From NCBI GenBank assembly GCA_017388175.1, contig JAFOTD010000032.1:1-60781 (forward strand): 60,781 bases of DNA, read 5' to 3'. Under the pieces are notes generated by a model, which worked only from the letters and a program-made list of their open reading frames with translations, had not been told where the DNA came from and ran no database searches. This document shows positions 1 to 60,781 of the stretch, piece after piece. A program made the position numbers and the translations under genes. This stretch comes from Clostridia bacterium. GTDB lineage: Bacteria > Bacillota > Clostridia > Christensenellales > CAG-138. The first letter of the stretch is position 1, and each line of letters begins with the position of its first letter.

Positions 1-405
1 AACACCCTGATCGACGCGGGTCACGTCGTCATCACCGTGGGCGGCGGCGGCATTCCGGTCATCGAAAAGGACGGAAAGCTTCTGGGCGTTCCCGCCGTCA
101 TCGACAAGGACTTCGCGTCCGCAAAGCTCGCGGAGCTCGTCGGCGCGGACGCGCTTGTCATCCTCACCGCGGTCGACCGCGTCGCGATCAACTGGGGCAA
201 GCCGAACCAGCAATCGCTTGAGCGCATGACCTGCGCCGAGGCCGAGCAGTACTGCAAGGAAGGGCACTTCGCGCCGGGCTCCATGCTCCCGAAGGTGCAG
301 GCTGCCATGAGCTTTGCGCGCACCGGCGGCGAAGCGATCATCGCCTCTTTGGAAAACGCGGCGGCGGCGCTTCGCGGCGAGAGCGGCACGAAAATCGTCA
401 AATAA
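1..405 (+). CDS. arcC: carbamate kinase, C-terminal part (5' truncated by window edge)
   Basis: The reading frame is open from base 1 and ends at TAA 403-405, giving the last 134 residues. It reads as the C-terminal half of an amino acid kinase fold protein of the carbamate kinase family: the glycine-rich GGGGIPV segment, an [13 protein letters not shown] stretch and [14 protein letters not shown] are typical. Carbamate kinase makes ATP from carbamoyl phosphate and ADP, usually the last step of arginine or agmatine breakdown. The gene start and its neighbours (arcA, arcB) would lie outside the window. No frameshift is seen. A degenerate repeat and a bidirectional terminator follow. Confidence 0.9.
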
Positions 406-499
406 TTCGATCTGATGAAATACGGCATATTTTAACAGACCGGCTTTTCCGCGATACGTTCGCATGCGTCTGTAACGCGCTGATGCAGTCCGAAGATCG

Positions 500-516
500 C
501 TGCAGCGTGTCAAATC
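500..516 (+). repeat. possible decayed fragment of the three-hairpin element
   Basis: CTGCAGCGTGTCAAAT here differs at two positions from CTGCAAGGTGTCAAAT inside the full element at 16679-16806. It also lies just past a gene end (arcC), and weak inverted repeats (ACAGAC/GTCTGT and CGCTG..CAG/CTGCAGCG) precede it. It may be a truncated or eroded copy; the match is short. Confidence 0.3.
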
Positions 517-521
517 AAAAC

Positions 522-552
522 AAAAAACCTCCGCATTTCGCGGAGGTTTTCG
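522..552. terminator. bidirectional rho-independent terminator
   Basis: CCTCCGC (528-534) pairs with GCGGAGG (540-546) and is flanked by A- and T-runs on both sides. On the minus strand it ends the parE-parC operon, 15 bp past the parC stop; on the plus strand it can serve arcC. Confidence 0.85.
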
Positions 553-563
553 CATATCGGTTC

Positions 564-2972
564 TTATTCGTCCACGCGGTACGCGCCGATGACGTCGTCG
601 TCGAGCACGACGGCAAGGAGCATTTCGCCCTTAGAGGATTTCGGCTCGATGTGGATGCTTTCGGTGTTGATCGGCGTTTTGGTGCCGTGGCGCTGTTCGA
701 TCACGAGCGTAAACGGCGCCTGCACGGTGCCGGCGTAGGCGATGCGCGTGCCGTTAGAACCGTTCTTGCGGAAGTCGAACGTCTTGACGCCCTTGCCGTT
801 TCTGCCCTGCTGTTCGTAGTCAAAGAGGAAGCTGCGCTTGCCGAAGCCGCGGTCGGTGAGCACGATCAGCTCGCCCTCGTCGCCGACCGGCATGCACGCC
901 ATGACCTTATCCTTCGGCTCCAGCTTGATGCCGATGACGCCCGCCGCGGCTCTGCCGGTTTCCGGCACGGAGTCGGAAGCGAAGCGGATGCACATGCCCT
1001 GTTCGGTGACGAGCAGGATGTCCATCGTGGGCATCGGGTATGCGCCAAGAAGCTGGTCCTTGTCCTTGAGATTCAGCGCGGCGGTGCGCTTGCCGCGCAC
1101 GCGGTAGTCGGCGGCCTTCGACCGCTTCACCATGCCGCCGGTCGTGCAGAACAGATAGCTGCCCTCGTCCGTATCATTGAACGCGCCGACGATCGTTTCG
1201 CCCTTTTCGAGCTCGACGAGCGCGACGAGGTTTGCCGCTCTTGCGGCGGGCCTCGTTTCGGGAATGTCCGATACTTTGAGGTTCAGCATCGCGCCGCGGT
1301 TGGTGAACAGGCGGATGCTTTCGTTGCTGTTGACTTCGAGGATGCGCTCCGGCTTGTCGGCGCGGATCTGCGAAAGGTTAAACTGCTTTTTGAGGCACTT
1401 ACGGATCTTCAGGTCTGCGCAGACAGCGACGATCATTTCCTCGACTGCCTCGGGTTCCTCGCTCGGCGCTTCGTCCTTTTCGTCGGCGGAGATGATCTGC
1501 GTCTTGCGCTTGCCGTCAAAGAGCTTGCGGATCTCCAGAAGCTCCTTTTTAATCAGATGCACAAGCTTCGCGTCGGAGCCGAGGATCGCCTCGAGCTCGG
1601 CGATCAGCTTTTTGACTTCCTTATATTCCTTTTCGATCGCCAAAAGTTCAAGGTTCGTGAGCTTCTGAAGCCGTAGGTCGAGGATCGCCTGCGCCTGCAC
1701 CTCGGTGAGGTTGAACGTCTTCATCAGACCTTCGCGCGCCTCCTTCGGCGACTTGCTCGCACGGATGAGCTTGATCACGCGGTCGAGGTTGTTGACCGCA
1801 ACCATCAGGCCTTCCAAGATGTGGCAGCGCTTCTTCGCGATCTCCAGCTCGGTTTTCGTGCGCCGCGTGACGACCGCGCGCTGATGGCGCACGTAGTATT
1901 CGATGATCTGCTTGAGATTCAGTTGCTGCGGCTTGCCGTCGGCGATCGCCACGTAGTTCGCGCCGAACGTGCACTGCAGGTCGGAATATTTGAACAGAAG
2001 CTGCAGAACGCGCTCCGGATCGCCGTCCTTCTTGACCTCGATGACCGCGCGCGTGCCCATGCGATCGCTCTCGTCGCGGATATCGGAGACGGCGGCGAAC
2101 ATCGCCTTCTTCTCCTGTGTGATCTCGAGAATCTTCGAAAGGCAGGCCGCCTTGTTGACCTGATACGGAAATTCGTCGATGACGATGCGCGTCTTGCCGT
2201 TCTTGACCTCTTCAAAGTGCGTGCGCGCGCGCATGGTGAGCTTGCCGCGGCCGGTCTCATAGCTTGCGGCGATCTCGGGGGAATCAAGGAGGAACCCACC
2301 GGTCGGAAAATCCGGCGCGGGCATAATCTTCATCAGATCCGCGATTTTAACGCGCGGATTGTCGAGCACGGCTATGACCGCGTCGATCGCCTCGACCGGG
2401 TTGTGCGGCGGGATCGAGGTCGCAAGACCGACCGCAATGCCGCTCGCGCCGTTGACGAGCAGGTTCGGGAATCTGCCGGGCAGCAGCACCGGCTCCTTCA
2501 GGGTATCGTCGAAGTTCCACGTAAAGTCGACGGTGTCCTTGTCGATGTCGCGCAGCAGCAGCATCGCCGCGTCGGTCATGCGCGCTTCGGTGTATCGCAT
2601 TGCCGCGGCGGAGTCGCCGTCGACCGAACCGAAGTTGCCGTGACCGTCGACGAGCGTAACGCCCATATTGAACGGCTGCGCCATTCGCACCATCGCGTCG
2701 TACACGGAGCTGTCGCCGTGCGGATGGTATTTACCGAGGCAGTCGCCGACGATACGCGCGCTCTTGCGGTGCGGTTTATCGGGCGAAAGCCCCAGCTCCA
2801 TCATGGTATAGAGGATGCGCCGCTGCACGGGCTTCAGGCCGTCCTCGACGCGCGGCAGCGCGCGCTCTAAGATGACGTGCTCGGCGTAGGGCATCATCGA
2901 ATCGTGCATGACCTCGTCCATGCTCTTTAAGAGGATGGTTTCGGGGGTCACGGGCTGCGTCGTCTTTGCCAT
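564..2972 (-). CDS. parC: DNA topoisomerase IV subunit A
   Basis: An 802-residue type IIA topoisomerase A subunit. The breakage-reunion domain has the quinolone-region motif [12 protein letters not shown] with the Ser and Asp of sensitive enzymes, and the catalytic tyrosine in [12 protein letters not shown] coiled-coil and a beta-pinwheel C-terminal domain follow. The GyrA box (QRRGGRG-like) expected at the start of the pinwheel in gyrase is absent, so topoisomerase IV, the decatenase, is preferred over gyrase. It starts 3 bp after the parE stop with AAGGAG inside the parE end, so the two are translated together. A gyrase function cannot be excluded without seeing the other pair in the genome. 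Confidence 0.8.
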
Positions 2973-2975
2973 AGC

Positions 2976-4928
2976 TTACTCCTTGATCTTTTCAAACACC
3001 GCGTTGGAGCGGTTGAAATCCGCGTACTCGAAAATGTATTCCTTGCGGGACTGCACCTTGTCGCCCATCAGCACGGTGACGAGGTGCTCGACCTCCGCCG
3101 CGTCCTCGATCGTGACGCGGGTAAGCCTTCTGCCCTGCGGGTTCATGGTCGTTTCCCAAAGCTGCTCGGGGTTCATCTCGCCGAGGCCCTTATAGCGCTG
3201 CAGCGTATAGTTCTTGCCCGAAATGCTGCGCATCGCGGTTTTCAGCGCCGCGTCGTCGTAGCAGTAGACCGGAGCCTGATTCGTCTTCTGCACGCGGTAG
3301 AGCGGCGCCATGCCGATGTACACGTGCCCCTCGGTGATCAGCGGGCGCATGTAGCGGTAGAAGAAGGTCAGAAGGATCGCGCGGATGTGCGCGCCGTCCT
3401 GGTCGGCATCCGCGAGGATGATGATCTTATTGTATTTCAGCGAGGAAATATCGAAGTCGTCGCCGATGCCCGTGCCGAGCGCCGTGATGATCGAGCGGAA
3501 CTCGTCGTTCTGCAGAACCTGCTCGAGCCGCTTCTTTTCGACGTTCAGCGGCTTTCCGCGAAGGGGAAGGATCGCCTGAAATCTGCGGTCGCGGCCCTGC
3601 TTCGCGCTGCCGCCCGCGGAGTCGCCCTCCACGATAAACAGCTCGTTTTGCGAATAGTCGCGGCCGGTGCAGCTCGATAATTTGCCGACGAGCGGCGCGT
3701 TTTCGAGCTTGCTCTTTTCGCGCGCGTTCTCCTTTGCCTTGCGCGCCGCGCTCCGTGCTTTTGCGGCTTTCACGGCCTTTTCCGCGATCAGGTTTGCCGT
3801 GTTCGCGTTCTTGAGGTTTTCGAGCCACGGCACGAGCGTCGCGTTCAGCACCGCCTCGACCGCAGGACGCGCTTCGGTGTTGCCGAGCTTCGTTTTCGTC
3901 TGTCCCTCGAACTGGACGCTGCGCATCTTCAAAGACAGCACCGCCGTCATGCCCTCGCGGAAATCCTCGCCCGCAAGCGACGGATCCTTGTCCTTTAAGA
4001 TGCCGTTTTTACGGCAGTAGTCGTTGAAGATCTTCGTGATCGCCGCCTTGAAGCCGGTCTCGTGCGTGCCGCCCTCGGTGGTGGGGATGTTGTTGACGTA
4101 GGAGGCGATCGTCTCCGCGTATTCGTCGTTGTGCAGGATCGCCGCTTCCACGACGATGCCGTTCGATTCGCCTTTGATGTGGATCGGCGGGTCGTACAGC
4201 GCGTTCTTGTCCTCCTGAATGTAGCGGACGAAGTCAGAAAGACCGCCGTCGTATTTGAATTCGGCATGCTTCTGCTTTTCGCGGTTGTCGTCCAAAACGA
4301 GCTTTACGCCGCGGTTCAGATACGCCAGCTCGCGAAGGCGTTTCATCACGACCGAATACTGCATGTCGATCGTCTCGAACACGCGATCATCGGGGAGGAA
4401 CGTCACGACCGTGCCCTGCTTGCGGGTTCTTCCGGTCTCGGTCAGCGGATACTTCGGCTTTCCGGAAACGATCTTGCCCTCTTCGTTTTCGACGCTTTCA
4501 AACTCCATCTTATAGGCGCGGTTTTCGTGATAGACCTCGACGGAAAGCCAGCGCGACAGCGCGTTGACGACCGACGCGCCTACGCCGTGAAGCCCGCCCG
4601 AGAATGAGTACGCCGCGTTGCCGAACTTGCCGCCGGCATGGAGCTGCGTGAAGACGACCTCGACGCCGGAAACGCCGAGCTTTTCGTGGATGCCGGTCGG
4701 AATGCCGCGGCCGTTGTCGGTCACGGTCACCGAATGATCGCGGTTGAGCGTGACGGTGATCTCGTCCGCGTAGCCGTTCGCCGCTTCGTCGATCGCGTTG
4801 TCGACGATCTCCCATAAAAGATGGTGGAGTCCCGGCAGCCCGGTCGAGCCGATATACATGCCGGGACGCATGCGCACCGCGTCGAGCCCTTCCATGACCG
4901 TAATATTTTTGACGGAATATTCTTCCAT
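2976..4928 (-). CDS. parE: DNA topoisomerase IV subunit B (ATPase)
   Basis: A 650-residue GHKL-ATPase plus TOPRIM protein. Motifs in order: EIVDNAIDEA (ATP/Mg binding), DNGRGIP, GGLHGVGASVVNALS, then TOPRIM EGDSAGGSA and the metal-binding DADQDG, and the C-terminal RYKGLGEMNPEQLWETTM. The start at 4928 was chosen because GGAGG lies 6-7 bases upstream; an upstream in-frame ATG at 4967 has no such site and would put the promoter inside the gene. The length and lack of a GyrB insert fit Gram-positive ParE or GyrB; the call as ParE follows from the partner ParC lacking a GyrA box. Confidence 0.8.
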   Translation of the reverse strand: MEEYSVKNITVMEGLDAVRMRPGMYIGSTGLPGLHHLLWEIVDNAIDEAANGYADEITVTLNRDHSVTVTDNGRGIPTGIHEKLGVSGVEVVFTQLHAGGKFGNAAYSFSGGLHGVGASVVNALSRWLSVEVYHENRAYKMEFESVENEEGKIVSGKPKYPLTETGRTRKQGTVVTFLPDDRVFETIDMQYSVVMKRLRELAYLNRGVKLVLDDNREKQKHAEFKYDGGLSDFVRYIQEDKNALYDPPIHIKGESNGIVVEAAILHNDEYAETIASYVNNIPTTEGGTHETGFKAAITKIFNDYCRKNGILKDKDPSLAGEDFREGMTAVLSLKMRSVQFEGQTKTKLGNTEARPAVEAVLNATLVPWLENLKNANTANLIAEKAVKAAKARSAARKAKENAREKSKLENAPLVGKLSSCTGRDYSQNELFIVEGDSAGGSAKQGRDRRFQAILPLRGKPLNVEKKRLEQVLQNDEFRSIITALGTGIGDDFDISSLKYNKIIILADADQDGAHIRAILLTFFYRYMRPLITEGHVYIGMAPLYRVQKTNQAPVYCYDDAALKTAMRSISGKNYTLQRYKGLGEMNPEQLWETTMNPQGRRLTRVTIEDAAEVEHLVTVLMGDKVQSRKEYIFEYADFNRSNAVFEKIKE

Positions 4929-4955
4929 AAATACCTCCGATGGTTGGTTCCTGCC

Positions 4956-4964
4956 ATTATACCA
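4956..4964 (-). promoter_or_regulatory. extended -10 promoter of parE-parC
   Basis: On the minus strand TGGTATAAT gives a perfect -10 with a TGn extension, about 27 bases before the parE start. No convincing -35 hexamer is seen at 16-18 bp. Confidence 0.55.
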
Positions 4965-5054
4965 CAAGATGTTGTGTCTGCGGGTATTTTTGGGTGCACT
5001 TTTACCATTTATTCATATTTCATGGAAAATTTGCTTTTCCGACGCATTTCCATG

Positions 5055-5083
5055 GTGACAAGGGCGGTGGATTGGTGTATAAT
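5055..5083 (+). promoter_or_regulatory. promoter of the dcw cluster
   Basis: GTGACA (5055-5060), a 17 bp spacer and a perfect TATAAT (5078-5083), about 50 bases before the rsmH start. It drives the long plus-strand run to divIB. No mraZ gene and no mraZ-type direct repeats are seen between promoter and rsmH. Confidence 0.75.
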
Positions 5084-5133
5084 TTACGATGTATTTATAT
5101 GTGAAAGTATACCGTCACGGGGAAAGGAGCCGC

Positions 5134-6096
5134 ATGGAGACCGGATTTCATCACGTACCGATCATGGTGCCGGAAGTGCTGGCGCTTTTGGAGCCCGCGC
5201 GCGGGGGTGTCTTCGTGGACGGCACGCTCGGCGGAGGGGGACACGCGGAGGCGGTGCTCTCCGCCATGCCCGAGAGCGGGAGACTCTTCGGCATAGACCG
5301 CGACGACGAGGCGCTGAAGGCCGCGAGCGCAAGATTATCCCGCTTCGGCGACCGGTTTACGGCGATCAAGGGGAACTTTTTCGATATGCGATCGCTGCTG
5401 TATGCGCGCGGGATCGAAAAGGTCGACGGGATTCTACTCGATCTCGGCGTCTCTTCATATCAGCTTGACGCAAGGGAACGCGGCTTTTCCTACAAGGCGG
5501 AAGCGCCTCTGGATATGCGCATGGATCAAAGCGCGCCGCTCTCGGCGAAGATCGTGGTCAACGAGTGGCCCGAAGAGGAATTGCGCCGCATCTTTTACGA
5601 GTACGGGGAAGAGAAGTTTTCGGCAAAGATCGCGCGGCGCATCGTCGAACGGCGAAAGGAAGCGCCGATCGAAACGACGACCGAGCTTGCGGAGCTGATC
5701 AAAAGCGCGATCCCCGCGAAATTCCGCAACGAACCGCAGCATCCGGCGCGGCGCTGCTTTCAGGCGATCCGCATCGCCGTGAACGGCGAGCTGGACGGGC
5801 TCAATGACGCGATCGTGTCAGCGCACGACCTTCTGAAGCCAGGCGGACGGCTTGCGATCCTGACGTTCCATTCTTTGGAGGACCGCATCGTGAAAAACGC
5901 GTTCCGCACGTTTGAAAACCCCTGCACCTGCCCGAAGTCGGCGCCGGTGTGTATCTGCGGGAAGAAACCGACCGCAAAGGTGCTGACGCGCCATCCTCTG
6001 GTTGCGTCGGAGGAAGAACAGGCAATGAATTCGCGCGCGACGAGCGCAAAGCTTCGCGCGATCGTGCGCATGGATCCCGTTTCGGGGTCATATTGA
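5134..6096 (+). CDS. rsmH: 16S rRNA (cytosine(1402)-N(4))-methyltransferase
   Basis: A 320-residue protein (MraW). It N4-methylates C1402 of 16S rRNA using S-adenosylmethionine. The SAM site VDGTLGGGGHAEAVL is near the N-terminus, followed by LLDLGVSSYQLD and the signature FHSLEDRIVKN; the C-terminal cysteines CTCPKSAPVCICGKK are typical. The start at 5134 has GGAAAGGAG 6 bases upstream; the longer frame from 5089 would begin at the predicted transcription start. First gene of the dcw cluster, 19 bp before ftsL. Confidence 0.95.
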   Translation: METGFHHVPIMVPEVLALLEPARGGVFVDGTLGGGGHAEAVLSAMPESGRLFGIDRDDEALKAASARLSRFGDRFTAIKGNFFDMRSLLYARGIEKVDGILLDLGVSSYQLDARERGFSYKAEAPLDMRMDQSAPLSAKIVVNEWPEEELRRIFYEYGEEKFSAKIARRIVERRKEAPIETTTELAELIKSAIPAKFRNEPQHPARRCFQAIRIAVNGELDGLNDAIVSAHDLLKPGGRLAILTFHSLEDRIVKNAFRTFENPCTCPKSAPVCICGKKPTAKVLTRHPLVASEEEQAMNSRATSAKLRAIVRMDPVSGSY

Positions 6097-6115
6097 TGTA
6101 GAAAGGAGAAGCGGC

Positions 6116-6637
6116 ATGGACGTTCAGTTCGATGAAGACAGCCGGAAAGCCGGCAGCGCAAAAACACGCATCTATTCGCCGAACAAAACGGGCAATCCCA
6201 CGCCCGTTCTGGAAGACGCGTCGATGCCGATTCGTCCGCAGCCGACCAAAACGGTTAAGGCAAAGCGCAGCGCGCGCACCGAGGTGCGGTTGACGCCGAT
6301 GTCCAAAGTCCTGATCCTGCTGTCCGTGTTCGTGATCGCCGCAACCGCGCTGTTCGCGCTGTCCGGCGCGGCGGATTACGCGCGCATCATCAGCGAAACC
6401 GCTTCCGTGAACAGTGAAATCGAATCGTATAACGATCAGATTTCGCAGCTTCGGAAAACGCAGGGCACAATGAACGACTTTGCTACGATCTACGACGTCT
6501 GCATGCGGCTCGGCATGACGATGACCGGGTCACAGAGCAGCGGTTCCGCGATCGTGCCGGCTTCGCCCGAGACGAGCACGGAACCGGCGGAGACGCCGCC
6601 GCCCGAAACCTCCGAACCGAATGGAGAAGAACCATGA
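6116..6637 (+). CDS. ftsL: FtsL-like division protein
   Basis: A 173-residue single-pass membrane protein: basic N-terminal cytoplasmic part (1-61), one membrane helix around 63-85 (VLILLSVFVIAATALFAL), then a short heptad-like coiled coil (SVNSEIESYNDQISQL) and a Pro/Thr/Glu-rich tail. Family identity rests on topology, size and position between rsmH and the division PBP, not on sequence motifs, which FtsL lacks. FtsL forms a complex with DivIB and DivIC and activates FtsW-PBP. The C-terminal tail is longer and more acidic than usual. The stop overlaps the next start (ATGA). RBS GAAAGGAGAA. Confidence 0.75.
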   Translation: MDVQFDEDSRKAGSAKTRIYSPNKTGNPTPVLEDASMPIRPQPTKTVKAKRSARTEVRLTPMSKVLILLSVFVIAATALFALSGAADYARIISETASVNSEIESYNDQISQLRKTQGTMNDFATIYDVCMRLGMTMTGSQSSGSAIVPASPETSTEPAETPPPETSEPNGEEP

Positions 6638-8883
6638 AAATACCGAACCTGCGCATTCGCGGACGATCCGCAAGACGCTCCGGCACAGCCGTTCGCAGCG
6701 GGTCGAATCGGGTAAGGATTGCGCCGCAAAAGAGAAAATTGCTGTTCGCGATGCTGATCGCGGGCGTCGGGTTCTTGCTGATCATCGGCAAGCTGTTTGA
6801 CGTGTCGATTATCAAGGGCAAGACGTGGACGCAGAAGGCGATGAGTCAGTGGACGCGCGTGACGTCCCTAAAAGCCGAGCGCGGACAGATCCTGGATCGC
6901 AACGGCACGGTGCTTGCCTCGTCGTATACGACGTATCAGGTCTGTCTGAACCCGCAGAACATTCAGGAGAGCGACCGCGAGCGTATCGCGTACATCCTTT
7001 CGACGTACCTCGAAATGGACTACGACACGGTCTATGCGAAGATTACGAAGACGCGCAAGAAGTACCCGAACGATCCGGACAACCACGAGCGCACACTGTA
7101 TTCGCAGATCAAGCTCAAGGATCAGGTCGATAAGGAAGTTATCAGTAAGCTCAACTCCATGCAGCTCGGCAGCGGCGTGAGCTACTATTCCGACGTCAAG
7201 CGCGACTATCCGGAATCCGGGTACTACGCGCAGCTCATCGGGTTCACGAACATTGACGGCGACGGGCAGACCGGCGTGGAACTGACGTACAACAAATACC
7301 TTGCCGGAGAGAACGGCTACCAGAAAACGGACACGGACCGCGATAACAACCCGGTTCCGGGCGGCGAAGAGGAATACGTGGAATCAGTCCCTGGCGCAGA
7401 CGTGATCCTGACGGTGGATACGGGGTATCAGGGCATTCTCGAGAATGCGCTTGAGGAAGCGTGCGTGATCAACAACGCGAAGAGCGTGCAGGGCGTGCTG
7501 ATGGACCCGCGGACGGGCGAGATCCTTGCGATCGGCACGTACCCGACGTTCGACAGCTCGAACCCGCCGAGAAGCGACGCGAAGACGCTGCTGGAGCTTT
7601 CGAAAAACCGGATCGTAACGGACACGTACGAGCCGGGCTCGACGTTCAAGGTCGTTACGCTTGCGAGCGCGCTTGAATCCGGCGCGGTCGATATGTCGAC
7701 GCGGTTTTACTGCAGCGGGTCGCTGCTCGTCAAGGGCGAGCGGATCAAATGCTGGAAATCCGGCGGGCATAAGGATGAATCGCTTGCCGAGGCGGTGCAG
7801 AACAGCTGCAATCCGGCGTTTATGGGAATGGCGCTCAGGATGGGCGTGGATACCTTCTACGATTACATTTTCAAGTTCGGCTTCGACGAGCCGACGGGTT
7901 CCGGCGTGATGGGCGAGACGAGCGGAACCGTTACGCATAAGAAATACATCCGAGACGCGGATCTCGCGCGCATCGGGTTCGGTCAGAGCATCAGCTGCAC
8001 GGGCATGCAGCTTATGATGGCGGTCGACGCGTGCATCAACGGCGGCGAGCTTTTAAAGCCGTATATCGTTTCGGAGATCGTCGACAAGCAGGGCAACGTG
8101 CTTGAAAAAAACGAGCGCACCGTCGTGCGCCGCGTGATCTCGCCGACGACGTCGGCAATCATACGCAGCCTTCTGCGCGGGGTCGTGGAAAACGGCAGCG
8201 GCAAAAACGCGCAGGTTCCCGGCTATTCGGTCGGCGGCAAGACGGGCACGTCGCAGAAGTACGATGAAAACGGCAACGTATCGAGTTCCAAGCTCGTTGC
8301 GTCGTTTATCGGGTTTGCGCCGGTCGACGATCCGCAGTTTATCTGCCTGATTATCGTCGACGAACCGCAGGTGCCGCAGGTGTACGGCAGCACGGTTGCC
8401 GCGCCGTTCGTGCAGCAGGTGCTGGCCGCCGCGCTGTCCTACGCGGGTGTTGCGCCGGACATCGAAAGCACGGCTGTGGCGGTGCCGGACGTGCACGGCT
8501 TGACCGTCAGTCAGGCGAAGCAGGTGCTTGAACACGCGGGGCTGGAGCCGATCTATCTGGACGCCGAGCTCGATTCGACGGTCTCGAATCAGGCGCCCGC
8601 CGCGAACACGCGGGTGGTGCGCGGCAGCACGGTGATGCTGTATTCGACCGGGTATTCCTTCTTCTCGGAGCTGAACGAGGACGTGAGTACGGTAAAGGTG
8701 CCGAACGTGATCGGACTGGATCGCATCGACGCGCTGGACGCGCTGAAGAAGGCCGGGCTGATCATGGATTACGACCGGCAGAACTGCGCGGGCGAGGCGG
8801 TCTATCAGGACATCACGGAGGAATACGAGGTGCCGGTGGGCACGGTCGTGCACGTGACGTTCGAAGTCAAAAACAGTGATTGA
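6634..8883 (+). CDS. spoVD: division/sporulation PBP with PASTA domains (SpoVD/FtsI type)
   Basis: A 749-residue class B penicillin-binding protein, the transpeptidase that cross-links septal or spore-cortex peptidoglycan with its partner SEDS protein FtsW. Basic N-terminus, a membrane anchor around 36-56, dimerisation domain, then the transpeptidase motifs STFK (nucleophile Ser336), SCN (391-393) and KTGT (536-539). Two C-terminal PASTA domains begin at VPDVHGL and VPNVIGL. The start overlaps the ftsL stop as ATGA. Two PASTA domains suit either SpoVD or a vegetative FtsI; with only one PBP gene in this cluster it may serve vegetative division. Confidence 0.9.
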   Translation: MKIPNLRIRGRSARRSGTAVRSGSNRVRIAPQKRKLLFAMLIAGVGFLLIIGKLFDVSIIKGKTWTQKAMSQWTRVTSLKAERGQILDRNGTVLASSYTTYQVCLNPQNIQESDRERIAYILSTYLEMDYDTVYAKITKTRKKYPNDPDNHERTLYSQIKLKDQVDKEVISKLNSMQLGSGVSYYSDVKRDYPESGYYAQLIGFTNIDGDGQTGVELTYNKYLAGENGYQKTDTDRDNNPVPGGEEEYVESVPGADVILTVDTGYQGILENALEEACVINNAKSVQGVLMDPRTGEILAIGTYPTFDSSNPPRSDAKTLLELSKNRIVTDTYEPGSTFKVVTLASALESGAVDMSTRFYCSGSLLVKGERIKCWKSGGHKDESLAEAVQNSCNPAFMGMALRMGVDTFYDYIFKFGFDEPTGSGVMGETSGTVTHKKYIRDADLARIGFGQSISCTGMQLMMAVDACINGGELLKPYIVSEIVDKQGNVLEKNERTVVRRVISPTTSAIIRSLLRGVVENGSGKNAQVPGYSVGGKTGTSQKYDENGNVSSSKLVASFIGFAPVDDPQFICLIIVDEPQVPQVYGSTVAAPFVQQVLAAALSYAGVAPDIESTAVAVPDVHGLTVSQAKQVLEHAGLEPIYLDAELDSTVSNQAPAANTRVVRGSTVMLYSTGYSFFSELNEDVSTVKVPNVIGLDRIDALDALKKAGLIMDYDRQNCAGEAVYQDITEEYEVPVGTVVHVTFEVKNSD

Positions 8884-8902
8884 ATCAGCGGGGGAGATGA
8901 AA

Positions 8903-10339
8903 ATGTTATTATCGATGATCGCGTCGGACATCGGCGCAACTGTGACGGGCGGCGATGCCGAGATCACCTCGGTTGAATATGATTCGAGAAAGGTGAAGGA
9001 AGGCAGCCTGTTCTGCTGTATGCAGGGGCTTGTGTCCGACGGGCACAACTTCGCCGCGCAGGCGGTGGAAAAGGGCGCAAAGGCGCTGCTGGTCGAACGG
9101 CTTTTGCCGCTTGACGTGCCGCAGATCGTCGTGCAGGACGGACGCGTCGCGATGGCGCATGCCGCCGCCGCGTTTTTCGGGCATCCGGAGCGCGAAATGA
9201 TCATGCTCGGCGTGACCGGCACCAACGGCAAGACGAGCACGACCTATATGGTCAAGTCGATCGCCGAAGCAGCGGGGATGAAGGTTGGACTGATCGGCAC
9301 GATCCGCAATATGATCGGCGATATCATACTGGAAACCGGCCGCACCACGCCGGAATCGGCGGATCTGTTTGCGATTCTGCGGCGCATGGCGGACGAGAAG
9401 GTCGATCTCGTGATTATGGAGGTTTCGAGCCACGCGCTTGCGCAGGACCGCGTCGCGGGGATTCCGTTCCGCGTCGGCCTGTTTACGAACCTCACGCAGG
9501 ATCATCTCGACTATCACAAGACCTTCGATCAGTACCTTGAGGCGAAAAAGCTGCTCTTTAAACAGAGCGATCTTGCGATCGTCAATATCGACGACGCGTA
9601 CGCGGAGCGCATGATGGACGGGCTTACCCTGCCGATCAAAACGATGGGCATTCAGCATCGCGCGGACTACACCGCGATCAACATCGACATCCGCACCGAC
9701 GGCGTCCGCTTCCATCTGAGAACGCCGAACGGCGAGGGCCCGGTGCGCATGCATATCTCCGGCCTTTTCTCGGTGTACAACGCGATGGGCGCGGCGGCGA
9801 TGACGCAGGCAGTCGGCATTTCGTTTGCGAATATCTTGAAGGGTCTTGAATCGCTCTCGGGCGTTTCGGGCCGGCTCCAGTCGGTCGATACGAACGGGCG
9901 GCCGTTCTCGGTGTACGTGGATTACGCGCACACGCCGGACGCGCTCGAAAACGTGCTGACGTCCGTACGCGCGTTTGCAAAGGCGCGCGTGGTGTCCCTG
10001 TTCGGCTGCGGCGGGGACCGCGACCGCACCAAGCGCCCGATCATGGGCGAGATCGGCGGGCGGCATTCGGATTTCGTCGTCGTCACGAGCGACAATCCGC
10101 GCACCGAAAACCCGGAGGAGATCGTCCGCGCCGTGGAGCTCGGCGTGCAGAAGAGCGGAACGCCGTACGTTTCGATCATCAACCGCAGGGACGCGATCGA
10201 ATACGCGCTGTCGATTCTGGAGCCCGACGACATCCTCGTGATCGCGGGCAAGGGGCACGAAAACTATCAGGAGATCAACGGCGTCAAGCATCATTTTGAC
10301 GACCGCGAGATCGTGGAAGAAATACTGAGGGGTTCATAA
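8903..10339 (+). CDS. murE: UDP-MurNAc-L-Ala-D-Glu : meso-diaminopimelate ligase
   Basis: A 478-residue Mur ligase. It adds the third residue of the peptidoglycan stem peptide in the cytoplasm using ATP. The nucleotide loop GTNGKTS lies near residue 107 and the C-terminal motif DNPR begins at D397; DNPR marks enzymes that use meso-diaminopimelate, so the wall is probably DAP-type. The start at 8903 is chosen because GGGGGAG ends 7 bases upstream; ATG 8897 is too close to it and GTG 8876 overlaps spoVD. The usual partner murF does not follow; mraY does. Confidence 0.95.
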   Translation: MLLSMIASDIGATVTGGDAEITSVEYDSRKVKEGSLFCCMQGLVSDGHNFAAQAVEKGAKALLVERLLPLDVPQIVVQDGRVAMAHAAAAFFGHPEREMIMLGVTGTNGKTSTTYMVKSIAEAAGMKVGLIGTIRNMIGDIILETGRTTPESADLFAILRRMADEKVDLVIMEVSSHALAQDRVAGIPFRVGLFTNLTQDHLDYHKTFDQYLEAKKLLFKQSDLAIVNIDDAYAERMMDGLTLPIKTMGIQHRADYTAINIDIRTDGVRFHLRTPNGEGPVRMHISGLFSVYNAMGAAAMTQAVGISFANILKGLESLSGVSGRLQSVDTNGRPFSVYVDYAHTPDALENVLTSVRAFAKARVVSLFGCGGDRDRTKRPIMGEIGGRHSDFVVVTSDNPRTENPEEIVRAVELGVQKSGTPYVSIINRRDAIEYALSILEPDDILVIAGKGHENYQEINGVKHHFDDREIVEEILRGS

Positions 10340-10351
10340 GGGGTAAAAGAC

Positions 10352-11383
10352 ATGGATACCGTTGTTGTCAATTCGCTGCTTGCGCTGATCGTCGCGTTCG
10401 GCGTCGCCGCACTTTTGGGGCCGATCGTGATCCCGATTCTGCACCGGCTGAAGTTCGGGCAGAACGTGCGCGACGACGGACCGAAAACGCATTTGAAGAA
10501 GCAGAACACACCCACGATGGGCGGCGTGATGATCCTCGCCGCAATCGTGATCGCAACGCTGATCTTCTCGAACCGGAGTTATTCGCTGACGCTGTGGGCG
10601 CTGCTTTTTACGGTGCTGTTCGGGCTCGTAGGTTTTTTGGACGACTTTATCAAGATCGTCAAAAAGCGTTCGCTGGGATTGCGGGCATGGCAGAAAATCG
10701 CCGCGCAGTTCGTGCTGTCGCTGGGCTTTGCGATCGCACTGTACTTCCACCCGATGGTCGGCAGCACGATCTGGCTTCTGAAGCTCGATCTCGGGATCTT
10801 CTTCATTCCGTTTGCAATGTTCGTGATCATCGGCACGGTCAACTCCGTGAACCTGATCGACGGACTGGACGGGCTATCGAGCTCGGTCACCTCGGTCTAC
10901 TCGCTTGCGATGGGCGTTCTGGTCATCCTGTACGTGCTTTCGTATCCGACCGCTTCGCTTGAGGGCGAATCGGCCGTTGCGGCCGCGGGGCTGCTCGACG
11001 GACTTTCCGGCATCGCGGTGTTCGCGTTTGCCGTTGCGGGCGGGTGCCTCGGCTTTCTCGTTTACAACAGCTATCCCGCAAAGGTCTTTATGGGCGACCT
11101 CGGCGCGTTCACGCTCGGCGGCGCGGTCGCGGCGATGGCGCTTCTGACCCGCACGACGCTGCTGCTGCCGCTGATGGGGATCATGTACGTCGCCTCGTCG
11201 GTATCGGTCATTCTGCAGGTCGGCAGTTACAAGCTCCGGCACAAGCGCATCTTCCGCATGGCGCCGCTGCATCACCACTTTGAGCTCGGCGGCGCGCCTG
11301 AAACGCGCATCGTATCCATGTACAGCATCGTAACCGCGATCGCAAGCGCATGCGCGCTTCTGATCTTCTGGTTCTGTAAATAA
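10352..11383 (+). CDS. mraY: phospho-MurNAc-pentapeptide-transferase
   Basis: A 343-residue polytopic membrane enzyme that transfers phospho-MurNAc-pentapeptide to undecaprenyl phosphate, making lipid I. Visible family motifs: the first Asp pair GFLDDFIK, the NLIDGLDGLSS loop, and the C-terminal MAPLHHHFELGG. About ten hydrophobic segments are present. It starts 12 bp after murE behind AGGGG and is followed after 11 bp by murD. Confidence 0.95.
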   Translation: MDTVVVNSLLALIVAFGVAALLGPIVIPILHRLKFGQNVRDDGPKTHLKKQNTPTMGGVMILAAIVIATLIFSNRSYSLTLWALLFTVLFGLVGFLDDFIKIVKKRSLGLRAWQKIAAQFVLSLGFAIALYFHPMVGSTIWLLKLDLGIFFIPFAMFVIIGTVNSVNLIDGLDGLSSSVTSVYSLAMGVLVILYVLSYPTASLEGESAVAAAGLLDGLSGIAVFAFAVAGGCLGFLVYNSYPAKVFMGDLGAFTLGGAVAAMALLTRTTLLLPLMGIMYVASSVSVILQVGSYKLRHKRIFRMAPLHHHFELGGAPETRIVSMYSIVTAIASACALLIFWFCK

Positions 11384-11394
11384 GGAGGACAGGT

Positions 11395-12744
11395 ATGGCA
11401 AAGCAAAAAACGGCGCTGATCGTCGGCATGGCAAAGAGCGGTATCGCCGCGGCGCGTCTTCTGTATCAGGACAATTACCGCATCATCGTCAACGATATGA
11501 AGCCCGAGATCAAGGGACTGTTTGAACAGCTTTCAGGCATCGCGTACGAGGTCAAGCTCGGCGCAAACCCGATGGATCTTCTGGACGGCGTGGATCTTCT
11601 GATTCCGAGCCCGATCATTCCGATGACGCGCAACTTCATCGTCGAGGCAAAGCGCCGCGGGATCGAGGTCATCTCCGAAATCGAGCTGGGCTATCGCTAT
11701 TCGAAGGCGGACTTCGTCTGCGTGACCGGAACGAACGGAAAAACCACCTGCACCGCATTAACCGGCGAGCTATTTAAGGCCGCGGGCAGAAAAACCTTCG
11801 TGCTCGGCAACATCGGCGTCGCGATCTCGGCGCATGCGCTCGAAACAAAACCCGGCGACGTCGTCGTGGCGGAAACGGCCGCGCTGCAGCTCGAGGGCAA
11901 CGTGCGATTCCATGCGAAGGCCGCGGGAGTGTGCAACATCACGCCGGATCATCTCGATCACTTCGGCACGATGGAAAACTACATTGCGGCGAAGGCGAAG
12001 ATTTTGGACAATCAGACCGCGGACGATTACGCCGTGCTGAACTGGGACGATGAAACGGTGCGCAATTTTGCGAAGCTGACCCCGGCGCACGTGCTGTACT
12101 TCTCCCGCAAGGAAGAGGTGGAGGAGGGCATGTTCCTTCGAAACGGCATGCTCGTGTACCGTATGAACGGCGCGGAACACGAACTGATGTCGGCCGACGA
12201 AATCCGCATTCCGGGCAATCACAACCTTGAAAACGCGATGCTCTGCGCGCTTTTGGGGCTGTCGCAGGGGATTGCGCCGGAAACGATCCGCGAGGTCTTC
12301 AAGACGTTTGCGGGCGTCGAGCACCGCATCGAGTACGTCTGCACGAAGGGCGGCGTCGATTATATCAACGATTCGAAGGGCACGAACCCGGCGAGCACGA
12401 TCCGCGCAATCGAGGCAATGAAGAAGCCTACGGTTCTGCTGCTCGGCGGCTACGACAAGCATATCGGGTTTGACGAGCTTTTCGAGGCGTTCACGCCGAT
12501 CGTCAAGGCGTGCGTCGTGCTCGGCGACACGAAGAATCAGATCCTCGAATGCGCGAAGGCGCATGGGTATGAAGGCATCATGCATACGGCGGACACGTTC
12601 CGTTCCGCGGTGGATCTGGCGCGCGACCTTGCCGAGCGCGGCGACTGCGTGCTTTTAAGCCCCGCATGCGCAAGCTGGGACATGTTCGATAATTACGAGA
12701 CGCGCGGAAGAGTGTTTAAAGAGATCGCGCGCGCATACGAATAA
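11395..12744 (+). CDS. murD: UDP-MurNAc-L-alanine : D-glutamate ligase
   Basis: A 449-residue Mur ligase that adds D-Glu to UDP-MurNAc-L-Ala. Motifs: N-terminal Rossmann-like VGMAKSGIAAARLL, ATP loop CVTGTNGKTTCTALTGE, NITPDHLDHFG, and the C-terminal NDSKGTNPAST and LLLGGYDKH. RBS AAGGAGGAC, spacing normal. In the usual dcw order between mraY and ftsW. Confidence 0.95.
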   Translation: MAKQKTALIVGMAKSGIAAARLLYQDNYRIIVNDMKPEIKGLFEQLSGIAYEVKLGANPMDLLDGVDLLIPSPIIPMTRNFIVEAKRRGIEVISEIELGYRYSKADFVCVTGTNGKTTCTALTGELFKAAGRKTFVLGNIGVAISAHALETKPGDVVVAETAALQLEGNVRFHAKAAGVCNITPDHLDHFGTMENYIAAKAKILDNQTADDYAVLNWDDETVRNFAKLTPAHVLYFSRKEEVEEGMFLRNGMLVYRMNGAEHELMSADEIRIPGNHNLENAMLCALLGLSQGIAPETIREVFKTFAGVEHRIEYVCTKGGVDYINDSKGTNPASTIRAIEAMKKPTVLLLGGYDKHIGFDELFEAFTPIVKACVVLGDTKNQILECAKAHGYEGIMHTADTFRSAVDLARDLAERGDCVLLSPACASWDMFDNYETRGRVFKEIARAYE

Positions 12745-12756
12745 ACCGGAGGATTC

Positions 12757-13917
12757 ATGGAGTCGAGAGCGGCGAAAAAACAATCGGTATTCAAGCGGCT
12801 GAGGGAAGCACGGCTGACCCGCGGCAAGATGGACTTTTCCATCCTGCTCGTGATTTCCGTTCTGTGCGCGTTCGGCCTCGTGATGATTTTCTCCGCGAGC
12901 TATTACTACGCGCAGCATTATTCCGGCGCAAACAACGACAGCTTCTACTACCTCAAGCGTCAGCTCGTGTACCTTCTGATCGGGTATCCTCTGATGCTTC
13001 TGATCTCGCTGATCAACTACCGCATGGTCGAGCGGCTGCGCTCGGTGTTCATGGCGATCTCCCTGATCCTTCTCGTGGCGGTTTTGCTGTGGGGGCAGGA
13101 CTTGAACGGCGGGAAGCGCTGGCTGAACATTGCCGGCATTTCGATTCAGCCGTCCGAGCTTGCGAAGTTCGGTCTGATGATCTTCATGTGCTCGTATATG
13201 GCGCGCCATAAAAACGAAATGAATACGTTCCGCTTCGGCATGCTGCCGATGCTGATCGCGATCGGGTTTATCGCAGGCCTCGTCATGCTGCAGCCGAACA
13301 TGTCCATGGCGGTTATCATCGGCTTTATCGGGATCGTTCTGCTGTATCTCGGCGGCTGTAACTTAAAACAGCTTTTCGCGCTCGGCATCCTTGCAATCAT
13401 CGCGTTCTTCATACTGGCGCAGGCGGCGGATTACCGCATGGACCGTCTGACCTCGTTCAGTAATCCCGAAAGCGATCCGCAGGGCACCGGATATCAGCTT
13501 TTGCAGTCGTATTACGCGATCGGCTCGGGCGGGTTCTTCGGAAAGGGTTTAAACAACAGCTATCAGAAGCTGCTGTACATGACCTACGGCGAATCGGACT
13601 TCATCTTCGCGATCCTGTGCGAGGAGTTCGGATTCATCGGCGGGTTTTTCGTGATCCTGATGTACGGATGGATCGTGTTCCGCGGCATCGTGATCGCAAT
13701 GCGCTGCCGCAACCGGTTCGGAAGCCTGCTTGCCGCGGGTATTTCGATCGTTTTCGGATTCCAGGTATTCGTCAACATCGGCGTCGTCACGGGACTTCTG
13801 CCCACGACCGGGCAGGCGCTTCCGTTCATATCGGCGGGGGGCACGTCGCTGCTCGTGTTCCTTGCCGCAATGGGGCTTCTTCTCAGTATTTCGCGCGATA
13901 CGAACCCGCGCGGGTAA
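12757..13917 (+). CDS. ftsW: SEDS peptidoglycan glycosyltransferase FtsW/SpoVE
   Basis: A 386-residue SEDS-family polymerase with about ten membrane helices. Typical sequences are ISIQPSELAKFGLMIF after the second loop, GKGLNNSYQKLLYMTYGESDFIFAILCEEFGF (shown here in two halves of the large external loop region), and the C-terminal GLLPTTGQALPFISAGGTS. It polymerises lipid II together with the class B PBP encoded three genes upstream. In textbook clusters murG follows; here a murA gene does. Confidence 0.93.
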   Translation: MESRAAKKQSVFKRLREARLTRGKMDFSILLVISVLCAFGLVMIFSASYYYAQHYSGANNDSFYYLKRQLVYLLIGYPLMLLISLINYRMVERLRSVFMAISLILLVAVLLWGQDLNGGKRWLNIAGISIQPSELAKFGLMIFMCSYMARHKNEMNTFRFGMLPMLIAIGFIAGLVMLQPNMSMAVIIGFIGIVLLYLGGCNLKQLFALGILAIIAFFILAQAADYRMDRLTSFSNPESDPQGTGYQLLQSYYAIGSGGFFGKGLNNSYQKLLYMTYGESDFIFAILCEEFGFIGGFFVILMYGWIVFRGIVIAMRCRNRFGSLLAAGISIVFGFQVFVNIGVVTGLLPTTGQALPFISAGGTSLLVFLAAMGLLLSISRDTNPRG

Positions 13918-13976
13918 CGCACATTCCGCCGCAGTGCCGCATAAGATGTGGTATCATGCGGAAGGAACTGCGGAAA

Positions 13977-15260
13977 ATGTCAAACTGGCTTGTGCGCGGC
14001 GGGGCCGTCCTTTCGGGAACGGTTTCCGTGCAGGGATCCAAGAATGCGGCGCTGCCGATTCTTGCGGCGACTCTTCTCATCGAGGAACCGGTACGGCTTT
14101 TGAACTGCCCCATGATTCTCGACGTCGAGAACATGCTGCGCATCCTCGAATCGCTCGGCGTGACGGTTTTGCGCGAATCGGATGCGCTGATTGTGGACAG
14201 CAGCACGGCTTCGCGCTTCGTGCTGCCGACGGCGCTTTCGGGCGAGCTGCGCTCGTCGATCTTTCTGCTCGGCTCCGTGCTGTCGCGCTTTCACGCGGCG
14301 GACGCGCCGTATCCCGGCGGCTGTGAGATCGGAAACCGTCCGATCGACCTGCATCTCGAGGGGCTGCGGCGGCTGAACGCCGACATCGAGGAGCACGGCG
14401 GGCACATTCGCTGCAAAGGCGACAGGCTCGTCGGCGCGGTCGTGGACCTTGGCTATCCGAGCGTCGGCGCGACGGAAAACATCATGCTCGCCGCGGCAAA
14501 AGCGGAGGGGCAAACGACGATCCGGAACGCCGCGTGTGAACCGGAGATCGTCGATCTCCAGCGATTTTTATGCGCCTGCGGGTTCAGAGTCGCGGGAGCG
14601 GGCACGCCGACGGTCGTGATCGACGGCGTGAAGAAGGGTCACGGCACGAGTTTTCGCATCATGCCGGACCGCATCGTGACCGGCACGTACCTGATCGGCG
14701 CCGCGATCACCGGCGGAGACGTAACGGTTGCCGACACGCAGCCGGAGACCGTCGACACGCTTTTGTATCAGCTTGCAGCGTGCGGCTGCACCGTCACACA
14801 GCACGCGGACGCGGTGCGTTTGCGCGCATCAAGGCGGCTTACGGGCGTCGGGCTGATCGAAACGCGGCCGTATCCCGGGTTTCCGACCGATCTGCAGCCG
14901 CAGCTTTTCAGTCTGCTGTCGCTTGCCGGGGGCACGTCGGTGCTCGTGGAGAACGTGTTTGAAAACCGCTTCAAGCATGCGCAGGAGCTCCGAAAAATGG
15001 GCGCGAAAAACCGTATCCTCGACCGAACGGCGGTAATCACGGGCGTGGAACGGCTGCACGGCGCCGTGGTAACGGCGCACGATCTGCGCGGCGGGGCGGC
15101 GCTGGCGCTTGCGGGACTCGCGGCCAATGGCGAAACGCAGATTTTGCACGCGGAGCGCATCGAACGCGGCTATGAACGAATGGAGAGCGTGATCGAAGCT
15201 TTAGGCGGCTCGATCACACGAAAGGAAGATAGGATTGGCGAAGAAGAAAAAACGCAGTGA
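13977..15260 (+). CDS. murA: UDP-N-acetylglucosamine 1-carboxyvinyltransferase (first paralogue)
   Basis: A 427-residue EPSP-synthase-fold enzyme that starts peptidoglycan precursor synthesis by moving enolpyruvate from PEP to UDP-GlcNAc. The N-terminal GSKNAALPILAATLL and the loop GGCEIGNRPID with catalytic Cys116 are clear, so fosfomycin-type inactivation would be expected. GYPSVGATENIMLAA and RPYPGFPTDLQPQ follow. The start at 13977 has AAGGAA upstream; the frame extends backwards into ftsW without a plausible start except ATG 13956. It overlaps divIB by 26 bp. A second murA lies at 44713-45993. Confidence 0.92.
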   Translation: MSNWLVRGGAVLSGTVSVQGSKNAALPILAATLLIEEPVRLLNCPMILDVENMLRILESLGVTVLRESDALIVDSSTASRFVLPTALSGELRSSIFLLGSVLSRFHAADAPYPGGCEIGNRPIDLHLEGLRRLNADIEEHGGHIRCKGDRLVGAVVDLGYPSVGATENIMLAAAKAEGQTTIRNAACEPEIVDLQRFLCACGFRVAGAGTPTVVIDGVKKGHGTSFRIMPDRIVTGTYLIGAAITGGDVTVADTQPETVDTLLYQLAACGCTVTQHADAVRLRASRRLTGVGLIETRPYPGFPTDLQPQLFSLLSLAGGTSVLVENVFENRFKHAQELRKMGAKNRILDRTAVITGVERLHGAVVTAHDLRGGAALALAGLAANGETQILHAERIERGYERMESVIEALGGSITRKEDRIGEEEKTQ

Positions 15261-16671
15261 ACGGGCGAGCTTCCTCTTTGACGGGGACGCGGGCACGGAT
15301 CCGAATGCGATCAACCTGTTCGGACCGGACGACGAACCTGCGTCCGATCCCGAACCGGCATACGACGAAGAGACGGCGGCATTCGAAGAACCCGCCGTGC
15401 CCGACGCCGCGCCTTCCGAAGCGGACGAGCCCATAGAAACGGGCGAAGCGGACGAGCCCATAGAGACGGGTGAAGCGGACAGGCGTTCCGACGCGCCGCT
15501 GTTTCGTTTCGACCGGTACGGGCGGCGCATCGACAAGCGCGCCGCGCGCTACGGCAAACGCAAAAACGCGCCGAAGGCGACCACGACCGTCGTGCAGCAC
15601 GAAACCGAAGCGAAGCGCGAGTACGACGAGGCGCGCGCACGGGCGGAAGCGCGTGCGAAAAAACGCGCTCGCGAGGAGGCGAAGGCCGCCGCGATCCGCA
15701 AATCGGAGCGTAAAAAACGGCGGCAGCGCAGTCTGTCGACGTTCGTGCTCGGCGCGCTGGCGCTCGTCGTGCTTGCGGTGCTGACGTGGTTTGTGACGCG
15801 CGTTTCCAAGGTCCGTGTAGTCAACGTGCCGGAGGGATATACCGAGGAGCAGATCGTGGAACTGACCGGGCTTTCCGGAAAAATCGGCAAGCGCAGCGCA
15901 CTGTTTATCAGCACGAAGGACGTTGAGCAGCATATCCGGGATAAGGACCCGTATCTGGACGCGACCGTGCGGTACGTTTTTCCCTCCACGATCAACGTTA
16001 CCGTGAGCAAGCGCACCGAAGCGGCGTGCGTCCGCTGGGGCCCGCAGAACGAGTATCTCGCAATCATCGACGAGAACGGCACGGTGCTGAATGAAAAGGC
16101 CGAAAGCACGAACGGGCTGCTGATCGCCGACGGTATGAACGTTTCCAGCGCAAGCAACGGCACGCGGCTCGGCGACGCAAGCGACATTCAGGTCTCCGCG
16201 CTGATCCGGATTCTGACGAAGCTCAAGGATTACGGACTTCTGGAGCGCAGCCCGCGCATCAGCAGAATCGACATGACAGAGCTCATGCAGATCCGCATGT
16301 ATCTCGAGGGCATGCCGTATACGATCGAAGTCGGCGATACGACCAACCTTGATACGAAGCTTGCAAAGCTGCAGCGGCACTGGTCGGAGATCATGGACGA
16401 GGCGTCCTCGTTCATCCGCAGCGGCAAAACGACCGTAACGATCTATCTGTACAGCAAGATCGGCATCAACGTTTCCCCATACGAATCGGGGTATGTTGTG
16501 CCGACGCCTCCGCCCCCGGAGGTGCCTTCGGCATCGCCTTCTCCGGACGGCGGGGAAGGCACGACTCCGGACGACAATCCGCCGGATGACAACCCGCCGG
16601 ACGACGAGCCGGACGAGCCGCAGCCGCAGGTCACCCCGATGCCGCATCAGGACGACCCGTTTACAGGCTGA
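15235..16671 (+). CDS. divIB: cell division protein DivIB/FtsQ
   Basis: A 478-residue bitopic membrane protein. Residues 1-167 are cytoplasmic, acidic first (with a direct repeat DEPIETGEA) then strongly basic; the membrane helix is about 168-188; a POTRA domain spans about 191-260 and the beta domain about 263-420; a Pro/Asp/Glu-rich tail ends the protein. DivIB stabilises the FtsL-DivIC complex at the septum. It starts at TTG 15235, 6 bases after AAAGGAAG and within the murA end. The beta domain (ACVRWGPQNEYLAII, RIDMTELMQIRMYLEG, HWSEIMDEASSF) has a close relative in the lipoprotein at 17037-19160. The cytoplasmic part is unusually long. Confidence 0.88.
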   Translation: MAKKKKRSERASFLFDGDAGTDPNAINLFGPDDEPASDPEPAYDEETAAFEEPAVPDAAPSEADEPIETGEADEPIETGEADRRSDAPLFRFDRYGRRIDKRAARYGKRKNAPKATTTVVQHETEAKREYDEARARAEARAKKRAREEAKAAAIRKSERKKRRQRSLSTFVLGALALVVLAVLTWFVTRVSKVRVVNVPEGYTEEQIVELTGLSGKIGKRSALFISTKDVEQHIRDKDPYLDATVRYVFPSTINVTVSKRTEAACVRWGPQNEYLAIIDENGTVLNEKAESTNGLLIADGMNVSSASNGTRLGDASDIQVSALIRILTKLKDYGLLERSPRISRIDMTELMQIRMYLEGMPYTIEVGDTTNLDTKLAKLQRHWSEIMDEASSFIRSGKTTVTIYLYSKIGINVSPYESGYVVPTPPPPEVPSASPSPDGGEGTTPDDNPPDDNPPDDEPDEPQPQVTPMPHQDDPFTG

Positions 16672-16678
16672 CGCCTTT

Positions 16679-16806
16679 CGATCGGTCGAAAACAGTGTTT
16701 TCGACCGATCGGCTTTTTCAATGCCGCCTAAAACGCAAAGCGTTTCCGGGCGGCGGATCTGCAAGGTGTCAAATGCACCGCACATGTCGCTGCATTTGAC
16801 GGATTT
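16679..16806 (+). repeat. three-hairpin composite element, copy 1 (first hairpin acts as terminator)
   Basis: Behind divIB: hairpin 1 has perfect 15 bp arms (16679-16693 / 16697-16711) followed by GCTTTTTC and is a rho-independent terminator. Hairpin 2 (about 16724-16755) is two-tiered, CCGCC/GGCGG outside and AAACGC/GCGTTT inside. Hairpin 3 (16768-16800) has arms GTCAAATGCA / TGCATTTGAC around the loop CCGCACATGTCGC, followed by GGATTT. Copy 2 at 26800-26929 has the same order and length in the opposite orientation. In hairpin 3 a G-C pair of this copy is a T-A pair in copy 2. Confidence 0.7.
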
Positions 16807-16897
16807 GTGTGATGTTACCTCTTCGGTCCGGGTTGCCGAACGGCGACGCCGTTCTTTGTGCCAAAGGGAAAGACTGTGCGCTGTTGACCCGAAAGAC

Positions 16898-16968
16898 TGT
16901 CATCCTGAGGAACGAAGTGACGAAGGATCTTCAAGATCATTCTCTTTTTTATAATCTTCCGGATGACA
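16898..16968. repeat. short MITE-like repeat with TGTCATCC/GGATGACA ends
   Basis: TGTCATCC (16898-16905) and GGATGACA (16961-16968) form inverted ends of a 71 bp unit that contains GAACGAAGTGACGAAGGATC. Related sequences occur at about 20531-20560 and 60690-60781. Such TGTCATCCTGA units are common interspersed repeats in bacterial genomes; no coding capacity. Confidence 0.6.
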
Positions 16969-16986
16969 CAACAAGTTTCTGTATCA

Positions 16987-17016
16987 AAAAGGATCCTCTG
17001 CGCGGAGGATCCTTTT
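16987..17016. terminator. bidirectional terminator behind the lipoprotein gene
   Basis: AAAAGGATCCTC (16987-16998) pairs with GAGGATCCTTTT (17005-17016). The A/T flanks make it usable on both strands; it is 20 bp past the minus-strand lipoprotein stop. Together with the two repeats above it fills the 365 bp between divIB and that gene. Confidence 0.8.
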
Positions 17017-17036
17017 GCTGCGCAAATGTGAGGCGC

Positions 17037-19160
17037 TTACGGCTTCTTGGCAAACCAGCCGAGGAATTCACAGCAGCCGGTGTCTTCATAGGTGCCGACA
17101 AAGTTGCAGTAGACGTAGTACTTAGCGCCGATATTGTCAGCCGGCGCCCATTTCTCGCTGAGATTGTGTACATACACGGTTTCGCCGGTCTTGTTGTTGG
17201 TTGCCTTGACGATGATATCACCGTCTTTATCAATGACTTCCACAACGACGATGATGATGCGGAAACCGTATGTATTGGATGCATACTGAGTCTGGTTCGC
17301 GAGCAGATCGTCAATTGACAGCTTCTTCGGAGCGATTTCCATATAAGTCTTGGTTTTGTTGTAATACTTCAGGAACGCGTCCTTGTCCTTGAACCCTTTG
17401 ATAATGCGGAAGCGGCGCTGCGCGGGTTCCATGTTTTCCTTCTCAGCCCGCAGTGTGATCACGGATGCGCCGTAATACTCGGCTCCCATTGTGATCTGGA
17501 AGGAGAAGTTGCCGGATCCGTCCACGGATACCTTGCCGCAACTGACATTTTGCGGATCGTCGCTCGTCGCGGTCAGCTCTGCGCCGGGCGTCGTCTTGCC
17601 GGTCACGGTCAGCTTGCCGGAGGCGTCTGCGCGGAGCGCGGAACCCTCGGAATGAACCTCAAGCTTCATCGGTTCGGGGATGAACTTATATGCGTGGATC
17701 GTGATCTCTTCTTCGTCGGTCACATAATTATCCTTTGTTGCGACGATCTTCAGCGTTTCAACATCCTCTTCACCGGCGTCAGCGGGGAACTTGAAATCGT
17801 AGACGAACATGCCGCCTGCGTCGATCGGAACGGGATTGCCGTTGACCGAGACGTCCGCTGTCGGCTCGTCAATGGTACCGGAGATCTTGATCTCGTTGGA
17901 TTCCGGCGCCATAATGATATTGTCGTCGTCGGGAACAGGGGCAGTCAGCGTAATATTCAGCTTCGGGAACGTACGAGTAAACGAAGGACAATTAACTTTA
18001 TATGAGCTCCCGTCCGGAGAGGTAATTGTAATCTCCGGGAAGAACTCGACGGTCGACTCCTCCAACGGTTCATTCTTGTAGAAGATCTGAACGGGAATCT
18101 TCACCTTGCGCTGCTTATCCTTGTCGTCTTCGTTTTCATACTGATAATCTTCCTGATTGGGGAAGTGGATCGTCAGCTTGGATTTTGCGGGAACGACAAC
18201 CGTGATGGAAACGAGATCCTCATTGTTTTCGCCCTTTTCGTCCTGAATGATTGCGGTACGGGTATCGGTAGATTCCCCGCTCGGATCGGGAGATGCGACA
18301 GGCTCATCGGGCTGTACGGAATCCGGATAGACCGGGGTGATAAAAATGCCGCCGTTGCTCAGCACGCTGATCGTAACGGACGTTGCGCTGTGCAGGATCA
18401 TCGTATCTGCCGTCTCCATGAGCTCCGTCCAGTTATTCCGCAGGCGGAGCATGCCGTTGCCGTACAGCGCCTTGGCGTCGGCAAACCGGATCGTTACGGA
18501 TTCGTCCGCAAAGTACATCCCGACATGTTCCGGATCCCCGAGGTCGATCCGGACGATCTGCGGCGTAAGCTCCGTTATCCCGTTCTCAAAAAGCGTTTCA
18601 AGCAGACGGAACAGGACGTCGGATTGCGAACGATCCTTCAAAACGATCCGCTGTCCGCGGACGGCGGAAGAGACCTCCGCTCCTTCGATGACCGGGAGAC
18701 GGTCCGGGCGCGCTGCGTCGTCGTTCAGCACGACGCCGTCCGGCCCGAGGATCGCAAACCGATCGCCGCTTGCGCCGAAGCGGATGCACGCCGTTTTCTG
18801 CCACGTCAGCACGGGTACGTCCTCCTTCGGATCCGGGATCAGATCTTCCAAAAGCCATCCTTCGTTATAGAAGACGTAGGTCAGCTTATAGTATGCTTCA
18901 ATGCCGAAGCGGTCGCTCTCGCCGAAGACCTTCACAAAGACGTAGTCCGTCTTGTCCTCCGGGTTGGTCTGCCGCCGCGTCACCTCGCAAGAGACGATCT
19001 CCGCGTCATAGCGCTGCCATTCCGTGCTTTCGGCAACGTCCCGCTTGATCGCCGCCTGACCGACAACCTGCTCGCTTTTGCTCTTTTTTTCGGAACAGCC
19101 GGCGAATGCGCCGAGGCAGAACAGAACGGCCATCAGAACACAGATCACTTTTCGGAACAT
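17037..19160 (-). CDS. lipoprotein with a DivIB/FtsQ-like beta domain and Ig-like domains
   Basis: A 707-residue exported lipoprotein: signal peptide with lipobox AFAGC (Cys22). Residues about 44-110 form a small alpha/beta-looking domain. Residues 121-282 align with the DivIB beta domain 262-420 of the neighbouring gene: ACIRFGASGDRFAIL against ACVRWGPQNEYLAII, RIDLGDPEHVGMYF against RIDMTELMQIRMYL, NNWTELMETAD against RHWSEIMDEAS, and then a similar Pro/Ser-rich linker. There is no POTRA domain and no membrane helix. Residues about 330-560 look like two or three Ig-like beta-sandwich domains, followed by a C-terminal domain ending in a Cys pair. No function is known to me; a division- or wall-related role is inferred from the paralogy and position. 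RBS GGGGAGAAG. Confidence 0.75.
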   Translation of the reverse strand: MFRKVICVLMAVLFCLGAFAGCSEKKSKSEQVVGQAAIKRDVAESTEWQRYDAEIVSCEVTRRQTNPEDKTDYVFVKVFGESDRFGIEAYYKLTYVFYNEGWLLEDLIPDPKEDVPVLTWQKTACIRFGASGDRFAILGPDGVVLNDDAARPDRLPVIEGAEVSSAVRGQRIVLKDRSQSDVLFRLLETLFENGITELTPQIVRIDLGDPEHVGMYFADESVTIRFADAKALYGNGMLRLRNNWTELMETADTMILHSATSVTISVLSNGGIFITPVYPDSVQPDEPVASPDPSGESTDTRTAIIQDEKGENNEDLVSITVVVPAKSKLTIHFPNQEDYQYENEDDKDKQRKVKIPVQIFYKNEPLEESTVEFFPEITITSPDGSSYKVNCPSFTRTFPKLNITLTAPVPDDDNIIMAPESNEIKISGTIDEPTADVSVNGNPVPIDAGGMFVYDFKFPADAGEEDVETLKIVATKDNYVTDEEEITIHAYKFIPEPMKLEVHSEGSALRADASGKLTVTGKTTPGAELTATSDDPQNVSCGKVSVDGSGNFSFQITMGAEYYGASVITLRAEKENMEPAQRRFRIIKGFKDKDAFLKYYNKTKTYMEIAPKKLSIDDLLANQTQYASNTYGFRIIIVVVEVIDKDGDIIVKATNNKTGETVYVHNLSEKWAPADNIGAKYYVYCNFVGTYEDTGCCEFLGWFAKKP

Positions 19161-19189
19161 AGCTTCTTCTCCCCATTTATTATCATATT

Positions 19190-19218
19190 ATTATATCATA
19201 TCGGTGCAGGGATGTCCA
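19190..19218 (-). promoter_or_regulatory. promoter of the DivIB-like lipoprotein gene
   Basis: On the minus strand TGGACA (19218-19213), a 17 bp spacer and TATAAT (19195-19190), about 30 bases before the start codon. The region is AT-rich. It lies just past the rpsF operon terminator, so the lipoprotein is transcribed on its own. Confidence 0.7.
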
Positions 19219-19234
19219 CAGCGGACAGGCGAAT

Positions 19235-19262
19235 AAAAAACGAGGCTCTTTCGAGCCCCGTG
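19235..19262 (-). terminator. terminator of the rpsF-ssb-rpsR operon
   Basis: On the minus strand GGGCTC-GAAA-GAGCCTCG followed by TTTTTTATTC, about 30 bp past the rpsR stop. Confidence 0.8.
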
Positions 19263-19290
19263 CTAAGCGGTCGTGTTGTGACTTTGTAAA

Positions 19291-19533
19291 TTACTCTGCG
19301 CAGTAGGGCAGCAGAGCCATGATTCTCGCGCGCTTGATCGCGACCGCGAGATCGCGCTGATGCTCGGCGCACACGCCGGACATGCGGCGGGGCATGATCT
19401 TTCCGCTCTCGGAAACGAAGCCCTGCAGCTTTTTGATGTCCTTATAATCAATGGACGTGGCCTTCTCAACGCAGAAACGGCAAACTTTGCGTCTGCTTCT
19501 CGGACGACGGGGACGCAGTTTACGATCTTCCAT
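19291..19533 (-). CDS. rpsR: 30S ribosomal protein S18
   Basis: An 80-residue basic protein with the S18 signature: VCRFC near the N-terminus, [22 protein letters not shown] and the C-terminal [12 protein letters not shown]18 binds S6 and 16S rRNA on the platform of the small subunit. The CRFC and CAEH cysteines/histidine suggest a zinc-binding form of S18 (inference). Last gene of the operon; RBS CAGGAGG. Confidence 0.96.
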
Positions 19534-19556
19534 GTGATGCCTCCTGAAATAATGAA

Positions 19557-19976
19557 TTAAAACGGTAAGTCGTCGGAATTGATGTCGGTGAATCCGGCGA
19601 GATCCTGCGCGTTCGCCTGCGGACGCGGCGCGGAATAACCGCTGCCGTTTTCATCCGCCGCTTTCGGCGTCAGGAACTCGACTTCGTCTGCCGATACGTC
19701 AAGCGACATACGGGTCGTGCCGTCCTTTGCTTCGTAGGTGCGCGCCTGCAGTTCGCCGATGACGGCGACCTTGCGGCCCTTACTAAGGTAACGCGCACAA
19801 GTGTCGCCAAGCTGCCGCCAGGCATTGATGCGGAAGAAATCCGTTTGTCTTTCTCCGCTCTGGTTCGCGAAGCGCCGGTTGACGGCGATGGTAAAGGTGC
19901 AGATGGTCACGCCGCTGGGCGTGCTGCGCACCTCGGGGTCATGGGTCAGGTTGCCGATCAAAGTAATCTTATTCAT
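19557..19976 (-). CDS. ssb: single-stranded DNA-binding protein
   Basis: A 139-residue OB-fold SSB: N-terminal [17 protein letters not shown], core with [20 protein letters not shown], a short glycine/proline-poor linker, and the acidic tip DSDDLPF-like (SDDLPF) that recruits repair and replication proteins. Shorter linker than E. coli SSB, usual for Bacillota. Sits between rpsF and rpsR as in most Gram-positive genomes. GGAGG lies 10 bases before the start. Confidence 0.96.
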
Positions 19977-20018
19977 GCTTTCATGTTCCTCCGTTCTTTC
20001 GTGCTGTTACTTTGTTTG

Positions 20019-20306
20019 TTATGCTTCCTTACGAGTGACCATGTAACGCATGAGCCGTTCATCGTTGCGCATGTTGCGCTCCAGCTCACGGGGCAGTTCC
20101 GGGTTCGCGTTGAACGTGACCAGAACATAGAAGCCCTCGGTTTTGTAATCGATCGGATATGCCAGGCGACGCTTGCCCCACACATCGGTCTTTTCGATCT
20201 CTCCGCCGTTTGCGGTGATAATGTCGGCAAACTTATCCATGACGACCTTATCCGCTTCCTCATCGAGTTCGGGCGTGATCACGTACAAAACTTCGTACTG
20301 ATTCAT
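20019..20306 (-). CDS. rpsF: 30S ribosomal protein S6
   Basis: A 95-residue protein with the S6 pattern NQYEVLYVITPELDEE, GGEIEKTDVWGKRRLAYPIDYKTEGFYVL (split by the beta strands) and ERNMRNDERLMRYMVTRKE. The start at 20306 is fixed by an AAGGAGGTGA site; the longer frame to 20423 would run through the promoter. First gene of the rpsF-ssb-rpsR operon, 42 bp before ssb. Confidence 0.96.
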   Translation of the reverse strand: MNQYEVLYVITPELDEEADKVVMDKFADIITANGGEIEKTDVWGKRRLAYPIDYKTEGFYVLVTFNANPELPRELERNMRNDERLMRYMVTRKEA

Positions 20307-20319
20307 GTATTTCACCTCC

Positions 20320-20399
20320 TTATGGACTTTAGGCCTTCTCCTGAAGGCAAGAAGGACCGTTAGCCTTCGTACTATATCACATCTCTTTCCGGAATGCAA
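20320..20399 (-). promoter_or_regulatory. promoter and structured leader of the rpsF operon
   Basis: Minus strand: TTGCAT (20399-20394), 17 bp, TATAGT (20376-20371) with a TGA extension. The roughly 60-nt leader holds mutually exclusive hairpins, GAAGGC/GCCTTC and GCCTTC/GAAGGC, ahead of the S6 ribosome binding site. Many bacteria regulate rpsF through an S6:S18 binding leader; whether this one carries that motif I cannot say. Confidence 0.55.
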
Positions 20400-20463
20400 G
20401 GATTTTTTCGGTATTTTCTGCATTTTTTCATGGCGGACGAGCCGTCAATTCACGCGGTTGAGA

Positions 20464-20517
20464 AAGCTTTCCCCTTGAAAGGGAGGCGGATCGGCGATGC
20501 CGAGCCGGATAAGGCGG
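20464..20517 (+). repeat. two-hairpin interspersed repeat (CTTTCCCC type)
   Basis: CTTTCCCC/GGGAGG-like first hairpin, then CGGC-GAT-GCCG second hairpin and GGATAAGG. A better-preserved relative is at about 47107-47155 (CTTCCCCTGAAGGGGAAG then GTCGCCTTTGGCGAC, GATGAGG). Part of a repeat cluster that fills the 352 bp between rpsF and holA. Confidence 0.55.
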
Positions 20518-20530
20518 AAAAATTGCGCTG

Positions 20531-20562
20531 TCATCCTGAACCGCAAAGCGGTGAAGGACCCA
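20531..20562 (+). repeat. TGTCATCCTGA-type repeat fragment
   Basis: TGTCATCCTGAACCGC AAAGCGGTGAAGGA matches one end of the unit at 16898-16968 and the sequence at 60690 onward. No matching GGATGACA end is seen here, so the copy is incomplete. Confidence 0.5.
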
Positions 20563-20596
20563 AGCGTTGGGTAAAAAGAATTGCGGTTCGCGCGTG

Positions 20597-20633
20597 AATT
20601 GTCCTGCGGACATGAATTGCCCTTGCGGGCATG
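20597..20633 (+). repeat. tandem mini-hairpin repeat ahead of holA
   Basis: Two adjacent units of about 18-19 bp: GAATTGTCCTGCGGACAT and GAATTGCCCTTGCGGGCAT. Each folds (GTCC/GGAC, GCCC/GGGC) and the arms differ in a compensating way. A single related stretch, GGACATGAATTGCC, occurs at about 36534-36547. Confidence 0.5.
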
Positions 20634-20652
20634 TACGGGTTTGTGCTACAAT
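20623..20652 (+). promoter_or_regulatory. promoter of holA, giving a leaderless mRNA
   Basis: TTGCGG (20623-20628), 18 bp, TACAAT (20647-20652) with a TGC extension. The expected transcription start, about 7 bases on, coincides with the holA ATG at 20659. The -35 lies within the mini-hairpin repeat. Confidence 0.5.
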
Positions 20653-20658
20653 ATCCAT

Positions 20659-21645
20659 ATGACCGAAAATGAGCTGTACAAACAAACCAACGCAAAAACG
20701 CTTTGCGGCGCGTACCTTTTCGAAGGGACGGAGGAGATGACCAAGCAGCAGGCGATCGACCGGATCACGGCGCTTTTGGATCCCGGCTTTTCGGATCTGA
20801 ACCTCAAGCGGATAAAGCAGCCTGAGGCGTCCGCCGTGCTCGACGCGGTGCACGCGCTGCCGGTATTCGACGCGCTGTGCGTCACGATCTTCACCGAGTT
20901 TGACGACGCGCTGATCTTTGACGCGCTCGAAAAGCGGAACGCGCTTGCCTCGCTGTTTTTGCCGAAGGACGCGATCATCCTGTTCGTGCGGCGCGGCAAG
21001 GGCCGCGAAACGGCGTTTACGAAGCTTTTCGCGGAAAAGAACCGGATCGTTTCGTTTGATCCGCTGTCCGAGGACCGTGCGCAGAACATGGTGACGCTTC
21101 TGTGCGCGCGGCGAAACGTCCGGCTCGAACGGTCGGAGGCGATGCGGCTTGTCGGTATGGCGGGAACGGACGCGTACCGGCTCGAAAACGAGGTCAGTAA
21201 GCTCTGCGACTACGTCGGCAGTGGCGGCACGATCAGTAAGGACGTACTTGATTTTATCGTCACGCCGTCGGTCGAATACGAGGTTTTTCCGATGTTGAAC
21301 GCGCTTTTAGCGGGCAACAAAAAGACCGCGATGCGCATGCTCACAGAAGCGCTGAAGGATGGGCAGGAAAACCCGCTGCGCGTCGCGACGTTTCTCGAGG
21401 GGCGCCTAAAGCAGATGCTGATCGGGCGCGAAATGCTCGAAGAAAAGCGCCCACGTCCCGAGATCCTGAAGGCGATGGGCGGCAATCCGAAGGCTGCCGA
21501 GATCGCGCTGAAAAACGCGCAGAAATTCCCGCTCGACCGGCTGAAAGCCGCCGTCGCAGCCTTTGCCCGCATCAACGCGGACATGAAGCAGGGGCTTTTG
21601 AACGAATCCGACGCGCTGATCCTTGCGATCTACAGGAGCTTCTAA
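20659..21645 (+). CDS. holA: DNA polymerase III subunit delta
   Basis: A 328-residue clamp-loader delta subunit, which opens the sliding clamp. It has the weak family pattern: N-terminal AYLFEGTEEMTKQQAIDRI, the central LCARRNVRLERSEAMRLVGMAG, NEVSKLCDYVG, and C-terminal LEGRLKQMLIGREM with NPKAAEIALKNAQKF. It starts at ATG 20659; no ribosome binding site precedes it and the -10 box ends 6 bases upstream. The longer frame from 20581 runs through a repeat. A terminator follows directly. Confidence 0.9.
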   Translation: MTENELYKQTNAKTLCGAYLFEGTEEMTKQQAIDRITALLDPGFSDLNLKRIKQPEASAVLDAVHALPVFDALCVTIFTEFDDALIFDALEKRNALASLFLPKDAIILFVRRGKGRETAFTKLFAEKNRIVSFDPLSEDRAQNMVTLLCARRNVRLERSEAMRLVGMAGTDAYRLENEVSKLCDYVGSGGTISKDVLDFIVTPSVEYEVFPMLNALLAGNKKTAMRMLTEALKDGQENPLRVATFLEGRLKQMLIGREMLEEKRPRPEILKAMGGNPKAAEIALKNAQKFPLDRLKAAVAAFARINADMKQGLLNESDALILAIYRSF

Positions 21646-21648
21646 CGG

Positions 21649-21671
21649 ACGGGCAAAGCCCGTTCTTTTTT
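21649..21671 (+). terminator. terminator behind holA
   Basis: ACGGGC-AAA-GCCCGT followed by TCTTTTTTT, starting 4 bp after the stop. Confidence 0.8.
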
Positions 21672-21704
21672 TAATCGGGGCGGCTCGCGGCTGCTTTTCA
21701 CCGA

Positions 21705-21733
21705 TTGCAATCCGGCTCGGTTTATGATATGCT
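21705..21733 (+). promoter_or_regulatory. promoter of the clostripain operon
   Basis: TTGCAA (21705-21710), 17 bp, TATGCT (21728-21733) with a TGA extension, 30 bases before the start codon. Confidence 0.55.
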
Positions 21734-21762
21734 ATGATATTATAGAAAAAGAGAGGTTCGGC

Positions 21763-23406
21763 ATGGAACGCTCGGCGCATAAAACCGCAAAGCTGACGGG
21801 GCTGATCGTGACGGTCGTCGTGATCGCCGTTCTGGTGATCCTGATCGGCTCGCTCTGCACGTGCGTTTGCACCTGCGGAAGGTGTCTCGGCTGCGGCGGA
21901 TGCGCGCCCGTATGCAGCAGGCGCCTGCCTCAAAGCGACGCGCAGGCGACGCCGGAACAGGTATCGACTGCAAAGCCGCAGACGGCACAGAACGTTGAAC
22001 AGACGACGGCCGAACCGATCGAACCCGGTATGCCGGACGGACAGACCGCGGCGCTTCCGATCCTGCGCGAAAAGCAGGTAAAGCTGAAAAACGACGGCAC
22101 CGATACCGTTACGGTACTGGTGCTGATGAACGGATCGGACCTCGAATCGCAATACGGCGAGGCGACCGACGATCTGACCGAAATGATCCGCGCGGACAAG
22201 AGCAGCCGCGTGAACGTGCTCGTTGAAACGGTCGGCACAAAAAAATGGAACGGACGCTACGACATTTCCTCGCGCCGCTCGCAGCGCTACCGGGTGACGA
22301 ACAGCGGGCTTACGCTTGTGGACGATTCGCTCGGCCAGCTCGACACGACGGTTCCCGCAACGCTTTCCGATTTCATCCGCTGGGGCGTTGAAAACTACCC
22401 TGCGGACCGCTACATTCTGGTCTTATGGGACCACGGCGGCGGGCCGGTTTACGGCTTCGGGTACGATGAGTTTCAGTCCTATTCCGCGACGCTGACCATC
22501 GACGAAATGCAGACCGCTTTGAAGGACGGCGGCGTATTTTTCGACGTGATCGGCATGGACTGCTGCCTGATGTCCTCCGTTGAGGTTGCAAGCGCGCTGT
22601 ACGATTACTGCGACTACACGCTGCTTTCCGAGGACTTTGAGCCCGGCTGCGGCTGGGAGCATTCGAAGTGGCTTTCCGCGCTCGCGAACAATCCCGCGAT
22701 TCCAACGCCGGACCTTGCGAAGACGCTGATCGACGCGTCCGTGCGCTATTGCGAAGAGAGCCGCGGCTCCGACGGCGGCATGACGCTCGCTCTGATCGAT
22801 GAATCCTACGTGCCGATGCTGTTCAGCGTGTGGACGGAGTTCGCCTACGCCAACGAGGAAACGCTGCTCTCGCAGAATTACAGTCAGCTTCGCGAATCGA
22901 CCGGCCGCGCGCATCCGATGCTGACGCGTTCGGTCAGCGATTGGTTCTCCGGCGGGGACGAGTACACGCTCAGCGATTACTATATCACCGACGTTCTGTC
23001 CCTTGCCGCTAACATTCCGTCCGACCGTTCCGACGTGCTCTCGTCGATGCTCGACGCCGCGATCGTGTATTACGGCGCGACGTCCGACGAACGGACGCTC
23101 GCGGGGCTTTCGGTGACGCTGCCGTACGGCGATCGCGCGTTCTATAATGAGCTTGTGCGCGTGTTCCGCAACGCCGGGTTCGACGAGGCATATATCACAT
23201 GGCTTGGCAAATTTGCCGACGTGCATACGGCTGCGGGCGATTATTACGATTTCGGCGACTGGAGCGGCTGGGCCGATTATTTCGCCGATTACAACTGGAG
23301 CAGTTTCGGAGGCTTTCTCGGCGATCTCGGCGAGTACGCGTCCGACTGGACGAACGGCTGGAGCGACGTTGCGGTCGGCGTGATCGACTGGCTGCTCGGT
23401 GAATAA
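21763..23406 (+). CDS. membrane-anchored clostripain-family (C11) cysteine peptidase
   Basis: A 547-residue peptidase of clan CD. A membrane helix around residues 10-30 is followed at once by a Cys-rich stretch with eight cysteines (CTCVCTCGRC, CGGCAPVC), then a Thr/Pro/Gln-rich linker. The catalytic domain begins near residue 100; the His is in LWDHGGG (His224) and the Cys in DCCLM (Cys268 by family alignment, beside Cys267). C11 peptidases usually cut after Arg or Lys. The last ~50 residues are rich in Trp, Tyr, Asp and Gly (DFGDWSGWADYFADYNWSS). No signal cleavage is obvious, so the enzyme is probably surface-anchored. RBS GAGAGG. Confidence 0.85.
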   Translation: MERSAHKTAKLTGLIVTVVVIAVLVILIGSLCTCVCTCGRCLGCGGCAPVCSRRLPQSDAQATPEQVSTAKPQTAQNVEQTTAEPIEPGMPDGQTAALPILREKQVKLKNDGTDTVTVLVLMNGSDLESQYGEATDDLTEMIRADKSSRVNVLVETVGTKKWNGRYDISSRRSQRYRVTNSGLTLVDDSLGQLDTTVPATLSDFIRWGVENYPADRYILVLWDHGGGPVYGFGYDEFQSYSATLTIDEMQTALKDGGVFFDVIGMDCCLMSSVEVASALYDYCDYTLLSEDFEPGCGWEHSKWLSALANNPAIPTPDLAKTLIDASVRYCEESRGSDGGMTLALIDESYVPMLFSVWTEFAYANEETLLSQNYSQLRESTGRAHPMLTRSVSDWFSGGDEYTLSDYYITDVLSLAANIPSDRSDVLSSMLDAAIVYYGATSDERTLAGLSVTLPYGDRAFYNELVRVFRNAGFDEAYITWLGKFADVHTAAGDYYDFGDWSGWADYFADYNWSSFGGFLGDLGEYASDWTNGWSDVAVGVIDWLLGE

Positions 23407-23420
23407 GGAAAGGAACGCTT

Positions 23421-23948
23421 ATGAAACGATGGATCGTTTTGCTGACGGTCTGCCTCCTGCTTTTCTCGCTTGCTTGCGCGAAGACACAGGAAGCCGAACC
23501 CGAATCTGTGCCGGCGGTAACTGCGCCCGGCGAGCGTGAGATAAAGCTCACGCTGCCGCTCGGAAACCGGAACGACGTCGCGACGACGCTGTCAGGCTAT
23601 ACCGGCGGTTTTTCCGCGGCGGGCGGAGAAGCGCTGCGCTTTTCCGTGCAGAGCGACGACGCGGACGTTGCCGAGGGCGTCCTCCGCGACGACGGCACGC
23701 TTTACGTGATCGCGCACGGCGCGGGCGAAGCGAAGCTGACCGTGACTGCCGAAACCGGGTCCGGCGAAAAGGCCGAAGCGACCGTGTCGGTCAGCGTGCG
23801 CGACGCGCGCAGAACGCTCGTGCTGATCGTCGCAGGCGTACTTGCCGTTGTGCTTTTGATTCTGCTCGGCATGCCCGCGAAAAAAGAACCGGAACAGCCG
23901 GCGGCGATCGTCGAACCGAACGCAGAAACCCAAACCCGAAAGGAGTAA
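23421..23948 (+). CDS. small exported protein with Big2-like domain and C-terminal membrane helix
   Basis: A 175-residue protein: a hydrophobic signal region (MKRWIVLLTVCLLLFSLAC) with a poor lipobox, a beta-rich domain of about 85 residues resembling bacterial Ig-like group 2 repeats (LRFSVQSDDADVAEGVL, LYVIAHGAGEAKLTVTA), and a C-terminal membrane helix (about 132-151) ending in a charged tail. It lies 14 bp after the clostripain gene and 4 bp before the M32 peptidase, so the three are probably one operon. Function unknown; a surface partner or substrate of the peptidase is possible. Confidence 0.65.
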   Translation: MKRWIVLLTVCLLLFSLACAKTQEAEPESVPAVTAPGEREIKLTLPLGNRNDVATTLSGYTGGFSAAGGEALRFSVQSDDADVAEGVLRDDGTLYVIAHGAGEAKLTVTAETGSGEKAEATVSVSVRDARRTLVLIVAGVLAVVLLILLGMPAKKEPEQPAAIVEPNAETQTRKE

Positions 23949-23952
23949 TCAT

Positions 23953-25446
23953 ATGATTCAGGAAACCGTTGAACGCTATCGCGCATACCTTCAAAAGCTT
24001 CGCGCCTATAACCATGCGATGGGGCTGATGAGCTACGACATGAACACCGTGATGCCGAAGGGTGCGGGTCCGGTCGTGGGCGAGACCTTCGGCGTGCTGT
24101 CCGAGGTCGAGTACGACATGGTCACGGCGCCGGAAGTCGAAGCGATGCAGAAGGAGATCCTCGAGCATCGCGACGAGGTCGACCCGAACCTCGTACGCAC
24201 CGCGGAGCTTGCCATGGAGGAACGCGCGCGCATCGCCTGCATTCCGAAGGATGAATACGTGCAGTACACGATCGACCAGACGACCGCCGATCAGGTCTGG
24301 CACGAGGCGAAGATCAAGAGCGACTTTGCCATGTTCCTGCCGCATCTCGAAAAGCTGATCGCGGCGCAGAAGCGCTTTGCCCGCTATTATAAACCCGAAG
24401 CGCCGGTCTACGACACGATGCTCGACGGGTATGAAAAGGGTCTGAACACCGAAACGCTCGACAAATTCTTTGCGACCGTGCGCGAGCGCCTCGTGCCCGT
24501 GATCGCGACAATCAAAGAACAGCCGGACGTATCGTTTCTGCACCGGAACTATCCGACCGCGCAGCAGCGCGTGTTTTCGGATTATCTGATGGACGTGCTG
24601 GGGCTCGACAGAAATCATTGCATCATCGGTGAGACAGAGCATCCGTTTACGACGGAGTTCACGAAGTACGACGTACGCATCACCACGCACTATCACGAGG
24701 ACGCGGTCGAAGCCTCGATGTACAGCGTCATCCATGAGGGCGGCCACGCGACCTACGAGCGCAACGTTGCCGACGAGATCGCAAAGCTGCCGATCGGCCG
24801 CGGCGTTTCGATGAGCGTACACGAAAGCCAGTCGCGGTTTTTCGAGAACATCATCGGCAGAAGCGAACCGTTTATCGAGGCAATCTTCCCGAAGATGCAG
24901 GAGATCTTCCCCGAGCAGCTTTCGGACGTCACCGCGCACGAATTCTACGTCGCGGTGAACAAGGCGGAGCCGTCGCTCATCCGCACCGAAGCCGACGAGC
25001 TCACGTATTCGCTGCACGTCATGATCCGCTACGAGCTGGAAAAGCGCCTGTTCAACGGCGATCTCGAGGCAAAGGATCTGCCCAAAGAGTGGAACCGCAT
25101 GTACAAGGAATATCTCGGCGTCGACGTTCCGGACGACAGGCGAGGCGTGCTGCAGGATTCGCACTGGGCAGGCGGTCTTTTCGGCTACTTCCCGTCCTAT
25201 GCGGTGGGCTCCGCGTACGGTGCGCAGCTCATCAAGCGCATGGAGCAGGATCTCGACGTCTGGTCGTACGTGCGCGCGGGCAACTTAAAGCCCGTCGTGG
25301 AATGGCTGACGGACAGAATCTATCGTTTCGGCAGCCTCAAGGAGCCGGGCAAGCTGATGGAGGAGGCGTTCGGTGCGCCGTTCGATCCGACCTATTATAC
25401 CGATTATCTCACGAAAAAATATTCCGAACTCTATCGGCTCGATTAA
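23953..25446 (+). CDS. M32-family metallocarboxypeptidase
   Basis: A 497-residue carboxypeptidase of the Taq/M32 family, normal length. The zinc motif HEGGH (His261, His265) sits in VIHEGGHATYE; other family sequences are DVRITTHYHEDAVEASMYS, HESQSRFFENIIGRS, and DSHWAGGLFGYFPSYAVGSAYGAQL in two blocks. These are cytoplasmic enzymes that trim C-terminal residues from peptides. No signal peptide. RBS AAAGGAG. Last enzyme of the clostripain operon. Confidence 0.93.
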   Translation: MIQETVERYRAYLQKLRAYNHAMGLMSYDMNTVMPKGAGPVVGETFGVLSEVEYDMVTAPEVEAMQKEILEHRDEVDPNLVRTAELAMEERARIACIPKDEYVQYTIDQTTADQVWHEAKIKSDFAMFLPHLEKLIAAQKRFARYYKPEAPVYDTMLDGYEKGLNTETLDKFFATVRERLVPVIATIKEQPDVSFLHRNYPTAQQRVFSDYLMDVLGLDRNHCIIGETEHPFTTEFTKYDVRITTHYHEDAVEASMYSVIHEGGHATYERNVADEIAKLPIGRGVSMSVHESQSRFFENIIGRSEPFIEAIFPKMQEIFPEQLSDVTAHEFYVAVNKAEPSLIRTEADELTYSLHVMIRYELEKRLFNGDLEAKDLPKEWNRMYKEYLGVDVPDDRRGVLQDSHWAGGLFGYFPSYAVGSAYGAQLIKRMEQDLDVWSYVRAGNLKPVVEWLTDRIYRFGSLKEPGKLMEEAFGAPFDPTYYTDYLTKKYSELYRLD

Positions 25447-25459
25447 GGGGGAGACCTTT

Positions 25460-26158
25460 ATGGAGAATGCAGATAACGCCGAACCGAGTGTTGAACAAAC
25501 CTCCCGACCGCGATGGGGCAGGTGGGTGCTGTACGGCTTTCTGGCCCTCGGCGTGTTCTTTCTCCTCGTCTCTGCTGCGCGCCTCATCTCGTCGATCGGC
25601 GAGCGGAAAACGCTGGTTGAAACGCAGAGCACGATCGTTGGCTTCGTCAGCATCGACGAAAGTGCATATCCGATCCTGGAGTATACGGTCGACGGGCAGA
25701 CGTATCGGATAAAATCCGATTACATGAGCTCCGATATGCAAATGGGACAGCACATCAGGCTGCTGTACGATCCCGCCGATCCTTCGAAAGCGCAAACGGG
25801 GAAGGGCGCTTTTGTGGAAGCGATCGTGTTCGCCGTGTTCGGCTTCGTATTCGGAGGCATTCCGCTTCTGATCCTGCGTTCGATGAAAAAGGCGGATCAG
25901 CGCCGGGAAGACGAAAAAGCGCAAGCGCTGTACGAGGGAAAGCCGGTCGAAACGGAAGCGCCGGATTCGATCTTTTTGATCATTTTCCGCAATCTGTTTT
26001 TCTGGATCGGACTGTTTTTGCTCGGGCTTGCCGTGCTCTTCCTGATTCTGAAGATCGCGGATCCCGAGATGCACAGCTTCATTACCGTGCTCGTGCTCGG
26101 CTTTATCGGTGCGACGTTCACGGCGATCGGGTCTTTTATCAGAAAGATCTTTCGCTGA
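25460..26158 (+). CDS. DUF3592-type membrane protein
   Basis: A 232-residue protein with a membrane helix near 22-44, an extracytoplasmic beta domain of the DUF3592 pattern (TIVGFVSIDESAYPILEYTVDGQTYRI, then VLYDP-like LLYDPADPSKA), a second helix near 117-137 and two more helices at the C-terminus (FLIILKIAD and ITVLVLGFIGATF regions). Function unknown. It shares the central domain with the next gene and starts 13 bp after the M32 gene behind AGGGGGAG. Confidence 0.6.
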   Translation: MENADNAEPSVEQTSRPRWGRWVLYGFLALGVFFLLVSAARLISSIGERKTLVETQSTIVGFVSIDESAYPILEYTVDGQTYRIKSDYMSSDMQMGQHIRLLYDPADPSKAQTGKGAFVEAIVFAVFGFVFGGIPLLILRSMKKADQRREDEKAQALYEGKPVETEAPDSIFLIIFRNLFFWIGLFLLGLAVLFLILKIADPEMHSFITVLVLGFIGATFTAIGSFIRKIFR

Positions 26159-26203
26159 AGACCGGGCGGCCGGACATTAAAACGGTTTCGAGGAGGATTC
26201 AAA

Positions 26204-26632
26204 ATGCGAATGTATTATAACGTCGACCCGAACGGCAAGGGCGGCAAATGGCTTCTGAACGGCTTTATCATCTTCGGCGTGATCGCGCTGATCGGCGCGG
26301 CCCTTTCGCTCGCCGTGCTTTTGAAGAACCGCGGCGATTATGAAAAGATCGACGGCACAATTTTGGGCTTTGACAGCAGCGGGCATCCGGTCGTGGAATA
26401 CGAGGTTGACGGCGAGACGTATTCGTTCGTGAGCAACACGTCGAGCAGCACCTACCGGAAGGGCGACAGCCTGTCTGTGCTGTACAAGACGGCGGATCCT
26501 GCAGACGGAAAGAGTGCCGGCGGCTACTACGTGCTGCCGATCGTGCTCGGCGGGCTCGGCTTAGGGTTTTCCGGCGTTCCGCTTCTGATCAAGGCGTTCA
26601 CGAAAAATGCGAAGCGACCGGAAGAGGCGTAA
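26204..26632 (+). CDS. DUF3592-type membrane protein, short paralogue
   Basis: A 142-residue two-helix membrane protein. The central part IDGTILGFDSSGHPVVEYEVDGETYSF and LSVLYKTADPADGKSAG parallels the preceding protein, so the two arose by duplication. Helices at about 20-42 and 107-127 flank the domain. It lacks the extra C-terminal helix pair. RBS GAGGAGG. Function unknown. Confidence 0.6.
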   Translation: MRMYYNVDPNGKGGKWLLNGFIIFGVIALIGAALSLAVLLKNRGDYEKIDGTILGFDSSGHPVVEYEVDGETYSFVSNTSSSTYRKGDSLSVLYKTADPADGKSAGGYYVLPIVLGGLGLGFSGVPLLIKAFTKNAKRPEEA

Positions 26633-26672
26633 GAAAACAAAAAAGATGGGAAATCTCCATCTATGAAGAAAG

Positions 26673-26696
26673 GACGTCGTTTGACGTCTTTTTTTA
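26673..26696 (+). terminator. terminator of the clostripain-DUF3592 operon
   Basis: GACGTC-GTTT-GACGTC followed by eight T. A weaker hairpin GATGG/CCATC lies just before it at 26644-26662. Confidence 0.75.
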
Positions 26697-26799
26697 GTAG
26701 AAAAAAGGAGGCAGGGGGATAAAGCCGCACGGTAAAAATAAGCAACGAAGGCGCGTTTAAGACGCACGAGCGAACGCATCGGAGGACGGTGGTCTGTAT

Positions 26800-26929
26800 A
26801 AATCCGTCAAATTCAGCGACATGTGCGGTGAATTTGACTCCTTGCAGCTTTTGCCGCTCGCATCATCTGAAAGATGATAGGCGAAAGCTGAAAACCAGTC
26901 TGTTGAAAAACTCTGTTTTCAACAGACTG
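26800..26929 (-). repeat. three-hairpin composite element, copy 2 (first hairpin ends cdsA)
   Basis: Read on the minus strand from the cdsA end: hairpin 1 with 14 bp arms (26929-26916 / 26909-26896) sharing the core GAAAAC..GTTTT with copy 1; hairpin 2, two-tiered, CAGCTTT/AAAGCTG outside and ATCATCT/AGATGAT inside; CTGCAAGGAG; hairpin 3 (26838-26806) with arms GTCAAATTCA / TGAATTTGAC round the same 13-base loop CCGCACATGTCGC, then GGATTT. Hairpins 1 and 2 have changed sequence but kept pairing. This fills most of the 300 bp between DUF3592 and cdsA. Confidence 0.7.
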
Positions 26930-26933
26930 AAAG

Positions 26934-27749
26934 TCAAATCGCGTGGAACAGGATTAATGCAAAGTACGCGACCGGCATCGCGAAGCAGAAGCTGTCGATG
27001 CGGTCGATGATGCCGCCGTGTCCCGGCAGCAGATCGGAAAAGTCCTTGATGCCCGCCTGCCGCTTGATCATCGAAGCGCACAGGTCGCCGAGTTGTCCGG
27101 CGATGGTGCAGAAAAACGACACGATCAGGTACACGTACCACGGGATCGGCGCAACGTCCTTCAAAAACACCCAGGCGAGCATGCCGAGCGAGGAGCCGAG
27201 CAGGGTCCCGAAGATCGAGCCCTCGATCGTCTTATGCGGCGAGATCGACGGGCAGAGCTTGTGCCGTCCGAACGCACGGCCGCAGAAATACGCGAATACG
27301 TCGCAGCCGGCGGCGGCAAACAGCGTAATGAGCAGCACGGGCCAGAACAGCGCGTCGCTCTGCACGGACAGATAGCAGTAGCCGAGCAGAAACAGCGTCG
27401 GATAAAAACAGATGATGCACGAGCCGAGCGCGTCGCGCATCTGAATCTTTTTGAACAGCGCCGCAAGGAGCCCGAACATCACGATGATGCAGGCGGTCGA
27501 GATATAGAACGCGGTCTCGTCACGCAGATAAAACAGTACGCACATCACGAGCGCGAGCGCCCGCGCAATCCACGGCGAGGTCATAAATCCCATGCGGTTC
27601 AGGGCGTCAGACATTTCGCGCGCGGCAAACCAGATCACGGCGTAGAAGAAGCACAGCCGCGTGACCGGTCCGATCCAGACGCACGGAACCAAAAATCCGA
27701 GCAGCGCGATGCCCGTAAGCACGCGTACCATCGTTCCGCCTTTTTTCAT
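26934..27749 (-). CDS. cdsA: phosphatidate cytidylyltransferase (CDP-diglyceride synthase)
   Basis: A 271-residue polytopic membrane enzyme that makes CDP-diacylglycerol from phosphatidate and CTP, the branch point of phospholipid synthesis. The PROSITE-type signature is complete near the C-terminus: SMIKRQAGIKDFSDLLPGHG followed by GIIDRID. About eight hydrophobic helices. Start at 27749 with AAGGAGGAG upstream. In many bacteria uppS and dxr flank cdsA; they do not here, and the stop runs straight into the hairpin element. Confidence 0.93.
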   Translation of the reverse strand: MKKGGTMVRVLTGIALLGFLVPCVWIGPVTRLCFFYAVIWFAAREMSDALNRMGFMTSPWIARALALVMCVLFYLRDETAFYISTACIIVMFGLLAALFKKIQMRDALGSCIICFYPTLFLLGYCYLSVQSDALFWPVLLITLFAAAGCDVFAYFCGRAFGRHKLCPSISPHKTIEGSIFGTLLGSSLGMLAWVFLKDVAPIPWYVYLIVSFFCTIAGQLGDLCASMIKRQAGIKDFSDLLPGHGGIIDRIDSFCFAMPVAYFALILFHAI

Positions 27750-27794
27750 GCCTCTCCTCCTTGCCGCATTTCCATCAGTATAACACGCTTTCCG

Positions 27795-27971
27795 TTATTT
27801 GTCAGCCTTTTTCTGCGCGGATGCGATATTTTTCGCGCAGGCGGAGCAATCGCCGCAGTTCGACACCGAGCAGCAGCTCCCGCCGCGCTTTTTGCGCCGT
27901 GCGAGTAACGCTGCCGCGGCCGCAACCGCGCCCGCCACGATCCCGATGAGAATCCAATCGACCGGCTTCAC
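27795..27971 (-). CDS. FeoB-associated Cys-rich membrane protein
   Basis: A 58-residue protein: one membrane helix (about 6-24), a basic patch RRKKR, then a cytoplasmic Cys cluster CCSVSNCGDCSAC. It starts at GTG 27971, overlapping the feoB stop as GTGA, with a GGAGG inside the feoB end; this is too short and too coupled to be chance. The family accompanies FeoB in many Clostridia and is thought to help ferrous iron delivery, but its action is not settled. A longer frame from 28103 lies wholly within feoB. Confidence 0.8.
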   Translation of the reverse strand: MKPVDWILIGIVAGAVAAAAALLARRKKRGGSCCSVSNCGDCSACAKNIASAQKKADK

Positions 27972-30346
27972 AGGCGGAACCCTCCGCCGATGAAGTGTAC
28001 GAGAAACGCCACGATCCAGGCAATCACGCATTGCAGCGTCACGACGAGCACCGCCCATCGCCGGCCGAGCTCGCGCCGGATCGACGCAACGGCCGCCACG
28101 CACGGCGTATACAGAAGGCAGAACGCCAGAAACGCCAGCGCCGCGACCGGCGAGAACGCCGCCGCCACCGCCGCCGCCGCCTTCTCCGTACCACCGAACA
28201 GCACGCTCACCGTGGAAACGACGCTTTCCTTCGCCATAAATCCCGCGATCAAAGCCGTGGACATCCGCCAGTCGCCGAAGCCCAGAGGCTTGAAGATCGG
28301 CGCGATCGTGCCCGCAATGACGGCGAGGATCGAATCCTGCGAGTTTTCGACGATGTTCAGCCGGAAGTCAAACGTTTGTAAGAACCAGATCACGACCGTC
28401 GCGATCAGAATGATCGTGAACGCGCGCTCGAGAAAGTCTTTCGCCTTGTCCCATAAAAGCCTTAAGACGTTCTTCGCGCCCGGCAGACGGTAGTTCGGCA
28501 GCTCCATGACGAACGGAACCGCCTCGCCCTTGAAGGCTACGCTCTTCGAGAGCAGCGCAAAGAGGATGCCCGTGAGAATGCCCAGCACGTACAGCCCCAC
28601 CATGACGAGCGCCGCGTATTTCGGGAAGAACGCCGCGGAGAAGAACGCGTAGATCGGGAGCTTTGCCGAGCAGCTCATAAACGGCGTCAGAAGGATCGTG
28701 AGTTTCCGGTCGCGCGCGGAGGGCAGCGTACGGCTTGCCATCACGCCCGGCACGGTGCAGCCGAAGCCGATCAGCATCGGCACGATGCTGCGGCCCGAAA
28801 GACCGATCTTTCGAAGCAGCTTATCCATGACGAACGCCACGCGCGCCATGTAGCCGGAATCCTCCAGAAGCGAGAGGAAGAAGAACAGCACGATGATGAT
28901 CGGAAGAAAGCTCAACACGCTGCCGATGCCGGTGAACACGCCGTCGATCAGAAGCGAATGCAGCACGGGGCTGACGTTCCAGTTCGTCAGGGCGGAATCG
29001 ACAAGCTTCGTCAGCGCGTCCACGCCCATTTCGAGCAGCGCCTGCAGCCCGGAGCCGATCACGTGGAACGTCAGAAAGAATACGAGCCCCATGATCGCGA
29101 TGAATACCGGGATCGCGGTATACTTGCCGGTTAAGACCTTGTCGATGCGGCGGCTTCTTTTGTGTTCTTTGCTTTCGTGCGGCTTGACGACCGTTGCGTC
29201 GCACAGCTTCTGAATGAACGAAAACCGCATGTCCGCGATGGCGGCGGAGCGGTCAAGCCCGCGCTCCTCCTCCATCTGGCAGATGATGTGCTCGACCATA
29301 TCCCGCTCGTTGTCGGAGAGCTTGAGCGCCTCGGACACGTACGGATCGCCCTCCACGAGCTTGCTCGCGGCAAAGCGCAGCGGAATGTCCGCCGCTTTCG
29401 CATGGTCCTCAATAAGGTGCATGATCCCATGCAGACACCGGTGCACCGCGCCGCCGTTTGCGTCCTTATCGCAGAAATCGGTGCGGGAGGGCTTTTCCTG
29501 ATATTGCGCGACGTGCAGCGCGTGGCTGACAAGCTCGTCGACGCCCTCGTTCTTCGCTGCCGAGATCGGGATGACCGGAATGCCCAAAAGCGATTCCATT
29601 TCATTGATGCGGATCGAGCCGCCGTTGCCGCGCACCTCGTCCATCATGTTCAGCGCAAGCACCATCGGCACGTCGAGCTCCATGAGCTGCATCGTCAGAT
29701 AGAGATTGCGTTCGATGTTCGTCGCGTCGACGATATTGATGATGCCGGTGGGCTTTTCATCGAAAATGAATCGCCGCGAAACGCGCTCCTCATCGGAGTA
29801 CGGAGACAGCGAATAAATACCCGGCAGGTCGGTGATCTCGGTGTTCGGATTGCCGCGGATCACGCCGCCCTTGCGGTCGACCGTCACGCCCGGGAAATTG
29901 CCGACGTGCTGGTTTGCGCCGGTAAGCTGGTTAAACAGCGTCGTCTTGCCGGAATTCTGGTTTCCCACAAGCGCAAAGGTCAGCTTGGTGCCCTTCTTCA
30001 GCGGCGTTTCCGTTTCCTTGATGTGGAAGCGTCCCGTTTCGCCGAGCCCGGGATGCTCGCGCTCCCCGGCTTTTTTCGCCTTTTTCGGCGGCTCGTCCGG
30101 ATCCGAGGACAGCTTCGCCTCGACTTTTTCCGCGTCCGCAACGCGCAGCGTCAGCTCGTAGCCGTGGATGCGGAACTCCATCGGATCGCCCATCGGCGCA
30201 AGTTTCACGAGCGTCATCCGCGCCCCGGGGATCACACCCATGTCCAGAAAATGTTGTCTCAAAGCACCCTCGCCGCCGACCGATTCCACGATCGCCGACT
30301 GACCGGGCTTGCATTCTCGCAGCGTCACAGTCTTATCCGCCTCCAT
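27968..30346 (-). CDS. feoB: FeoA-FeoB fusion, ferrous iron transporter
   Basis: A 792-residue protein. Residues about 5-77 are a FeoA SH3-like domain (FLDMGVIPGARMTLVKLAPMG), joined by a charged linker to the FeoB G domain: G1 GNQNSGKTT (128-136), G3 DLPG, G4 NMMD, G5 SAAKN. The GDI helical region follows, then the membrane part with two Gate motifs and about eight to ten helices (IVPMLIGFGCTVPGVMASR is the conserved Cys-containing segment). It imports Fe2+ under anaerobic conditions. A separate feoA gene is not needed. The Cys-rich partner overlaps its end. No clear Fur or DtxR box was found. Confidence 0.95.
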   Translation of the reverse strand: MEADKTVTLRECKPGQSAIVESVGGEGALRQHFLDMGVIPGARMTLVKLAPMGDPMEFRIHGYELTLRVADAEKVEAKLSSDPDEPPKKAKKAGEREHPGLGETGRFHIKETETPLKKGTKLTFALVGNQNSGKTTLFNQLTGANQHVGNFPGVTVDRKGGVIRGNPNTEITDLPGIYSLSPYSDEERVSRRFIFDEKPTGIINIVDATNIERNLYLTMQLMELDVPMVLALNMMDEVRGNGGSIRINEMESLLGIPVIPISAAKNEGVDELVSHALHVAQYQEKPSRTDFCDKDANGGAVHRCLHGIMHLIEDHAKAADIPLRFAASKLVEGDPYVSEALKLSDNERDMVEHIICQMEEERGLDRSAAIADMRFSFIQKLCDATVVKPHESKEHKRSRRIDKVLTGKYTAIPVFIAIMGLVFFLTFHVIGSGLQALLEMGVDALTKLVDSALTNWNVSPVLHSLLIDGVFTGIGSVLSFLPIIIVLFFFLSLLEDSGYMARVAFVMDKLLRKIGLSGRSIVPMLIGFGCTVPGVMASRTLPSARDRKLTILLTPFMSCSAKLPIYAFFSAAFFPKYAALVMVGLYVLGILTGILFALLSKSVAFKGEAVPFVMELPNYRLPGAKNVLRLLWDKAKDFLERAFTIILIATVVIWFLQTFDFRLNIVENSQDSILAVIAGTIAPIFKPLGFGDWRMSTALIAGFMAKESVVSTVSVLFGGTEKAAAAVAAAFSPVAALAFLAFCLLYTPCVAAVASIRRELGRRWAVLVVTLQCVIAWIVAFLVHFIGGGFRL

Positions 30347-30374
30347 TGCCGGTTTCTATCTGATAACTTCGGCA

Positions 30375-30403
30375 ATTATACCGCATTACAGACACGGATG
30401 CAA
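30375..30403 (-). promoter_or_regulatory. promoter of feoB
   Basis: Minus strand: TTGCAT (30403-30398), 17 bp spacer, TATAAT (30380-30375), about 30 bases before the start. Confidence 0.65.
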
Positions 30404-30422
30404 GGCATATTCGGCAATTCGG

Positions 30423-30461
30423 AAAAAAGAAAGCGCCTTCGACCGGTTTGTCAAAAGCGCT
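30423..30461 (-). terminator. terminator behind the small lipoprotein gene
   Basis: Minus strand AGCGC ... GCGCT stem (30461-30457 / 30436-30432) with a 20-base loop, then TTTCTTTTTT. Weak stem, strong T-run. Confidence 0.5.
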
Positions 30462-30501
30462 CGTTTGCCGCCGGAAAGCCGGCAGGCGGATTCCGACGGA
30501 C

Positions 30502-30744
30502 TCAGTTGCCCGTTGATGCACTTGCGGACGGCGAAGCGACGGGCTCGGTCGGCATGACCGGCGCAACCGTTTCAACCGGCGTAACGGCAGACGGCGCGGC
30601 CGTAACGACCGGCGCGCTGCTGACCGCGGGCTTTTCGGACGGCGCGGCCGTCGGCGTCGTAATGCTTCCGCCCGCTTCGCAGGAACAGCCGATCAGCACG
30701 ATCATAAACGCGGCGATCAGCGGAATCAAAAAGAATCGTTTCAT
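30502..30744 (-). CDS. small Pro/Thr/Ala-rich lipoprotein
   Basis: An 80-residue protein with signal peptide and lipobox LIGC (Cys20), followed only by low-complexity sequence rich in Thr, Pro, Ala, Val and Ser (AAPSEKPAVSSAPVVTAAPS). No folded domain is likely. Start backed by AAAGGAG. It could be a surface spacer or a wall-associated decoy; function unknown. It stands alone between feoB and rsmA. Confidence 0.65.
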   Translation of the reverse strand: MKRFFLIPLIAAFMIVLIGCSCEAGGSITTPTAAPSEKPAVSSAPVVTAAPSAVTPVETVAPVMPTEPVASPSASASTGN

Positions 30745-30823
30745 GTGCGCATCTCCTTTCGGTTCTTTTCCGATAGTGTATCCGCCTTGTCCGCCTTTAT
30801 GCGCTTGCGGCAGGAAGGGAAGT

Positions 30824-30833
30824 ATGGTATACT
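30824..30833 (+). promoter_or_regulatory. extended -10 of rsmA, giving a leaderless mRNA
   Basis: TGGTATACT ends 7 bases before the rsmA ATG at 30841, so transcription should begin at or next to the start codon. No ribosome binding site is present. Confidence 0.5.
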
Positions 30834-30840
30834 TTTTTAT

Positions 30841-31632
30841 ATGAGAGCAAGCATCGAATTTGTCAAAAATGCGTTACAGACGCTGGGCGTCAGCCCGAAC
30901 CGCGCGCTCGGTCAGAATTTCTGCATCGACGGCGAGCGGCTTTCCGCCTGCGTGGAAAGGATGACGCTTTCCGAAAACGTGATCGAAATCGGTCCGGGGC
31001 TCGGCGGGCTTACCGAGCTGCTGTTAAACAAAGGCGTGCGCGTTACCGCCGTCGAAAAGGATGAAGCGATGGTGCGTTTTCTTTGTGAAACGCTTTCGCA
31101 CCCGAATCTATCCGTCGTTTCGGGCGACGCGTTAAAGGTTCGGTACGCGGATGCCGAAAAGCCGTTTTCGGTCGTCGGCAACCTGCCCTATTACATCACC
31201 ACGCCGCTCTCGGCCGCGGTTCTGAAGGCGCTGCCCGCGTCGTTTTACTGCATGGTGCAGGCGGAGGCGTCCGACCGGTTTTTCGCCGCGCCGAAGGATA
31301 AGAATTACGGCCCGCTGTCGATCGTTACGCAGCTTTATTATTCCGCCGAAACGCTTGCCGCATTCCCCGAAAGCAGCTTTTATCCGAGCCCGAATGTGCA
31401 GTCCGTATTCGTCGGCATGACGAAGCGTTCCGACGCGCCGTCCGCCGATCCCAATGCGCTGTTTGCGTTTTCGGCCGCGCTTCTTTCGATGCGCCGCAAA
31501 ACGATCAAAAACAATTTAAAAGCATATCCGGACGCGGGCGCTGTCCTCGCGTCGCTTTCGATCCCGCCGGACACGCGCGCAGAGACGCTCCCGCCGGAAA
31601 CGATTCTCGCGCTGTACCGCGCGCTTTTGTAA
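30841..31632 (+). CDS. rsmA: 16S rRNA dimethyladenosine transferase (KsgA)
   Basis: A 263-residue methyltransferase that dimethylates A1518 and A1519 of 16S rRNA with SAM. Motifs: LGQNFCID, the SAM loop VIEIGPGLGGLTELLL, and the catalytic NLPYYITTPL. The C-terminal MRRKTIKNNLKAYP is typical. ATG 30841 is chosen because it aligns with family N-termini; the frame runs back to 30745 through a promoter. Usually ksgA lies by rnmV or ispE; here it is alone. Confidence 0.95.
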   Translation: MRASIEFVKNALQTLGVSPNRALGQNFCIDGERLSACVERMTLSENVIEIGPGLGGLTELLLNKGVRVTAVEKDEAMVRFLCETLSHPNLSVVSGDALKVRYADAEKPFSVVGNLPYYITTPLSAAVLKALPASFYCMVQAEASDRFFAAPKDKNYGPLSIVTQLYYSAETLAAFPESSFYPSPNVQSVFVGMTKRSDAPSADPNALFAFSAALLSMRRKTIKNNLKAYPDAGAVLASLSIPPDTRAETLPPETILALYRALL

Positions 31633-31700
31633 AAGCAGACGACCTTTCCGTCCTTGCCTGACGGCAAAGTCGCCGGTCTTTTCCACGCGAACCCAAGGCA

Positions 31701-31727
31701 GGACGGGCAATGCCCGTCCGTTTTTTC
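31701..31727 (+). terminator. GGACGGGCA palindrome acting as rsmA terminator
   Basis: GGACGGGCA-A-TGCCCGTCC followed by GTTTTTTC. The same palindrome occurs without a T-run at 36559-36581 and, with one change, at 55655-55673, so it belongs to an interspersed repeat family that here doubles as terminator. Confidence 0.65.
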
Positions 31728-31735
31728 TATCCCGC

Positions 31736-32554
31736 TTACGTCCGCACGCGGATCAAAAGGTCCACACCGTCGTCGCGGCGCGTTTCTTCCATCGCGGCGG
31801 TGATGCCGGAACCGTCAAGCTGCTCGATGCAGGTCTTGACGCTGTTGATAAACAGTCTGCAATCGCGCGAAAACCGCAAAATCCGCATCGGCGCTGCGCC
31901 GCCGGTTCCCGTGAGCGAATCGACGAGCCGCTCCGCGGCAGGGCCGGTCATTTTGCGCCGTTCGATCAGATCGAGCGCCTGCTGCTGGCGCTCTCCGTCG
32001 TTCAGCCTTAAAAGCGCGCGCGCATGGCGCTCCGAAAGGCCCGTTGCGCGAAGGCGGGCGCGCGTCTCGTTCGGAAGCTTTAAAAGCCGCAGGCGGTTGC
32101 AGAGGTACGGATCGGTCTTGCCGAGCATGGTCGAAAGCTGCTCCTCGGAAAGTCCGCCGGATTTTAAGAGCGCGTCGAGCCGTTCCGCCTCCTCCAGGAA
32201 GTGCAGCGGCCGCCGCTGCACGTTTTCGGCAAGCGCCATGATCCCGCACCGCTGCTCGTCTGCCTGCACGACGATGCAGGGCAGCTCCTTATAGCCTAAA
32301 AGCTTGCAGGCGCGCAGCCGCCGCTCACCCGCGATTAGCTCATAGCCGTCCTGCAGTCTGCGCACCGTGATCGGCTGCAAAAGTCCCACCTGCGCGATGC
32401 TCACCATCAGCTCGGAAAGCGCGGCGCGGTCGGCGTTCTTTCTGGTGCGGTCCTTGTGAAACCGGATCTCTTCGGTCGGCAGAAGCAGCAGCCTGCGGTC
32501 GGGATCCCTTTTGGGCGGCATGTTCAAAAGACCCTGTTGAAACGAATACAGCAT
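31736..32554 (-). CDS. Noc/ParB-family DNA-binding protein
   Basis: A 272-residue protein with a ParB N-terminal domain (ITVRRLQDGYELIAGERRLRACKLLG, CTPase/ParB motif region) followed by AENVQRRPLHFLEEAERLDALL and a helix-turn-helix (SEEQLSTMLGKTDPYLCNRLRLL). The C-terminal FSRDCRLFINSVKTCIEQLD block is typical of Noc-like paralogues. The first eleven residues MLYSFQQGLLN could form a short amphipathic helix like the membrane-targeting one of Noc. No parA is adjacent, which favours Noc-like nucleoid occlusion over partitioning; this is inference. Start at 32554 has AAAAGGAGG upstream. Confidence 0.75.
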   Translation of the reverse strand: MLYSFQQGLLNMPPKRDPDRRLLLLPTEEIRFHKDRTRKNADRAALSELMVSIAQVGLLQPITVRRLQDGYELIAGERRLRACKLLGYKELPCIVVQADEQRCGIMALAENVQRRPLHFLEEAERLDALLKSGGLSEEQLSTMLGKTDPYLCNRLRLLKLPNETRARLRATGLSERHARALLRLNDGERQQQALDLIERRKMTGPAAERLVDSLTGTGGAAPMRILRFSRDCRLFINSVKTCIEQLDGSGITAAMEETRRDDGVDLLIRVRT

Positions 32555-32680
32555 ATGCGCCTCCTTTTCGACCGACAGTGTACGATGCGGCGCATGTCGA
32601 AAGAAAGGCACCGGACAAAGCTCGAAGAAAATCGGCAGGAATCGTTTTGCGGCGCGGTAGAACCATGTGAAAAAAACCAG

Positions 32681-32708
32681 TTGCAAAATCGAAAACACAT
32701 GTTATAAT
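32681..32708 (+). promoter_or_regulatory. promoter of the ferredoxin gene
   Basis: TTGCAA (32681-32686), 16 bp, TATAAT (32703-32708) with a TGT extension, 32 bases before the start. Confidence 0.7.
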
Positions 32709-32739
32709 GAGGATGAAAACTTATGAGGAGGTTCAAACA

Positions 32740-32910
32740 ATGGCATACAAAATTACGGATGAATGTATCTCCTGCGGCGCATGCGCGGCAGAGTGCCCGG
32801 TAGAAGCAATCGCAGAGGGCGACGGCAAGTACGAAATCAATCCCGATACGTGCATTGAGTGCGGCAACTGCGCAGAGGTTTGCCCCGTCGGCGCACCGAA
32901 AGCGGAATAA
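32740..32910 (+). CDS. 2[4Fe-4S] ferredoxin
   Basis: A 56-residue clostridial-type ferredoxin with two CxxCxxCxxxCP clusters: [16 protein letters not shown] and [16 protein letters not shown]. It carries electrons at low potential for fermentation, hydrogenase or pyruvate oxidoreductase reactions. The ribosome site GAGGAGG fixes the start at 32740. Monocistronic, with its own promoter and terminator. Confidence 0.97.
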
Positions 32911-32920
32911 TTTTCACGAC

Positions 32921-32958
32921 AAAAAACGGCTCCGGTTCTCCGGAGCCGTTTTTCCTTT
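32921..32958. terminator. bidirectional terminator between ferredoxin and flotillin
   Basis: AAAAACGGCTCCGG pairs with CCGGAGCCGTTTTT around a TTCT loop; A/T flanks serve both converging genes. Confidence 0.9.
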
Positions 32959-32959
32959 T

Positions 32960-34507
32960 TCAGTTTGTATCGAGTACGGTTTCCACCGCGCCCTTGGGGT
33001 CGCCCTGCACGGTCACGTTGCGGTTCACCTTTGCGTCGTAGGTGTTCGCTTTCATGACGTCCACAAGGTCCAGCCCGGTGATTTCCTTCATCGTCTCGAT
33101 GGTGCGGGCGAGTACGCTCGGCACGTAGGAGCCCATCGTGTCCACGCCGGTGCCGCCTTTTCCACCGTCGATGATCGTCACCTTGTCGATGGATTCGAGC
33201 GGCTTTGCGATGGATGCGGCCATCTCGGGGAGCGCCTTCACGATCATTTCCATCATGGCGGCCTGACCGTATTTCTTCATGGCCTCCGCCTTCTTTTCGA
33301 GCGCCTCGGCCTCCGCGATGCCGCGGGCCTCGATCGCCTTCGCTTCCGCTTCGCCGACGGCGCGGATGCCTTCCGCCTCCTGCATCCTTGCGAACAGGTC
33401 GGCTTCGGCCTGTACGCGCTGCGCCTCGGCCTCCTTTTCGCGTTCGAACTTCTCGGCCTCCGCGTGGATTCGGCGGATCTCGGCGGCCTTTTCGCGTTCG
33501 AACTTCTCGGCCTCCGCCTTGCGCTGCCGTTCAAACAGCTCGGCCTCGGCCTTCTGCTGACGGGCGAACTTGTCGGCCTCGGCCTTCTTCTTGATCTCCG
33601 CTTCAAGCGTCTGCTCGGTGACCTCGACGTCCTTTTTCTTCAGCTCGATCTCGCGTTCCTGCCGCGCAATGTTCGCGTTCGCCGAAGCGACCTCGATCGT
33701 TTTGCGCTGCTCCTGCTGCTGGATCTGATACGCGGCGTCGGCCTCCGCCTGTTTGATGTCGGACGCTCTCTTCAGCTCCGCTTCACGGATTCTGAGCTCG
33801 TTCTGGCGGGACGCGATCTCGGTCTGCGCCGCAACCTGCGCCTCGTTCGCCATCCGCTTTGCCTCCGCTTCGGCGATTGCAACGTCGCGCTCCGCCTGTG
33901 CCTTGGCGATCGAAGCGTCCTTCTGGATCTGCGACATGTTGTCCTGACCGAGGGCAACGATGAGACCCTTTTCGTCTTCGATCTTCTGGATGTTGCAGGA
34001 GATGATTTCAACGCCCAGCGCGTTCATGTCGGTCTGCGCCTTCTGCTGCACCTCGTCGCCGAACTTTTTGCGGTCGGTGTTCAGCTCCTTGAGCTTGACC
34101 GTGCCGATGATCTCACGCATGTTGCCCTGCAGCGAATCGGTTAAGGCCTTTGTGATCGACTCTTCGGACATGTTCAGGAAGTTTTTCATCGCGATCTTGA
34201 TGCCTTCCGGATCGGTCTTCAGCCGGACCTTGGCGACCGCGTCGATATCCACGCCGATAAAGTCGAGCGTCGGCACGTAGCCGTTCGTTTTGATGTCGAT
34301 ACTGATCTGCTTTAAGACCAGCGTGTCCTTCCTTTCCAGGAACGGAAGCTTGATCCCCGCGCGGCCGATCAGAATCTTCGGCTGCTTTTTGATGCCGGAG
34401 ATGATATAGGCCTTGTCCGGGGGCGCTTTGACGTATCCGCTGACGATGATGCCGACAACGAGTGCGACCGCCGCAGCGATCAGTCCGATCATGAGTTCAA
34501 TAGGCAT
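32960..34507 (-). CDS. floT: flotillin-like SPFH-domain protein
   Basis: A 515-residue membrane scaffold protein: N-terminal membrane helix (about 5-25), SPFH/Band 7 domain (about 28-200, with GVDIDAVAKVRLKTDPEGI), then a long Ala/Glu/Lys-rich coiled coil (200-430) containing repeats such as AEKFEREKAAE and AEKFEREKEAE, and a C-terminal segment. Bacterial flotillins organise lipid-ordered membrane regions. The usual partner NfeD is not adjacent. Start backed by AAAGGAG. Divergent from the XRE gene. Confidence 0.9.
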   Translation of the reverse strand: MPIELMIGLIAAAVALVVGIIVSGYVKAPPDKAYIISGIKKQPKILIGRAGIKLPFLERKDTLVLKQISIDIKTNGYVPTLDFIGVDIDAVAKVRLKTDPEGIKIAMKNFLNMSEESITKALTDSLQGNMREIIGTVKLKELNTDRKKFGDEVQQKAQTDMNALGVEIISCNIQKIEDEKGLIVALGQDNMSQIQKDASIAKAQAERDVAIAEAEAKRMANEAQVAAQTEIASRQNELRIREAELKRASDIKQAEADAAYQIQQQEQRKTIEVASANANIARQEREIELKKKDVEVTEQTLEAEIKKKAEADKFARQQKAEAELFERQRKAEAEKFEREKAAEIRRIHAEAEKFEREKEAEAQRVQAEADLFARMQEAEGIRAVGEAEAKAIEARGIAEAEALEKKAEAMKKYGQAAMMEMIVKALPEMAASIAKPLESIDKVTIIDGGKGGTGVDTMGSYVPSVLARTIETMKEITGLDLVDVMKANTYDAKVNRNVTVQGDPKGAVETVLDTN

Positions 34508-34651
34508 GTTTCTCGCTCCTTTCTGCTTGTCCCTCGGGGTTTTTGCAACCTTGCGGCTGCCTTTTGTTTACGGTTTCAGCATACCGCATCTTCCATCGGT
34601 TTTCCACGGTTACCGCAGCGAATTACCGCCCCGTATTTGCAGAACGACGGA

Positions 34652-34682
34652 GAAATAAAAAGCCGTCTTTTCAAACGGCGGT
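34652..34682 (-). terminator. terminator-like hairpin facing into the flotillin promoter region
   Basis: On the minus strand GCCGT (34679-34675) pairs with ACGGC (34666-34662), extended by T/A pairs, followed by TTTTTATTTC. No minus-strand gene ends here; it could block antisense transcription coming from the XRE gene. The rest of the 219 bp between the genes holds only their start regions. Confidence 0.4.
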
Positions 34683-34726
34683 GAACGGTGTATACTGTAA
34701 AAAAGAACCAACGGAGGGCAAACGCC

Positions 34727-35215
34727 ATGGGCAAACGATCGGTTAAGGAAAACAAAAACGCGTATCAGGAAAGCCGCGAGCGCTGCGGGCTCTCGCGCGA
34801 GGCGGCGGGGGAAGTCCTCGGGTTCGTATCGGCGGACCGCATCGAAAAGATCGAAAGCAGCAAGAGCGTGGCGCATCCGGACGAGGTGCTTGAGATGGAG
34901 CGCGGCTACCGCGACCCGCTGCTTTCCAATTATTACTGCACGCATGAGTGCCCGATCGGGATGAAATACGAGCCTGAAGCGAGCCTCAAAGACCTTCCGC
35001 AGCTTACCGTGGAGCTTCTGTCGTCGCTTCACGCGATCGAGCAGGAAAAACAGCGGCTCATCGACATCTCGGTCGACGGCCGCGTCAACGAAAACGAACG
35101 CGCGGATTTCGACCGGATCGCCGAAAAGCTGGCCGGTCTCGAACAGACGATCCGCTGCATGCGGCTTTGGATCGAACACGCGCTCTACACCGGCAAGATG
35201 GACGAAGCGAAATAA
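34727..35215 (+). CDS. XRE-family helix-turn-helix regulator
   Basis: A 162-residue protein with an N-terminal HTH of the Cro/C1 type (YQESRERCGLSREAAGEVLG, DRIEKIES), the conserved LSNYYCTHECPIG segment with two cysteines found in a group of clostridial XRE proteins, and a helical C-terminus (90-160). Target unknown; it sits beside the flotillin gene with TATACT (34691-34696) as likely -10. RBS GGAGG 10 bases upstream. Confidence 0.75.
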   Translation: MGKRSVKENKNAYQESRERCGLSREAAGEVLGFVSADRIEKIESSKSVAHPDEVLEMERGYRDPLLSNYYCTHECPIGMKYEPEASLKDLPQLTVELLSSLHAIEQEKQRLIDISVDGRVNENERADFDRIAEKLAGLEQTIRCMRLWIEHALYTGKMDEAK

Positions 35216-35230
35216 CGTGACGGAACGTCT

Positions 35231-35257
35231 CCCCCTGCGAAAGCGGGGGATTTTTCT
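35231..35257 (+). terminator. terminator of the XRE gene
   Basis: CCCCC-T-GC GAAA GC-GGGGG stem with one bulge, then ATTTTTCTC. Confidence 0.75.
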
Positions 35258-35301
35258 CTATTCGGCGCGAAAGGGGGCACGACGCGTTTTCGTATGCATA
35301 G

Positions 35302-35330
35302 TTGCATTTCAAATGTGCGTATGATACACT
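35302..35330 (+). promoter_or_regulatory. promoter of the zinc-ribbon-repeat gene
   Basis: TTGCAT (35302-35307), 17 bp, TACACT (35325-35330) with a TGA extension. Confidence 0.55.
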
Positions 35331-35364
35331 AAACAAACGAAAAACAAAGAAAGGAGCGATGCGC

Positions 35365-36324
35365 GTGAAACGGATTCTGCTTTGGACGGGCGTCGGGCTC
35401 GGCACCGCGGCGATCGTCGCAGTAGCGATTTTGATCCTGTTTACCTGCGTATTCGGAAATCATACGTATTCCGCGCCGACCTGCACGGAGCCCGGCGTCT
35501 GCACGCGCTGCGGCGAGATTCACAGCGAACCGCTCGGACATACCTTTTCGGAAGCCACCTGCACCGAGCCTTCGGTCTGCCTGCGCTGCGGCGAGCGGCG
35601 CGGCGAACCGCTCGGCCACGTCTTCCTTCCGGCTGCCTGCACCGAACCGGAGATCTGCGAACGCTGCGGCGAACGCCGCGGAGAGCCGCTCGGCCACGAT
35701 ATGACCGAGGCCAACTTCCAGACGCCCGCAACCTGCACGCGCTGCGGTCTGGTCGAGGGCGAACCGGTGCCCGGCGCTTTAAAGGACCGCGCGTTTACGG
35801 AGATGGAGGTCGGCGTGCCCTTGCCGTATACGACGGCGTCCTATCAGGACTACGACGTCGACGTGACCGGTACGGCGGAGATCGTCGATTACGCCGTAAT
35901 CGACGGCGACGAGACGTTCCCCGCGCGTGAAGGATATGAATGGCACATTGCGACGGTGCGGCTGGTGTTCTCCGGCGAGGACGCGCAGAAAAACGGCATG
36001 CAGAGCGCCATGACCTACGGCGATTACTATATTTTTGACGATCAGATGTCGCGAACGGCGGACGAGGACGGTATGCGGCGGTTCGTTTGCAACTACCGCG
36101 GCGCGCGCGTACAATGCTGGCAGAAGACCGGCCCGAACGAGGAGGCCGACTGGTTTGATCACGAACTGCGCTTCACCTGGCGCGAGGGCGTGCTGGTGCC
36201 GAAAGGCTATGACGGGGTGCTGTTGATTCTCTATCACTTCCGTCTTGCGAAGGACGCGACGCGGCTGTTTCTGCCCGCAAGCGCGGTGCTCGACGAGAAC
36301 GCGCTCGTGTTCCGGATGAAATAA
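35365..36324 (+). CDS. membrane-anchored protein with four zinc-ribbon-like repeats
   Basis: A 319-residue protein with an N-terminal membrane helix, then tandem 26-residue repeats of form H-x6-CTEPxxCxRCGExxxEPLG starting at 35461, 35539, 35617 and 35695. The fourth has lost its first Cys (FQTPATCTRCG). Each full repeat offers His and three Cys, suggesting metal binding. The C-terminal half (from GALKDRAFTEMEVG) is a beta-rich domain that resembles DUF4352-type extracellular domains (VDYAVIDGDETFPAREGYEW, ATVRLVFSGED). GTG 35365 is preferred: AAGGAG is 8 bases upstream, while ATG 35359 is only 2 bases from it. Function unknown. Confidence 0.7.
   Translation: MKRILLWTGVGLGTAAIVAVAILILFTCVFGNHTYSAPTCTEPGVCTRCGEIHSEPLGHTFSEATCTEPSVCLRCGERRGEPLGHVFLPAACTEPEICERCGERRGEPLGHDMTEANFQTPATCTRCGLVEGEPVPGALKDRAFTEMEVGVPLPYTTASYQDYDVDVTGTAEIVDYAVIDGDETFPAREGYEWHIATVRLVFSGEDAQKNGMQSAMTYGDYYIFDDQMSRTADEDGMRRFVCNYRGARVQCWQKTGPNEEADWFDHELRFTWREGVLVPKGYDGVLLILYHFRLAKDATRLFLPASAVLDENALVFRMK
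35461..35775 (+). repeat. four tandem 78-bp coding repeats
   Basis: Units at 35461-35538, 35539-35616, 35617-35694 and a degenerate one at 35695-35775. Units 2 and 3 share CGAGCGGCGCGGCGAA-like segments, so they are the youngest duplication. Confidence 0.8.
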
Positions 36325-36339
36325 AATCCATATCACGAT

Positions 36340-36376
36340 ATAAGAAACCGGATCGCTCAGGCGTCCGGTTTCTTAT
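36340..36376 (+). terminator. terminator of the zinc-ribbon-repeat gene
   Basis: ATAAGAAACCGGA (36340-36352) pairs with TCCGGTTTCTTAT (36364-36376). No long T-run. The remaining bases up to 36605 hold no gene, only AT-rich sequence and the repeats noted next. Confidence 0.65.
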
Positions 36377-36533
36377 CATACAGATTCCGTTATCATCAGA
36401 TAAAATCGAATTTCTGTTTCTATTCGACGCCGGAATGCGGGTTTCTTCTTATATTCCGGGAAGATAGGTACGCCCGTTTATTCACAATTCCGGCACTCAG
36501 CTTTGCCCGGGCCGTCCGGGTCGACGGTTTTGC

Positions 36534-36581
36534 GGGACATGAATTGCCTTCAGCGCGAACGGACGGGCAATGCCCGTCCGT
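36534..36581. repeat. GGACATGAATTGCC unit plus GGACGGGCA palindrome
   Basis: GGACATGAATTGCC matches the mini-hairpin repeat before holA. ACGGACGGGCA-A-TGCCCGTCCGT (36559-36581) is a 23 bp palindrome of the family at 31701. It lies 24 bp past the stop of the minus-strand operon and may end it, though no T-run follows. Confidence 0.5.
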
Positions 36582-36605
36582 CGTACGTCCGTATGTGTTT
36601 CGGGC

Positions 36606-37160
36606 TTACCGTCCGGGCAGAATCGCTTCGCGGAAAAATGCCAGCCCGGCGTTGAGCGCGTTCACGACAGCCTTTGAAGTGATGGTCGCGCCGGAGATTG
36701 CGTCGACGTTTCCGTTCAGCACGAACGTATCGACGCTGCGGCCGGCAAACTGATCCCGGAATGCGGGTTCGTCCGCTTTCGAGCCTTTGCCGGGCGTTTC
36801 GTTCAGCTCGAGGAACACGATCCCGCGGGTCGTACCGTTCGCCGAGACCCCGAGCAGCAGCTCCAGCGGGGGATTGTAGGCATGGCGCGTTTTCACGCCG
36901 ATCGCATATCCGACGCGCTCGCCGGATTTGTCAAAAACCGTCTCTGCGCGCGTGATATAGGTCTGATCGCCGAACGATACGTCCGGATCGAAGTCAATGG
37001 GGGAGACGCCGACCGCTTCGGGGAACAGCATCATCACGTCCGGTTTGGGTGGATCGGGCACGGGGGTCGGCCGGCTCTCCGCGGTCTTGTCCGTGCGGAG
37101 ATTGCAGCCGAACGACAGGACGAGGAGCAGCGCGATCGCGCAAAGGATGATTCGTTTCAC
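36606..37160 (-). CDS. FMN-binding lipoprotein (RnfG-like domain)
   Basis: A 184-residue lipoprotein: signal peptide and lipobox SFGC, a Pro-rich linker, then an FMN-binding domain ending in DAISGATITSKAVVNAL. The SGAT[IL]T motif is where ApbE links FMN covalently to threonine in RnfG/NqrC-type proteins. So it is probably an extracytoplasmic flavin electron carrier. No Rnf genes or apbE are nearby. GTG 37160 is preferred, 8 bases after AGGAG; ATG 37164-37166 is almost touching that site. Seven to thirteen bp behind uvrB; last gene of the operon. Confidence 0.8.
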   Translation of the reverse strand: MKRIILCAIALLLVLSFGCNLRTDKTAESRPTPVPDPPKPDVMMLFPEAVGVSPIDFDPDVSFGDQTYITRAETVFDKSGERVGYAIGVKTRHAYNPPLELLLGVSANGTTRGIVFLELNETPGKGSKADEPAFRDQFAGRSVDTFVLNGNVDAISGATITSKAVVNALNAGLAFFREAILPGR

Positions 37161-37173
37161 GTTCATTCTCCTT

Positions 37174-39201
37174 TCACTTATGCGTCTTCTCCCGCGCGCG
37201 CTTGTGCGCGCCGATCTGACCGGGACGGAGATCGCTCTTTTTCTGCTGCTTCTTTTCCCCTTTCAGGGCGAGGATCTGGTCGCGCAGCTTCGCCGCCGTC
37301 TCGAATTCGAGCTCGCGCGCGGCCTGCTGCATCTGTTCGGTCAGGATCGCGATGCGCTCTTTCTTCTGGAATTCGGTGAGGTGCTCGGGCTTTTCCTCCT
37401 CGTGCCGCGTGATGAGCAGCGTGTCGTAGATCTTCTTTTGAATCGAGCGCGGCGTGATGCCGTGTTCCTTGTTGAACTGCAGCTGCTTTGCACGTCTTCT
37501 GGCGGTCTCGTCCATCGCGCGGCGCATCGACGGCGTGATCGAATCCGCGTAGAGGATGACGCGTCCCTCGGCGTTTCTTGCCGCTCTGCCGATCGTCTGA
37601 ATGAGACTCGTTTCGCTGCGCAAAAAGCCCTCCTTGTCGGCGTCCAGGATCGCGACAAGACCCACTTCCGGCAGGTCGAGGCCTTCGCGCAGAAGGTTGA
37701 TGCCGACGAGCGCGTCGAACTCGCCCAAGCGAAGATCGCGGATGATCTCCATGCGGTCGAGCGTGTCGATGTCGCTGTGCATATAGCGCACGCGCACGCC
37801 CATGCGGTCGAGATATTCGGTGAGGTCCTCAGCCATACGCTTCGTGAGCGTCGTGATGAGCGTGCGAAAGCCCTTTTCCGCCTGCATGCGTACTTCGGAA
37901 AGAAGATCGTCGATCTGCCCTTTGACCGGGCGAACGGTGACCTCCGGGTCGACGAGCCCCGTCGGGCGGATGATCTGCTCGGCGACGACCGAAGCGCGGC
38001 TCATCTCAAAACTTCCGGGCGTTGCGGATACGCACACGATCTGCGGCACGCGCGCCATAAACTCCTCGAATTTCAGCGGGCGGTTGTCTCTCGCGCTCGG
38101 CAGACGGAAGCCGTACTCGACGAGCGCGTCCTTTCTCGCGCGGTCTCCCCGGAACATGCCGCCGACCTGCGGCAGCGTGACGTGGCTCTCGTCGATGAAC
38201 ATCAGAAAATCCTTCGGGAAATAATCGATCAGCGTGTACGGCGGCTCGCCGGGAGCTCTGCCGTCAAAGTAGCGCGAGTAGTTTTCGATGCCGCTGCAAA
38301 AACCGATCTCCTGCATCATCTCGATATCGTGCAGCACGCGCGAGCGGATGCGCTCGGCTTCCAGCGGACGGTTCGTGTCGAGGAACATCTTTTCCTGCAC
38401 CTCCATATCCGCTTCGATCTCCTGAAGTGCCTTCACCATTTTTTCATGCCCGGTCGCGTAGTGCGAGGCGGGGAAGATCGCGACGTGGCTGCGGCGGGTG
38501 AGAATTTCGCCGGTCAGCACGTTGATCTCGGAGATACGCTCGATTTCGTCGCCGAAAAAGCTCACGCGCAGCGCCTTGTCGGTCCAGTTGACCGGATAAA
38601 TGTCGAGCGTGTCGCCGTGCGAGCGGAAGGTTCCGCGCTGAAAATCCATATCGTTGCGCTGGTACTGGTTTTCGATCAGCCGGTGCATGACGTCGCGCCG
38701 ATCGACTTCCATGCCCTCGCGCAAAGAGACGGACAGCTTCAGATACTCCTCGGGATCGCCGAGGCCGTAGATGCACGAGACCGAAGCGACGATGATCACG
38801 TCGTTCCGCTCGTTTAAGGCGCAGGTCGCGGAGTGGCGGAGCTTGTCGATCTCGTCGTTCACGTCGATCGATTTTTCGATGTAGGTATCGCTTGCGGGCA
38901 GGTACGCCTCCGGCTGATAATAGTCGTAGTAGCTGACGAAGAACTCGACCGCGGAGTCCGGAAAGAGCTCTTTGAATTCGGAGCAGAGCTGCGCGGCGAG
39001 CGTTTTATTATGCGCAAGCACGAGCGTGGGCTTCTGCACACGCTCGATCACCTTTGCCATCGTATAGGTTTTTCCGCTTCCCGTTACGCCGAGGAGCACC
39101 GACATCGGATTGCCCGCTTCGATGCTTTTCGTCAGGTCCTCGATCGCCTGCGGCTGATCGCCCTGCGGCTCGTACGGGGAAACGACCTTGAACGTTCCCA
39201 T
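37174..39201 (-). CDS. uvrB: excinuclease ABC subunit B
   Basis: A 675-residue nucleotide excision repair helicase. Walker [14 protein letters not shown] (from residue 39), the beta-hairpin region [23 protein letters not shown] (DEAD-like), helicase motifs [13 protein letters not shown] and QTIGRAARN, and a C-terminal UVR motif ([22 protein letters not shown]) that binds UvrC. Starts as ATGA on the Dabb stop. uvrA and uvrC, often adjacent, are not in the window. Confidence 0.97.
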
Positions 39202-39485
39202 CAGTACTCGAAATCGACCGTCTTGGATTCGATGCAGTGCGCGTGGATGTAGACGCGCGCGGCGTTATGGTCCGGGTGCTGATCGTAGATCTTGAGATCC
39301 TCCTTCGTCTTGCAGTCAACGAGAAGCGCCATGTCGAAGCTTCTGGGCGAATGCATGAAGTCCTCGCCGATCTGCATATCGACGATCTCGGGGATCTTCG
39401 GAACGAGCGCGTACAGCGAATCGCGCACGATCGGGACGTTGACCTTCGGGTCTTCAAACTTGAACAGGACGATGTGTTTAATCAT
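39201..39485 (-). CDS. Dabb-domain (stress-responsive alpha/beta barrel) protein
   Basis: A 94-residue protein of the dimeric A/B barrel type: [43 protein letters not shown] and [16 protein letters not shown] fit the Dabb pattern. Such proteins are small cytoplasmic dimers of mostly unknown function. Start at 39485 with AAGGAGG; its stop overlaps the uvrB start. Its place between deoD and uvrB is likely only operonic. Confidence 0.85.
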
Positions 39486-39501
39486 AACAGTTGCCTCCTT
39501 T

Positions 39502-40212
39502 TTATAATTCTGCAATGGACAGCGCGACGCGGATCATCTGATTGAACGCGGTCTGCCGCTGTTCGGGAGTGGTTTCCTCGTGCGTGCCTATAATATCGCT
39601 GATCGTGTCGATCGCAAGCGCCTTTTTGCCGCACCGCGCCGCGTTCAGATAGAGCGCCGCCGCTTCCATTTCCGCGGCAAGCACACCCATCTTGCGCCAT
39701 TTCAGCCACGCTTCGGGATCGTCTTCATAGAACGTGTCGGAGCTCAAAAGATTGCCGACCATGTAACGCGCGCCGATCGCTTCGCACGCGTCGACCGCCT
39801 TACGAACCAGCCCGAAGTCCGCGATCGGGGCGAACGTGCCGGGCAGGTTGAACTGCGCGGCATAGTTCGAGTTCGTGCACGCGCCCATGCCGATGACGAT
39901 ATCAAAGAGCTTGAGATCGGGGTGGTACGCGCCCGCGCTTCCGACGCGGATGATGCTCTCCACGTCATAGAAGTGATAGAGCTCGTAGGAATAGATGCCG
40001 ATACTGGGAATTCCCATGCCGCTCGCCATGACCGAAACGCGCTTGCCCTCATACGTTCCGGTATAGCCGTAGACGTTTCGGATGCTCGTGACGAGCTTTG
40101 GATCGGTCAGATAGGTTTCCGCGATGAATTTTGCGCGCAAGGGGTCGCCGGGCATCAGAACCGTCTTTGCAAAATCGCCCTTATTTGCGCCGTTGTGGGG
40201 AGTTAAAGCCAT
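39502..40212 (-). CDS. deoD: purine-nucleoside phosphorylase, DeoD type
   Basis: A 236-residue hexameric-type phosphorylase that splits purine (deoxy)nucleosides with phosphate. Signature MPGDPLRAKFIAETYL, GYTGTYEGKRVSVMASGMGIPS, RVGSAGAYH, and LAAEMEAAALYLNAARCGKKAL with the nucleoside-binding Glu pair. RBS AAGGAGG. Cytoplasmic purine salvage. Confidence 0.96.
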   Translation of the reverse strand: MALTPHNGANKGDFAKTVLMPGDPLRAKFIAETYLTDPKLVTSIRNVYGYTGTYEGKRVSVMASGMGIPSIGIYSYELYHFYDVESIIRVGSAGAYHPDLKLFDIVIGMGACTNSNYAAQFNLPGTFAPIADFGLVRKAVDACEAIGARYMVGNLLSSDTFYEDDPEAWLKWRKMGVLAAEMEAAALYLNAARCGKKALAIDTISDIIGTHEETTPEQRQTAFNQMIRVALSIAEL

Positions 40213-40239
40213 AGTGTCCTCCTTTTTTCATGTCTGTTT

Positions 40240-40821
40240 CTATTCAGCAAAATATCTGCCCAAAAGGATCCATGCGACCGTGTTCGGGATCATTCTCAGC
40301 GTGTCGAAAAACCAATACGAACCGCTCCATTCCGCCTGCTCGATCCGTCCCGCTCTTTCAAGAACAGCGACCCGGGATCCCATTTGCAAATACGGGATGA
40401 CAAGAAGCAGGATCCCGGAAGTCAGCAGCAGCCATTTCGATTTTCCGTTCTGCAGGAACAATCCGGCGGCGATCGAACCGTTGGCTGCAAGCGTCAGGAT
40501 CGGAAGCAGAACGGACCACACGGAGGAAAACGCAAAGAGATTGAACGCTCCGGAGTGGGAGAAGTTGCCGATCAGCAGCGGAATGCACAGGGCCGTGAGA
40601 ACGATTGTAAGGATCCCGGCAACCGGAAACTTCCGGATCAGGATCATGACGCCGATCACGATCAGCAGTACGTTGATACCGATCTGGATCGCTTCCTGGA
40701 CGTACGAATAACCCATTTTTACGGAAAAGGGGATGTTCCAAATGTGCAGGGCGATCGAGACCGCGGCGGCAGCAATGAGCAGAATGCCGGCGGCAATGCG
40801 GGAACCTCTTCTGAATTCCAT
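40240..40821 (-). CDS. polytopic membrane protein of unknown function
   Basis: A 193-residue protein with about five membrane helices (around 10-28, 46-63, 67-86, 96-124, 130-147) and a C-terminal amphipathic part. I recognise no family. RBS AAAAGGAGA, 18 bp after the phosphosugar mutase and 27 bp before deoD, so it belongs to the operon. Its GC content seems slightly lower than that of its neighbours. Confidence 0.7.
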   Translation of the reverse strand: MEFRRGSRIAAGILLIAAAAVSIALHIWNIPFSVKMGYSYVQEAIQIGINVLLIVIGVMILIRKFPVAGILTIVLTALCIPLLIGNFSHSGAFNLFAFSSVWSVLLPILTLAANGSIAAGLFLQNGKSKWLLLTSGILLLVIPYLQMGSRVAVLERAGRIEQAEWSGSYWFFDTLRMIPNTVAWILLGRYFAE

Positions 40822-40839
40822 CGCATATTCTCCTTTTGA

Positions 40840-42546
40840 TTATTTGAGACCGAGAAGCACGGCGAGCTTCGCGTCCATGTCGTTCATGATCGCGTCGAGC
40901 CGCGCCTGCACCTTTTCGTCGTTTTCCGCGTGCGCGCCGATATAGAGCTTCAGCTTCGGCTCGGTACCGGAGGGGCGAACCGTGACCCACGCGCCGTCGG
41001 AGAGCGTAAAGCGAAGCACGTTCGAGCGCGGAAGACCGGTCAGCTCCGGCTTTAAGAAGTCCTCGGTTTTCACAACCGCCGTTTTTGCGATCGCGTCCAG
41101 CGGCGACTCGCGCAGTAGCTTCATGGCGCTCTGGATCGCTTCGATGCCCGCCTTGCCCTCTAACGTGTAGGACTTGACCTTTTCGCGGTAGAAGCCGTAC
41201 GTCCCGTAGATTTCCATCAGCGCGTCGTAAAGCGTCATGCCGCGCTCCTTATAGATTACGCACGCCTCCGCGACGAGCATCGCCGCGCAGATCGCGTCCT
41301 TGTCGCGCGCAAAGCTTCCGGCAAGGAAGCCGAAGCTCTCCTCAAAGCCGAACAGGAACGTGTGCTTATGCGTCTGTTCGCACTCGGCGATCTGCTCCGC
41401 GATGAAGCGGAAGCCGGTGAGAACTTCCCTGAGCGTGACGCCGAACGAGGCACAGATCGCGTCCGCAAGCTGTGTAGAGACGATCGAACGCACGACAAGC
41501 CCGTTTTCGGGCAGCTTTCCGGTCGCTTTGTAGGAGGAAAGCAGCGAGTGGATGAGGATCGCGCCGATCTGATTGCCGGTCAGCACCGCCCAGGTACCGT
41601 CGGTCTTTTTCACCGCAAGCCCGAGCCGGTCAGAATCCGGGTCGGTGCCGATGATGACCGAAGCGTTGACTTTTTCGGCGTATTGAAACGCGAGCGTGAA
41701 CGCGTTCGGGTCCTCGGGATTCGGCGCCTTGACCGTCGGGAAATCGCCGTCCGGCGCTTCCTGTTCCTTCACGACCGTTACGTTTGTCACGCCGATGCGC
41801 TTTAAAACCTCACGCACGGGCACGTTGCCGCTTCCGTGCAGCGGAGTATAGACGAGCTTCAGATCCTTGCCCTTTTCTTTGACAAGCGCGGGCTGCGTCA
41901 GAAGCGACATCGTCTTCTGATAATAAATTTCGTCGATCTCCCTGCCGATCAGCTCGATCGCGCCGTCGTCGATCGCCTTTTCATACGGCTTGTATGCCGT
42001 TTTGAAACCCTCGACGGCGCGGATGTGTTTGGTGATCTCGTTCGCAAGCTCCGGCGTCGCCTGTCCCGCGGAGGGACCGTAGACCTTATAGCCGTTGTAT
42101 TTGGGCGGGTTGTGGCTTGCCGTGATCACGATGCCCGCGTCGCACTTCAGCTCAAGGATCGTGAACGAAAGCTGCGGAACGGAGTGCAGCGTGGAGTAGA
42201 GATAGACCTTGATGCCGTGCCCCGCGAGCACGCATGCGCTTTCCTTTGCGAACAGGTCGGAGCAGTGCCGCGAATCGTACGCGATGCACACGCGCGGCTG
42301 CCGCTCGAGGCTTTCCGTAAGATAGCGCGAAAGCCCTTCCGTCGCCTTTCGGACGTTGTAAACGTTCATGCGGTTGTCGCCGGCGCCTAAGATCCCGCGC
42401 AGTCCCGCCGTGCCGAATTCCAGCTCGGTGTAGAAGCGCTCCTCGATTTCCTGCGGATCGTTCGCAATCGCGTTCAGCTCCGCCTTGGTCTGTTCGTCGA
42501 TATCGGGACTGTTCATCCAGATCGTATAGCGTTCAAATGCGTTCAT
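40840..42546 (-). CDS. pgcA: phospho-sugar mutase (phosphoglucomutase, PgcA type)
   Basis: A 568-residue alpha-D-phosphohexomutase. Active-site serine loop ITASHNPPKYNGYK, metal loop GTDPDSDRLG, sugar-binding GFEESFGF and phosphate-binding RPSGTEPKLKLY are all present in order. It converts glucose 6-phosphate and glucose 1-phosphate, feeding UDP-glucose and glycogen. Length fits the long Gram-positive PgcA/Pgm2-like group rather than GlmM (about 450). Start overlaps the preceding stop as ATGA, with GGAGG upstream. Confidence 0.93.
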   Translation of the reverse strand: MNAFERYTIWMNSPDIDEQTKAELNAIANDPQEIEERFYTELEFGTAGLRGILGAGDNRMNVYNVRKATEGLSRYLTESLERQPRVCIAYDSRHCSDLFAKESACVLAGHGIKVYLYSTLHSVPQLSFTILELKCDAGIVITASHNPPKYNGYKVYGPSAGQATPELANEITKHIRAVEGFKTAYKPYEKAIDDGAIELIGREIDEIYYQKTMSLLTQPALVKEKGKDLKLVYTPLHGSGNVPVREVLKRIGVTNVTVVKEQEAPDGDFPTVKAPNPEDPNAFTLAFQYAEKVNASVIIGTDPDSDRLGLAVKKTDGTWAVLTGNQIGAILIHSLLSSYKATGKLPENGLVVRSIVSTQLADAICASFGVTLREVLTGFRFIAEQIAECEQTHKHTFLFGFEESFGFLAGSFARDKDAICAAMLVAEACVIYKERGMTLYDALMEIYGTYGFYREKVKSYTLEGKAGIEAIQSAMKLLRESPLDAIAKTAVVKTEDFLKPELTGLPRSNVLRFTLSDGAWVTVRPSGTEPKLKLYIGAHAENDEKVQARLDAIMNDMDAKLAVLLGLK

Positions 42547-43841
42547 CGGGTTACCTCCGTAAAATCGTTCAGGTTCAGTTCACGGGTGCTTTCAAAGGTG
42601 TGACCGAGGACCGTCAGCCGCTTATGGAGAAGACATTGGCGGCGCTTTCGGTATCGCTTGTTCATCTCGCGGTCGCCGTACTTGTCATCGCCCAGAACCG
42701 GATGCCCGATCGCGGACATCTGCACGCGGATCTGATGCGTGCGGCCCGTAAAGAGGCGGATTTCAACGAGCGACAGATCGCGCTTCGTTTCAAGTACGCG
42801 CACCGCAAGCTCCATTCTGAGCGCGTCAGGATCGTCCTCTCTGCAAAGCCGCATGAAGGCGGCGTCGGCATCCTTTTTCGCAAAGTGCGTATAGGTTCCG
42901 TCCTTCGGTCTGCCCGGGACGATCGCGTGATAGATCTTCTGCGTCTCGTGCCGGTAGAACGCGTCCAAAAGCCGGTCGCGCGCGTCCTCGGTACGGGCAA
43001 AGACGACCAGCCCCTCGGTGTTCGCGTCGAGCCGGTGCACGGGATAAAGCGGATCGAAGAGCGCGGAAAGCTCGCCGAGGAGCTCGCCTTCAACCTCAAC
43101 GCCCGCGTTCTTGTCCGCGACGAGCAGGTCGCCGTCCAGATAGACCCCGCTGCAAACCTCGTGCGCGGGTAAAAGCGCGATCACGGCCGGGTATTCGCGC
43201 CAGGACGGAAGCGAGTAAAACGTCATCGGCTCGTTCTGCGTCGGATGCTGCACGGTCAGCACGTACGAATGAAGCCGGATCTGCGTGCCGGGCTTTGCGT
43301 TCGGATGATAGCGCATGTCCCCGACGATCGGAAGATCGCGGGAAGAAAGCTGTACGCGGATCTGATGCGGGCGGCCGGTGAGAAGCTCGATATCGAGAAG
43401 CGACGTGCCGTTTTCGCGCGCAAGCGTGCGATAGCGAAGGATCGCCTTTTTCGCGCCGTCCGTGCCCTCTTTTACGACGTGGGTCGTGTTGGTGCTTTCG
43501 TCCTTCAAAAGCCAGTCGACGCATTCGCCTTCCGCGGGCGCGTTTCCGTCGACGATCGCGACGTAGCGCTTTTTTGCGCGGCGGTCTTTAAACTGCGCGG
43601 TCAGCCTTGCCGCGGCCTTGCTCGTTCGCGCGAAGACCATCACGCCGCCGACCGGCCGGTCGAGCCGGTGCACGAGCCCGAGATACGCTTCGCCGGGCTT
43701 CTGATACTTCTCCTTGATATACGCCTTGCACAGCGAAAGCAGGTCCGCGTCGCCCGACGCGTCGGCCTGCACGGGCAGGTTTTCCGGTTTTTCGACGACC
43801 AGCAGATGATTGTCTTCGTAAAGAATATGCGGCGCGCTCAT
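42543..43841 (-). CDS. tandem RluA-family pseudouridine synthase (two catalytic domains)
   Basis: A 432-residue protein made of two RluA-type synthases in one frame. Domain 1 (about 5-210): HILYEDNHLLVVEKP, GLVHRLDRPVGG with catalytic Asp61, LLTGRPHQIRVQLS. Domain 2 (about 232-432): VYLDGDLLVADKNAG, PVHRLDANTEG with Asp272, LFTGRTHQIRVQMS. Both keep the catalytic Asp and the RxHQIR motif, so both look active. Neither has an S4 domain. Usual family members are 220-330 residues with one domain. The start at 43841 overlaps the methyltransferase stop as ATGA; the stop overlaps pgcA likewise. Targets would be U residues in rRNA or tRNA, not predictable. Confidence 0.88.
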   Translation of the reverse strand: MSAPHILYEDNHLLVVEKPENLPVQADASGDADLLSLCKAYIKEKYQKPGEAYLGLVHRLDRPVGGVMVFARTSKAAARLTAQFKDRRAKKRYVAIVDGNAPAEGECVDWLLKDESTNTTHVVKEGTDGAKKAILRYRTLARENGTSLLDIELLTGRPHQIRVQLSSRDLPIVGDMRYHPNAKPGTQIRLHSYVLTVQHPTQNEPMTFYSLPSWREYPAVIALLPAHEVCSGVYLDGDLLVADKNAGVEVEGELLGELSALFDPLYPVHRLDANTEGLVVFARTEDARDRLLDAFYRHETQKIYHAIVPGRPKDGTYTHFAKKDADAAFMRLCREDDPDALRMELAVRVLETKRDLSLVEIRLFTGRTHQIRVQMSAIGHPVLGDDKYGDREMNKRYRKRRQCLLHKRLTVLGHTFESTRELNLNDFTEVTR

Positions 43842-44701
43842 GCGTTTGTCCACCGTCCGCTCGCGCCGCACGGCAGCACGAGACTTCCGCGCGCGATCGG
43901 CAGCCCGATCTCGTCGGCTTCGGCTGTTCCGCCTTTTATTGCAAGCTTCAATACGTTAGAAAGTACGGTCGGCGCAAGGCCGGTCGTGTAGGAATTGATG
44001 AGAAAGAAACAGGGATCGGGGGAGAGAAGTTCGGCGCACAGCTCGACGAGCGGATAGAGATCGCTTTCGATCTTCCACATCTCGCCGGTGGGACCCCGTC
44101 CGTAGCTCGGCGGATCCATTAAGATGCCGTCGTAGCGGTTGCCGCGGCGGATCTCGCGCTTCACAAACTTCACGCAGTCATCGACGATGTAGCGGATCGG
44201 GGCGTCGGAAAGACCCGAAGCCGCCGCGTTGTCCTTTGCCCAGGCGACCATGCCCTTCGCCGCGTCCACGTGCACGACCTCCGCGCCCGCTTTTGCGCAG
44301 GCGCAGGTTGCGCCGCCGGTGTAGGCGAACAGGTTCAATACCTTCGCCGGCCGTCCGACGCGCTTCTGAAACGCCGTGATCTCGCTTCGCATCCAGTCCC
44401 AGTTGACGGCCTGCTCGGGGAACAGCCCGGTGTGCTTGAACCCGGTCGGACGCACGATGAAGCGAAGATCGCGATAAGAGATCGTCCATTGCTCGGGCAG
44501 CTCCCGCTTATATTCCCAGTGGCCGCCGCCGGACGCGCTTCGGTGATAGATCGCGTCGGCGCGCTCCGCGGCGCGTTCGCTCATGGTCCAGACCGCCTGC
44601 GGGTCGGGCCGAAGCAGCTTCACGTCGCCCCAGCGCTCGAATTTAAAACCGTTGCCCGCGTCAAGGATCGCGTAGTCTTTCCATCCGGAAGCAAGATACA
44701 T
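43838..44701 (-). CDS. RlmI-like class I SAM-dependent rRNA methyltransferase
   Basis: A 287-residue methyltransferase. SAM-binding LNLFAYTGGATCACAKAGAE, then VDAAKGMVAWAKDNA, and motif IV MDPPSYGRGP. It resembles the catalytic part of RlmI/RlmK (23S rRNA m5C1962 or m7G2069) but lacks the N-terminal PUA domain, so the substrate is uncertain. RBS GGAGG; 11 bp behind murA2; overlaps the pseudouridine synthase, which supports an RNA-modification role. Confidence 0.82.
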   Translation of the reverse strand: MYLASGWKDYAILDAGNGFKFERWGDVKLLRPDPQAVWTMSERAAERADAIYHRSASGGGHWEYKRELPEQWTISYRDLRFIVRPTGFKHTGLFPEQAVNWDWMRSEITAFQKRVGRPAKVLNLFAYTGGATCACAKAGAEVVHVDAAKGMVAWAKDNAAASGLSDAPIRYIVDDCVKFVKREIRRGNRYDGILMDPPSYGRGPTGEMWKIESDLYPLVELCAELLSPDPCFFLINSYTTGLAPTVLSNVLKLAIKGGTAEADEIGLPIARGSLVLPCGASGRWTNA

Positions 44702-44712
44702 AGCGTCCTCCG

Positions 44713-45993
44713 TTACTCTTCCTCGATGCGCAGGATGTCCGCACCGATTGCCTTAAATTTGCTGTCGAGATATTCATACCCGCGGTCGATATAGCCGATG
44801 TTGTGCACGCGGGTTTCGCCGCCTGCCATCAGCCCCGCGATGATCAGCGCCGCGCCTGCCCGTAAATCACTTGCATAGATATCGGTTCCGCGAAGGGTCT
44901 CCGCGCCCTTGACGCGCGCGACGCGCTTTGCGATCGAAATGCTCGCGCCGAGCTTTCGAAGCTCCTTGACGTGGTTGAAGCGGTTTTCAAAGATGTTTTC
45001 GGTGATCACGCTCGTGCCGGACGCGGTCGTGAGATACGCCATCATCGGCTGCTGCAGGTCGGTCGGAAAGCCGGGGTAGACCATCGTGCGGAAGCTGACC
45101 GCGCGCGGGCGGTCGTTCATCGAGACGCGGATGAAGAAGTCGCGGCCGTCGTCGCCCTCGATCACGCGCGCGCCGCTCTCCATGAGCTTCGCCGAGATCG
45201 CTTCCATATGCGTCGGGATCACGTTTTTGATGACCACGTCGCCGCGCGTCGCCGCCGCCGCGATCATGTACGTGCCGGTCTCGATCTGATCCGGGATGAT
45301 CGAATACGAGCAGCCGTGGAGCTTTTTGCGGCCCTGAATACGGATTACGTCGGTGCCGGCGCCGCGAACGGACGCGCCCATCATGTTCAAAAAGTTCGCA
45401 ACGTCGACCACGTGCGGCTCCTTCGCAACGTTTTGGAGCACCGTCGTGCCCTCGGCTTTTGCCGCCGCGAGCATGACGTTGATCGTCGCGCCGACCGAAA
45501 CCACGTCGAAGAAGATTTCCGCGCCCTTCAGCTTCGTCGCCTGCGCGCGAAGAACGTTCCGGCTCTCGTCCATGTAGATCTTCGCTCCGAGCGCACGCAT
45601 GCCCTTGACGTGCTGGTCAATGGGTCTCGGGCCGATCACGCAGCCGCCGGGCAGCGCCAGCTCGATTTCGCCGCACGCGCCGAGCATCGCGCCCAAGAGA
45701 TAGTAGGACGCGCGCATGGAGCTGACGCGCTCGTTCGTCGCGTCGTGCGTGTTGATCGTGGACGGGTCGATGCGCATGCAGCCGCCCTCCGTCATGTCGA
45801 CCTTTGCGCCGAGGCCTTCGAGAATCTCCTTGAGACTGCCGACGTCCGCGATATTCGGCAGGTTTTCGAGAACGCACGGCTCCCCCGCGAGGATTGCCGC
45901 CGGAATAATCGCGACCGCCGCGTTTTTCGCGCCGCTGATCGTCACCGTGCCCTCAAGCCGTTTGCCGCCGTGAATGCTGTAAATTGAATTCAT
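44713..45993 (-). CDS. murA: UDP-N-acetylglucosamine 1-carboxyvinyltransferase (second paralogue)
   Basis: A 426-residue second MurA. SGAKNAAVAIIPAAILAGEP, the catalytic loop GGCVIGPRPIDQH with Cys118, SVGATINVMLAAAKAEG and VYPGFPTDLQQPM are intact, so it should be active and fosfomycin-sensitive. Many Bacillota carry two MurA enzymes; this one is closer in pattern to the main MurA (RPID QHVKGM) than the dcw copy is. First gene of a nine-gene minus-strand run with its own promoter. Confidence 0.93.
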   Translation of the reverse strand: MNSIYSIHGGKRLEGTVTISGAKNAAVAIIPAAILAGEPCVLENLPNIADVGSLKEILEGLGAKVDMTEGGCMRIDPSTINTHDATNERVSSMRASYYLLGAMLGACGEIELALPGGCVIGPRPIDQHVKGMRALGAKIYMDESRNVLRAQATKLKGAEIFFDVVSVGATINVMLAAAKAEGTTVLQNVAKEPHVVDVANFLNMMGASVRGAGTDVIRIQGRKKLHGCSYSIIPDQIETGTYMIAAAATRGDVVIKNVIPTHMEAISAKLMESGARVIEGDDGRDFFIRVSMNDRPRAVSFRTMVYPGFPTDLQQPMMAYLTTASGTSVITENIFENRFNHVKELRKLGASISIAKRVARVKGAETLRGTDIYASDLRAGAALIIAGLMAGGETRVHNIGYIDRGYEYLDSKFKAIGADILRIEEE

Positions 45994-46040
45994 AAAACCC
46001 GTTCCTTGCTCTTTGCAACCGCAAAGAAGACTGTCCTTTC

Positions 46041-46069
46041 AGTGTACCCGATTTTGCCCGTTCCGTCAA
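46041..46069 (-). promoter_or_regulatory. promoter of the murA2 operon
   Basis: Minus strand: TTGACG (46069-46064), 17 bp, TACACT (46046-46041), about 50 bases before murA2. The -35 overlaps the last codons of the solute-binding protein gene. Confidence 0.65.
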
Positions 46070-46962
46070 CCGTTTGCGCCCCATTCCACGCCGAACGATT
46101 TCGCCCAGGCCCGGAACGTGCCGTCGTTCTGCCAGTCGTAGAAAAACTCGTCGCAAACCTCGAGCAGCACGGAATCCTTTTTCGCGATGGCGTAATAGGG
46201 AATCGCGCCGAGATCGAACGACAGGATCTGCGTGCGCGCCTCGCGCCACGACGCCGCAACCGTCCGCGGCAGACAAACCGCGTCCACCGTGCCCGCCCTG
46301 AGCTGTACGCGCATGGAATAGTAGTCGGCAGCCGGATGCACGACCAGCTCCGGCTCGACGGATTCGAGATATTGGTAGAGCAGTGTTTCCGATGGCGTGT
46401 CCTCAAGCACGGCGACGGTTTTTCCCGCGAGCGAGTCATAAGGCACGTAGGCAAGGATCACGCAGCGGTCGGTGAAAAACGGGACCGCGTTCTTTGCGAA
46501 CGCTTCCTGCGGGAACGACTGCATACTCATCAGAACGAGGTCGACGTCGCCGTCAGAAAGACGCAGCGGGCCGGTATAGCGGTCGACAGGCACGAACGAT
46601 ACGCCCTCCGTCTGCCCGAAGATCAGCGTGGCGAGCTGTTCCGCGATTGCGCGCTCGTAGCCGCTGCCGTTCTGATACATGCCGGTCACGCCGTCGTCCA
46701 CGCCCACGCGCAAAACGCCGCTGCTCCGGATCACATCCAGTTCGGGGCTCGACAGTACGGTCGTCATGGGACGGTTGATCGCCACCAGCACGGCAATCAG
46801 CAGCACGATCACGGCAGCCGACAGCACCGGCTTGATCGGAAGCCGTTCCTGCCACTCCGTGCGCCGCACGCGCTTCTTTTTCGGTTGAAGATCTTCGTTG
46901 AATTTTGTTTCCACGTCGTCGCGGGCTCGGCTTCGTTCACGGCAGCTATATCTGCTTTGCAT
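46066..46962 (-). CDS. membrane-anchored solute-binding protein (SBP family 3-like)
   Basis: Up to 298 residues: a basic cytoplasmic N-terminus (KKKRVRRTEWQERL), one membrane helix (VLSAAVIVLLIAVLVAI), then a family 3 extracellular solute-binding domain beginning SSGVLRVGVDDGVTGMYQNG and running through DGDVDLVLMSMQSFPQEAF and AGKTVAVLEDTPSE. Such domains bind amino acids. It has no lipobox, and no ABC permease or ATPase gene is next to it, so it may be a sensor or an orphan receptor. The start is uncertain: ATG 46962 and GTG 46914 are in frame, neither has a good ribosome site, and the region upstream is repeat-like. Confidence 0.7.
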   Translation of the reverse strand: MQSRYSCRERSRARDDVETKFNEDLQPKKKRVRRTEWQERLPIKPVLSAAVIVLLIAVLVAINRPMTTVLSSPELDVIRSSGVLRVGVDDGVTGMYQNGSGYERAIAEQLATLIFGQTEGVSFVPVDRYTGPLRLSDGDVDLVLMSMQSFPQEAFAKNAVPFFTDRCVILAYVPYDSLAGKTVAVLEDTPSETLLYQYLESVEPELVVHPAADYYSMRVQLRAGTVDAVCLPRTVAASWREARTQILSFDLGAIPYYAIAKKDSVLLEVCDEFFYDWQNDGTFRAWAKSFGVEWGANG

Positions 46963-47160
46963 CAAAGCTGCCGCTCGCCTGCCTCGCCGCTCCTCCTTTC
47001 CGCAAAAAGTCATGCTCGGTTTTTCTGCTCGGTTGTAAACGCCCTCGCGACGAAAAAATGTCGCTACCAACTTTTTGCGGCTTTGCGCCTTCGGCGCTTT
47101 TGCGGGAAGCCTTCCCCTGAAGGGGAAGCTGTCGCCTTTGGCGACTGATGAGGTGTCACT
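46963..47160. repeat. repeat-rich intergenic stretch with a two-hairpin unit
   Basis: The part at 47107-47155 contains CTTCCCC-TGAA-GGGGAAG and GTCGCC-TTT-GGCGAC followed by GATGAGGTG, the better-preserved copy of the repeat at 20464. Upstream, CGCCTTCGGCG (47086-47096) and an A-rich GCAAAAAGT.. ACTTTTTGC pair suggest further inverted repeats. I see no gene here apart from the doubtful N-terminal extension of the solute-binding protein. Confidence 0.5.
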
Positions 47161-47215
47161 CCATCATACGCCAACTTTATTATATCAAACATTTCGAAAA
47201 TAGGAAAGAGAAAGC

Positions 47216-47244
47216 TATACAAACCCGCGAAAAAATCGTATAAT
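47216..47244 (+). promoter_or_regulatory. promoter of thpR
   Basis: TATACA (47216-47221), 17 bp, TATAAT (47239-47244), 31 bases before the start codon. Confidence 0.6.
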
Positions 47245-47275
47245 GTGGATATCATCAAAGTACGAGGGGAATCTT

Positions 47276-47797
47276 ATGCGCTTATTTATCGCCGTTCCGC
47301 TGCCCAGAGACGTGCAGCGCGCCGTTTTCACCGTTGAGGAGGGGCTGCGCGTGTCGAGCACGGCGGGGCGGTTCGTGCCGGCGGGCAATCATCATATCAC
47401 GCTGCGGTTTTTGGGCGAGAGCAACGCGCTTGCGGACATCGCCGCCGCCATGCATGAGGCCGTGAAGGACGCGCGTCCGTTCGTGCTGCGGTTGGGTCAG
47501 CTCGGTTCGTTCACGCACGGCGGCGCACGGACGAGCTATCTTTCTGTGGGCGGCGATCTCGACGAGCTCAATCGAATCCATGAAACGCTTGAAGCCGCGC
47601 TGTTCGAAAACGGCTTTGCGGGCGGCAAGGTGCGGTTTTCGCCGCACATCACGCTGGCGCGCGCCGTCGAGCACGGGGATCTCGGCCGCATCAACGTACC
47701 GAACGCGGGCTTTACCGTGCGCTCGATCGTGCTGTATGAAAGCACCAACGAACGCGGCCGCATGGTCTATACGCCGATCCACACGGAAACCTTTTAA
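47276..47797 (+). CDS. thpR: RNA 2',3'-cyclic phosphodiesterase (2'-5' RNA ligase family)
   Basis: A 173-residue 2H phosphoesterase with both HxT motifs, HHITLRFLG and SPHITLARA. It opens 2',3'-cyclic phosphates on RNA; the in vivo role is unclear. Start at 47276 is set by GAGGGGA. It lies 26 bp before addB and probably shares its transcript. Confidence 0.93.
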   Translation: MRLFIAVPLPRDVQRAVFTVEEGLRVSSTAGRFVPAGNHHITLRFLGESNALADIAAAMHEAVKDARPFVLRLGQLGSFTHGGARTSYLSVGGDLDELNRIHETLEAALFENGFAGGKVRFSPHITLARAVEHGDLGRINVPNAGFTVRSIVLYESTNERGRMVYTPIHTETF

Positions 47798-47823
47798 TTC
47801 GGGCTGTTAAAAAGGGAGGGTTT

Positions 47824-50800
47824 ATGCCGTCTTTCACCATCTTCCGCGGCGGCGCGCACACCGGAAAAAGCACCGCGCTGTATGACAGAATCCGCGAGCA
47901 CAAGGCTGCGGGCGAGCACGCGATCCTGCTCGTGCCGGAGCAGGCGACCTATGCCGCGGAGCAAAAGCTTTGCGAAAAGCTCGGCGGGCTTTTAGGTGTT
48001 GAGGTATACAGCTTCGAGCGCTTTTCGGAGAGGCTTCTCACGCGCTTCGGGCGCGTACGGCCGTTTCTTTCGGTGGAGGGGCGGTACATGGTTCTGCGCC
48101 GCGCGGCGTATAAACAGCGCGGCAAGCTCACCGTTTTTTCGCGCGTTTCGCAGACGAGCGGGTTTGCCGAGACGATGGACGAGTGGATCGGGCGGTTCAA
48201 GCAGAGCTGCATCACGCCGGACGATCTCGAACGCGCGCTCGGCGCGCTCGAAAAGGACTCGCTGCTGTATAAAAAGCTTTCCGACATCCTTCTGATTTAC
48301 CGCGAAAGCGAATCGTTTCTGGAATCGCGGTATCTGACCGCGCAGGATCTGCTTTCGGAGGCGCTTGCGATTTTGCCGCGGGCGGGACTTTCCGATACGC
48401 ACGTGTACGTCGACGATCTCGACCGCACGCGCGAGCAGGTCATGCGGCTGTTAAAGGGGATCATCGCTCACGCGAAGAGCGTCACGATGACGCTGCGCGC
48501 CGAAGCCGGCCCGGAGCTTGCCGCCCTGTTCGCGCCGGAGGAACAGCGCGCGGCGGCTTTGCTGCAGTTCTGCGCCGAGCGGAGCATTCCGTTTTCCGAG
48601 CGCACGTTCGACCGGCAGAGCGTTTCGGTCGATCCCGCGCTGAACCATCTCTGCCGCGGACTCTTTGCGCCGGAGCCGAAGCCGTTTGAAACCGAAACCG
48701 CAGCGGTCACGGTGACCGGCTGTGCGACGCAGGCGCTTGAGGCGGACGTGACGGCGGACCGCATTTTAAAGCTCGTGCGAGAGGACGATTCGATCCGCTA
48801 TTCCGATATCGCAATCGTTGTTTCCTCGCTCGAAACGTACGCGCCGCTTTTAAAACGCGCGTTCCGGCTGCGCGATATTCCGCTGTTCTTCGACGCGTCG
48901 CACCCGATCCTCGGGCACGCGGCGGCCGATTTCGTGCTGTCCTCGGTGCGCGCCGCCGTCGATTCGCTGAACGTCAACGACCTTTTACACGTTTTGAAAA
49001 GCGGCTATGCGGGCGTCGGCACGGATGAAACCGAAATCTTTGAAAACTACCTTCTGCGCTACGGGCTGTTCGGCTCGTCCCTAAAGGACCCGCTGACCGT
49101 CGGCGAGATTCCGGATGCCGCCGAGCGCGTGCGCGCCGCGATCGTGCCGAAGCTTCTGGGGCTCAGGGATGCGCTGCAAAGGAAGACCGCGGGCGAAAAG
49201 GTGCGCGGCGTTTACGCGTACCTCAAGGAAACGCAGCTGCGGGCGCAGCTCGAATCGCAGGCGGACGCGCTACAGAAGGAAGGCGAGGCGCAGGACGCGC
49301 AGACCTACGCGCAGATGTGGAACACGCTGATGACGATGTTTTCGCAGATCGACGCGATCATGGGCGACGTTTCTATGGGGCAGAAGGAATTCTGCGCGCT
49401 TTTAGAGGAGGGACTTTCGGGCTATCAGATCGGAACCGTCCCGGGGAAAAAGGATCAGGTCGTGCTCGGCGATCTCGTGCGCACACGCTTAAACCGCAGC
49501 AAGGTGCTGTTCCTTCTGGGCTGCACGGAGGGGCTGTTCCCGCCGTCGCGCAGCGACGACGCGCTTTTAAACGACGCGGAGCTCAAATGCATGGAGCAGA
49601 CCGGGCTTACAGTCTGGGGCAATACGGCGCTGCTGTCCGCCGCCGACCGCCTGCAGCTCTATACGCTCCTCTCGAAAGCCACCCGCCGCATCTGCTTCTC
49701 CTATCCGTGCGCGGGCGCGTCGGGCGATCTCGTCGCGTCGCCGCTCATGCGAACGGTGGAAGCGCTGTTCCCGAAAAACGCGAAGCGGATGATTCTGCCA
49801 GATTCCGACGCGCTTCCCGCAAACGCGGCGGTCGGGTTTATCACGCTGTCGGAGCTCTTGCGCGCGTACCGCACCGAAGGGTACGTCGGAAAACGGCTCC
49901 CGCCGCTTCTGGACTATTACCGGTCCGATCCCGCCTACCGGGAAGCGACGGACGCGCTTTTGGACGCGCGCGCGGGCACGCGGGCGGAAACGCAGCTTTC
50001 AAAAGCGCTTGCAAAAGAATTATACGGCGAAGCGCCGACGGTCAGCGCGAGCAGGCTTGAGCAGTTTGCGCGCTGCCCGTTTGCGCAGTATTTGAAATAC
50101 GGTCTTCGCGCCGAGGAGCGCAAGGAGGCGGCAGAGCGCGCGGACAACGTCGGCACGTTCCTGCACGACGCGCTCGACCTGTTCGTGAAGACGGCAAAGG
50201 CTGACGGCAGAGACCTCCGAACGATGACGAACGCGGATGCGGATGCGATCTTAAACCGCATCCTGCCGCCTCTGATCGCGCAGCACAACGACGGCATTTT
50301 TGAGCGGAACGAGCGCCAGCGCGAAGCGCTGATCGTACGCATCCGCATGATCCGCTGGTGCGCGTATTCGGTGCTGCGCCAGATCCGAGAGGGCAAATTC
50401 ACGATTGCGGCGACCGAGGCAAGCTTCGGCATGGGCGAGGGATTGCTGCCCGTTTCGCTCGTGCTTTCCGACGGTACGCGCATCGGCGTGTACGGCAAGA
50501 TCGACCGCATCGACCGCACCGAAGACGGAACGATGTTCCGCATCGTGGACTACAAGACCGGCCGCGCGCACAAGTTTGATCCGACCAAGTTCAGAAGCGG
50601 CGAAACGATCCAGCTCCCGCTGTACCTTGAAGCGGCGAAGCAGCTCGGCGGAGAAGCGGTGGGCATGTATTACATGCCGCTGACGGCGGACGCGCCGGAG
50701 AGCGCGGACGAAACGCCGATGAACCCGCTGTCGGGCGTGACGGCGGACGACGAGGCGGCGATCGCGGCAAGCGATATGCTGCTCGAAAAGAAATCGGCGC

Positions 50801-51081
50801 TGATCGGTAAGCTAACGGTCAAAAAGGACGGCGGGTACGCGGGCGATCTTGCGACCCGCGCACAGCTCGAAGCGCTGAAAGAGCAGGCGATACGGACTGC
50901 GGCGAATGCCGCGGAGCGCATCCTGAACGGAGAAGCGGACGTCTATCCGACCGCGACCGCGTGCACGTGGTGTCCGTACGGCGCGGTGTGCCGGTTCGAC
51001 CGGCAGCTCGGCTGCAAATACCGCGCCGTGCAGAAGACGGAGCTGAGCGATCTCCTGCAGGAAGGAGGCGGCGACAAATGA
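47824..51081 (+). CDS. addB: ATP-dependent helicase/deoxyribonuclease subunit B
   Basis: A 1085-residue AddB subunit of the end-resection enzyme AddAB. N-terminal Walker A GGAHTGKST; inactive-helicase body; C-terminal nuclease domain with GKIDRIDR and RIVDYKTG. The iron-sulfur cysteines are in place: FARCPFAQYL and the terminal CTWCPYGAVC with a further Cys in LGCKYR. Slightly shorter than the B. subtilis protein (1166). Starts after GGGAGGG; stop overlaps addA as ATGA. Confidence 0.95.
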   Translation: MPSFTIFRGGAHTGKSTALYDRIREHKAAGEHAILLVPEQATYAAEQKLCEKLGGLLGVEVYSFERFSERLLTRFGRVRPFLSVEGRYMVLRRAAYKQRGKLTVFSRVSQTSGFAETMDEWIGRFKQSCITPDDLERALGALEKDSLLYKKLSDILLIYRESESFLESRYLTAQDLLSEALAILPRAGLSDTHVYVDDLDRTREQVMRLLKGIIAHAKSVTMTLRAEAGPELAALFAPEEQRAAALLQFCAERSIPFSERTFDRQSVSVDPALNHLCRGLFAPEPKPFETETAAVTVTGCATQALEADVTADRILKLVREDDSIRYSDIAIVVSSLETYAPLLKRAFRLRDIPLFFDASHPILGHAAADFVLSSVRAAVDSLNVNDLLHVLKSGYAGVGTDETEIFENYLLRYGLFGSSLKDPLTVGEIPDAAERVRAAIVPKLLGLRDALQRKTAGEKVRGVYAYLKETQLRAQLESQADALQKEGEAQDAQTYAQMWNTLMTMFSQIDAIMGDVSMGQKEFCALLEEGLSGYQIGTVPGKKDQVVLGDLVRTRLNRSKVLFLLGCTEGLFPPSRSDDALLNDAELKCMEQTGLTVWGNTALLSAADRLQLYTLLSKATRRICFSYPCAGASGDLVASPLMRTVEALFPKNAKRMILPDSDALPANAAVGFITLSELLRAYRTEGYVGKRLPPLLDYYRSDPAYREATDALLDARAGTRAETQLSKALAKELYGEAPTVSASRLEQFARCPFAQYLKYGLRAEERKEAAERADNVGTFLHDALDLFVKTAKADGRDLRTMTNADADAILNRILPPLIAQHNDGIFERNERQREALIVRIRMIRWCAYSVLRQIREGKFTIAATEASFGMGEGLLPVSLVLSDGTRIGVYGKIDRIDRTEDGTMFRIVDYKTGRAHKFDPTKFRSGETIQLPLYLEAAKQLGGEAVGMYYMPLTADAPESADETPMNPLSGVTADDEAAIAASDMLLEKKSALIGKLTVKKDGGYAGDLATRAQLEALKEQAIRTAANAAERILNGEADVYPTATACTWCPYGAVCRFDRQLGCKYRAVQKTELSDLLQEGGGDK

Positions 51082-54000
51082 GCTTTACCCCCGAACAGCA
51101 GCAGGCAATCGAGCTCGGCGGCAACCTGATCGTGTCGGCGGCGGCTGGCGCGGGCAAAACGACCGTGCTTACCGAGCGCGTATTCCGGCTCGTGACGGAG
51201 GGCATGCCGATCGAACGCATGCTGATCCTTACCTTTACGCGCGCGGCGGCTGGTGAGATGAAAGCCCGCATCAGCAAGCGCCTTTCGGAAGCCGCGGCAA
51301 AGGAGACGGGCGGCAAGGCGGCGCGCTACCGCGAACAGGCGGCGGCGGTCGCCAACGCGAGTATTTCCACGATCGACGCGTTCTGCGCAAAGATCGTGTT
51401 CCGACACTTCTTCCGCGTAGGGCTTACGCCGTCGAGCCGGACGCTTGACGAGACCGAAACGGCCGTACTGCGGGCCGAAACGCGCGATCACGTGCTCGAT
51501 ACGCTCGCGCGCGAGGATAAGGAGGCATACCGGACGCTGATCGTGGCGTTCGGCAGCGAGCCGGCGCTCCTCGAAGCGATGGAGAGCGCGGAACGGTTTT
51601 TGTCCGCGCAGCCGGATCCGGACGGATGGCTCAGTGAAAACGAGGCGGCGGTTTCCGATCCGGAGGCGATGAACCGGCAGCTCGTGTATGCGCTCGCGTA
51701 CGATAAAACGCAGCTTGCGCGGCATATCGACGAGCTTGCGGCGGAGGCGGACCGGCTCCCGCCGGCATGCGAAAAGGTGCTCTCAGTCGTGCACGAGCTT
51801 TTGAGCCACGCGCGCGGCGCGCTGCTGCACGAAGAGCGCGAAGCGTACGCGGAGGCGCTTCGGTCGATCGGGGAATCGCGCGATTCGGCACGGTTCCCGA
51901 AGGATTTTCCCGACAGCGAAAAGGCGGGCGTGCAGGACGCGAAGGCGGCGCTGAAGAAGCTCGCCCGCGAGCAGGCGGCGCGAAACGCCGTGCCGTTTGA
52001 CACGCTCTTTCAAACCGAGCAGAAGGCCGCGCCGATCCTCTTTGCGTTCTATGCGCTGATGCGTCGGTACCTTGCGGCGTTCGCCGAGGCGAAGCGCGCC
52101 AGAAACGCGCTCGATTTTACCGATCTCGAGCACATGACGATCGAGATTTTAAAGGATGACGAGATCGCAAGGGAGTATCGGGAACGGTATCTTGCGATCA
52201 TCGTCGACGAGTATCAGGACAGTAACCGCGTGCAGGAAACGATCCTGAACCGCATCGCGCGGCCCGATTCGCTGTTTTTCGTCGGCGACGTGAAGCAGTC
52301 GATCTATCGCTTCCGCATGGCGGAGCCCGCGCTGTTCCTTGAAAAATGCCGCGATTTTCACGGCAGCGCCGGTACGCGCGTCGATCTCGGGCACAACTTC
52401 CGCTCCGGCAAAGCGGTCATCGACACGGTAAACGCGACGTTCGAAACGATCATGCAAAAGCCGGTCGCCGGCATCGAATACGACGCGCGCGCAAGGCTCA
52501 GGCAGGGACCGCGGGACGGCGCGCCGCTTCCGGAGGGAAAGGCGGAGCTGCATCTTTTTGCGCGCGAGAACGATCCGGAGGAAGAGGAATCCCTGGAGGA
52601 CGCGGAGGCCGAAGCAAGGTTTGCGGCAAAGACGATCCTCGAACGCATGGAGCAGCCGGTTTACGACGACAGAAACGGTCTTCGCGCCTGCCGGTACGAC
52701 GATTTTGCGGTGCTTCTGCGCGATAAAAAGCATGCGCGCGTGTGGGCGCAGACGCTGTCCGCGGCGGGCATTCCGTGCTATGCGCAGGCGTCGGGCGGGT
52801 ATTTCGATACGATCGAGGTCAAGCTGCTGATGAGCCTGCTCGCCGTGCTCGACAACCGCAGACAGGACATTCCGCTCCTTGCCGTGCTGCGCTCGCCGCT
52901 GTTCGGCTTTACCGACGGGGAGCTTTCCCGCATCCGCATCACGGATAAAAAAGGCGCGTTTTTAGACTGCCTGCTTGCCCGAAGAGAAACCGATCCGAAG
53001 GTGAAAGCGTTCTTCGATGCGATCGAGCGCTACGCGGCGCTGTCGCGGCGGATCCCGCTCAGCGACCTGATCGGGCTGATCCTGGACGAAACGCATTATC
53101 GCGAAATGATCGGCGTGCTTACGGGCGGCGATCAAAGGCTATCGAACCTCGACGCGCTGATCCGCGCGGCGGCCGATTGCGACGCCGCGGGCATTTCCGG
53201 CGTGCACGGGTTTTTGCGGTTCATGGAAAACGTCAAAGCGACCGACAAGCTCGGCGCGGCGGCGACCGTGACGGCGAACGTCGTGCGCATCATGAGCGTG
53301 CACGCGTCGAAGGGACTTGAATTCCCGTTCGTGTTCTACGGCGGGCTCGGCGGCCAGTATAACCGCCGGGACGAGATGAAAGCGCTGATTGCGGACGCGG
53401 CGCTCGGCACGGGGCTGCGCTATTTCGACGAGTTCGGCGTGAAGCACGAAACGATCGCGCACAGCAACGTCGTCCACACCGTTTCCGACGCGTCGTGGGC
53501 GGAGGAGCTGCGCGTGTTGTACGTGGGCATGACCCGCGCAAAGCAGGAGTTGTATCTTTTAGGCTCGCTGTCCAATCCGGAAAAGCGCATTGCGGAGCTG
53601 AAGACGCCCACGCTGCTGTCGATCCGCAAATGCAATTCCTCGCTGAAGCTTCTCATGCTGGCGCAAAACGGGCGCATGCCCTTTATCCGCCATCAGAAGA
53701 ACGAGTTTACCGACGCCGCCGCGCGTGTAAAGACGGCGGCGATCCCCGCGCCGACCGCAGAGGAGCGGGAAGAGCTGAAAAAACAGTTCGGCTGGACGTA
53801 TCCGCATGAGACGGCGGATACGCTGCCGGACAAGACCTCGGTTACGGGGCTTTACAGCGACGATGCGCCGGCTTTTTCCGAGCCCGCGTTCGAGACAGGA
53901 TACGACGTCCTTTCCGAGGGCAGCGCGGTGCACAGGGCGCTGGAACGCATGCCGCTCGATGAGGCAAAGCGTGCAGCGTATCTTTCGGAGCTGCCCGGCG

Positions 54001-54374
54001 TGAGCGCGTTTCACGCGGAAGCGATCCGGCATTTTGCCGCTTCGCCGCTGTTTTTGCGCATGACAAAGGCGGAACGCGTCGAGCGCGAGTGGAACTTCCT
54101 CTGCCCGACGCCCGCAAGCGAGCTGCTTCCGGAAACCGATTCCGACGAGCCGATCCTTTTACAGGGCGTGATCGACGCATGCTTTTTGGAGGACGGGGCG
54201 TGGGTGCTGCTCGATTATAAGACCGACCGGGTCGAGGGCGATCCGAACGAGTACGCAAAGAAGCATACGCGGCAGGTCGCGCTGTACGCAAACGCGCTTT
54301 CGAAGCTTTCCGGGCTTCCGGTAAAGGAGCGCTATATCGTGCTGCTCGGCGCAAAGACGGAGGTGGAGGTATGA
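51078..54374 (+). CDS. addA: ATP-dependent helicase/nuclease subunit A
   Basis: A 1098-residue UvrD-type helicase-nuclease. Walker A SAAAGAGKTTVL near residue 21, Walker B VDEYQDSNRVQ, helicase motif VMSVHASKGLEFP-like (IMSVHASKGLEFPFVF), VLYVGMTRAKQEL, and the C-terminal nuclease motif LLDYKTDRVEGDP. With AddB it processes double-strand ends up to Chi for RecA. Start at 51078 has GAAGGAGG upstream inside addB; the longer frame from 50961 is a read-back into addB. Shorter than B. subtilis AddA (1232). Stop overlaps the next start. Confidence 0.95.
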   Translation: MSFTPEQQQAIELGGNLIVSAAAGAGKTTVLTERVFRLVTEGMPIERMLILTFTRAAAGEMKARISKRLSEAAAKETGGKAARYREQAAAVANASISTIDAFCAKIVFRHFFRVGLTPSSRTLDETETAVLRAETRDHVLDTLAREDKEAYRTLIVAFGSEPALLEAMESAERFLSAQPDPDGWLSENEAAVSDPEAMNRQLVYALAYDKTQLARHIDELAAEADRLPPACEKVLSVVHELLSHARGALLHEEREAYAEALRSIGESRDSARFPKDFPDSEKAGVQDAKAALKKLAREQAARNAVPFDTLFQTEQKAAPILFAFYALMRRYLAAFAEAKRARNALDFTDLEHMTIEILKDDEIAREYRERYLAIIVDEYQDSNRVQETILNRIARPDSLFFVGDVKQSIYRFRMAEPALFLEKCRDFHGSAGTRVDLGHNFRSGKAVIDTVNATFETIMQKPVAGIEYDARARLRQGPRDGAPLPEGKAELHLFARENDPEEEESLEDAEAEARFAAKTILERMEQPVYDDRNGLRACRYDDFAVLLRDKKHARVWAQTLSAAGIPCYAQASGGYFDTIEVKLLMSLLAVLDNRRQDIPLLAVLRSPLFGFTDGELSRIRITDKKGAFLDCLLARRETDPKVKAFFDAIERYAALSRRIPLSDLIGLILDETHYREMIGVLTGGDQRLSNLDALIRAAADCDAAGISGVHGFLRFMENVKATDKLGAAATVTANVVRIMSVHASKGLEFPFVFYGGLGGQYNRRDEMKALIADAALGTGLRYFDEFGVKHETIAHSNVVHTVSDASWAEELRVLYVGMTRAKQELYLLGSLSNPEKRIAELKTPTLLSIRKCNSSLKLLMLAQNGRMPFIRHQKNEFTDAAARVKTAAIPAPTAEEREELKKQFGWTYPHETADTLPDKTSVTGLYSDDAPAFSEPAFETGYDVLSEGSAVHRALERMPLDEAKRAAYLSELPGVSAFHAEAIRHFAASPLFLRMTKAERVEREWNFLCPTPASELLPETDSDEPILLQGVIDACFLEDGAWVLLDYKTDRVEGDPNEYAKKHTRQVALYANALSKLSGLPVKERYIVLLGAKTEVEV

Positions 54375-55648
54375 AAAGAACCTATCCGGAAGCGTTTTTA
54401 AAACGCATGGAAACGCAGCTTGGGCGCGATTATCCCGCGTTTACTGCCGCGCTGAACGAGCCGCCGAAAAAGGCGCTTCATATCAACGCGGTCAAGACCG
54501 ACCGGGCGGAGCTTTCCCGGCTTCTGGATCTTCCGCTGCCCGTCCTTACAGAAAACCCGGACGGCGCGCCCGTGCCTTTCGATTTCAATCCGAACGCGAC
54601 GCCGCTTCACGCCGCGGGGCTTTTTTATATGCAGGAAGCGACCGCGCAGGCGCCGGTTGCCGCGCTCGATCTTCCGGAAGCGCCGGTCGTGCTCGACCTT
54701 TGCGCCGCGCCGGGCGGCAAGAGCGCGCAGCTTGCGGGCAAAGCGCAGGGCGGCGTGCTGTTCAGCAACGAGATCGTGCCCTCGCGCGCGGACGTGCTCG
54801 CGGGCAATTTAGAGCGCATGGGCGTGACCAACGCGATCATTACAAACGCCGAGCCGCGTCCGCTCTGCGAAAAGCTAAAGGACCGCTGCGACGCGGTCGT
54901 CGTCGACGCGCCGTGCGCGGGCGAGGCGATGTTCCGTAAGGACGAACAGGCGGTGCGGGATTGGTCTTTGGAGCACGTTGAGACCTGCGCTGTGCGGCAG
55001 CGCGCGATCCTTTCCGACGCGGCGAACGCCGTGAAGCCCGGCGGATCGCTCCTGTACGCGACGTGCTCGTTTTCCCCGCAGGAGAACGAGGAGACCGTGC
55101 AATGGTTTCTCGCGCAGCGCGCGGATTTTTCGCTCGTGAAGATGCAGAGGCTATACCCGCATACGAGCGCGGGGGAGGGGCAGTTTTACGCGCTTTTCGC
55201 GCGCGAAGGCGTTCGCGTTCCGTCGGTTTTCTCGGTCGGAAAGAGCGACCGCTGTCCGGCGTTCGAATCGTTTTCGGAGCAGGTGCGATTGCCGAAAGGA
55301 CAGCTTCGGGTGCTCAAAGACGGACGCGCCGTTCTGCTGCCGCCGATGCCGTTCCCGTTTGACGGTGTAAAAATCGTGCGGGCGGGGCTGCTGCTCGGCG
55401 AGGTGAAGGGAAGCCGGTTCGAGCCGGCGCACGCGCTTGCCGTTGCCGGGAGGACTACGCCGTTTGTTCGCACCGCCGCACTCTCATTTGACGAGGCGAT
55501 GCGCTATCTCAGGGGCGAGGCGATCCCGCGCGACGCGGAAAAGGGCTACGGCGCGGTTACGTATGAAGGACATGCGATAGGACTTTATAAGGCTTCCGAA
55601 GGCATGCTGAAAAACCACTATCCGAAGGGGCTGCGTCTGCTGAAATAA
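54371..55648 (+). CDS. RsmF/NOL1-NOP2-Sun type rRNA m5C methyltransferase
   Basis: A 425-residue RNA cytosine-5 methyltransferase. SAM motif LDLCAAPGGKSAQLAG, motif IV VVDAPCAGEAMFRKD with a Cys, and motif VI catalytic Cys in YATCSFSPQENE. The C-terminal part (about 290-425) matches the RsmF-type PUA-like extension, so a 16S or 23S rRNA target is likely. ATGA overlap with addA. Its linkage to addAB is probably operonic only. Confidence 0.9.
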   Translation: MKRTYPEAFLKRMETQLGRDYPAFTAALNEPPKKALHINAVKTDRAELSRLLDLPLPVLTENPDGAPVPFDFNPNATPLHAAGLFYMQEATAQAPVAALDLPEAPVVLDLCAAPGGKSAQLAGKAQGGVLFSNEIVPSRADVLAGNLERMGVTNAIITNAEPRPLCEKLKDRCDAVVVDAPCAGEAMFRKDEQAVRDWSLEHVETCAVRQRAILSDAANAVKPGGSLLYATCSFSPQENEETVQWFLAQRADFSLVKMQRLYPHTSAGEGQFYALFAREGVRVPSVFSVGKSDRCPAFESFSEQVRLPKGQLRVLKDGRAVLLPPMPFPFDGVKIVRAGLLLGEVKGSRFEPAHALAVAGRTTPFVRTAALSFDEAMRYLRGEAIPRDAEKGYGAVTYEGHAIGLYKASEGMLKNHYPKGLRLLK

Positions 55649-55654
55649 AGGCGC

Positions 55655-55673
55655 GGACGGGCAATGCCTGTCC
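55655..55673. repeat. GGACGGGCA palindrome (one mismatch)
   Basis: GGACGGGCAATGCCTGTCC, same family as 31701-31719 and 36559-36581, here in the 53 bp between two plus-strand genes. Confidence 0.5.
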
Positions 55674-55701
55674 CTACAGGCGAACGATTGAGGAGGGCAG
55701 T

Positions 55702-56976
55702 ATGGATCAGACCGGGTTCAAACGCTTCGACATGAATAAACCGCCGTACCGCACAGCGTGGTACCTGCGTCCGCTGACGTGGCTTTTGAGCGCGCCGGAC
55801 GTGAAAAAACACGGCGCGATCATCAAAAAGACCGGCACGGAGGGGCTGAAGCCGCCGTATCTTCTGCTGTGCAATCACAACGCGTTTTTAGACTTCAAGG
55901 TTGCGACGAAGGCGATCTATCCCGACCGCGCAAACTACGTCGTGGCGATCGACGGGTTCATCGGGCGCGAGTGGCTGCTGCGGAAGGTCGGCTGCATCTG
56001 CAAGCACAAGTTTACGAACGACGTCACGCTGATCCGTCAATTAAAGCGCGTCGTCCTTCACGGCGACGTCAACGTGATCTATCCGGAGGCCCGCTATTCA
56101 CTGTGCGGCACGACCGCGGTGCTGCCCGCGTCGCTCGGAAAGCTCTGTAAGCTCCTCGGCGTACCGGTCGTGACGCTGATCTGTCACGGGCATCATATCA
56201 ATTCGCCGTTCTGGAATCTGCATGATCGAGGCGTAAAGCCGATCGAGGCGGAGATGACCGTGCAGTACACAGCAGAACAGCTGAAGACCGCAACGCCGGA
56301 CGAGATCAATGAGAAGCTCGTGAAAGCGTTTCAATACGACGATTACGCGTGGCAGAAGGAGCGGGGCGTTCGCGTGACGTACGAAAAGCGGGCGGAAGGC
56401 CTTCATAAAGTGCTGTATCAATGCCCCGCGTGCAGAACGGAGTACAGGATGGCGAGCGAGGGGACGCATCTTTTCTGCAAAGCCTGTAAAAAGCGCTGGT
56501 TTTATAACGAGGACGGAACTTTAAAAGCCGAGACGGGCGAAACGGAGTTTTCGCATATCCCGGACTGGTACGAATGGGAACGGGAAAACGTGCGAAAAGA
56601 GGTCGAAGCGGGCACGTACTCGAGCGGCGATCTGCCCGTAACGGTTCGTTCGCTGCCGAACGCGAAACGGTTTATCCTGCTCGGCGAGGGCACGATGCGC
56701 CACGATATGCAGGGCTTTCACGTGTCCGGCACCGATCCGGACGGCGACCCGTTCGCCATGGAAAAAAGCGTGCCGTCGCTGTATTCCTGCCACATCGAGT
56801 ACGAATATCTCGGCAAATTCGGCGACTGCGTCGACCTTAACACGCTCGAGGATACCTGGTATATCTATCCGCACGACTGCGACTTTTCCGTCACCAAAAT
56901 GGCGCTCGCGACCGAGGAGCTGTATTTCTTCGACCGCCGCAAGAACGGTCTTCCGGTCAAGCCGGGGCTGGCGTAA
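55702..56976 (+). CDS. PlsC-like acyltransferase with zinc ribbon and C-terminal beta domain
   Basis: A 424-residue protein. Residues about 45-180 form a 1-acyl-glycerol-3-phosphate acyltransferase domain: NHNAFLDF gives the H-x4-D catalytic pair (His59, Asp64) and VIYPEARYS is the substrate motif. A zinc ribbon follows (Cys241, Cys244, Cys259, Cys262). The last ~130 residues are a beta-rich domain of unknown type. No membrane helix is clear. It probably acylates a glycerolipid, but the substrate is open. RBS GAGGAGG. Ordinary PlsC proteins are about 200-250 residues. Confidence 0.75.
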   Translation: MDQTGFKRFDMNKPPYRTAWYLRPLTWLLSAPDVKKHGAIIKKTGTEGLKPPYLLLCNHNAFLDFKVATKAIYPDRANYVVAIDGFIGREWLLRKVGCICKHKFTNDVTLIRQLKRVVLHGDVNVIYPEARYSLCGTTAVLPASLGKLCKLLGVPVVTLICHGHHINSPFWNLHDRGVKPIEAEMTVQYTAEQLKTATPDEINEKLVKAFQYDDYAWQKERGVRVTYEKRAEGLHKVLYQCPACRTEYRMASEGTHLFCKACKKRWFYNEDGTLKAETGETEFSHIPDWYEWERENVRKEVEAGTYSSGDLPVTVRSLPNAKRFILLGEGTMRHDMQGFHVSGTDPDGDPFAMEKSVPSLYSCHIEYEYLGKFGDCVDLNTLEDTWYIYPHDCDFSVTKMALATEELYFFDRRKNGLPVKPGLA

Positions 56977-56989
56977 TGAGGCGCGCGAA

Positions 56990-57130
56990 ATGCGGTTGAA
57001 CTCTGCGCCGTTTCGGATGATCCAAAGCGGTGAAGAAACTCCGGGATCGCGGTGATGAGATGTGTTATCGCCGACCGAAAACAAAAGCCCGCTGCTTGAG
57101 CAGGCTGTTGGAAAGGGAGGCGGAATTCGG
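56990..57130. repeat. eroded repeat fragments
   Basis: The stretch contains AAAGCGGTGAAG (as in 20531-20562) and GAAAGGGAGGCGGA (as in 20464-20517). No convincing gene. With the decayed lipoprotein it accounts for most of the 620 bp between the acyltransferase and the sigma operon; the rest (57385-57540) shows nothing I can name. Confidence 0.4.
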
Positions 57131-57204
57131 GTTTTCACGACGGAGCAATACGAAGGCATGCGGCCGAGTGAAAACGCGGATCGTCTTCGGCGAAATAATG
57201 AAAA

Positions 57205-57267
57205 GAAAAGGCAGATTCAGCCTTTTCTTCCGATACACGCTGACCGCGCTCTCCGGCGCGGTCAGCG
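57205..57267 (-). repeat. two consecutive hairpins
   Basis: CGCTGACCGCGC / GCGCGGTCAGCG (57238-57267, perfect 12 bp arms) and GAAAAGGC / GCCTTTTC (57205-57227), the second followed on the minus strand by TTTTCATTATTTC. The second looks like the terminator of the decayed lipoprotein gene. Confidence 0.55.
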
Positions 57268-57381
57268 CATCCTGTACCGCTTCCTCCGCGGTCGGCTCGT
57301 CAGGGATGCTTTTCGCCGGACGCGAGCAGGCGCACAGCACAAGCAGCGCCGCATGCAGAATACTGCGGAAACCCGTTTCAT
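57230..57381 (-). pseudogene. decayed small lipoprotein gene
   Basis: GGAG is followed 8 bases later by ATG 57381, which reads MKRVSAVF; after one frame change the sequence continues ILHAALLVLCACSRPAKS, a normal lipoprotein signal and lipobox, and then IPDEPTAEEAVQDAL. In neither frame is a full protein encoded. The 5' end (GGAGAA..ATGAACATGAAACG) is close to that of the FMN-binding lipoprotein (GGAGAATGAACGTGAAACG), which suggests a related origin for the start region. Confidence 0.4.
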
Positions 57382-57541
57382 GTTCATTTCTCCACGTTCT
57401 TTCGTTTGGGAATATTATTCAAAATAGTCCGAAACCGGTTCAAATGTCAGGATCTCACAAACGGTCATTCCCTGCTCCTTTTCTGTATCCTATGCCCGAA
57501 CACGGTTAGTTTGTGCCGCGAACCGCACAGATAATACGCGC

Positions 57542-57576
57542 AAAAAAGAACGACCTTCGAAAGGAAGATCGTTCTT
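57542..57576 (-). terminator. terminator of the ECF sigma operon
   Basis: AAGAACGATCTTC / GAAGGTCGTTCTT on the minus strand with a CTTTC-type loop, then TTTTGCGC; 22 bp past the stop. Confidence 0.8.
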
Positions 57577-57598
57577 CGGGTTTTCTCGTTTGCGCAGA

Positions 57599-59341
57599 TC
57601 AGTTCATATTCCAATGCGGATCGGCAAGACCCCAGTATTCCATGGTTTCTCCCGTCTCCTCGTCCGTCAGCACGATCGCGCCGTTTTCTATCGTGACGGC
57701 GTAAGCCGCAGTACTCCTCCCTGTGGTTTTGATACTGTCCGCATCATAGTAATACAGATTTAAACCGTCCGTCATGCGTTGGAAGCGAAAATACCCGTAT
57801 GCCGTTTGGAACGTGTTGCGATAGACCGCCGTGCCGTTGCGGTAGACGGACAGCGTGAACGTAAAGAGCCCCGAAGTCGGTCCGTATGTCAACATGCAGG
57901 TCTCAAGCCGTCCGTCACCGTCGACGTCGCAGACCGTGCTGACTTCCAGATTGAGAATGCCGCCGATATCAACCTTGCTGTCGAGCGGCGCCGAATACAG
58001 CGGATCGTCGCATTCGAACGGGATTCCCGTGAGCAGCCATCTCAGGCGTCCCGTATATGCTTCGTCGATCTCATACCAATAGCTTGAGATCGGGTTATGG
58101 AACGGAACAACCTCGACCTGCTCCGGCTCGATATTGCAGTCCCGCGCTTCATAGTAGGTCGAAAGGATCATGCGCATCTCTTCGATCGTCGTTCCTCTGC
58201 TCTCGATGCCGATCTCGGCTTCCTTACGCAAATCCGAACCGGGAACCAACGCGCAGGAGTATGAACCCTCCGCCATCTGCCACACGATGACCTTCAAACG
58301 CGGCGTAGCGTAGAGGTCAAAGTATTCGGGATATTGCTTCCGCAGCTCGATGGTCTTCTGCCGGTACGGATCGACGATCTCCATTTCCGGGACGCGTTCG
58401 TAATACTCTCTGCGATCATAAAATATCCAGCAAATCGTATCGGTTTCGGCTTCGTAACGCAGCGTCCAACCGGACCACTGCAAGGTGTTCCCCGAAATCG
58501 TATAGGGGGCGCTTTGATTTCCCTGCACCCCGCCGTCGGGCGCATATAAGAAATAATACATGCGGCCGTCTGCCGTAAACTCCAGATACCACGGCTGCGG
58601 CTTGGCATCTTCTTCCCACGTTTGCTCCTTTTCCCACTTTAGATAATCGTAATCGAAACCGTCTAACGGAGAAGGATCGACGGCATGCTCACTCCGCGTT
58701 TGCTTCCAGACGCCAAGCAGTGTCTGCTCGTTAAACACGCGGGAGAAGATCAGCGCGCCGTCGCCGTCCGCGCCCGCAAAGCGCAGCGTGTTCGTTTCCG
58801 GGTCATATACGCCGCTTGCGGGCAGCACCGGGATTTCTCCGCTCTCCGCCGTGAGTTCGACCGCGTTGTCGGCAAAGGCGTACCGATAGACATACTGTCC
58901 CTCCGCACCGCCCGTCTGCGTCGAGACCGTGACGCTTTCGTCGGAAAATTGAAGCTGCATCTGAATCCCGATCGTTTCGGGATCGACCGTTTCGCCGTTT
59001 TGCTCCACTTCCGTGAGTGTCCATCTTCCGCGCAGGGGATTGTATGCGGCGGGATCGACCGCGCCGTGTTTGTTTCGTCCGATGCCCGGAGCGAACACCG
59101 CAATCACGACGCACGCGGCGACGAGCACCGCCGCCAAAGCGCCCGCAAGCACCTTGCCGACCGGAAATCCGCGCTTTTTCGGTTCCGATCCGGTCGCGGA
59201 CGATTTCGCCGCGTCCGTTTGTGCCGATCTATTTTGGGTCCCTCCTGCCGTTTCCGCCGCGCGCAGCAGTCCGTCCGCAAACGACTGCGGCATTTCGGGA
59301 AAGAGGCCCCTCTTTAATCTTGTATCGAAACTGCTGTTCAT
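57599..59341 (-). CDS. membrane-anchored partner of the ECF sigma factor (putative anti-sigma)
   Basis: A 580-residue protein: an N-terminal cytoplasmic segment of about 60 residues with a helical start (MNSSFDTRLKRGLFPEMPQSF), one membrane helix (62-84), and a very large extracellular part. The start overlaps the sigma stop as ATGA, the usual arrangement of sigma/anti-sigma pairs, so the N-terminus probably holds the sigma. The ectodomain has lipocalin-like segments (LRGRWTLTEVEQNGETV, LLGVWKQTRSEHAV) and a calcium-loop-like DVDGDGRLETC. It has no ZAS zinc motif. Role is inferred from position and topology. Confidence 0.65.
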   Translation of the reverse strand: MNSSFDTRLKRGLFPEMPQSFADGLLRAAETAGGTQNRSAQTDAAKSSATGSEPKKRGFPVGKVLAGALAAVLVAACVVIAVFAPGIGRNKHGAVDPAAYNPLRGRWTLTEVEQNGETVDPETIGIQMQLQFSDESVTVSTQTGGAEGQYVYRYAFADNAVELTAESGEIPVLPASGVYDPETNTLRFAGADGDGALIFSRVFNEQTLLGVWKQTRSEHAVDPSPLDGFDYDYLKWEKEQTWEEDAKPQPWYLEFTADGRMYYFLYAPDGGVQGNQSAPYTISGNTLQWSGWTLRYEAETDTICWIFYDRREYYERVPEMEIVDPYRQKTIELRKQYPEYFDLYATPRLKVIVWQMAEGSYSCALVPGSDLRKEAEIGIESRGTTIEEMRMILSTYYEARDCNIEPEQVEVVPFHNPISSYWYEIDEAYTGRLRWLLTGIPFECDDPLYSAPLDSKVDIGGILNLEVSTVCDVDGDGRLETCMLTYGPTSGLFTFTLSVYRNGTAVYRNTFQTAYGYFRFQRMTDGLNLYYYDADSIKTTGRSTAAYAVTIENGAIVLTDEETGETMEYWGLADPHWNMN

Positions 59342-59826
59342 AGCATTGCCTCCTGTTCCGAAAGCTTTTTCCGAAGCGCCTCCCGTGCGCGGGAAAGCCG
59401 CGAGCGCACCGTGCCTTCGCTGACCTCGCAGATCTTTGCGATCTCGCGGGTCGAATAACCCTCAAAATAAAACAGCGTGATCGCAAGCCGTTCGTCCGCG
59501 TTGAGCGTGTCGAACGCGCGGTTCAGATCGAGGTCCGGCACCTCCATGTCGTAGCCGATGGGTTCGCATGCGTCGAGGTTGACCGTGCGAAAAGCGGAGC
59601 GCACAAAATTACTGCATTCGTTTTTCAGAATGCGGATCATCCATGTCTTGAAATATCGCCGTTCTTTGAGCTTGTCTAAATGGGTGTACGCCTTTAAAAC
59701 CGCGTTCTGCGCGGCGTCCTCGCAGTCTGCGCGATTTCTGAGGATTGCGAACGCGACGCGAAACATCGTCGGCGCGACCGCCTCGATCTCGCGGGAAAAC
59801 CAGGCGTTCTCGCTTCCGTTTCTCAA
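59338..59826 (-). CDS. ECF-type RNA polymerase sigma factor
   Basis: A 162-residue sigma factor with region 2 (FRVAFAILRNRADCEDAAQNAVLKAYTHL in two helices; RRYFKTWMIRILKNEC) and region 4 (TLFYFEGYSTREIAKICEVSEGTVRSRLSRAREAL). No region 1 or 3. It starts at TTG 59826, 7 bases after AGGGAGGG; no ATG is better placed. It probably controls its own operon from the ECF-like promoter just upstream and is held by the next gene product. Confidence 0.9.
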   Translation of the reverse strand: MRNGSENAWFSREIEAVAPTMFRVAFAILRNRADCEDAAQNAVLKAYTHLDKLKERRYFKTWMIRILKNECSNFVRSAFRTVNLDACEPIGYDMEVPDLDLNRAFDTLNADERLAITLFYFEGYSTREIAKICEVSEGTVRSRLSRAREALRKKLSEQEAML

Positions 59827-59863
59827 AGCGCTTCCCTCCCTTCCGGTTTGTGTCTTTACTGAT

Positions 59864-59892
59864 TAGACACATAAAGACGGCAAAATGTTGCA
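59864..59892 (-). promoter_or_regulatory. possible autoregulatory ECF promoter with inverted repeat
   Basis: Minus strand: TGCAAC (59892-59887), 17 bp, TGTCTA (59869-59864), close to the ECF pattern xGxAAC-N16/17-CGTCTA. An inverted repeat TGTGTCT / AGACACA (59849-59855 / 59865-59871) overlaps the -10. Confidence 0.45.
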
Positions 59893-59902
59893 ATGAAAAA
59901 TG

Positions 59903-59931
59903 AAAAAGCGGGGGCGGATTTTCCACCCCCG
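59903..59931 (-). terminator. terminator of the Big2-like protein gene
   Basis: CGGGGGTGG / CCGCCCCCG on the minus strand followed by CTTTTTC; 10 bp past the stop. Confidence 0.8.
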
Positions 59932-59940
59932 TAAAAACAG

Positions 59941-60573
59941 TTATCCGCGCGTAAAATGCAGATCCGGCAAAGCCTTCGCGCCCCAGAAATGCAGACGCAG
60001 GGTGTCGTTGAGCCTGTCGTAATACAGAATCACCGGCTCCGCGCCCTCGGCAGGCGTCAGCTTCACGAACCGGTGCGGATTTGTACACTCGCCGTCGGCA
60101 AAGGCGGTGCGGACCCATGCGGTCGTTTGCGTGCCGTCCGCGGTGGAAAGCGTTCCCGTAAGCGCATTGTCAAGCGTCAGCGTTTCGCCGTCCGGCGCAA
60201 GCCACGTCCCCGCAAGGATCGTTTCCTCCGTGACGGTCACCGAAACGCTCGCCTTCTGTTCGTCGACCGCGCCCGCGATCGTGCAGGTTCCCGGCGAGAC
60301 GGCGACGATCATTTCGTCCAGCTCGTCCACCCACGCAATGACCTCCTCCGACCAGCTTACGCTGAAATGCAGCAGCTTATGCCTTGCGTTGTACGGCTCG
60401 ATCGTGTGCGTGATCGGGCGGCCCTCGTCCATCTTCAGTGTAAGCGACGTTTCCGACAGCGTAAGCGACGTCGCAGGCTTTGTGCGGATCAGAAAAAACA
60501 GCCCGAGCGCGTTCAACGCGATCAGCACGCCCGCCGCCGCCCGGATCAGAATGGTTTTCGTCGTTTGCTTCAT
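59941..60573 (-). CDS. membrane-anchored protein with Big2-like domain
   Basis: A 210-residue protein: membrane helix near the N-terminus (about 9-29), then a bacterial Ig-like group 2 domain (SLTLSETSLTLKMDEGRP, SEEVIAWVDELDEMIVAVSPGTCTI, KASVSVTVTEE) and a C-terminal beta-rich domain of about 90 residues (ILAGTWLAPDGETLTLD, LYYDRLNDTLRLHFWG). The GTWLAPDGETL part recalls the lipocalin-like segments of the sigma partner at 57599. RBS CGGAGA. Function unknown. Confidence 0.7.
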   Translation of the reverse strand: MKQTTKTILIRAAAGVLIALNALGLFFLIRTKPATSLTLSETSLTLKMDEGRPITHTIEPYNARHKLLHFSVSWSEEVIAWVDELDEMIVAVSPGTCTIAGAVDEQKASVSVTVTEETILAGTWLAPDGETLTLDNALTGTLSTADGTQTTAWVRTAFADGECTNPHRFVKLTPAEGAEPVILYYDRLNDTLRLHFWGAKALPDLHFTRG

Positions 60574-60602
60574 ACCGGTTCTCCGAATGATTTTTCGGTA
60601 TT

Positions 60603-60630
60603 ATTGTATCAGCAATTTTGCCGATGTCAA
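60603..60630 (-). promoter_or_regulatory. promoter of the Big2-like protein gene
   Basis: Minus strand: TTGACA (60630-60625), 16 bp, TACAAT (60608-60603) with a TGA extension; 30 bases before the start. Confidence 0.75.
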
Positions 60631-60659
60631 GGAAAGGGAAGGCAAATGCATGCGGGCGC

Positions 60660-60781
60660 ATCCGATCAGCGGACGACCGATGGTCGTCCCTACGGGCTGC
60701 GGAATGTCTCCCTGAACCGCGCAGCAATGAAGGATCTTGCCGATATTCGGAGATTCTTCGTCGGCGTTGCCTCCTCAGAAT
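60660..60781. repeat. interspersed repeat cluster running off the window end
   Basis: GGACGACCGATGGTCGTCC palindrome, CCCTACGGGCTGCGG, then a TGTCTCCCTGAACCGC..GAAGGATCTT unit like 16898-16968 whose other end (CCTCAGAAT) begins as the window stops. No gene in the last 150 bases. Confidence 0.5.

Follow-up and report, generated by a model that had tools for sequence, protein, structure and literature searches.

The window, the whole 60,781-nucleotide stretch of Clostridia DNA that was analysed, comes from an assembled genome estimated to be 74.8% complete. It carries a division and cell wall cluster at 5089-16671 that ends at divIB, the genes of which we take to be, in order, mraW, an ftsL candidate, spoVD/ftsI, murE, mraY, murD, ftsW, murA, and divIB itself. 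The ftsL candidate, at 6116-6637, is named for its position and has no Pfam match. By eye, no murG, ftsA, or ftsZ was seen among the frames listed to 27 kb. DivIB runs from a charged cytoplasmic part through one membrane helix (the hydrophobic window at residue 170) and a POTRA domain to a beta domain and a Pro-rich tail, and it scores E 4.5e-6 with POTRA_1 and E 9.7e-5 with FtsQ_DivIB_C. Between divIB and rpsR, and tail to tail with divIB as the original prediction had placed it, lies the gene for a lipoprotein (Table 1).

Table 1. Features at the divIB-rpsR junction, with positions numbered from the first base of the window
Feature	Position	Strand	Basis or remark
divIB (FtsQ/DivIB)	15235..16671	+	478 aa; POTRA_1 and FtsQ_DivIB_C over Pfam cut-off
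DivIB beta domain and Pro-rich tail, residues 257-441	16003..16557	+	Counterpart of lipoprotein match
Terminator-like hairpin after divIB	16678..16712	+	16 pairs
Putative inserted segment, breakpoints approximate	16860..19234		Flank matches to relatives' gaps
32-base repeat near insert edge	16899..16930	+	Two further copies in own genome
Palindrome with A and T runs after lipoprotein stop, possible terminator	16987..17016		By eye
Mosaic lipoprotein, 707 aa, uninterrupted frame	17037..19160	-	Translation
Ig-type ectodomain and C-terminal domain, residues 311-707	17040..18230	-	57-65% identity to zinc-ribbon protein
Divergent copy of DivIB beta domain, residues 117-288	18297..18812	-	DivIB-only profile and hhalign
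N-terminal lipoprotein domain, residues 23-106	18843..19094	-	Relative only in G024 lipoprotein
Signal peptide and lipobox, residues 1-22 (..FAGC)	19095..19160	-	Matches lipobox pattern
Promoter-like site of lipoprotein gene	19190..19218	-	11/12, spacer 17, TG before -10
Terminator-like hairpin after rpsR, upstream of lipoprotein promoter-like site	19240..19261	-	Terminator scan

Judged by its sequence, the lipoprotein is a mosaic from three sources, since its front, middle, and ectodomain each match different proteins: a lipobox with a rare N-terminal domain, a copy of the DivIB beta domain, and an Ig-type ectodomain. Cys22, which we take to be the lipobox Cys of a lipoprotein signal peptide, fits the lipobox pattern, in keeping with the predicted lipid anchor. 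The Ig-like domains predicted along with it appear as matches to Pfam models of Ig type that both remain below cut-off, Glucodextran_B at residues 420-486 and Big_6 at residues 516-558. Past the signal peptide, hydrophobicity averaged over 19 residues peaks at 1.47, compared with 2.54 for the membrane helix of DivIB, so that no membrane helix is apparent, and no POTRA-like sequence precedes the beta copy (0.3% by hhalign against the DivIB alignment); both absences had been claimed from the start and are borne out. GC3 is 0.74, 0.75, and 0.69 in the three parts of the gene and 0.60-0.79 in its neighbours.

The front of the protein is rare. Residues 22-116 drew no Pfam match up to E 10, and the one relative found for the N-terminal domain is in a lipoprotein from another genus of the family (G024). 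A second genome, G044, matches residues 2-32 only, which is the signal peptide region. Used alone as a query, the domain matched 1 of 396 genomes of the order, its own, and G024 was absent among the rows listed for that search.

The middle of the protein is where the lipoprotein had been claimed to hold a second copy of the DivIB beta domain, and both the residue ranges and the motifs given for that copy were correct. When the lipoprotein is searched against its own genome, DivIB comes up at E 5.5e-23, with 34% identity over lipoprotein residues 117-299, and a profile of 31 DivIB beta domains, from which the lipoprotein was excluded, matches lipoprotein residues 117-288 (E 2.6e-30, 102 bits). 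With the same profile, the best of 2,000 shuffles of the lipoprotein stretch reached 10.3 bits, and the best of the window's other open stretches of at least 60 residues reached 3.4 bits. Profile-profile comparison, proposed with the prediction, gave the same answer: hhalign aligned the DivIB alignment with the lipoprotein stretch over 178 columns at a probability of 99.7 and E 3.5e-26. These comparisons establish homology between residues 117-288 and the DivIB beta domain. The general Pfam model performs weakly on the copy (FtsQ_DivIB_C, E 0.22; its 12.8 bits fall short of the cut-off, 21), so an annotation made with Pfam only would miss it, and profile searches of the PDB up to E 1 and E 10 did not find FtsQ/DivIB. 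Set beside FtsQ/DivIB (FtsQ_DivIB_C, PF03799), the lipoprotein is alike in the whole beta domain, the closing Pro, and the Pro/Ser-rich tail, but it has no cytoplasmic part, membrane helix, or POTRA and has lost most of the near-invariant residues in the second half of the beta domain.

What the copy has kept lies largely in its hydrophobic core. Of 48 alignment columns with a hydrophobic residue in at least 95% of DivIBs, 43 stay hydrophobic in the copy, and substituted columns are still hydrophobic at 20 of 25 core columns, compared with 10 of 49 polar columns (Fisher p 1e-6). About two thirds of the residues of the copy have been replaced. With these 43 columns persisting in an open frame of 707 codons and ordinary GC3, the core pattern has been kept while much else changed, which indirectly indicates selection for the fold. 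Near-invariant DivIB residues are kept at 10 of 20 positions in DivIB 262-352 and at 5 of 19 in DivIB 353-422, the part that contains the last strand, a contrast that is not significant (Fisher p 0.19) and that depends on a split at 352/353 chosen after the alignment had been seen. Y404-L405-Y406 reads S-V-L in the copy and E365-V366-G367 reads R-F-A, both of them near invariant in the 31 DivIBs; T402, G410, and P415 are retained, and the last strand keeps its V, T, I, S, G, I, and P positions. FtsB of E. coli extends the FtsQ sheet at its last strand, around Y248, a residue that may be replaced by F and not by W or K (PMC6134095), and in the pneumococcus DivIB uses its beta domain to bind the rod formed by FtsL/DivIC (PMC3152878, citing Masson et al.). 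The register of Y248 was set by eye, hhalign having given no useful match between E. coli FtsQ and the window's DivIB. For the copy, a backbone contact with FtsL/DivIC would be thinkable, and the same side-chain contact hardly so.

The last part of the protein has a different origin. Residues 311-707 align end to end with the ectodomain of a zinc-ribbon membrane protein from an unnamed family that occurs across the genus (57-65% identity to ten core members), and the core-genus relatives of this ectodomain are 60-90% identical among themselves. The zinc-ribbon protein starts with a zinc-ribbon-like Cys pattern and an acidic stretch, after which a membrane helix is seen by eye; in the lipoprotein their place is taken by the lipobox, the N-terminal domain, and the DivIB copy. 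This reading covers 11 same-genus and four other family genomes and leaves out several antisense or cut frames, among them L005, L006, L008, L015, L016, L018, L019, L023, and L024. The one zinc-ribbon protein scanned had no Pfam or NCBIfam model over cut-off, with Zn_Ribbon_1 at E 1.2e-4, below cut-off. The zinc-ribbon gene adjoins what we read as nifS and thiI in four neighbourhoods (e.g., L084 7721-9733). The original prediction had held that homologues scattered through genomes with no link to divIB would speak against it, and this is the situation of the ectodomain half, homologues of which are widespread: in the 16 genomes where searches found both genes, the zinc-ribbon gene and divIB are on separate contigs. 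The zinc-ribbon original was not found in the lipoprotein's own genome, where N-terminal matches fall in three other frames with internal stops. As two neighbours that the gene has in relatives were also not found there (best matches, 34% and 29%), the region is probably missing from the assembly.

The first Ig module of this ectodomain has been used elsewhere in the genus. Nine other frames in seven same-genus genomes, its own included, carry it (G015, G003, G021 with two, G011, G010 with two, G013, and G000), and eight of the nine have a lipobox-like Cys by eye, the ninth being without its start. The heads that precede the module are lipocalin-like or a plain Pro-rich stretch, and in G013 a lipocalin-like part follows the Ig module; Lipocalin_4 fell just below its Pfam cut-off in two of the three frames scanned. 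Such proteins (e.g., L167, L162, and L160) resemble the mosaic lipoprotein in having a lipid anchor and then the same first Ig module, but have another head or none and a shorter ectodomain that ends before the last domains. Loci L160-L167, from seven genomes, hold lipoprotein-like frames with one Ig module, and two of these frames are adjacent in G021:C9.

Genome searches found the second beta copy in one genome. With residues 22-310 as the query, 40 of 103 genomes of the family matched: the lipoprotein's own twice, 38 once in the beta stretch, and G024 in the N-terminal domain only. Thirty loci with a beta-stretch match were checked as DivIB frames. The other 63 genomes gave no match at all, so that their DivIBs were missed too. 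In a profile search of the order, 31 of 396 genomes matched and 365 did not; within the genus, 21 of 23 matched; in both sets only the lipoprotein's own genome matched twice. A more diverged copy elsewhere might be overlooked by such searches. Scanning of genome contigs with the whole lipoprotein yielded no relatives, and scanning with the DivIB alignment yielded 23 loci with one beta match each (L123 ends within the beta domain), which are MAG records with Clostridia, Clostridiales, Bacillota, or Christensenella in the title, in several cases from ruminants according to that title, and which probably overlap with the family and order genomes searched. Among viral contigs, plasmids, and phages, residues 22-310 had no relative.

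The two halves of the protein differ greatly in divergence, that of the beta copy (32-36% identity to core DivIBs) far exceeding that of the ectodomain (57-65%). In the ectodomain tree the window's copy lies inside the core genus clade (support, 100/99) on an end branch of 0.38, compared with a median of 0.26, a placement that suggests recent assembly of the mosaic. In the beta tree the copy sits on a branch of 6.65, and neither a position outside all genus DivIBs (p-AU 0.31) nor one beside its own DivIB (0.51) is rejected; placing the copy outside the inner 16 genus DivIBs gives p 0.097. Identity of the copy to ten DivIBs outside the genus is 25-31%, and the 11 other core DivIB beta domains are 71-76% identical to that of the window's DivIB. 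The beta copy may either have evolved fast after loss of an old constraint or be older than the fusion.

The gap between divIB and rpsR spans 2,619 bases in the window. In 6 of 16 neighbourhoods from relatives, the two genes converge over a gap of 0.1-0.6 kb (129, 271, 300, 303, and 581 bases, and about 300 in G004, where a computed value of 9 stems from an rpsR frame split by tblastn), and no lipoprotein match was found in these six gaps. Among the other 10 relatives, the distance is 7.0-8.4 kb in four, and rpsR was not found in the stretch in six. Together with the single match in each of 38 other family genomes, the six gaps indicate that the pairing with divIB, which the original prediction had wanted surveyed in related genomes, is not conserved in the neighbourhoods and genomes covered. 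To the left, bases 16677-16859 match the gap of G013, G007, and G006 at 71-75%, and not that of G009, G015, or G004; to the right, bases 19235-19283 match the gap of all six relatives at 84-92% (in G015, to 19275). We infer that a segment of about 2.4 kb, carrying the lipoprotein gene, was inserted between divIB and rpsR, and clean loss from the relatives appears less likely. An inverted local duplication of the end of divIB was also considered, and the DNA level shows short repeats only; because of this, such a duplication, if real, would be too old to see. An assembly artefact is unlikely, given that no DivIB seen comes close to the beta part and that the gaps of relatives match on both flanks.

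The insert may come with signals of its own. One copy of what looks like a small dispersed repeat of 32 bases lies at its edge, and the copies elsewhere are exact in contig C96 and have one mismatch in C56. Regional scans found three promoter-like sites, compared with 1.3 in shuffles, and six terminator-like sites, compared with 3.9, so any single site of either kind is suggestive only. The palindrome after the lipoprotein stop is absent from the terminator-scan list. The divIB-rpsR gap of G003 measures 8.4 kb and contains Tn7-like genes on the rpsR side (L066, G003:C30, 10746-15597); TniQ, TniB, and a Mu-type transposase score over cut-off in this module and TnsD scores below, and the module may use rpsR or divIB for attachment.

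We give about an even chance to the reading that the gene encodes an envelope lipoprotein specific to this lineage, built by module shuffling and with a DivIB beta fold put to new use, which would neither stand in for DivIB nor strictly compete with it. According to this reading, the gene was gained as the 2.4-kb segment in the convergent gap after divIB and would be one product of module shuffling. The protein would be lipid anchored at the outer side of the membrane, its ectodomain would retain an ancestral surface job, and the beta domain would act as a protein-binding adaptor through an exposed edge strand, its partner having changed or the old contact having been partly kept. Counted against this reading are the protein's occurrence in a single genome (74.8% complete), the lack of significance in the contrast between the two halves of the beta copy, and the position beside divIB, for which no reason is left if the protein is unrelated to division. 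The weight of the finding is limited because the gene is a singleton in an incomplete MAG.

The main reason to prefer a shuffled envelope lipoprotein over a regulator of division is that the genus shuffles heads before the Ig module. It is unlikely, in our estimation, that the lipid-tethered beta domain still caps FtsL/DivIC in competition with DivIB, or that it recruits the Ig ectodomain to the septum. True homology to the DivIB beta domain, a hydrophobic core that has been kept, and a gene that adjoins divIB all fit such a role, as do the positions retained in the last strand, where FtsB of E. coli binds by extending the sheet (PMC6134095); contacts of this kind are made in part by the backbone. 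However, the two near-invariant triplets are wholly replaced, E. coli FtsQ accepts F at Y248 and not W or K (PMC6134095, with the register set by eye), every other genome that matched is without a second copy, and the sole match to the DivIC model in the assembled genome is below cut-off, in a 789-aa frame. The original prediction that the copy could compete with or replace DivIB is not supported as stated: simple competition or replacement is weakened by the loss of all but 5 of the 19 near-invariant residues from the half that contains the last strand, at a non-significant contrast between the halves (p 0.19). Competition with DivIB stays a possible outcome that we do not favour.

Two further accounts question whether the protein has a settled role or arose here at all. 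A recent chance fusion, transient and due to be lost, would explain the occurrence in one genome and the beta branch of 6.65, and the Tn7-like genes in the 8.4-kb gap of G003 indicate that this gap takes up foreign DNA. We consider this account improbable, given an open frame of 707 codons, sites that resemble promoters and terminators, GC3 in line with that of the neighbours, and a core hydrophobic pattern that was kept while two thirds of the residues were replaced. We think it very unlikely that the N-terminal domain and beta part were imported ready-made from an old lipoprotein of an unsampled lineage, the Ig ectodomain being added here. The very different divergence of beta part and ectodomain and an N-terminal relative found only in another genus are what one would expect of an import, but the copy is closest to the core-genus DivIBs and has ordinary GC3, and the beta tree cannot place it.

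We think it rather doubtful that the soluble, tethered beta domain still engages the FtsL/DivIC rod by strand addition, thereby placing an Ig-type surface ectodomain at the division site or restraining DivIB. If it did, this would be the first divisome hub domain reused on a lipoprotein. To our knowledge, DivIB/FtsQ beta domains occur only within the division protein itself. The original prediction knew of no described system of this kind, and a DivIB beta domain on a lipoprotein was likewise not described in the titles and abstract openings of the open-licence PMC papers among the matches listed. A copy that has kept its core pattern and lost most of the near-invariant residues would be a natural experiment for telling the DivIB residues that serve the fold from those that serve the divisome. 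The case also shows the way in which surface lipoproteins are built in one Clostridia genus, with varied heads set before a single Ig module.
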